A stretch of 24,518 nt of DNA from a virus: the IMG/VR virus record IMGVR_UViG_3300031521_000342, positions 1-24,518 of that record, one strand, 5' to 3'. The notes under the pieces were generated by a model. It did no database searches. It saw only the letters and a list, made by a program, of their open reading frames with translations, and was not told the origin of the DNA. A program made the position numbers and the translations under genes. Below are positions 1 to 24,518 of this stretch, piece after piece (the stretch's first letter is position 1; each line of letters starts with the position of its first letter).

Positions 1-238
1 TAACACTGCACGTAGACCCCGCCCCGCCCTCTCGCTCGCTTGTAATTACCGACCTCCAAAAGTGCGTTATATGCAACGTATGTTAATATATTCGGGTGAA
101 AATTAACAAAAACGGGCGGTAATACGCACATTACGGTTAAAATTATGGTATTCCCATAAATCTATCGGTAATGACATTGCAAATCCCTACAAATTGGATG
201 AACGAAGTGATTGAATTTGGGATTACATTGCCGGGCAC
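1..238. other. Non-coding region beyond the terminase terminator, with small repeats
   Basis: I see no gene here. The first 40 bases contain a C-rich run unlike the AT-rich surroundings. The heptamer CGGTAAT occurs three times (complement of 45-51, then 117-123 and 166-172). GTGCGT at 62-67 is mirrored by ACGCAC at 124-129. A longer imperfect inverted repeat pairs AATCCC and AAATT (182-195) with AATTTGGGATT (214-224). Because it lies beyond the terminator of the terminase operon, it could hold a packaging or origin site. That is inference only; nothing here identifies a cos, pac or ori site. Confidence 0.4.
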
Positions 239-267
239 AAAAAAACCACTGACAATCTGCCAGTGGT
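239..267 (-). terminator. Rho-independent terminator after the large terminase gene
   Basis: ACCACTG (245-251) pairs with CAGTGGT (261-267) around a 9-base loop. On the minus strand the hairpin is followed by seven T (complement of 239-245). It lies 25 bases downstream of the terminase stop codon and closes the leftward transcription unit. Confidence 0.85.
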
Positions 268-291
268 ATGCATGAATAAGTGAATACGTAA

Positions 292-1956
292 TTACATAAA
301 TGAACTAATCAGTCCACCACCAAATGAACTCTCGGAAGGGAAGTTATTCATGCCAAGCCACAGTGTATCCCAGGCATCGGTACCATCAGTACGGTACTCG
401 AGTTTGTCCTCTTCACTCTCTGCCAACTTCTCACCACGTTTATCCTTCTTGAATCCGTTAGGACCCTGATGAATGCCTGTCTGTTCCATAGCCAGTAACA
501 ATGCTTCGTTGTTGTTCTTGTTGAACATAGGGAATAGCAAAGGCTTGCCTTCGAACGACTGTCCCTTGAGCGCCATGTTGATCATGTTGTGTTTCTCCAT
601 GTGATTTATCGGGTTACCAATGTGTATCCCTTTGACCTGCCACTTCATTGCCTTGAATGTATCAATGATCACTGAAGCAAAGTCGATATCATTCACAGCA
701 TAGTTGCTGTTGAGTGCTGTGCTGTCATAGTAATAGATCACTTCCTTACACGTGTGATGCCGGTAGTAGTGGCAGAAGTCCTTGACTAACTCAACCAACT
801 TATTCTCATACTTCACAAACATTGACTTCACTGTCTTGAGTCGTATGCCTGAGCGTTGCCCTGCTACTAACCAATTGATCTTGCCATTGTAATCGAATGC
901 AATACAGATAGGCTTATTCTTATCCACATCACCATCCTGAAGAGAGGACAGATCCTTTGTCTTATCAAAGTTATAATCCAGGTTCTGAAGGTAGGAGTTA
1001 TCGAATGCCGTGTAATAATGATCGGCTTCCTTGAGGTTGTTGTAAAATCCGTCCTTAAGCAATCCTACCCGTTTACACAGGATAGAAGTTTGAAATACCA
1101 GGGGTGGAAGATCACGCTTCATTTGCTTGATATAACTTTCACCTAATACCTGCAGGTTTTCAATCGAACTAAATACATTGTAATCAACTGCCAGGCGCTG
1201 GAACTCCACCAACGATTGACAGAGTGATTTATAATAATCGAACAAATAAGCTTTTGGTTGGATACCTTTTGCCTGGAACTCTTTGAATTTTCTGAGGATA
1301 CGCCATTTTTCATTGATAATGCCGTCAATCTGTTCAATAAGCTCATTATCGCATTTATCTTCGTATGACAGGAACCAGCTCCCTTTTTTGGTAGTAGGCA
1401 TGTCGGATACGATAAGCATGCTGTGGTGGTACGGAGAATTGCCAAAATGCGCACGTGTACCTCCATTAGCAGGAATAGTTTCGTCGTTCAGCTTTTGGAA
1501 GTTCAAAAACTTAGCTTCATCGCATGTCAGTGAATCAAAAGTCTGTGAATTGGACGAACCTGTCACATCCTGTGAAATGATAGGATAAATGGATCCGTTA
1601 TAAAGGCTGAGAATATGGTCATAACTTGCCGGCTCTACTTTGGGTTTTTCAAACTTTGCCGCTTTTGGTGGTTTTACACCTAAATAATAGTGCATATTGC
1701 GTTTAAACCCCCAACTTTCCCAGGCTGATAATGTACCGGGCAATGTTCTGGTTAATGCCTGTTGAAAAGTGCTGGCTATAATTCCATGATTTCCTCCGGC
1801 CATACGTTGACCATTACGAAGCAGAAAAGGCGCTACAACACCATGCGATTTGCCCAGACGACGTCCGCCCACCACAACGACGGTATTGCACCCCCGAAAC
1901 ATAACTTTCTGCTGAGCGGCATTAAAATATACCTTTTGTCTTTCAGGTTTCTGCAT
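292..1956 (-). CDS. terL: Terminase large subunit (packaging ATPase and nuclease)
   Basis: This 554-residue protein is the motor that translocates phage DNA into the prohead and cuts it. Visible motifs are a Walker A, GGRRLGKS, at residues 30-37; a Walker B-type acidic pair in LTCDEAKF (D146, E147); a coupling-type stretch, SDMPTTKKG, at about 184-192; and an RNase H-like nuclease domain with candidate acidic residues D355 (IAFDYNG), D411 (YYYDST) and D524/D527/D530 (DGTDAWD). Length is normal for the family. Its start overlaps the preceding gene by 14 bases, which suggests translational coupling. It is the last gene of its unit and is followed by a terminator. The usual next gene, a portal, is not downstream, which is odd for a tailed phage. 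The family call is firm; the particular TerL clade was not determined. Confidence 0.93.
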   Translation of the reverse strand: MQKPERQKVYFNAAQQKVMFRGCNTVVVVGGRRLGKSHGVVAPFLLRNGQRMAGGNHGIIASTFQQALTRTLPGTLSAWESWGFKRNMHYYLGVKPPKAAKFEKPKVEPASYDHILSLYNGSIYPIISQDVTGSSNSQTFDSLTCDEAKFLNFQKLNDETIPANGGTRAHFGNSPYHHSMLIVSDMPTTKKGSWFLSYEDKCDNELIEQIDGIINEKWRILRKFKEFQAKGIQPKAYLFDYYKSLCQSLVEFQRLAVDYNVFSSIENLQVLGESYIKQMKRDLPPLVFQTSILCKRVGLLKDGFYNNLKEADHYYTAFDNSYLQNLDYNFDKTKDLSSLQDGDVDKNKPICIAFDYNGKINWLVAGQRSGIRLKTVKSMFVKYENKLVELVKDFCHYYRHHTCKEVIYYYDSTALNSNYAVNDIDFASVIIDTFKAMKWQVKGIHIGNPINHMEKHNMINMALKGQSFEGKPLLFPMFNKNNNEALLLAMEQTGIHQGPNGFKKDKRGEKLAESEEDKLEYRTDGTDAWDTLWLGMNNFPSESSFGGGLISSFM

Positions 1957-2533
1957 ACTTTTCTAATTGTTCAACGTCAATTTCATCATAGGTTACATCT
2001 TCAATCTGATCCATGTATTTTTTCTTCATATCCGCAATTTTCTGCCGGATATTTGGAATAGGTTTAATTCCCAATACCGATGGGTCCTCAGTAGGTTCGA
2101 AAAGTTGTGGTATAATTTCATCCCAGGGAATGCGTTCGGCATCCTCCTTATCCAGCTGGTTGTATTTGCCATATACATTCATTGCCTTTACCATTGAATC
2201 AGCATCATTCAATAAATCGGCCCTGTCATACGCTTTTTGAATTTGATGGTTGAACTTGAATCGGTGCCAGTCCTTTGATTGCTTATTGATACTGCCCAGT
2301 AAATCCTTTATGATCCGTAAATCTTCATACGCAGCTGATCGTTCCACCTGGCCAAGACTCATAATGTGCAGAATAATTTCCCGATCGGCTTTGGAAGGAT
2401 ATTCATTCATAAGCGTATACCCTGAACGTATGCGAAGCAACCGGTCACGGATTTGAGGTGACAGGTGAACCAGTTTATCAGCATCATCATACAGGTGCTG
2501 CACACAAATATCGTATGTCTGTTTTTTACTCAT
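1943..2533 (-). CDS. Terminase-associated hypothetical protein
   Basis: The protein has 196 residues, is mostly helical by composition, and is charged, with no signal peptide or membrane segment. I see no catalytic motif. It lies between a small HTH protein and the large terminase, overlapping both (8 bases with the upstream gene, 14 with the downstream one), so it is almost certainly translated together with the packaging genes. A role in DNA recognition or in stabilising the small-terminase complex is inference from position. It could itself be the functional small terminase, with the 91-residue neighbour as a partner. The start is the ATG that overlaps the stop of the upstream gene. Confidence 0.7.
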   Translation of the reverse strand: MSKKQTYDICVQHLYDDADKLVHLSPQIRDRLLRIRSGYTLMNEYPSKADREIILHIMSLGQVERSAAYEDLRIIKDLLGSINKQSKDWHRFKFNHQIQKAYDRADLLNDADSMVKAMNVYGKYNQLDKEDAERIPWDEIIPQLFEPTEDPSVLGIKPIPNIRQKIADMKKKYMDQIEDVTYDEIDVEQLEKYAET

Positions 2534-2801
2534 TACCGTATTGATTTAGGATATAGGTTTGTGTGAGTTCCACTGCCATGGGTGATCCCAATTTAGCCAG
2601 GGCAATTTCTTGGCGGTGTAGTTCCAGGATCATTTGTGTTTTACTAAGCCGGTACCCCCTGGATACTTCAGTTGATTTATCGGTTATATCACTACGCAAT
2701 TCATCTTCATCAATATTCATCAATACTGCGATATCGGTTATTGTCATCAATAGCCCGGCATATTCACTGATTTTTATGAGATCATCATCGTTGTATTCCA
2801 T
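2526..2801 (-). CDS. Probable terminase small subunit-like HTH protein
   Basis: This is a 91-residue protein. Residues 14-45 (starting YAGLLMTITDIAVLMNIDED) read as a helix-turn-helix of the kind found in small terminases, which bind the packaging site and recruit the large subunit. The C-terminal part (KTQMILELHRQEIALAKLGS) is a helix pair with the LAKLGSPxA pattern I associate with small-terminase-like proteins of Bacteroidota phages. It lies two genes before the large terminase and overlaps its upstream neighbour by 17 bases. The small size leaves little room for an oligomerisation domain, so the next gene may supply it. A plain transcription regulator is the main alternative. Confidence 0.6.
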   Translation of the reverse strand: MEYNDDDLIKISEYAGLLMTITDIAVLMNIDEDELRSDITDKSTEVSRGYRLSKTQMILELHRQEIALAKLGSPMAVELTQTYILNQYGNE

Positions 2802-3264
2802 TTTCTTTAATACGTTGTATTTCAGTTTGTAATTTTTCGGCTATTCGTGGATCCGTGGTTACGATTCCACTCTCTTCACGGTTTCCCCTGGTGCAATTCT
2901 GACTACCGGTTATACTTACCTGATAAATTTTTGATTCGATTAAAACCACTTTTGCGTGTGTTTTAGAAAAATGGATATCGCTGAAAACGTTTTGAGAAAA
3001 ACGGATCAGCTGCTGTGTTTTTTGGATTGCTTTAAAATCAAGGATCAGCGTTATTTTTCCGGTTAATCCCATTTCTTTTAATATCCATATCTTTCGGATA
3101 AATTCTTCCGAAATGCTGAAAGTCATAATTGTGATATCGGATTTTCCTGTTTGAAGTAATATCCATTCAATGATATCATACAACTGTACTCCTGCATTTA
3201 AATAAGCCCCGACATAATCGGGGCCTATAGGTTTCAATATGCGATCGACTTTATTCAACAGCAT
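2785..3264 (-). CDS. PLD-like (HKD) nuclease or phosphodiesterase, single domain
   Basis: The 159-residue protein has one phospholipase D-type motif: H103-A-K105 followed four residues later by E110, then GSQN (120-123) and an EESG stretch (130-133). Canonical motifs have HxK(x4)D and GSxN, so the usual Asp is Glu here. Proteins of this length with one motif act as dimers in the Nuc-type endonuclease family. Residues 42-80 alternate short strands and helices (ITIMTFS, KITLILDF), as expected for the fold. It overlaps the preceding gene by 14 bases and the small-terminase-like gene by 17, so it belongs to the packaging operon. The substrate is unknown; DNA processing during packaging or degradation of competing DNA are guesses. 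Confidence 0.68.
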   Translation of the reverse strand: MLLNKVDRILKPIGPDYVGAYLNAGVQLYDIIEWILLQTGKSDITIMTFSISEEFIRKIWILKEMGLTGKITLILDFKAIQKTQQLIRFSQNVFSDIHFSKTHAKVVLIESKIYQVSITGSQNCTRGNREESGIVTTDPRIAEKLQTEIQRIKENGIQR

Positions 3265-4279
3265 TCATTTCCTGCTCAACAGCTTTGTTGTACAAATCTT
3301 CCACTACTTCCGGAGTGAGGACCAATTCACCAAATTTACCAAGCGAAGAAATCGTTGAAAGAATCACGTCCTTTGGAATACTGTTATTCAACAGGGTTTT
3401 AATCTGAGAAATAACATTTTCTTCGTGCGTTTCTTCATCTTTTTCTCCTGCAGGTGCAAGTACTTCTTCGCCTTCAGTAACAACCTGAGTTCCGGCAACC
3501 GGTTCTTTTTCCATTTCTTCAGTAACGGCAACAATCAATCCCAGGGATTGCAGTTCTGTCATCTGATCGGGTGCAAATGTTTCACCATTTAGAATTAATT
3601 CATCAAAACGGATCTGCATTCTGGCCAATAATTCAGCTGCTTTATCGGTTTTATTATCAGCAACTAAAAGCGTGTATTTTGCTTTGTTATCGCTCAAATA
3701 TTTACGATTGGCCGATACACGTTTTGCATCAATTGAAACGCCTGGAACAACTCCCGTTTTTATTTTCTCGTATACCGGTGCATTTACGTCGAATGTGTCG
3801 TAAGTTTCCCAATTAGCAGTAAGGGTTGCATCGAGTTCCAATAATTCGCTCAGGAATGGGAAACGTTCAGCTTCAGTATGGCCATCTTCACTCAATACCT
3901 TCAACCGTTCGAACAGGGAACGCATCGTGTGATAAATCTCCACATTATTTTCAAGGATCAGTTTAATTTCTTCCGGCAGGGAATCATGATCCGCACGTTT
4001 ACCGGTGATTTCAGGTTTAAGTTCAATAGTTGCAACTTTCTCCTTTATTTCTTCAATATTTTCAGGAATTGCGATGGTGATGGCACGTTCATTACCAATC
4101 ATCTTGGTAAGTTCGTAAATCACTTTATCAAAGTTTGATTTCCGGAGTACATTTTCGTGTAATATCCGGTTACGGTTACCCTGAAGCATCAGTCTTGCAC
4201 CTACTTCGATAGTGCGGGTGGCAGGATCAGCATTCAGCCAGTCGTTCACCTTTTCTACATACGTTTTTTCATTCTCCAT
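3251..4279 (-). CDS. Phage protein of unknown function, first gene of the terminase unit
   Basis: The protein has 342 residues and is soluble and acidic. The N-terminal part has the pattern EVGARLMLQGNRNRILHENV (about residues 25-44), which I have seen in uncharacterised Bacteroides-type phage proteins next to structural genes; I know no function for it. A glutamate-rich linker at about residues 255-290 separates a C-terminal helical part of about 50 residues. It is preceded by a terminator, a promoter box and a palindrome (4326-4395), so it starts its own transcription unit, followed by the PLD-like and terminase genes. Neck, head-tail joining or scaffold roles would fit the position. No sequence motif supports one over another. 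Confidence 0.75.
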   Translation of the reverse strand: MENEKTYVEKVNDWLNADPATRTIEVGARLMLQGNRNRILHENVLRKSNFDKVIYELTKMIGNERAITIAIPENIEEIKEKVATIELKPEITGKRADHDSLPEEIKLILENNVEIYHTMRSLFERLKVLSEDGHTEAERFPFLSELLELDATLTANWETYDTFDVNAPVYEKIKTGVVPGVSIDAKRVSANRKYLSDNKAKYTLLVADNKTDKAAELLARMQIRFDELILNGETFAPDQMTELQSLGLIVAVTEEMEKEPVAGTQVVTEGEEVLAPAGEKDEETHEENVISQIKTLLNNSIPKDVILSTISSLGKFGELVLTPEVVEDLYNKAVEQEMNAVE

Positions 4280-4325
4280 GAATTTGTTTTTTTTGAGTGA
4301 AATAATTTTTATTTTAATTGAGAAT

Positions 4326-4350
4326 CAAAAATAGATTTATGTAATTACAT
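4326..4350 (-). promoter_or_regulatory. Promoter -7 box with adjacent palindrome, upstream of the terminase unit
   Basis: On the minus strand TATTTTTG (complement of 4326-4333) matches the Bacteroidota -7 box TAnnTTTG exactly, about 47 bases upstream of the ATG at 4279. Just upstream, ATGTAATTACAT (4339-4350) is a perfect 12-base palindrome located where a regulator would act on this promoter. I see no clear -33 TTG at the ideal spacing, so strength may depend on an activator. Confidence 0.55.
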
Positions 4351-4362
4351 CTAAAAAGACAC

Positions 4363-4395
4363 AAAAAACCCTCACAACATTCATTGTGAGGGTTT
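4363..4395 (-). terminator. Rho-independent terminator after the tail tube-like gene
   Basis: A perfect 12-base stem, AAACCCTCACAA (4366-4377) with TTGTGAGGGTTT (4384-4395), has a 6-base loop. On the minus strand it is followed by a T run (complement of 4363-4368). This separates the capsid/tail tube transcripts from the terminase unit. Confidence 0.9.
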
Positions 4396-4418
4396 CAGAA
4401 ATTTACGATTTAAGAGGA

Positions 4419-4976
4419 TTATACTCCCGGATTGATTGTTCCATCCTCGGTGATGATTTCACCGGTGTAGAATAAACCAGGTGCGACGTCCGTTACCGTT
4501 ACGGTCAGGGTGGTTCCCATTTCGTCGGTAGCAGCTCCACCCAATTTTTGATCAATGGCAGTATCGGCTTGAAACATTTCGTTACCAATCACTCTCCACT
4601 TTTTCTTTTTGGTCTGGCATAGATAAACGAGGTCATCGTTATTTGCCTGCAAACAGAATGCAGAGGCTTCTTCTTCCACTCCCGGATGTTGCAAAACAAC
4701 CGTGTTCAAAAAAGTTTTACTTGGACGAGTTCCCTGGCTCTTACCATCCAGTGGGCTTTTATCAACGATAATTCCCACTTTCTGAAACTTGGCAGTTAAA
4801 GCCAGCGTGAAGTCACCTACATACGTCACCAGTTCGCCCATATTAGTAACATAGGTTTCCGGTAATGTTGGCCAGGCTAAAATGTCACGCTTTGCGATTG
4901 CATATACATTTTGCATGATGCCCGGAAGGTTACGGGTTCCGACTACCCAATCAAGGGATTTATATTTAATATTCAT
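4419..4976 (-). CDS. Probable tail tube or other major tail protein
   Basis: This 185-residue protein is rich in beta strands. It has no signal or membrane segment and ends in an Ig-like, threonine/valine-rich C-terminus (LTVTVTDVAPG). Size and position directly after the major capsid gene, with a strong terminator behind it, fit an abundant structural protein, and a tail tube subunit is the best guess. No diagnostic motif is visible, and a capsid decoration protein is an alternative. It is separated from the capsid gene by 33 bases and is probably in the same transcript. Confidence 0.6.
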   Translation of the reverse strand: MNIKYKSLDWVVGTRNLPGIMQNVYAIAKRDILAWPTLPETYVTNMGELVTYVGDFTLALTAKFQKVGIIVDKSPLDGKSQGTRPSKTFLNTVVLQHPGVEEEASAFCLQANNDDLVYLCQTKKKKWRVIGNEMFQADTAIDQKLGGAATDEMGTTLTVTVTDVAPGLFYTGEIITEDGTINPGV

Positions 4977-5009
4977 ATTCTATTTCTCCTATTTTAAGTG
5001 AATGAATAA

Positions 5010-5972
5010 TTAAGCCCCGGCGTATAACTTAGCCACCAACAAACGTTGAGGGCTTACGCTTTCGAACTGAACACCAAAGAACATGGCCATAACGAATTGC
5101 AAAACAAATGCAGCGTGTTTTTCAACGGTGATCGTTTCGGTGTCGCTCTGCTGATCCACACCAACCAACATATTACCTTTGGTGGTTAAATGGATATAAG
5201 GCGAATTCTTTTTGTTTGGCAATGCTACCAATTCGCAATTATCGTCCGATCCTTCCAAAAACGTTTTCTTGAAAGCAGTATTGTAAGGCAGTGCACCGTG
5301 TGAAGCCTGATAGTCGTCGTTATACGCATTGTATATCGTTTTCGTAACGAACATCTTGGTCTTTTCACCCTGAAGTTCATCAGTTGCCGAGCGATAAATT
5401 TCTTTCAGTTGATCAACACAATTGCTATCGGTAATAGCAGCTGTCAATACTTTCAGATTCCCTTTTGCAACCGAAATCTTTGGAGTAGCACCTGCCATGT
5501 CAGCAGTAGTGATCGTGTCAAAACCATCAAACAAATCAGCAGTTCCGTTACCGGCTGAATTACGAACGGCTGACCAAAGAACGTCATTTAGTTTCTTTGA
5601 AATCTTTTTGGCCAAAAATGCTACTACCAATTGAGTAATGGCTGTATTAGTTAATCCGGCACCACTCAATACTGCATCTCCATAAATGGACTTAGCCACT
5701 GAGTTAGGAGAAAAGTTTTTCACCACTGAACCGAAATAGGTTTCCAGGTCACGACCTACAACCTTTGAACCGGTTTCGTCAACACGTGTTTCGCTGTAAG
5801 GTCCAATTTCAATGTCACCATCGAGTTCGCCTACCGTTTCTTTGCCGCGAATGCCTACACGGAGCGACATGTGATCCAGTGAGCTTTGCAAGGCAATCAC
5901 GGGCATCATCAATAAATCTTTGCGATACTTCTTGGCACTGTTTGCCAATTCTTCGGGGGTTATTTCTACCAT
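5010..5972 (-). CDS. Major capsid protein, probably HK97 fold
   Basis: The 320-residue protein follows immediately after the ClpP-like protease/scaffold gene, which is the standard position of the shell protein. The N-terminal 30 residues are charged and helical; they are followed by a beta-rich, glycine-containing stretch (about 35-75) that could be the E-loop. A central helical core and a C-terminal beta/helix part (about 255-315) read like a P domain and A domain. A typical run of short hydrophobic helices with FGVQFESV occurs near the end. It has no membrane segment. The call rests on context, length and overall pattern rather than an invariant motif. Transcription is shared with the protease gene upstream, 32 bases away. 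Confidence 0.78.
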   Translation of the reverse strand: MVEITPEELANSAKKYRKDLLMMPVIALQSSLDHMSLRVGIRGKETVGELDGDIEIGPYSETRVDETGSKVVGRDLETYFGSVVKNFSPNSVAKSIYGDAVLSGAGLTNTAITQLVVAFLAKKISKKLNDVLWSAVRNSAGNGTADLFDGFDTITTADMAGATPKISVAKGNLKVLTAAITDSNCVDQLKEIYRSATDELQGEKTKMFVTKTIYNAYNDDYQASHGALPYNTAFKKTFLEGSDDNCELVALPNKKNSPYIHLTTKGNMLVGVDQQSDTETITVEKHAAFVLQFVMAMFFGVQFESVSPQRLLVAKLYAGA

Positions 5973-6004
5973 TGCAGTAAATTTATTTAAAAATGAATAA
6001 TTAA

Positions 6005-7030
6005 TTAATCAGCAAGTGAATTGAACAACTTACGGGCACTGGCCACAGTATTCATGAATGAGTCTTTAACTTCACCATTTGGTTCGTCAGTCTCCTGAGT
6101 ACTTGAATTGGTTTTATCACCGGCACCTGCTTTCAGGTTGGTGATTTGAAGGTTTAAGGCTTCAATGTCGGTAGCCTGTGTTTTTACAGTGGCTTCGGCG
6201 GCATTCGCACGTTCGTCAGCTGCTACGGTAGCCTCTTTTTCGGTCGCTACATTGGCTTTTTCGGTATTTACCGAATTCTCCAGTGCACTCAGGGTGGTAT
6301 CGATTGACTCGATTTGAGTTTCATTCAGAAAAACTCCCTCTTTGTCCGATTCCAATTTTTCAACGCCAATTACGGCATTGACTTTGACAAATTGTTTCTT
6401 CATTTCAATGTTATTTTTAGTAGTAAATAATTCTTCGTTATTGATCCGGTTCATTGGAAGCCCAAATGCGTTTAGCTTTTCTTTCATGGATATCATATTC
6501 ACTTTTTCGGGAGCGTCAATGATTTCATCTACAAAACCCCATTGCAATGCTTCCTTGGCATTCATCCAACCGCCTTTGGTCATCAGCTGGAGCATCTCAT
6601 CCATAGTCTTACCGGTTCTGTTCGCATACATTTGCGCCATAACCTGGTCAAGTTTATCATTTTCAAGTTTGTCAGCCATCAAATCGGTGATCAGTGCTTC
6701 CAATTGGTCTGCATTCAGATTGTCCCAGATAGACACAGAACTCATCACTTTATGAATCAGATAGAATCCATTGGATGACATGCATACTTTTTTTGCCTTC
6801 AAAGCCGCAAGTGTAGCAGCTGAGGCATTGAATCCCATCAGATACACGGTTACATCTCCATGTTCTTGCACCCTGTCTGAAATTGATAGACCATTCGATA
6901 AACTTCCGCCATTCGAATTCATACGCATAGCAACCGGCTTGCCTTTGTTTGAGTCAAGCTTTTGTTTTACATATTGGGCTGAATAACCCCAGTCACCAAT
7001 AAATCCGTCGATATCAATCTGATAATCCAT
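6005..7030 (-). CDS. ClpP-like prohead protease fused to a scaffold-like domain
   Basis: The 341-residue protein has two parts. Residues 1-175 form a ClpP-type serine protease (S14 family): the glycine-rich strand NSNGGSLSNG (39-47), the nucleophile S70 in GFNASAAT and the base H93 in YLIHKV. A TGKTMDEM helix (from 139) and MNAKEALQWGFVDEI (156-170) are typical of phage members. In tailed phages this enzyme cuts scaffold and capsid during head maturation. Residues 225-305 form an alanine/glutamate-rich coiled coil, as in scaffold proteins. Met210 (ATG at 6401-6403) begins MKKQFVKVNA just where the second part starts and could be an internal start giving free scaffold. The gene starts 10 bases after the T run of an upstream terminator. 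Confidence 0.87.
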   Translation of the reverse strand: MDYQIDIDGFIGDWGYSAQYVKQKLDSNKGKPVAMRMNSNGGSLSNGLSISDRVQEHGDVTVYLMGFNASAATLAALKAKKVCMSSNGFYLIHKVMSSVSIWDNLNADQLEALITDLMADKLENDKLDQVMAQMYANRTGKTMDEMLQLMTKGGWMNAKEALQWGFVDEIIDAPEKVNMISMKEKLNAFGLPMNRINNEELFTTKNNIEMKKQFVKVNAVIGVEKLESDKEGVFLNETQIESIDTTLSALENSVNTEKANVATEKEATVAADERANAAEATVKTQATDIEALNLQITNLKAGAGDKTNSSTQETDEPNGEVKDSFMNTVASARKLFNSLAD

Positions 7031-7040
7031 AATAGGGCAT

Positions 7041-7078
7041 AAAAAAAGTTGCAGTATGAAAATTCACACTGCAACTTT
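7041..7078 (-). terminator. Rho-independent terminator just before the protease gene
   Basis: An 11-base perfect stem, AAAGTTGCAGT (7045-7055) with ACTGCAACTTT (7068-7078), is followed on the minus strand by seven T (complement of 7041-7047). It lies between the 147-residue gene and the protease start at 7030, so it either ends the upstream transcript or acts as an attenuator. Confidence 0.88.
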
Positions 7079-7105
7079 ACGGCTATACCTGGAAGTAAAA
7101 AAAGA

Positions 7106-7549
7106 CTATAAATCAATAATATCAATGGGTGGAAGGGTTGAAACCCACGTTATCTCGAAGTTTACCGCCCGCATTCCGGAAGGACTGGCTTCATTAACCG
7201 GTGAAAACAGAATCTCAGGGAAGGTCTTTTTATCTGTTCCTATCAGGTATTTATTTTTGTACACGTCAGTTAATCGGTAAGCATGGAATTTTGTTTGTAA
7301 CCGGTGTTGCAGTAAACTTTCACTTTCGTCATAAATAATGCCTGCAACTTTCGACGTATATACTAATCCGTTATCCGTGCGTTCGGATGTCGAATTGCAC
7401 GACGAAGGTTCTGTTAGTTTTAATTTTGTGAAATTTCCGATAGCTGATGTCGTATCACCAGGTGCGATGAATTTTTTCGGGTAAAGGATCATTTCTTCAG
7501 CCGGAATATATTCTACAAACAGAATTGTTGGAAGTGTTTTTGTACTCAT
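7106..7549 (-). CDS. Hypothetical phage protein, possibly structural
   Basis: The protein has 147 residues and mixed strand/helix composition, with no membrane segment and no motif I recognise. The middle (LLQHRLQTKFHAYRLTDVYK, about 85-104) is basic; the C-terminus (AVNFEITWVSTLPPIDIIDL) is strand-rich and ends without a charged tail. It is the last gene before the terminator at 7041-7078 and just upstream of the head genes. A minor structural or head-completion role is possible from position only. Its upstream region has three tandem 9-base repeats. Confidence 0.65.
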   Translation of the reverse strand: MSTKTLPTILFVEYIPAEEMILYPKKFIAPGDTTSAIGNFTKLKLTEPSSCNSTSERTDNGLVYTSKVAGIIYDESESLLQHRLQTKFHAYRLTDVYKNKYLIGTDKKTFPEILFSPVNEASPSGMRAVNFEITWVSTLPPIDIIDL

Positions 7550-7566
7550 GGTTTTTGATTTAAATA

Positions 7567-7593
7567 AGTGCGTAAAGTGCTAACAGTGCGTAA
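7567..7593. repeat. Three tandem 9-base repeats upstream of the 147-residue gene
   Basis: AGTGCGTAA (7567-7575), AGTGCTAAC (7576-7584) and AGTGCGTAA (7585-7593) stand head to tail, the outer two identical. They begin 18 bases upstream of the start codon at 7549, so they could be binding sites for a regulator of the genes that follow. Iteron-like repeats of an origin are an alternative. Confidence 0.5.
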
Positions 7594-7653
7594 TATATAA
7601 AGATTATTAAAACAAATCGTTTACGACAAAACAGGCGTTTAATATTTATTGTT

Positions 7654-8112
7654 TTAACTTACTTTAATGTTTTTATCCTTGGAATATCGTTGGTTCATTC
7701 GGTGGTAAATTTGGCTGACCGTATCCCAGTGTTTTTCATCAATTCCATGTTTCTCCATAAATGCATAAATCAGAGTCGATCTTTTCACGTGTCCGTTCTT
7801 TAGCGCCGAAATCTCAGTGAAAAGGTTTTTCTTGAAAAGAGTCGAAAAACTTTCCTCCAGGGCGTTCTTTCCGGTTTCATGAATATAATTGTAGTATACC
7901 GGGTCTTTGCCTTTAAAATACGGGATCGGGATGGTGATATTCGAATCCTCTCCGGTGTCCGCTGTCTTATTACAAGGCAATCGAACCAATAGCTCGTTAA
8001 GCAGTCGCATTTCGGGGCTGTCCTTAATAAGTTCTACCGGATTACCAAAGGTGTGTGTTATCCACTGAGCCATGTATTCGGGTACTTTCAGATATACGTT
8101 GTAGTCGCTCAT
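7654..8112 (-). CDS. Hypothetical phage protein with possible DNA-binding C-terminus
   Basis: From the ATG at 8112 the protein has 152 residues; an in-frame ATG four codons earlier (8124) is less likely because the later one starts MSDYNVYLKVPEYMAQWITH, the pattern I associate with uncharacterised Bacteroides-type phage proteins. The C-terminal 60 residues (LFTEISALKNGHVKRSTLIY, then IYHRMNQRYSKDK) are basic and helical and could bind nucleic acid. I know no function. It lies between the hypothetical block and the 147-residue gene. A 9-base inverted repeat (TTAAAACAA 7607-7615, TTGTTTTAA 7649-7657) overlaps its stop codon. Confidence 0.62.
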   Translation of the reverse strand: MSDYNVYLKVPEYMAQWITHTFGNPVELIKDSPEMRLLNELLVRLPCNKTADTGEDSNITIPIPYFKGKDPVYYNYIHETGKNALEESFSTLFKKNLFTEISALKNGHVKRSTLIYAFMEKHGIDEKHWDTVSQIYHRMNQRYSKDKNIKVS

Positions 8113-8171
8113 AATTAAATGCAATATTAGGGGAATAAAAAGTATTTTAAAAATTCAAAGTTGTTTTGGTA

Positions 8172-8390
8172 TTAAGAAACGGATATCAGTTCTATGTCCT
8201 TTACTTTTATAGCTTTCATTACTGGCAATACTTCAGAAAATTTATAGCTTGCTAATTCAACAATTAAATCGTTTTCACTTTCATATTCTTTTACGATTTC
8301 ATTTGTTTCATCAAGTTCAATTGTATATTTATAGGAAACTTCAATTTCTATTTTTTTCAAATTATTTGTGAAATTTATAAGGGCGTTCAT
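8172..8390 (-). CDS. Small hypothetical protein, 72 residues
   Basis: The protein is acidic and rich in Glu and Lys, with alternating hydrophobic strands (KIEIEVSYKYTIEL, LIVELASYKF) and a C-terminal IKVKDIELISVS strand. It has no cysteines, signal or membrane segment. It overlaps the end of the 165-residue gene by 29 bases, so translation is likely coupled. The function is unknown. Confidence 0.55.
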   Translation of the reverse strand: MNALINFTNNLKKIEIEVSYKYTIELDETNEIVKEYESENDLIVELASYKFSEVLPVMKAIKVKDIELISVS

Positions 8391-8859
8391 ATCCTTTAGT
8401 TTTTTTCTTCTTATTTTGATAACTCAGATCAATCATATTTTCTCCAAGACTTTTCAATGCTTCAGTTGATAATTTAGCATGTTCAATTATTGGAGGTTGG
8501 TTTAAAAATTCATTTTTAAATTTATCAAATGACATTTCTAATTTTAGTTGGCCAAGGTATCTTTCAGCATCTTCCGATTCCGGCCATTCTAAAATCGCTT
8601 CAGGTAAATCAGGATACTTTGATATATGTTCTTTTCTGATAATGATACCCCTTGCTTCATCCATTCCGCAAATTATTCCTGTTACACCAGGATAACCAAT
8701 AATGCCAATACGACTTTTTCCTTTCAACCATGGATCAGACAATAACTGCTTTGCTTTTTCCCAATCTTCGCGATCGACTATTACATGATTTTCATCAAGT
8801 CCTAATTTCTTTTCGGTACCGGGATGATTGTGTAGAAAATTAGTTTCCATATTATTCAT
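8362..8859 (-). CDS. Hypothetical protein, 165 residues
   Basis: I do not recognise this protein. It has a short hydrophobic, glycine-rich core (RIGIIGYPGVTGIICGMDEA, about 50-70) flanked by charged helices, and a lysine-rich C-terminus (NKKKKTKGYERPYKFHK) that could contact nucleic acid. Met4 is an alternative start. It overlaps the upstream 71-residue gene by 8 bases and the downstream one by 29, and is AT-rich like its neighbours. Nothing suggests an enzyme. Confidence 0.6.
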   Translation of the reverse strand: MNNMETNFLHNHPGTEKKLGLDENHVIVDREDWEKAKQLLSDPWLKGKSRIGIIGYPGVTGIICGMDEARGIIIRKEHISKYPDLPEAILEWPESEDAERYLGQLKLEMSFDKFKNEFLNQPPIIEHAKLSTEALKSLGENMIDLSYQNKKKKTKGYERPYKFHK

Positions 8860-9067
8860 TTATTGTTTGTATTTTCTCTGCATTTTCCTGAAATAATGGA
8901 GAATTAATGATAACAGAAAATTGATCCTTTCCAAGATCAGCACCACAATGTGGACATTTCTTATTATCAATCATTTCAATAAATACTGTCGCTTCATCAG
9001 TTGTACCGATTATCTTAGCAAGTCTATCCAACCATTTTAAATAATCTCCAAGTTTTACTTTTTTCAT
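8852..9067 (-). CDS. Small protein with one CPHC zinc-knuckle motif
   Basis: The protein has 71 residues. The motif KKCPHCGADLG (about 34-44) is a single CxxC zinc-ribbon knuckle with no second CxxC pair, so metal binding would need a dimer or partner. The rest is helical and charged. It lies directly after the Toprim gene and overlaps the next gene by 8 bases. The function is unknown. Confidence 0.6.
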   Translation of the reverse strand: MKKVKLGDYLKWLDRLAKIIGTTDEATVFIEMIDNKKCPHCGADLGKDQFSVIINSPLFQENAEKIQTINE

Positions 9068-9084
9068 TATTTATTGATTTAATA

Positions 9085-9741
9085 TTAATCTTTTAGCCCA
9101 TTTACAAAATCAATTAGACTTTCTTTGTATTCCACTCGTTCGATTACTTCCACTTCATTTAAATCAGAATAAAGATTATCATCGAAATATTCAGATATAG
9201 CATCCTGACATAGCCGCTGTAGTTTCTTTGGTTCAATTGCATCTAATTCAACCTGACCTAAGCCATCCCAATTTTTCGTTCTACTATCACCCTCTTTAAC
9301 CGGTGCATGTGGTAATTCCCATTCAATGACCTGATGTTGCATTAAAGCAAAACGTTTGACTTGTATAGATTCACATCCTAATCGTTTTATATTTTCCTCA
9401 ATTGACCTTGGAATATCCTCGCCTGATGGGTCGTAATCTCCAAAATATAAAATGATAGGAATTTTCCCATTTTCTTCAGCTTTCATAAATCGATTATTAG
9501 CATCATTCAAGAACGTAAGTGAAGGATATCCTTTGCAGGCTCCAAGTGTAACACTATTTGTTCTGCAGACTGACCCGAAAACACCTTGTAGGGCTTTTTT
9601 CTCAATAAATACTTCAGGGTAGTACGGTTGATTTTCCCATCTATTTTTGAAATAGTAATTCATCCAATTTGTAATACTTTCTTTTGCCCGTTCAATTTCA
9701 GCTTCTAAAATTGTTTCTTCATAATCTGTTTCTCCAATCAT
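9085..9741 (-). CDS. Toprim half of a TopoVI-A/Spo11-like protein
   Basis: This 218-residue protein carries the Toprim metal site of topoisomerase VI subunit A and Spo11: E47 in VFIEKKAL, the GACKGYPSL loop (67-75) and the acidic D102-Y-D104-P-S-G motif. In that family the domain holds Mg2+ next to the strand-cleaving tyrosine. The cleavage half is encoded by the preceding gene, which overlaps this one by ATGA. Read without the frame change, the two would join into one protein of normal order: winged helix with tyrosine, then Toprim. No GHKL ATPase subunit B is present in the window, so a full topoisomerase VI is unlikely; a stand-alone A-type protein acting in phage DNA metabolism is inferred. 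Confidence 0.72.
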   Translation of the reverse strand: MIGETDYEETILEAEIERAKESITNWMNYYFKNRWENQPYYPEVFIEKKALQGVFGSVCRTNSVTLGACKGYPSLTFLNDANNRFMKAEENGKIPIILYFGDYDPSGEDIPRSIEENIKRLGCESIQVKRFALMQHQVIEWELPHAPVKEGDSRTKNWDGLGQVELDAIEPKKLQRLCQDAISEYFDDNLYSDLNEVEVIERVEYKESLIDFVNGLKD

Positions 9742-9965
9742 AGAACGGTCATGTCGGAAAAAGTATCGAAGTCAACTAAACCAGCCCAACGAGCTTCAAT
9801 CATTGCATTTACGACTCTCTTATAATGGCTAATCGTATTTGTCATTCCGACAGAAACTAACTGATAATGTAGTCCCCTGAGTGTTAATATCCCTTTTTCG
9901 TAACGTTTGATGATTATTAATGAGTTATCCGTAATCCATTGCTTCGTAAATAAATCTTTTGCCAT
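9738..9965 (-). CDS. N-terminal half of a TopoVI-A/Spo11-like protein
   Basis: The protein has 75 residues. The stretch GILTLRGLHYQLVSVGM (25-41) matches the family pattern LTxRxxYYxLV around the DNA-cleaving tyrosine; Y34 is the candidate. The end, LVDFDTFSDMT, matches the consensus xIDWDxIxDxTR that normally runs straight into the next domain. Here the frame stops three codons after the point where TR would be expected, while the next frame reads RSMIGETDYEE from exactly there. A missing base, or ribosomal coupling through ATGA, would explain the two-gene arrangement. It lies right after the replication ATPase gene. Confidence 0.65.
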   Translation of the reverse strand: MAKDLFTKQWITDNSLIIIKRYEKGILTLRGLHYQLVSVGMTNTISHYKRVVNAMIEARWAGLVDFDTFSDMTVL

Positions 9966-10001
9966 AATTATATTCTTATTAAGTTGATTTTTATACTAAG
10001 T

Positions 10002-11237
10002 CTATTCAAATAATTGCACCACTTCATATCCATATCTCGGCTGTCCGTTCACCTTTTTCATTTTGTGTTCAAAGCCCAGGGAACTCAATGCCATCCCGAT
10101 CGTGACTTCTGAAACATTTTTCATATCTGAGGTAATTTTTTTAACCCGATTTAACTCCTGAAGTATTTCCTTTGGTTGCTTGTTTACCGATTCTTCACCC
10201 AGTTCCGGAATACGGAAATTTTTATTGATCAATGTGTAAACTTCTGATTCCTTTACGTACCGGGCATTGTATTCCTTAAACTCTTCAAAGTCGGTATCAT
10301 TCCATATATAATCGAAATCGGAGTTCTTAAACAGTACGTAAGCCTCTGCCCACATTTGATCAACATCTATTTCCACGCTGTATTTCTTCCAGTTTATGGT
10401 ATCAAGTTCTATAGTTGCCCATCGTCTGTATCCCATGGTAGTTGGGAATAGGAACCCGCCAAGTTCTTTATTTTTATTCGAGGTAAACGCGCCGTTACCC
10501 ATTCGGGGCACTGCATTGGTATCACGCAATGACAATCTGTATTCTGTATTCGAAAGTAAGTTTTTCACCTGTTCGGCCGAATTCTTGGTGATCCCGTTAA
10601 ATTCGTCGAAGTTGATAATGAAGTTTTGCGAAAAGGCCGATGTGACATTAAAATACCGGGAGTCTTTATTCGATTCAACATAATATGCCTTCAGTGGTTG
10701 TGGGGTCAGGAACTTCAAAATGCGTGTTTTCCCGATTCCTTCTTTTGGATGTACGAACCCGATCATGACATCATTCTCTTTTATTCCCAACGAACAGGCA
10801 ATACTGGCGGCCATCCATTTTTTAATGATCCGTTTAAATCGTTCCTGGTAATATTCCGGATCTTCTTTATCTTCAAAATTACGGACCGTAATATATTTGC
10901 AAAACTTTTCAATATGGCTGTCACCCTTCCATTGTCCTTCAAGGCTCTTAATGTAGTCGAGAATAGGGTTGAATGTATTGATATGATACCCTGAGCGTAT
11001 TATCTTCCGGAGAATGGTATCACACCCCCGAATGTTTTCACGCTCCATATGAAGCGATATCAACATTTCGTTTGGTTCCTGCTCATACAGGGTTTTATCT
11101 TTGGCAACGATAATCGATTTGGAAGGATCGAAAATGTTGATTTTAATTTCGTAATGCTTTGACAGAAAGTTTTCGACAGTTTGTACACGATCGCCGGAAT
11201 GTTCGGGTACTATTATTTTGGTAGGAGTGTAGGCCAT
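10002..11237 (-). CDS. VirE/D5-like replication ATPase (putative helicase)
   Basis: The 411-residue protein has Walker A PKEGIGKT (164-171), a Walker B ending in D211-E212 (FIINFDEF), a sensor-type FTSNKNKE (251-258) and a GYRRW arginine motif (269-273). This order fits the virulence-associated E / D5 N-like superfamily 3 helicases that serve phage and plasmid replication. No zinc-finger primase domain precedes it; residues 1-100 are only moderately conserved in appearance and could be a shortened primase remnant. The C-terminal 80 residues look like a winged-helix-type DNA-binding part. It follows the DnaC-like gene and a 54-codon ORF with 25-base overlap, inside the replication operon. Confidence 0.85.
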   Translation of the reverse strand: MAYTPTKIIVPEHSGDRVQTVENFLSKHYEIKINIFDPSKSIIVAKDKTLYEQEPNEMLISLHMERENIRGCDTILRKIIRSGYHINTFNPILDYIKSLEGQWKGDSHIEKFCKYITVRNFEDKEDPEYYQERFKRIIKKWMAASIACSLGIKENDVMIGFVHPKEGIGKTRILKFLTPQPLKAYYVESNKDSRYFNVTSAFSQNFIINFDEFNGITKNSAEQVKNLLSNTEYRLSLRDTNAVPRMGNGAFTSNKNKELGGFLFPTTMGYRRWATIELDTINWKKYSVEIDVDQMWAEAYVLFKNSDFDYIWNDTDFEEFKEYNARYVKESEVYTLINKNFRIPELGEESVNKQPKEILQELNRVKKITSDMKNVSEVTIGMALSSLGFEHKMKKVNGQPRYGYEVVQLFE

Positions 11238-11377
11238 TTGTGTTTTTCAATTTTTAATTCTTCAATTCTTTCGTAAATACAATACAAAGCATTTTTCGGC
11301 ACAAGTTCTATCAATTGATTCAATTCATATATCCTTGAATCAATCTCTAAAATGTATATGGCCTGTTCATTGGTCAC
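11213..11377 (-). CDS. Small protein, 54 residues, GTG start, between the two replication ATPases
   Basis: A GTG at 11375-11377 overlaps the TGA of the DnaC-like gene as GTGA, and the frame runs open for 54 codons into the start of the VirE-like gene, with a 25-base overlap. The protein is helical and amphipathic, with leucine/isoleucine at regular spacing and a positively charged C-terminus. Both overlaps are of the kind seen throughout this operon and support it as a real gene. No motif is recognised. Confidence 0.5.
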   Translation of the reverse strand: MTNEQAIYILEIDSRIYELNQLIELVPKNALYCIYERIEELKIEKHKWPTLLPK

Positions 11378-12057
11378 TTAGGCTGGTTAATGGAGAAATC
11401 CGGACGACGATCTTCTCCGGGAAGAAACACCAGGTTAACATGCTCGGTGATTCGTTTTGAAATAAACTCTTTGTAAGCTTCACCAAACGATTTCAGGGTC
11501 ATGTTGGTACTTCCGAATGTCAATGCTCCGTATTCGGCACGTATGGCCAGCAATTCACTAATGGGGTTCACTATGGTACCGAAGTTATTCAGTTCCTTTT
11601 TTTCCTTTCCAAGGTCCTGGATCAGGAGGGGTTTATGTGCGTAAGGTATCACCCCTACTTTTTTTATTTGTTCAGCCAGTTCTATGGCATGAACGGATTC
11701 AATCTTGTTTTTTTCACTCCATGCCAGGTCATTCAACACCATGCAAAGCGTTTCAATAAGCACCGATTTTCCACAACCGTATTTTCCGTTTAATATAATT
11801 CCTATATAAGTATTAAGCTCACATTCTTGCAGGGTGACATACTTATATAGCAGGTTGATCACATTCCGGTTGCTGTCGTCGATAATAAATTTCGTGAAGT
11901 TTTTGCGGTCGGCCATGGCTTGCTGTGCCCTGGTAGTAAAAAGAAGTTTGAAATCTTCTATACTCACAGCTTTGCGTGTATTCGCCAGGCGTTGTAATTG
12001 CTTTTGATGTTCAGCCTTTGCAATTTGAATCAGTTCGGTAATTGTTTGTTGTCCCAT
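11374..12057 (-). CDS. DnaC-like helicase-loader ATPase
   Basis: From ATG 12057 the protein has 227 residues; a start 10 codons earlier would place translation inside the upstream small ORF. Visible are Walker A GKYGCGKS (91-98), Walker B LLIQDLG (144-150, D148), a sensor-like FGSTNMT (181-187) and KRITEHVN (201-208). The size and motif order suit the AAA+ family of DnaC/DnaI loaders that place the replicative helicase on DNA; a related IstB-like protein is the alternative. N-terminal residues 1-60 are helical and would bind the helicase. It lies in the replication operon with the VirE-like ATPase downstream and a 153-residue gene related to replication upstream. Confidence 0.82.
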   Translation of the reverse strand: MGQQTITELIQIAKAEHQKQLQRLANTRKAVSIEDFKLLFTTRAQQAMADRKNFTKFIIDDSNRNVINLLYKYVTLQECELNTYIGIILNGKYGCGKSVLIETLCMVLNDLAWSEKNKIESVHAIELAEQIKKVGVIPYAHKPLLIQDLGKEKKELNNFGTIVNPISELLAIRAEYGALTFGSTNMTLKSFGEAYKEFISKRITEHVNLVFLPGEDRRPDFSINQPK

Positions 12058-12059
12058 GA

Positions 12060-12209
12060 TTAAGAAAATATAGAGTAAAGTACGCAAGCAATAATAAATA
12101 CAATAAATGAAATCACTAATTTATCAGTTCGTAGGTCATCCAACTTGTCACACTCCCGTTGAACTGCATTTTCAAATTTCCGTTGTGTAGGTGTTTTATT
12201 CAATACCAT
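12060..12209 (-). CDS. Small single-span membrane protein, 49 residues
   Basis: A 50-codon ORF including the stop, found by reading the gap before the DnaC-like gene. Residues 1-30 are charged and hydrophilic (TQRKFENAVQRECDKLDD). Residues 31-47 (LVISFIVFIIACVLYSI) form one membrane segment, so the N-terminus probably lies in the cytoplasm and the protein is anchored at its C-terminus. It starts 14 bases inside the end of the 87-residue gene and stops two bases before the DnaC-like ATG. That tight spacing is the main evidence. The function is unknown; a membrane anchor for the replication complex is possible but untested. Confidence 0.6.
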   Translation of the reverse strand: MVLNKTPTQRKFENAVQRECDKLDDLRTDKLVISFIVFIIACVLYSIFS

Positions 12210-12459
12210 GATCTTTAAGTTTTTGTTTAAGTTCCTGTATCTTTTCTTCCTGAAGGCGAAGCATATTCGATACCGACAGTTGCTTCCTTCTTTCAGTTTC
12301 TATTCGGGTGGCTTCATCCACAGGTTGATATTTCGCCATAATCCTGCCATAACTATCCCTATCCGGTTTCGGTGCCGGTACCGACTTTCTTCGTGTCGAT
12401 CGGTATGCGATACGAACAAAGTCAAATAGGTCGAGCTGTATGGGGAATTGTGGTTGCAT
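12196..12459 (-). CDS. Hypothetical protein, 87 residues
   Basis: The protein has a short N-terminal LDLFDF stretch, a basic middle (RSTRRKSVPAPKPDRD) and a coiled-coil-like C-terminal helix (about 50-87, MLRLQEEKIQELKQKLKDHG). The basic middle could bind nucleic acid; the helix suggests dimerisation. It overlaps the next small membrane ORF by 14 bases and follows the 47-residue ORF by 3 bases. No family is recognised. Confidence 0.6.
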   Translation of the reverse strand: MQPQFPIQLDLFDFVRIAYRSTRRKSVPAPKPDRDSYGRIMAKYQPVDEATRIETERRKQLSVSNMLRLQEEKIQELKQKLKDHGIE

Positions 12460-12462
12460 GGG

Positions 12463-12606
12463 TTAATTCACTGGACTGTTAGAATTTCTCACTATGTCTT
12501 TACGGAAAGGTATTCCTAAAAAATAATAGGTTGTTACTTTAAATGGTTTCGTTGATCCAATGTGACAATTTCTCAAGGTTTCTTCAGTAATTACTTTAAT
12601 TAGCAT
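12463..12606 (-). CDS. Small protein, 47 residues
   Basis: An ATG at 12604-12606 begins a 47-codon frame that ends 3 bases before the start of the 87-residue gene. The sequence is basic with some strand character (FKVTTYYFLGIPFRK). It follows a 30-base repeat (12636-12665) with a CCCCTTTAGGGG hairpin. The close spacing to the next gene supports it; nothing identifies a function. Confidence 0.5.
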   Translation of the reverse strand: MLIKVITEETLRNCHIGSTKPFKVTTYYFLGIPFRKDIVRNSNSPVN

Positions 12607-12635
12607 AATTGTAAATTGTAAATGAATAAATAGTA

Positions 12636-12665
12636 AATTCTTATTCCCCTTTAGGGGTTAGGGGT
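12636..12665. repeat. 30-base direct repeat, copy 1 (CCCC-TTTA-GGGG hairpin)
   Basis: This is identical over all 30 bases to 23781-23810. Each copy contains the palindrome CCCCTTTAGGGG followed by TTAGGGG, and each is just upstream of a minus-strand gene. In this copy the repeat overlaps the end of the 153-residue gene's 3' flank and precedes the 47-residue gene. G/C-rich short repeats of this kind are familiar in Bacteroidota genomes. Its role is unknown: RNA stability, attenuation or protein binding. Confidence 0.85.
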
Positions 12666-12667
12666 AT

Positions 12668-13129
12668 TTAAAAGTCGCTTCCACTCCCGGTATCTCCCTT
12701 AGCCGGTTGTTTCATGTCCTTTTCTTCAATGGCAAAGAAACTTTTATATCTTCCGTGCATGGCATACCGCAGGAACTTAACTGCTTTTTCTTCATCACCT
12801 TTCGAATACTCCTCAAGTTGTTCCAGGGAAGATTGTTCCGAATAGGTCCGCATCAGTTGTCCGTGTTGCTCAGCAAGGTAATTCTTCCACCGTTTCCACA
12901 TTTCGGTCATGGCTTCCGTTTTGAATGGGAATTTAATCTCCATGGGTTCTACCGGTGCAATGTAGTTATCAAAATCTTTAATAAGTAATTGGAATGAATT
13001 CCATTCTTTAATGAATTTCTTTGATTTGCTGATTGCCGGGGTCGATAGTCCACCATTATCCAGGAAGTCCTGAAGTTCCTTTTCGGTTTTTACAAGCTGG
13101 TTGGTTATAAGCTCCCATTTCTTTTTCAT
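12668..13129 (-). CDS. Probable replication accessory protein
   Basis: The protein has 153 residues. The C-terminal region has the pattern MWKRWKNYLAEQHG ... YSEQSSLEQLEEYSKGDEEK (about 82-115), followed by AVKFLRYAMHGRYKSFF. I associate this run with primosome- or DnaD-like proteins of Bacteroidota phages, where the last helices interact with the replication loader. The N-terminal 75 residues are helical with no obvious motif. It lies upstream of the DnaC-like gene with only small ORFs between, and overlaps the SEC-C protein gene by ATGA. The role is inferred from the pattern and context. Confidence 0.6.
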   Translation of the reverse strand: MKKKWELITNQLVKTEKELQDFLDNGGLSTPAISKSKKFIKEWNSFQLLIKDFDNYIAPVEPMEIKFPFKTEAMTEMWKRWKNYLAEQHGQLMRTYSEQSSLEQLEEYSKGDEEKAVKFLRYAMHGRYKSFFAIEEKDMKQPAKGDTGSGSDF

Positions 13130-13281
13130 TCGCTTCTGAATATTTTAGTGACACACCCACAACATTTCTTTGCTTTCTTTCCACTGCCACATGCACAGCT
13201 GGCGTTCCTTTCTATTTTCTGTGTATGCATTGGTTTTCCGTTGCCTGCAAAAAACTTTACTTTACGATCAGGTTTATTCAT
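13126..13281 (-). CDS. SEC-C zinc-motif mini-protein, 51 residues
   Basis: Residues 29-43 read CACGSGKKAKKCCGC, the SEC-C zinc motif (CxCGSGxKxKxCC) found at the C-terminus of SecA and in many small proteins, where it binds zinc and mediates protein or nucleic-acid contact. The first 28 residues are basic. The ATG at 13281 overlaps the upstream stop as ATGA, and the stop overlaps the downstream ATG the same way, so this is a real member of the operon and not a chance frame. Its function in the phage is unknown; host-protein binding or an adaptor role is plausible. Confidence 0.8.
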   Translation of the reverse strand: MNKPDRKVKFFAGNGKPMHTQKIERNASCACGSGKKAKKCCGCVTKIFRSE

Positions 13282-13463
13282 GATATTGGTATTTCGATTA
13301 AATTACTTTTTACTGAATTAAATGTTAGCCACCTTGTACAACCTTCGCCTTTAAAAACATGATGGTTTAGCGTTTCAAACATATATGTCACTGTTTCAAT
13401 CTTCCCCGTACATGGTTCATTGAATTGGTAGTCCTTACCGTGGATCAGATCACGTGTTTCCAT
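13278..13463 (-). CDS. Small hypothetical protein, 61 residues
   Basis: The protein begins METRDLIHGKDY and is mixed strand/polar, with no membrane segment or metal motif (one Cys at about 19 and one at about 42). The start codon is within the end of the 70-residue gene, and its stop overlaps the SEC-C gene by ATGA. The function is not recognised. Confidence 0.6.
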   Translation of the reverse strand: METRDLIHGKDYQFNEPCTGKIETVTYMFETLNHHVFKGEGCTRWLTFNSVKSNLIEIPIS

Positions 13464-13662
13464 TCCAGGGAGTTTTTATACTTAGGTTTAAAGCAGCTAT
13501 CAATTTTACTTCATTCTCATATTCCGGAACTGTCATTTCTTTCGGTGTAATTGTCATCGGTTCACCATCCGGTGATTTATCAAGTTCGTTCCACACATCC
13601 ATAAAGTCAGTAGTAATATAATGTGTCCTGGTACTTTCCTGTTGAATTATAAATGCCTTCAT
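13450..13662 (-). CDS. Small hypothetical protein, 70 residues
   Basis: The protein has an N-terminal strand-rich part (KAFIIQQESTRTHYITTDFM) and a proline/glutamate-rich middle (DGEPMTITPKEMTVPEYENE). It has no motif. It follows the 170-residue gene after 3 bases and overlaps the next gene by 14 bases. The length and overlaps support a real gene. Confidence 0.6.
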   Translation of the reverse strand: MKAFIIQQESTRTHYITTDFMDVWNELDKSPDGEPMTITPKEMTVPEYENEVKLIAALNLSIKTPWNGNT

Positions 13663-13665
13663 AGT

Positions 13666-14178
13666 CTACGTATTTAAAGGTTTGCAGGTGTATTGCCAAA
13701 TCCATGGGTTTGCATAAATCTCCAGGATATCATATTTTTTACACCATAACGAATGAAAAGACCCGACAGCAGTGGTGAAGTAAGGATGTCCCGGTTCCTG
13801 TTTATTCAAAATTGATTTTGGATAAAACTTTTCAGGACAATAATGTATCCACCGCGAATCTCCTATTGACTCGACTCCGGTTCTTAATGCCAATTCTTCG
13901 GTAATGTCACATAACTGAATCAGATTAACCTCCGATATTTGTACCTGCACTCCAGGTGACCATAATATCACATCACCTACTTTATGCATACACATACTTG
14001 CAATGGATATTTGCAGACCCGGGGTTTTCTTATGAATCAGTCTGTTTTTCTGCTCATTCAAAATATACAAGCCAGGTGTCTTATTAATTAGGGTTAATCC
14101 AACTTTATCAAATAACAGATCGGTTTTGTTCTCTTCAAATGTTGCGAAAAATCCTTTAACTTTACTTATTTTTTTCAT
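13666..14178 (-). CDS. Hypothetical phage protein, 170 residues
   Basis: The start is ATG 14178, which overlaps the stop of a 35-residue membrane ORF (ATGA); an earlier ATG at 14250 would swallow that ORF in another frame. The middle repeats NKTPGLYI and KKTPGLQI, and the end (LEIYANPWIWQYTC) resembles the last strands of ASCH-type RNA-binding proteins, a weak similarity read by eye. Aromatic residues are common in the last 45 residues. A nucleic acid-related role is possible; otherwise unknown. Confidence 0.55.
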   Translation of the reverse strand: MKKISKVKGFFATFEENKTDLLFDKVGLTLINKTPGLYILNEQKNRLIHKKTPGLQISIASMCMHKVGDVILWSPGVQVQISEVNLIQLCDITEELALRTGVESIGDSRWIHYCPEKFYPKSILNKQEPGHPYFTTAVGSFHSLWCKKYDILEIYANPWIWQYTCKPLNT

Positions 14179-14282
14179 TTTGTAGTTGTATTTAAAACAA
14201 TGATGATACAGATTAAAAGCATACAGGCTATCAGAGAAATTCCAGCCCATTGTAATGAATTCCTAAGCCGTTTGTTCTTCAT
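14175..14282 (-). CDS. Micro-ORF: 35-residue single-span membrane protein
   Basis: ATG at 14280-14282, stop overlapping the next start as ATGA. The N-terminus is basic (MKNKRLRNS) and residues 10-31 form one hydrophobic membrane segment (AGISLIACMLLICIIIVL). The positive N-terminus suggests an inside N-terminus. It overlaps the end of the 75-residue gene by 20 bases. Good coupling and a clear segment support it. The function is unknown; small phage membrane proteins often modulate host membrane functions or lysis. Confidence 0.6.
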   Translation of the reverse strand: MKNKRLRNSLQWAGISLIACMLLICIIIVLNTTTK

Positions 14283-14490
14283 TGCTATCAGGTGTTTTAT
14301 TTTCAAACTTCAAATCATTTTCAGGCATCCGTACTTTGTGAAAGAAGCACTGGCCGGTTTCATTCCAGGTAAGGCGTTTTCCGTCTTTATAACCGATTGC
14401 CTCGCGAACCTTACCGTTAGGTGTTTTTATTTCTTCTATTTGCACTTTGATTGCAAGAAGTGCTGTTTCGAATTGGTTAGTTGTATACAT
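14263..14490 (-). CDS. Small hypothetical protein, 75 residues
   Basis: The protein is charged and soluble, with an N-terminal helix (MYTTNQFETALLAIKVQIEE) and a middle with several Lys/Arg/Gly (GYKDGKRLTWNETGQCFF). One Cys, no motif. It lies 3 bases after the 95-residue gene and overlaps the 35-residue ORF by 20 bases. The function is unknown. Confidence 0.55.
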   Translation of the reverse strand: MYTTNQFETALLAIKVQIEEIKTPNGKVREAIGYKDGKRLTWNETGQCFFHKVRMPENDLKFENKTPDSNEEQTA

Positions 14491-14493
14491 AAT

Positions 14494-14781
14494 TTATTGA
14501 AATTCTGTTTTAAAGCAATTTTTGAATAATACTTTTCCTTCTACTGGAAATTTGAATATGTAATTAATAAATGTAAATCCATCATCTTCGACCTTTTGAA
14601 TATTACAATAGAATCTTTTTTCTCTATCCAGAATACACCTACTTGTATATCCTGTCATTTCTATGCTTTTAAGATTATATGTATCAATGTTCATTGGGTC
14701 GGATTTGGAGTAAACAAAGAAATCCACTCCGGCTTCAAATTCTTCCCGGGTGATGGGCTGTGGGGTTTCGTTTACTTCCAT
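14494..14781 (-). CDS. Small hypothetical protein, 95 residues
   Basis: The protein is strand-rich, beginning MEVNETPQPITREEFEAGVD, with three Cys at about residues 49, 59 and 89 (RCILDREK, RFYCNIQ, LFKNCF). There is no recognised zinc motif. It starts right after the stop of the 73-residue gene. The function is unknown. Confidence 0.55.
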   Translation of the reverse strand: MEVNETPQPITREEFEAGVDFFVYSKSDPMNIDTYNLKSIEMTGYTSRCILDREKRFYCNIQKVEDDGFTFINYIFKFPVEGKVLFKNCFKTEFQ

Positions 14782-14782
14782 A

Positions 14783-15004
14783 TCATTCTACAATTGAATC
14801 CAATGAATAGCACCCTGAAATTTCTTCGAACCAACCAACGGCACTATGTCCACCTAATATGGTCGCCTTATTACTTACTGTAACTTCAATTACTCCTCCA
14901 AAATCCTTTTTCAATTTCAATTTTGAACCTACAGGGTATTTACCATTGAAATACTCTACCTGATCTTCCAATTCTCTTTGAGATGGTTGTTTTTGCTTTG
15001 CCAT
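14783..15004 (-). CDS. Small hypothetical protein, 73 residues
   Basis: ATG 15004 (MAKQKQPSQRELEDQVEYF) is preferred over an in-frame ATG 14 codons earlier because an A-rich leader typical of Bacteroidota starts lies before it. The C-terminal half has a beta-barrel-like alternation (KLKLKKDFGGVIEVTV) and a glycine turn. It follows the structured region 15050-15142. The function is unknown. Confidence 0.5.
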   Translation of the reverse strand: MAKQKQPSQRELEDQVEYFNGKYPVGSKLKLKKDFGGVIEVTVSNKATILGGHSAVGWFEEISGCYSLDSIVE

Positions 15005-15049
15005 AAAATAATTGTTAAGTTGATATTTAAAATTAAGTTGTTTCAAATT

Positions 15050-15142
15050 AAAAGGAGTCGCTTGTGACCCCGTAAGACTTTCGGCATTCCAAATTCACTA
15101 TCACATAAATTTTAGAGGTTAATGTCTTATTTCACTCCTTTT
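15050..15142 (-). promoter_or_regulatory. Possible structured leader between regulator and small genes
   Basis: AAAAGGAGT (15050-15058) pairs with ACTCCTTTT (15134-15142), and inside it GTCTTA/TAAGAC give a second pairing on the minus strand. The region is non-coding apart from a 14-codon frame ending near the right-hand arm. A structured mRNA leader or attenuator is possible. No known riboswitch or tRNA pattern is present. Confidence 0.35.
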
Positions 15143-15147
15143 TTGGG

Positions 15148-15702
15148 TTATTTCATATTATGCTGATGCCAGTAAGTAACCAGGGCAGCATTATTATGGA
15201 CATTTAATTTTCGAAGCATATTATTGGTATGGTTTTCTACCGTTTTAGGACTGATAAAAAGTTCTTCAGCAATTTCAGTAGTTTTCTTTCCAACGGAAAT
15301 CAAGCGTAGTACTCTTATCTCAGCGTCCGAAATGGCGGTATTTTCTTTCGGTTCACAAGTTTCCTTCCATTCCTTGCATTCACCGGCTAATGGACATTGA
15401 CAAAATTCGAAATGAAATATCCCGTAACTATCGACATCCATTTTATTGTCATGGGCACCCAGGTTGCATTTAATAAATCCACAAACAACCAAAAATTCAT
15501 AGTATGTTTTATTTTTAATGCTCAAAGCATATCGTTTGCAAAGGTTTTTAAATGCTATTGGATAACGTTCACGTATGATTGAAAACATAGATGTCACAAA
15601 ATCACGATGACTTTCAGTTAATATATATGGTATTTCTATAAGTGGACGGACTTCAACTTCACCATCCGGAAGTGCTGTAAATTCAATATTCTTTATTTCC
15701 AT
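15148..15702 (-). CDS. LuxR-type transcription regulator with Cys-rich middle
   Basis: The 184-residue protein ends in a LuxR/FixJ-type helix-turn-helix (about 122-182): ISDAEIRVLRLISVGKKTTE, then IAEELFISPKTVENHTNNML. The middle carries seven cysteines (55, 74, 79, 101, 103, 109, 116) in CGFIKC and CQCPLAGEC contexts that could bind zinc or an iron cofactor. I know this arrangement from Bacteroidota mobile elements. No receiver domain or Asp phosphorylation site is visible. It is the second gene of the leftward early operon, overlapping the first by 20 bases, and is a candidate activator of the late genes. The DNA-binding role is sure; the signal is not. Confidence 0.78.
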   Translation of the reverse strand: MEIKNIEFTALPDGEVEVRPLIEIPYILTESHRDFVTSMFSIIRERYPIAFKNLCKRYALSIKNKTYYEFLVVCGFIKCNLGAHDNKMDVDSYGIFHFEFCQCPLAGECKEWKETCEPKENTAISDAEIRVLRLISVGKKTTEIAEELFISPKTVENHTNNMLRKLNVHNNAALVTYWHQHNMK

Positions 15703-15916
15703 GATTCCCTTTAAATATTGTCACTATTTTTTCAATAGTTTCGATTTGTAGCTGTGAATAATTCTTATTAGTCAACTTATAATGAAATGTACCTCCCTTG
15801 AAGCTACATGCTTCACTAATCAGTTTAATCAACACCCCACGGTTTTTGGTAGTGAGTGATCGATAGTAAGTGATAAACTTCATTATTCGTTTTTTTTCTT
15901 CCTTTTGTAGCTTCAT
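15683..15916 (-). CDS. First gene of the early leftward operon, small basic protein
   Basis: The 77-residue protein is Lys-rich (QKEEKKRIMKFITYYRSLTT), helical, with no known motif. Its ATG lies just behind the palindrome at 15919-15935 and the promoter at 15946-15953, so it is the first gene under repressor control, a usual position for Cro- or antirepressor-like proteins. Similarity to such a protein is not visible, so this is position only. It overlaps the LuxR-type gene by 20 bases. Confidence 0.6.
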   Translation of the reverse strand: MKLQKEEKKRIMKFITYYRSLTTKNRGVLIKLISEACSFKGGTFHYKLTNKNYSQLQIETIEKIVTIFKGNHGNKEY

Positions 15917-15918
15917 TG

Positions 15919-15935
15919 TTAGTAATTATTACTAA
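15919..15935. promoter_or_regulatory. 17-base perfect palindrome, probable operator
   Basis: TTAGTAAT-T-ATTACTAA (8-1-8, perfect) lies three bases upstream of the ATG at 15916 and downstream of the leftward -7 box, so a bound protein would block transcription or translation start. A likely site for the XRE protein or the LuxR-type regulator. Confidence 0.6.
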
Positions 15936-15945
15936 TTTTATAGTG

Positions 15946-15953
15946 CAAAACTA
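15946..15953 (-). promoter_or_regulatory. Leftward early promoter, -7 box TAGTTTTG
   Basis: On the minus strand the complement of 15946-15953 is TAGTTTTG, an exact TAnnTTTG. A TTG (minus strand, near 15975) lies about 20 bases upstream as a -33 element. Transcription would start near 15940, about 24 bases before the first gene. Confidence 0.65.
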
Positions 15954-16008
15954 AACTATATTTTCATAACACACAACTATTTTTGTGTATATTTTTAAAC
16001 TATTTTTG
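15954..16008 (+). promoter_or_regulatory. Rightward promoter boxes in three direct repeats (operators)
   Basis: AACTATTTTTG occurs at 15975-15985 and 15998-16008, with a degenerate copy, AACTATATTTTC, at 15954-15965 (spacing 21 and 23 bases, about two helix turns). The first two contain TATTTTTG, an exact Bacteroidota -7 box; the one at 15978-15985 suits a start about 23 bases before the repressor ATG. Overlapping the first, ACACAA-CTATTT-TTGTGT is an inverted repeat. The copies cover both promoters, as expected for a self-regulating repressor. Confidence 0.6.
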
Positions 16009-16013
16009 AGTGT

Positions 16014-16403
16014 ATGTATAATTTACAGAATATCAAAGCAATAGCCACTAAAAGAAATATGAGTGTCAAGGAGTTGACAAGGCGTGTCAAATCGACTGAG
16101 CAGGGTTTTTACAAATCATTGGAGAATAATTCCATGAATATTAAAACCGTTGCTAAGATTGCAGATGTTTTGGAGGTAAGTATATCGGAATTGATAAGTG
16201 ATAGTAGGTTCAATGTCGGGCAAAATAAAAGTTTAGTTGCATCGCCTGACGCTGAATATGGGAAAGAATCAGAGTTATATAAAATAATGTATCAGCAGCA
16301 AAAAGAGATATCCGATCTGAAAGATGAGAAGATGGATTTGAAATTAGAGCTTGAGAGGACAAAAAACGCCTCTGCACCCGACAGGAGTGCACTCGCCGTG
16401 TAG
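16014..16403 (+). CDS. XRE-family phage repressor with coiled-coil tail
   Basis: This 129-residue protein has an N-terminal helix-turn-helix of the XRE/Cro-CI type at about residues 15-62 (MSVKELTRRVKSTEQGFYKS, IKTVAKIADVLEVSISELI). It has a linker and then a C-terminal coiled coil (about 80-115, rich in Glu/Lys/Leu) that should form dimers. There is no S24-type protease domain, so it is not a RecA-cleaved repressor; another signal must release it. It starts just after the operator repeats and is divergent from the early operon, the classic position of a lysogeny repressor. attP and the integrase lie downstream on the same strand. Confidence 0.8.
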   Translation: MYNLQNIKAIATKRNMSVKELTRRVKSTEQGFYKSLENNSMNIKTVAKIADVLEVSISELISDSRFNVGQNKSLVASPDAEYGKESELYKIMYQQQKEISDLKDEKMDLKLELERTKNASAPDRSALAV

Positions 16404-16568
16404 TCATGTGGATACTTTACCCAAAGGAGCGGATTTTATTTATACTAATTTTTAATATTGTGTATGAATTCACTACAACTTGGTAGACCGTAATATACTG
16501 ATAGACCGTAATAGCCGAAATACACGGTTATACAATCGAATAACAAAGCAGGTTTAACGAAAAATGGA

Positions 16569-16586
16569 GACTCCCTCCAGCTCCAC
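16569..16586 (+). other. attP core identical in form to a tmRNA (ssrA) 3' end
   Basis: The 18 bases fit tRNA-like geometry exactly: GACT ends a T-loop, CCCTC is the 3' arm of a T-stem, CAGCTCC is a 7-base acceptor 3' arm, then A. CAGCTCC pairs with the GGGGCTG start common to tmRNA, including the G3-U70 pair. The host ssrA gene is therefore the likely integration target. Alanine tRNA is an alternative but usually has a different acceptor end. Confidence 0.65.
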
Positions 16587-16597
16587 AAAAACCAATC

Positions 16598-16631
16598 AAA
16601 CGCTTGTTATTCAACAGAATAACGAGCGTTT
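16598..16631 (+). terminator. 15-base hairpin right of the attP core, possible replacement tmRNA terminator
   Basis: AAACGCTTGTTATTC (16598-16612) pairs with GAATAACGAGCGTTT (16617-16631), one G-U pair, loop AACA. The sequence after it (TATAATTT) is only a weak T run. Placed just past the core, it would end the rebuilt tmRNA transcript after integration. Confidence 0.5.
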
Positions 16632-16715
16632 ATAATTTAAAATAACAGTCTATTCCGGTCTATTTTTAGCAATCAATTATATATCAATTACTTATAACCA
16701 CTTTAGCAGACTGTT

Positions 16716-17924
16716 ATGCCACGCAAACAAACAATCATCATATTTCCACACCTGAACGATTACAAGGGTGATTTATCTAAAAAATGGTATGTCGAGTATA
16801 AATGGCGGGTACCAGGAGAAGTTGATCAGCGCAAAGAACGGATTTATCGGGGCCTGTTTGAAGGAACCAGGGCATCACGTTATAAGTTGGCTAAAGAAAT
16901 AATCAAGGACAAAACAGAATGGCTGAAATCAGGCGCATACCTTCAGGGGAATGTAAAGAAGGTATATGCAGATGAACTTCTTTATCGCAATGAAGCTAAA
17001 ATGTACGGTGAAGCTCGTAAGCAGGTAGTTACTACCCGTACTAACCTGAGTGAATATTTGACGGTAATGAAAGAAAAAGTGAATGCTAAAAGTTACGAAA
17101 GTTATGTATCGAAATTGCGAATTTTCAATGCCTGGCTAAAAGTAAACAGGTTGGACGAATTATCCATTGCTAACATAAGTCGGCAGCATATAATCGACTT
17201 TTCAGTATATCTTTCGTCCGAACAAAAACTCAGCCGGTTAACGATAAAAAAGTACATTCAAAACATTCACGGATTCTTTAACTTCGAATTGGATCGTAAT
17301 GCGATTACCGTGAATCCGGCAGAACGTATTCCTGCCATGGGAAAAATAGTCGATTGCGCAGCTGTACCATTCCAGGCTGATGACCGTACCAAACTAAAAG
17401 TAGCAATATCAGTTGCAGATCCACAATTGTGGTTGGCATGCCAGGTGCAATATTATTGTGCCATTCGTCCGGGAACTGAATTGCGGTTAATGAAGTTAAA
17501 GTGGATAGACTTTGAGAATTCTAAGTTCCGGATCCCAAATGTTGAAGCTAAAAATAACAAGTCTGAAATTGTGGATATACCTGATTTTCTTATTGTTGAA
17601 ATGAAATCACAGCAGCTGCACACATACACCGAAAAAAACCTGTTTGTATTCGGAAAATTCGGTCGTCCCGGAACTGAACCATTAGGTAAAAACACACTCC
17701 GGAATAGGTTTAACCGGTACCGTGAAGCGTTGGGAATTTCTCCTGAGCATAAATTCTACAGTTGGAAACATAGCGGGGCAATTTCATTGATTAATGCAGG
17801 AGTACAGCCGTATGATATGAAAAACCATTTAAGGCATGCCAGTTTTGCCACTACCGAAATTTATCTAAAAAAACAAAGTGGAAATGTCAAGAACAACATT
17901 TCCACTCTAACAACCGAAATTTAA
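16716..17924 (+). CDS. int: Tyrosine-type integrase (site-specific recombinase)
   Basis: The 402-residue protein has an N-terminal arm-binding part, a SAM-like core-binding domain (about 110-200) and a catalytic domain. Catalytic residues are the Arg in CAIRPGTELRLMKL, a candidate Lys in VEAKNNKSE, His in LRHASFATTEIY and the nucleophile Tyr of EIYLKKQ. The box that is HxxR in most members reads YSWKHSG here: the usual His is Tyr and the second Arg is Lys, a variation I know from a Bacteroidota subfamily. The gene lies 130 bases from the attP core and shares transcription direction with the repressor. Its stop codon overlaps the stop of the tail gene opposite (TTAA, 17921-17924), and the tail operon terminator lies in its 3' end. 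Confidence 0.92.
   Translation: MPRKQTIIIFPHLNDYKGDLSKKWYVEYKWRVPGEVDQRKERIYRGLFEGTRASRYKLAKEIIKDKTEWLKSGAYLQGNVKKVYADELLYRNEAKMYGEARKQVVTTRTNLSEYLTVMKEKVNAKSYESYVSKLRIFNAWLKVNRLDELSIANISRQHIIDFSVYLSSEQKLSRLTIKKYIQNIHGFFNFELDRNAITVNPAERIPAMGKIVDCAAVPFQADDRTKLKVAISVADPQLWLACQVQYYCAIRPGTELRLMKLKWIDFENSKFRIPNVEAKNNKSEIVDIPDFLIVEMKSQQLHTYTEKNLFVFGKFGRPGTEPLGKNTLRNRFNRYREALGISPEHKFYSWKHSGAISLINAGVQPYDMKNHLRHASFATTEIYLKKQSGNVKNNISTLTTEI
17866..17906 (-). terminator. Tail-operon terminator within the integrase gene
   Basis: AGTGGAAATGT (17877-17887) pairs perfectly with ACATTTCCACT (17896-17906), loop 8. On the minus strand it is followed by TTGTTTTTTTAG, a T run. It therefore ends leftward transcription of the tail genes just inside the opposite gene. 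Confidence 0.82.
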
Positions 17925-19780
17925 TCAAGCATTATATAGCATTTTGCCAATACCGTTTTCTGTGTTCTGGTTCTCTCCCTATCGAGTGATATGGGCATAT
18001 ATTTTAGATTATTGATCATAAATAGATTATTTGCATTTATATCAGGTCCATCAACCAACGTAAAGTTATATTCTTTTGTCGTATCAATTATGACCTTTTG
18101 TTGATAATCTGCAACAACACCTCCTATTCCATTTAATCTCATTGTTTCGGTAGCAACAGGTGTAAAATAGGTGTTTTTCCATGTTTCAAAATCTGAAAAC
18201 CGAACAGCACTTGTGCCGTATGCTCCAAATTCAGAATAAAAATCAACATGCGAAAACGGATAAATCAAATCTACTTTTCCGGCCATTGTCCATGCAGTAT
18301 TTAGCATCTTTATTTTACCGGTATACAATGCCACTTCAAGTTTATTTCCACGACTAACAGATTTAATCCCATTTTCAACCGTATCAACGAATCCCTGTTT
18401 ATCGCCAATAAAATATGAATTACTGCATTTTGGCAGTTGATAAGCGACTTCATTAGTATTCTCAGCTCCGGTAGTAGTATACCATTTTACAGTACGTTTT
18501 TCTACTGTAACTTCTGCCGGTACAATTTTAAGTTCAAGAACCCGATCAATCACATCCCCATACGGACTGAATTTATTAATCAGATTTACATATTGAGTCA
18601 ACGAATTCATAGGGATAGAATACAAATTTACAGTAGGAGTACCAAAAAAATAGTCGTTTTTCAGGGCTTTATCTCTATAAATATATAACTGATCCGTAAA
18701 TTCTCCGCTAACTTTAATAAAGGTGCTTAAGGCCGCAAAATTCTCAAATTCAATGATTTTACATTTCGCAATGGCATCATCACTCAATTGTTGGTATTTA
18801 AAATAGGTTGTATCTGCTACATCATATTTTATTCGTGTAAAGTCAAGTCTTACAGCCTTCGAATCCTGGGAAAAATCACGTTTATAGGGATCTAATACCA
18901 GTTCTGCATTGACAGTCTTTTTATTAGCAAGATTGGAAGATTGATTTTCAATAGAAATAGATTTATCTTTTGAATCAACCAAAAACTCTACATTGAAAAA
19001 TTCTTCTATTGCCTGTTGAAACTCTGTCACCGTCATATCTGGCAAAGCATCTGCATAGTTCAATGAATCAACAGAATTGAGAAGATACATAACTTTCGCC
19101 CTTGGATCATCATTAATTACATTATGCTTCAGTGTATATCCTAATAGTGATGGTAATTTATTGATATAATAAAGCAAATAGGGTTGCATCATGAGTCCAT
19201 TAATACCATTAATTGTTGAAGGGATATTTAAATTTCCCTCGTTAAATGTATATTCATTATAGACTTTGCCGGCAACAAGTACAGGTGTACAAACAAAATT
19301 ATTCATATAATCCGCTTCGCCGTGATATCCTGGATAATTCCCATATCCTAATAAAGATGTTGTTTTCAATGCTCGGTCAAAATCTATTGCTGTTTCAGTT
19401 CCCCAGTCAAGAAACCATATTTTCAACTCGTTTTTAGCAATGTATTTTAACTCTGAATTCCCGGCAATAAATTGAAAGGTAACATCTATATCAGTATTAT
19501 TCGTAATGATAATGGTTCCCGAACGTACTTTCCCATTATCTATTGATTTTGCATCGGCTGTTTTACTGATATCCGTTTTGTTCTGCCTATTCATAAATGA
19601 AAAAGCAATAATATTCTTTGCTTCCAATAGGGATACAGTTATATCAAGCGTATACTCACCATCTGTTGTTATTTCGGGGTTTTCTTCTGTTTCGGTAAAT
19701 GAATAATCATCCGGTAGAAGTATTTCGTGCCATTCAGGTTCTGAAGGTGTCGTTTTAAAATTTACAAAAAATTGAATCAT
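17921..19780 (-). CDS. Tail/baseplate-type structural protein
   Basis: The 619-residue protein lies directly after the tape measure gene (ATGA overlap), the place of the distal tail or tail-associated protein in siphophages. The N-terminal 100 residues are strand-rich and start MIQFFVNFKTTPSEPEWHEI, resembling a distal tail-type domain. The middle (about 140-330) contains LLYYINKLPSLLGYTLKHNV and a helical AIEEFFNVEFLVDSKDKSIS region of the kind that begins a hub protein. The rest is beta-rich. No receptor-binding or enzymatic motif is evident. It is the last gene of the leftward tail operon and converges on the integrase. Confidence 0.7.
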   Translation of the reverse strand: MIQFFVNFKTTPSEPEWHEILLPDDYSFTETEENPEITTDGEYTLDITVSLLEAKNIIAFSFMNRQNKTDISKTADAKSIDNGKVRSGTIIITNNTDIDVTFQFIAGNSELKYIAKNELKIWFLDWGTETAIDFDRALKTTSLLGYGNYPGYHGEADYMNNFVCTPVLVAGKVYNEYTFNEGNLNIPSTINGINGLMMQPYLLYYINKLPSLLGYTLKHNVINDDPRAKVMYLLNSVDSLNYADALPDMTVTEFQQAIEEFFNVEFLVDSKDKSISIENQSSNLANKKTVNAELVLDPYKRDFSQDSKAVRLDFTRIKYDVADTTYFKYQQLSDDAIAKCKIIEFENFAALSTFIKVSGEFTDQLYIYRDKALKNDYFFGTPTVNLYSIPMNSLTQYVNLINKFSPYGDVIDRVLELKIVPAEVTVEKRTVKWYTTTGAENTNEVAYQLPKCSNSYFIGDKQGFVDTVENGIKSVSRGNKLEVALYTGKIKMLNTAWTMAGKVDLIYPFSHVDFYSEFGAYGTSAVRFSDFETWKNTYFTPVATETMRLNGIGGVVADYQQKVIIDTTKEYNFTLVDGPDINANNLFMINNLKYMPISLDRERTRTQKTVLAKCYIMLD

Positions 19781-22700
19781 CCTTTTGCGTTTTTAAGGAG
19801 TTTATTATAATCATCAATTGCTTTTGCAATTCCTGAAGTTCCTGAAATTACATTAACAGACCTTATTCCTTTTTGTATTTCGGCTAATAACGCTGCATTT
19901 ACAGCATTTGATTGTTGCATCGTAGAAACAACTGCGGACATATCCATATTTACAGATTGATTTCCACCGGTAGTTGATTTCATTGCTGAACCTCCAACAT
20001 TACCCAATCCTTGCCGTATTCCAACTGCCCGGGCAATATCATCATTGCTGATCCTTGCCACGGTATTTGTACGCTGGGCATAATCCACCAAATTAAATAT
20101 TTTTCGAATGGGTGTACTTCGTACGGCTTCCTGATTGGCTACAAATTCACCGGCATGGACAATTCCCCTGGGGGCATACTTATCTCCCGGATCAGTAAAA
20201 CCACCGGTCCACAAATTAGCTGTTGCCTGGCGTTGCTGAACTGCAAGTCCTAATTGTGCAGCACCCAAAACGCCTTCGAGAATTTGTAAAGGAACATTTG
20301 GTGCAGATTTCATTACCGCCAATGCAGTATTCGCAATTATTTGTCCAATTGAAATTACAAAATCAATATCAGCGTATTTCTTTTTAATCGCCTTTTTTTC
20401 TTCCTCTATCTGCGATTCCAGGGCAGTGGTGTCCTGTCCTGATTTTTTTGCGGCATCTAATTGTTTTGCATACTTATTATCAACGGCTAACGTTTCGGAT
20501 TCCTGTAACTTCTGAGATATATCACTGGCTTTATTCAAAATATCGGAAATATCCTGAGCCAGTTGTTCTGCTTCTGAAAGTTTTATCTTTGCAACAGCTT
20601 TCTGATAATCTTTTTCAAGTTTTAATTTCTCATCATTAGTTTTTGAAATATCCGCCATCTCAAGTTCATGATCTTTTTTTAATCTATCGAGATCGTCTTT
20701 GAATTCTTTTCGTTTATCTTTATTTGTACCAATGCCGTATTTCTTTTCAATTTCCTCAATTTCCTTCCTGATCTCTTTCTTATCCGCTAAACTTTGACGA
20801 TAGATTTTCTTTTCGGCTTCCGTTAATCCTTTTTCGGCTTCCTCAATGGCTTTATTGGCAGCAATAGTAGCCGCAAGTCTTTCTTCATCCGATTTATATT
20901 TGAAATTCTTTATCTCGTTGGCATTTTCTTTAGCAGTATCTACCCGCAAATCGCCCAACACTTTATCATGTGCCAGGATTTTATTATCATATTTTTTTTG
21001 GTCAATTAATCCATCTTCCAACTGTTGATTTAATAACCCTCTTTCCTGATTGTCATACAGGACTATTGCATTAAGCCGTTCATCCTGCAATTCTTTCATC
21101 GCTTTCAGGCTTATTTTTTCGGCATCATCCTGAAGTTTCAAGTCTATAGTAGAAATTTGTTCTTTATAGTCCAGATATTCCTTACTTCCTTTTTCATAAA
21201 TAGACATTTTCCAGGTTAATGATTCTCGAGCTATATTCACCAGGTTCTTTTGATAGATTTCTTCACTATCCAAATTATCCAAGTGTCGTTTTTCGAATTT
21301 TATTTTCTCTTTTATAATCCATTTATCAACAGCAGCCAGTTCATCTTTATGATCTGAAGCATCTGGAGGGGGTACGTTACTATTATCACTACTACTCGAT
21401 GATTCTACTGCTACGGCTTTTGGTTTTGTTCCAAATTTTAATTCTGCCTTTTTATTTATATCATTAAATATATTCTGAGCATACAAACCTAAATCTAATA
21501 ATTTTTTAAGTTCGTTTTCAGTTTCTTCGTACGTTATTGTCCCGCCGATTGATTTTGTAGTAGTCTTATCAAAAACTTTGGCGAATTGTTTATTCAAAGC
21601 TGCAGCACCTTTTCCCGATTCAATAACCGGTTCAATTTGCGCATAAATTTTCATAGAATTATAACTATCCTTGCCGTATTTTTCATCAAGGAGTTTTTTC
21701 ATTTTTTCTTTCAATTCCCCTTGTGTTTTAGCTAAGTCATCTGCTGCTACTTTTGTTGAATCAGCCAATGCACGAGCTTTAGCCGATTTTACAGCCTCGT
21801 CGGTTATTGTTTTATAAGCCAGGGCGACATTATTCAAAGCATTCTTTTCATCTCCCAATCCTTTTAAATATTGACCATACTTTGTCATAATTGCATCCTT
21901 AGCGGTCTGATATTCTTCAGTTCCTTTTTTTGCAATTTTCAAACGATTAAAAAGAATGTCAATCTGTACTCGTTCTGAAGAAATAGCATCTTCGGCAGAA
22001 CGAAAACTTTCATTTAATTTCTCATGTGCTTTTTGAGCATCCGTTTGAGCCGTTGTCATTTTGTAAAATAAAACTATAACTGCTGCAATAGCGACTCCCA
22101 TGGCAACATAAGGGTTTGTAAGTAATGTTTTGAAAAACTGAACTGTTTTACTATTAGCAATAGTTGTAGCTTCGGATACCAACTTTGTCCACAATACGTT
22201 TACCATCATAGCCACCGTGTTGGTAACATATGCCAACGTAAGTAATCCTACAGCAGATATAAGTCCAATTGCCAATGCGGGATATTTGACAAAAACTTTA
22301 ATCAATGCAACACCTGTATTCGTAATAGCAAGCATGGCAGGTTCCAGGTTCTCAACCAATGCCATCCCGGCTTCATTATAATTATTCTTTGCCTGTTTTA
22401 ATTTAGCGGATGTAGTTTCGGTATTTATCGCGGCTTGTTTTTCGGCAACTGTAGTACCGGTAATCGCTTTGGTAAGTTTATCATATGAATCAACATTATC
22501 CAGTAAGATCATGCCGGCAGTGATATTTTCAATACCAAATACCTTCTGCATATAGGCATCTTTATTTAATGCCTTCGTTTTATCAGCTAACCTGGCATTT
22601 ATTTCTATTATTGCATCACGCATATTGAAAGCGCCACTCACGTAACCTACTCCGGCTTCTTTCATTTTAAGCAATGCACCACGGAGTTTTGTTCCGGCTT

Positions 22701-23715
22701 CCTCTCCAAGTAATTGTTTTTTTGCTAAAACTTCTAATGCTGCTACTGTTTGCTCCAAACTCATATTAGAATTAGCAGCAACCGTACCGACATTCTTCAT
22801 GGATCCAGAGAGATCGGCTATTTCGGCACTTCCTTCCAGTGCACCTGCACCAAGAACATTGATAATCCGATTAGCCTGATCCGCTCCCAGGTTAAACTGA
22901 TTCATGGAGGCTGTCACCGCTTCGAATGCCGGAACTACGTCCATCTTACCGGCAGCTGCCAGTGTCAATGCCTGTTCGGTAACAGATGCCAGTGCTTCTT
23001 TATTTTTAAGCAAATCGGGTCGTTTGCTTCCGATCACCGTGTAACCGTCAATAATTTCTTTACTTGATGCGGTAATTCTTACCCCTGCCTCGGTAGTTCC
23101 GGTAGATAGTTTCTTTGCCTGGGTAGTCAACCATTCAATGTCTTTATCTTCGAGTCCTGTTATTGCTTTAAGGTTTGCTTTGCTATCTTCCAATTCCATT
23201 CGTAGCTCCATGAACCTTTTTAAGGCCATATATACACCTGTCAATGCTGCAATCCCAGCCATGGCACCCATGAATATCTGTCTGAATCCTCCGGAGAACT
23301 TTTCAGCACCTGAAGCACCTGCTTTTGTTTCAGCATTTACATTGGATATTTCAGTTCTGACTTTTTTTAATTGCTCCTTATATTCATTCCATTCTTCAGT
23401 ACCTCGTTTCACATCCCCACTTCTCAGTGTAGCATTCAACTTTTTTTGAGCCGCTTCCAGGTCCTTAATACCGGCACCCGACAGATTATCCAACACTTTT
23501 TTGACATCAAAGGCCTCTTTAGCCATTTGATTCATTTGTTTATTGGTTTCCTTCAGTTGTTTATTGTATTTTTCAAACGCCTTTCCGTCACCCGCTTCAT
23601 TGGCTTCCTTGAGCATCATGCGCAGGTTATTTGCCTTTTGTGTCAGGGCTGTCATTTCCTGCTTTGCCTGTTCTCCATTGAGGGTTACGGTACTTTGTGA
23701 GGCTTCGTTTTGCAT
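19777..23715 (-). CDS. Tail tape measure protein
   Basis: This is the longest gene, 1312 residues, as expected for the ruler that sets tail length. Residues 1-120 are coiled coil. Residues about 160-440 fit the TP901-type tape measure core, with GAMAGIAALTGVYMALKRF at the start. Hydrophobic segments lie at about 470-500 (ALAIGLISAVGLLTLAYVTN) and 530-550 (YVAMGVAIAAVIVLFYKM), as needed for channel formation at injection. Long Lys/Glu coiled coils run from about 570 to 1080. The last 200 residues are less charged and glycine-rich. At about 0.15 nm per residue this predicts a tail near 200 nm, in the siphophage range. No sheath gene is seen. Confidence 0.93.
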   Translation of the reverse strand: MQNEASQSTVTLNGEQAKQEMTALTQKANNLRMMLKEANEAGDGKAFEKYNKQLKETNKQMNQMAKEAFDVKKVLDNLSGAGIKDLEAAQKKLNATLRSGDVKRGTEEWNEYKEQLKKVRTEISNVNAETKAGASGAEKFSGGFRQIFMGAMAGIAALTGVYMALKRFMELRMELEDSKANLKAITGLEDKDIEWLTTQAKKLSTGTTEAGVRITASSKEIIDGYTVIGSKRPDLLKNKEALASVTEQALTLAAAGKMDVVPAFEAVTASMNQFNLGADQANRIINVLGAGALEGSAEIADLSGSMKNVGTVAANSNMSLEQTVAALEVLAKKQLLGEEAGTKLRGALLKMKEAGVGYVSGAFNMRDAIIEINARLADKTKALNKDAYMQKVFGIENITAGMILLDNVDSYDKLTKAITGTTVAEKQAAINTETTSAKLKQAKNNYNEAGMALVENLEPAMLAITNTGVALIKVFVKYPALAIGLISAVGLLTLAYVTNTVAMMVNVLWTKLVSEATTIANSKTVQFFKTLLTNPYVAMGVAIAAVIVLFYKMTTAQTDAQKAHEKLNESFRSAEDAISSERVQIDILFNRLKIAKKGTEEYQTAKDAIMTKYGQYLKGLGDEKNALNNVALAYKTITDEAVKSAKARALADSTKVAADDLAKTQGELKEKMKKLLDEKYGKDSYNSMKIYAQIEPVIESGKGAAALNKQFAKVFDKTTTKSIGGTITYEETENELKKLLDLGLYAQNIFNDINKKAELKFGTKPKAVAVESSSSSDNSNVPPPDASDHKDELAAVDKWIIKEKIKFEKRHLDNLDSEEIYQKNLVNIARESLTWKMSIYEKGSKEYLDYKEQISTIDLKLQDDAEKISLKAMKELQDERLNAIVLYDNQERGLLNQQLEDGLIDQKKYDNKILAHDKVLGDLRVDTAKENANEIKNFKYKSDEERLAATIAANKAIEEAEKGLTEAEKKIYRQSLADKKEIRKEIEEIEKKYGIGTNKDKRKEFKDDLDRLKKDHELEMADISKTNDEKLKLEKDYQKAVAKIKLSEAEQLAQDISDILNKASDISQKLQESETLAVDNKYAKQLDAAKKSGQDTTALESQIEEEKKAIKKKYADIDFVISIGQIIANTALAVMKSAPNVPLQILEGVLGAAQLGLAVQQRQATANLWTGGFTDPGDKYAPRGIVHAGEFVANQEAVRSTPIRKIFNLVDYAQRTNTVARISNDDIARAVGIRQGLGNVGGSAMKSTTGGNQSVNMDMSAVVSTMQQSNAVNAALLAEIQKGIRSVNVISGTSGIAKAIDDYNKLLKNAKG

Positions 23716-23780
23716 ATCTGTATAAATTAGTTATACAAATAAATACCATACTGTTGATGCTAAAAAAGACACAGAAACTG

Positions 23781-23810
23781 AATTCTTATTCCCCTTTAGG
23801 GGTTAGGGGT
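23781..23810. repeat. 30-base direct repeat, copy 2 (CCCC-TTTA-GGGG hairpin)
   Basis: This is the same 30 bases as 12636-12665. It lies 65 bases upstream of the tape measure start and directly after the terminator of the spanin-like gene. Confidence 0.85.
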
Positions 23811-23813
23811 CAC

Positions 23814-23852
23814 AAAAAAAAACTGCCCCCGTCTCACGACGATAGCAGTTTT
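23814..23852 (-). terminator. Rho-independent terminator after the spanin-like gene
   Basis: AAAACTGC (23819-23826) pairs with GCAGTTTT (23845-23852). Within the loop CGTC/GACG form a second short stem with a GTGA tetraloop on the minus strand. A run of at least seven T follows on the minus strand (complement of 23814-23820). The plus-strand side is followed by an AACTTAACC...AAACTATGAAAAA stretch that looks like a Bacteroidota leader and start codon. Confidence 0.8.
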
Positions 23853-23940
23853 ATCAACTTAACCTTAAATTCTAAACTATGAAAAAATCACAAAACCAAA
23901 ATGGCAAACAGGATTGTGTTTTAAATTGCAGTATAAAGAT

Positions 23941-24518
23941 CTACATTTTCCTTGTCCATAAAAAAGACAAAAAATTGTACCACTTAAATCGGATAATAAA
24001 CCAAATTGAAACAGGAATACAAATTCCGACCAGTATCCACTTCCACCAGTTACTCACCGGGACCTGTTTTGATTCCGATTTACTTTGCAGCGAACTATTT
24101 ACTTTTTGTAAACTATCAACTTTTAATTGTAGTCCCCTGGTATAAGATATTTGCAAATTTAGTTTCTCAGTCAATCCCTCCTGTATCTGAATATCCTTTT
24201 CGTTAGATTCTTTTACGATCCGGATCGTTTCTTTGATTACCGGTGGTTTATTGGTTCCCGGGACAATCGGTTTTGTTGGATCGTAATCAGTTGTTTGGGT
24301 TTCAATCGTTTTATTCTTCTTTTCCGAAGAATCCGTTTTCTTATCCGAAGTTTTTAAAGACTGATCACTCACAGAACCGGTCTGTTTTTCGTCCAATTTT
24401 TTTGACACTTCAGTATCTGTTTTTACGGTTGAAGAAACATTTGACTTTTCAAGTTTTTTTGTTCCGGAACACGAACAAATAAAAACCAAAAGGATAAATA
24501 GTATTTTTTTATTATTTA
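23941..24518 (-). CDS. Lipoprotein with C-terminal membrane segment, probable u-spanin, 5' end outside the window
   Basis: The frame is open to the right-hand edge (24518), so the start lies beyond. The visible N-terminus, NNKKILFILLVFICSCSGTK, is a lipoprotein signal with lipobox-type FICSC. Then follow a Ser/Thr/Lys-rich linker with TSDKKTDSSEKKNKT, a Pro/Thr-rich segment, and a coiled coil (LTEKLNLQISYTRGLQLKVD). Close to the C-terminus one transmembrane helix (WWKWILVGICIPVSIWFIIRF) is followed by a basic tail. An outer-membrane anchor at one end and an inner-membrane helix at the other is the layout of a unimolecular spanin, which fuses the two membranes in the last step of lysis. A tail-linked lipoprotein is the alternative. 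Confidence 0.62.
   Translation of the reverse strand, partial: NNKKILFILLVFICSCSGTKKLEKSNVSSTVKTDTEVSKKLDEKQTGSVSDQSLKTSDKKTDSSEKKNKTIETQTTDYDPTKPIVPGTNKPPVIKETIRIVKESNEKDIQIQEGLTEKLNLQISYTRGLQLKVDSLQKVNSSLQSKSESKQVPVSNWWKWILVGICIPVSIWFIIRFKWYNFLSFLWTRKM

Follow-up and report, generated by a model that had tools for sequence, protein, structure and literature searches.

An ssrA-targeting phage module in which integration probably exchanges terminators and leaves integrase control unchanged

Introduction

Does integration alter the expression of an integrase gene that is separated from a repressor gene by the attachment site itself? The question is posed by a 24,518-nt virus record (this whole stretch of DNA is referred to here as the window), in which a repressor-like gene, the attP core and the integrase gene int follow one another on the + strand (Table 1). 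A preliminary description had proposed that in the circular form transcription starting at the repressor promoter can continue through attP into int, that this supply is lost when recombination parts the two genes, and that int expression changes with integration. The comparison of the window with integrated and free relatives leads us to another account, in which integration most likely swaps terminators instead of turning int on or off.

Results

Gene order and attachment site

The attP core lies 165 nt past the repressor stop and 129 nt upstream of the int start. Its position between two genes of the same strand, as first described, was confirmed, and the order is kept in relatives. Because phage genes flank the core on both sides, the window shows the unintegrated arrangement, and the same genes surround attP in a near-identical contig of 34,975 nt (G072). 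No direct terminal repeat was found in the window or in this contig, so the assignment of a free form is based on the phage genes at both sides of attP. The att site is set apart from a chance match by the arm-type direct and inverted repeats that flank the core, by relatives integrated at ssrA and by a core-centred inverted repeat that exceeds those of shuffled sequence. Rfam and tRNA/tmRNA searches gave no match in the window, as expected from the presence of only 18 nt of ssrA. Against phage records, megablast gave no match to the window and tblastn no relative of the repressor; tblastn of the integrase returned distant relatives only, at <60% identity.

Table 1. Features of the repressor-attP-int locus, in positions of the window
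Feature	Sequence	Position	Strand	Evidence
Repressor-like HTH gene, 129 aa, pointing at attP		16014..16403	+	ORF; Pfam HTH_26, E 1.4e-8
P-arm arm-type site, copy 1	TAGACCGTAATA	16484..16495	+	direct repeat D3, inverted repeat I1
P-arm arm-type site, copy 2	TAGACCGTAATA	16502..16513	+	direct repeat D3, inverted repeat I4
Left arm of core-centred inverted repeat	GAATAACAA	16538..16546	.	repeat and cross-phage tests
attP core, 18 nt	GACTCCCTCCAGCTCCAC	16569..16586	+	identical to ssrA 3' end; in relatives, intact tmRNA genes ahead of int finish with this block
Terminator-like hairpin, perfect 15-bp stem, 4-nt loop		16598..16631	+	z -6.6; position conserved; compensatory changes
P'-arm arm-type site	ATAGACTGTTAT	16642..16653	-	repeat search, cross-phage comparison
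P'-arm arm-type site	ATAGACCGGAATAG	16650..16663	-	inverted repeat I4
Arm-type site over int start codon	GCAGACTGTTAT	16706..16717	+	repeat I6
Tyrosine integrase gene int, 402 aa		16716..17924	+	ORF; Pfam Phage_integrase PF00589, E 6e-13

Some further features of the neighborhood were observed. The nearest TAnnTTTG before the repressor gene (16001-16008) stands very close to the repressor ATG (16014), and given this closeness the repressor mRNA could be leaderless. A gene for a LuxR/GerE-type regulator (15148-15702, - strand) reads away from the repressor; a GerE gene is also found on the repressor side in L008 and L009. At its 3' end, int converges with a long - strand gene, the two overlapping by 4 nt, and a terminator-like site for the - strand (17874-17909) lies within this end of int. 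Residues 345-352 of the integrase are HKFYSWKH, and the box YSWK appears conserved, by eye, in the window and all aligned relatives. Tyrosine recombinases usually have HxxR at that box, Arg being usual where YSWK has Lys.

Integrated and free relatives

Relatives of the integrase were gathered from viral contigs and bacterial genomes. They are non-independent samples, and several of the tests reported here were picked after the sequences had been inspected, which makes their P values optimistic. Ten relatives (L012, L013, L014, L016, L017, L018, L019, L024, L025 and L031) have an intact, co-oriented tmRNA gene upstream of int, and the 3' end of the tmRNA gene alone is visible there in L030. 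A tRNA-Pro gene takes that place in L015, L020, L023, L026 and L029. In strain H1 (Porphyromonadaceae bacterium H1) both prophage ends are found on one contig, the ssrA core lying at 15,795 and the other core, into which an HTH gene points, 47 kb away at 62,729. For G002 and G005, ssrA-side and repressor-side loci are each on separate contigs. The parting of repressor and int on integration, with int coming to lie beside ssrA, had been anticipated from gene order and is seen in these relatives. The integrated cases are all relatives, no lysogen of the window phage itself having been found; the hosts of the closest ones make Paludibacteraceae and related Bacteroidales the likely hosts of the window phage.

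L008, L009 and L105 carry free att sites to the left of which a repressor-like gene is found; the left-hand genes of L008 and L009 have no Pfam HTH match, and the term repressor refers there to position and size alone. Some relatives have an extra small ORF of 86-88 aa, with no Pfam match, between repressor and attP (L009, 4502-4768; L062, 1384-1644). On one contig of 40,272 nt (IMGVR_UViG_3300028549_002055; L106 and L110), an attP-like junction leads into int and a second, repressor-side junction has a further hairpin behind it, as if the sample contained both free and integrated forms.

A conserved hairpin between the core and int

In the window, a terminator-like hairpin follows the core, ahead of int. 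In most close relatives, hairpins of differing sequence start 4-11 nt past the core, and a z value of -2.5 or lower is reached in 10 of 12 related att sites, compared to 3 of 60 random 60-mers of the window; among the 12, a strong hairpin after the core is absent in L009 and L024. An alignment of seven of the hairpins has 94.3% of its cells paired, with changes on both sides in 7 of the 15 pairs, and its covariation score of 0.444 compares with 0.171 for shuffled alignments and no more than 0.076 when slid. Stem pairing is kept despite the sequence change, G-U pairs being counted. A strict terminator scan did not call the window hairpin, the U-tract of which is weak.

The hairpin was also compared with the DNA downstream of host ssrA genes. 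Many ssrA genes of the same host family have comparable hairpins directly downstream, alike in position and form; a z value of -2.5 or lower was found for just 11 of the 27 host ssrA downstream regions, some of which may contain other elements. Where the repressor side of the junction is available, 6 of 8 loci have a strong hairpin immediately past the core, with H1 and G002 showing clear host flanks and L102 being attP or attR. In the four loci tested, the stretch from the repressor stop (or last ORF) to the core showed no strong structure. The conserved hairpin between core and int probably halts transcription in both free and integrated phage.

Alternatively, the hairpin may serve the recombination complex chiefly as DNA, for example as a protein-binding palindrome, and not terminate transcription. 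It does lie inside attP, with a left arm that also contains TTGTTATTC (16604-16612), the right arm of the core-centred inverted repeat, and the weak U-tract would suit this reading as well. However, a palindrome of this kind would not readily account for stem pairing that survives sequence change with G-U pairs allowed, nor for a hairpin that occupies the place of the hosts' post-ssrA hairpins, and we find a mere DNA element quite improbable.

A core-centred inverted repeat

For 7 of the 9 att sites, the centre of the best inverted repeat falls 2.5-4.5 nt inside the CCCTCC core; H1 and L009 depart from this nearly constant centre. The repeat score summed over the nine att sites is 72.5, versus 47.0 ± 2.5 (maximum 53) in 100 shuffles. 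The arm distances and sequences of the repeat vary among phages, and the stretch to the left of the core pairs better with the left hairpin arm of the same phage than with those of other phages (permutation P of 0.0024, or 0.0004 when the spacer is included).

Such phage-specific pairing would be accommodated by an RNA switch, in which P-arm RNA of the free phage pairs with the left arm of the hairpin and antiterminates, so that int is read, until ssrA replaces the P-arm on integration, the terminator folds and int is silenced. Shortened transcripts of several att sites do fold as the antiterminator, whereas the full-length fold favors the terminator in every case. The near-constant centre of the repeat on the core, with its variable arm distance, is more readily understood as part of a DNA recombination complex than as an RNA switch. 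Considering also that the tests were devised after the sequences were seen, we regard the switch as highly unlikely. The core-centred, phage-specific repeat is one unexplained detail of these att sites. Should its arms prove to be integrase sites, they would help to describe how attP of Bacteroidota phages is built; should they work at the RNA level, a switch carried by attP would be revealed.

Control of int

The preliminary description had noted no exact TAnnTTTG just before int. This holds for the + strand from 16404 to 16716; the closest copies further upstream, at 15978 and 16001, both precede the repressor. The absence says little, since a one-mismatch copy, TATTTTTA, is present at about 16661, and an equal score is itself common in Markov shuffles (109 of 300). 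Promoter scans upstream of int, for sigma-70 type sites and for TAnnTTTG with a -33 element, returned nothing above chance. Although no motif stands out, int most likely has a weak promoter of its own in the 84-nt arm-site region.

The DNA from the core to int, including the two inverted arm-type sites at 16642-16663, travels with int, and the proximal control region of int is therefore the same in both states. This region sits on int's side of the crossover, which tells against the earlier proposal that integration changes int expression. The arm-type site over the int start codon fits the P-arm of its own phage over those of other phages (8 phages; sum of 77 versus a permutation mean of 69.25, P 0.003). 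As in KplE1 intS, an arm-type site at the int start points to autorepression by the integrase.

We have weighed this picture against the read-through first proposed, in which most int transcripts of the circle would start at the repressor promoter and cross attP, a link that integration would cut. The shared strand of repressor and int would permit it, as would the lack of a recognized promoter before int, of a strong terminator between repressor and core and of a strong U-tract in the hairpin; in mycobacteriophage BPs, with attP in the repressor gene, repressor and int are expressed from Prep (PMC4557955). Against it, the conserved, covarying hairpin separates the core from int, and integrated int sits behind ssrA, so that leaky transcription would change its source and not be removed. 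Since free and integrated phage alike have the hairpin separating core from int, and the control DNA is unchanged, the proposed uncoupling is disfavored, not disproved, and we consider it unlikely.

Discussion

We think it rather likely that this ssrA-targeting module, with its succession of repressor, attP, terminator-like hairpin and int, exchanges terminators on integration, that control of int is unchanged and that int is likely self-repressed. In the uninfected host, ssrA would be followed by the host terminator, Th. In the free circle (repressor-core-Tp-int), the phage hairpin, Tp, would end repressor-derived transcripts. At one end of the lysogen (ssrA-core-Tp-int), Tp would stand in for the host ssrA terminator, and at the other end (repressor-core-Th) the displaced host terminator would come to lie behind the repressor. 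The gene ahead of the phage hairpin would change on integration from repressor to ssrA, with int keeping its hairpin and 84-nt arm-site region in front of it, integrated or not. Its weak promoter would be repressed by Int bound at the start-codon arm site. This gives a testable, mostly ordinary picture in place of an argument from gene order, with ssrA integration looking transcriptionally neutral. In the literature, no title or abstract on replacement terminators supplied by attP was found, which is not evidence of novelty.

Comparison with known systems

In mycobacteriophage BPs, the repressor ORF itself contains attP, and the repressor is shortened on integration (PMC4557955). The analogy with mycobacteriophages that had been drawn for the window stands for the geometry, since in both cases repressor, attP and integrase are in line on one strand and are parted by integration. 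It fails for the mechanism, in that attP of the window is outside the repressor gene, beyond its stop, and integration leaves the repressor protein unaltered; a hairpin also precedes int. With the repressor stopping at 16403 and the core starting at 16569, BPs-type integration-dependent immunity was rejected, and the window locus is not of that kind.

A precedent for a circle-dependent promoter upstream of an integrase gene, as proposed for the window, is ICEclc, a conjugative element of Pseudomonas. In ICEclc, Pcirc drives intB13 in the circular form. Unobstructed transcription of this type across attP into int may be intercepted in the window by the conserved, predicted terminator hairpin, which unlike in ICEclc lies between the junction and int. 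A transcript table for intB13 and Pcirc is available (PMC2892462).

The same layout as in the window is found for KplE1 intS, which is repressed by its own product, and such control is predicted for most tRNA-associated integrases (Panis et al. 2010, PMC2951348). In this same-strand (STI) class, as in the window, the RNA gene, core and int are in line on one strand, the int upstream region coincides with the attL recombination region, and an Int arm-type site is at the int start, so that autorepression is expected. In the integrated relatives, ssrA and then int are on the + strand with the att region upstream of int; in the window, the arm-type site covers the start codon, where no promoter motif was recognized over the Int sites. 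The window differs from KplE1 in its target, ssrA in Bacteroidota, in the conserved hairpin between core and int, and in that its int promoter and autorepression are ones we infer. An ssrA-integrating temperate phage with a tyrosine integrase is marked by a tyrosine recombinase gene next to attP, by a core identical to the ssrA 3' end and by relatives inserted at that site without loss of the gene. These features apply to the window locus, which belongs to a known type, the ssrA-targeting modules in which ssrA and int share a strand.
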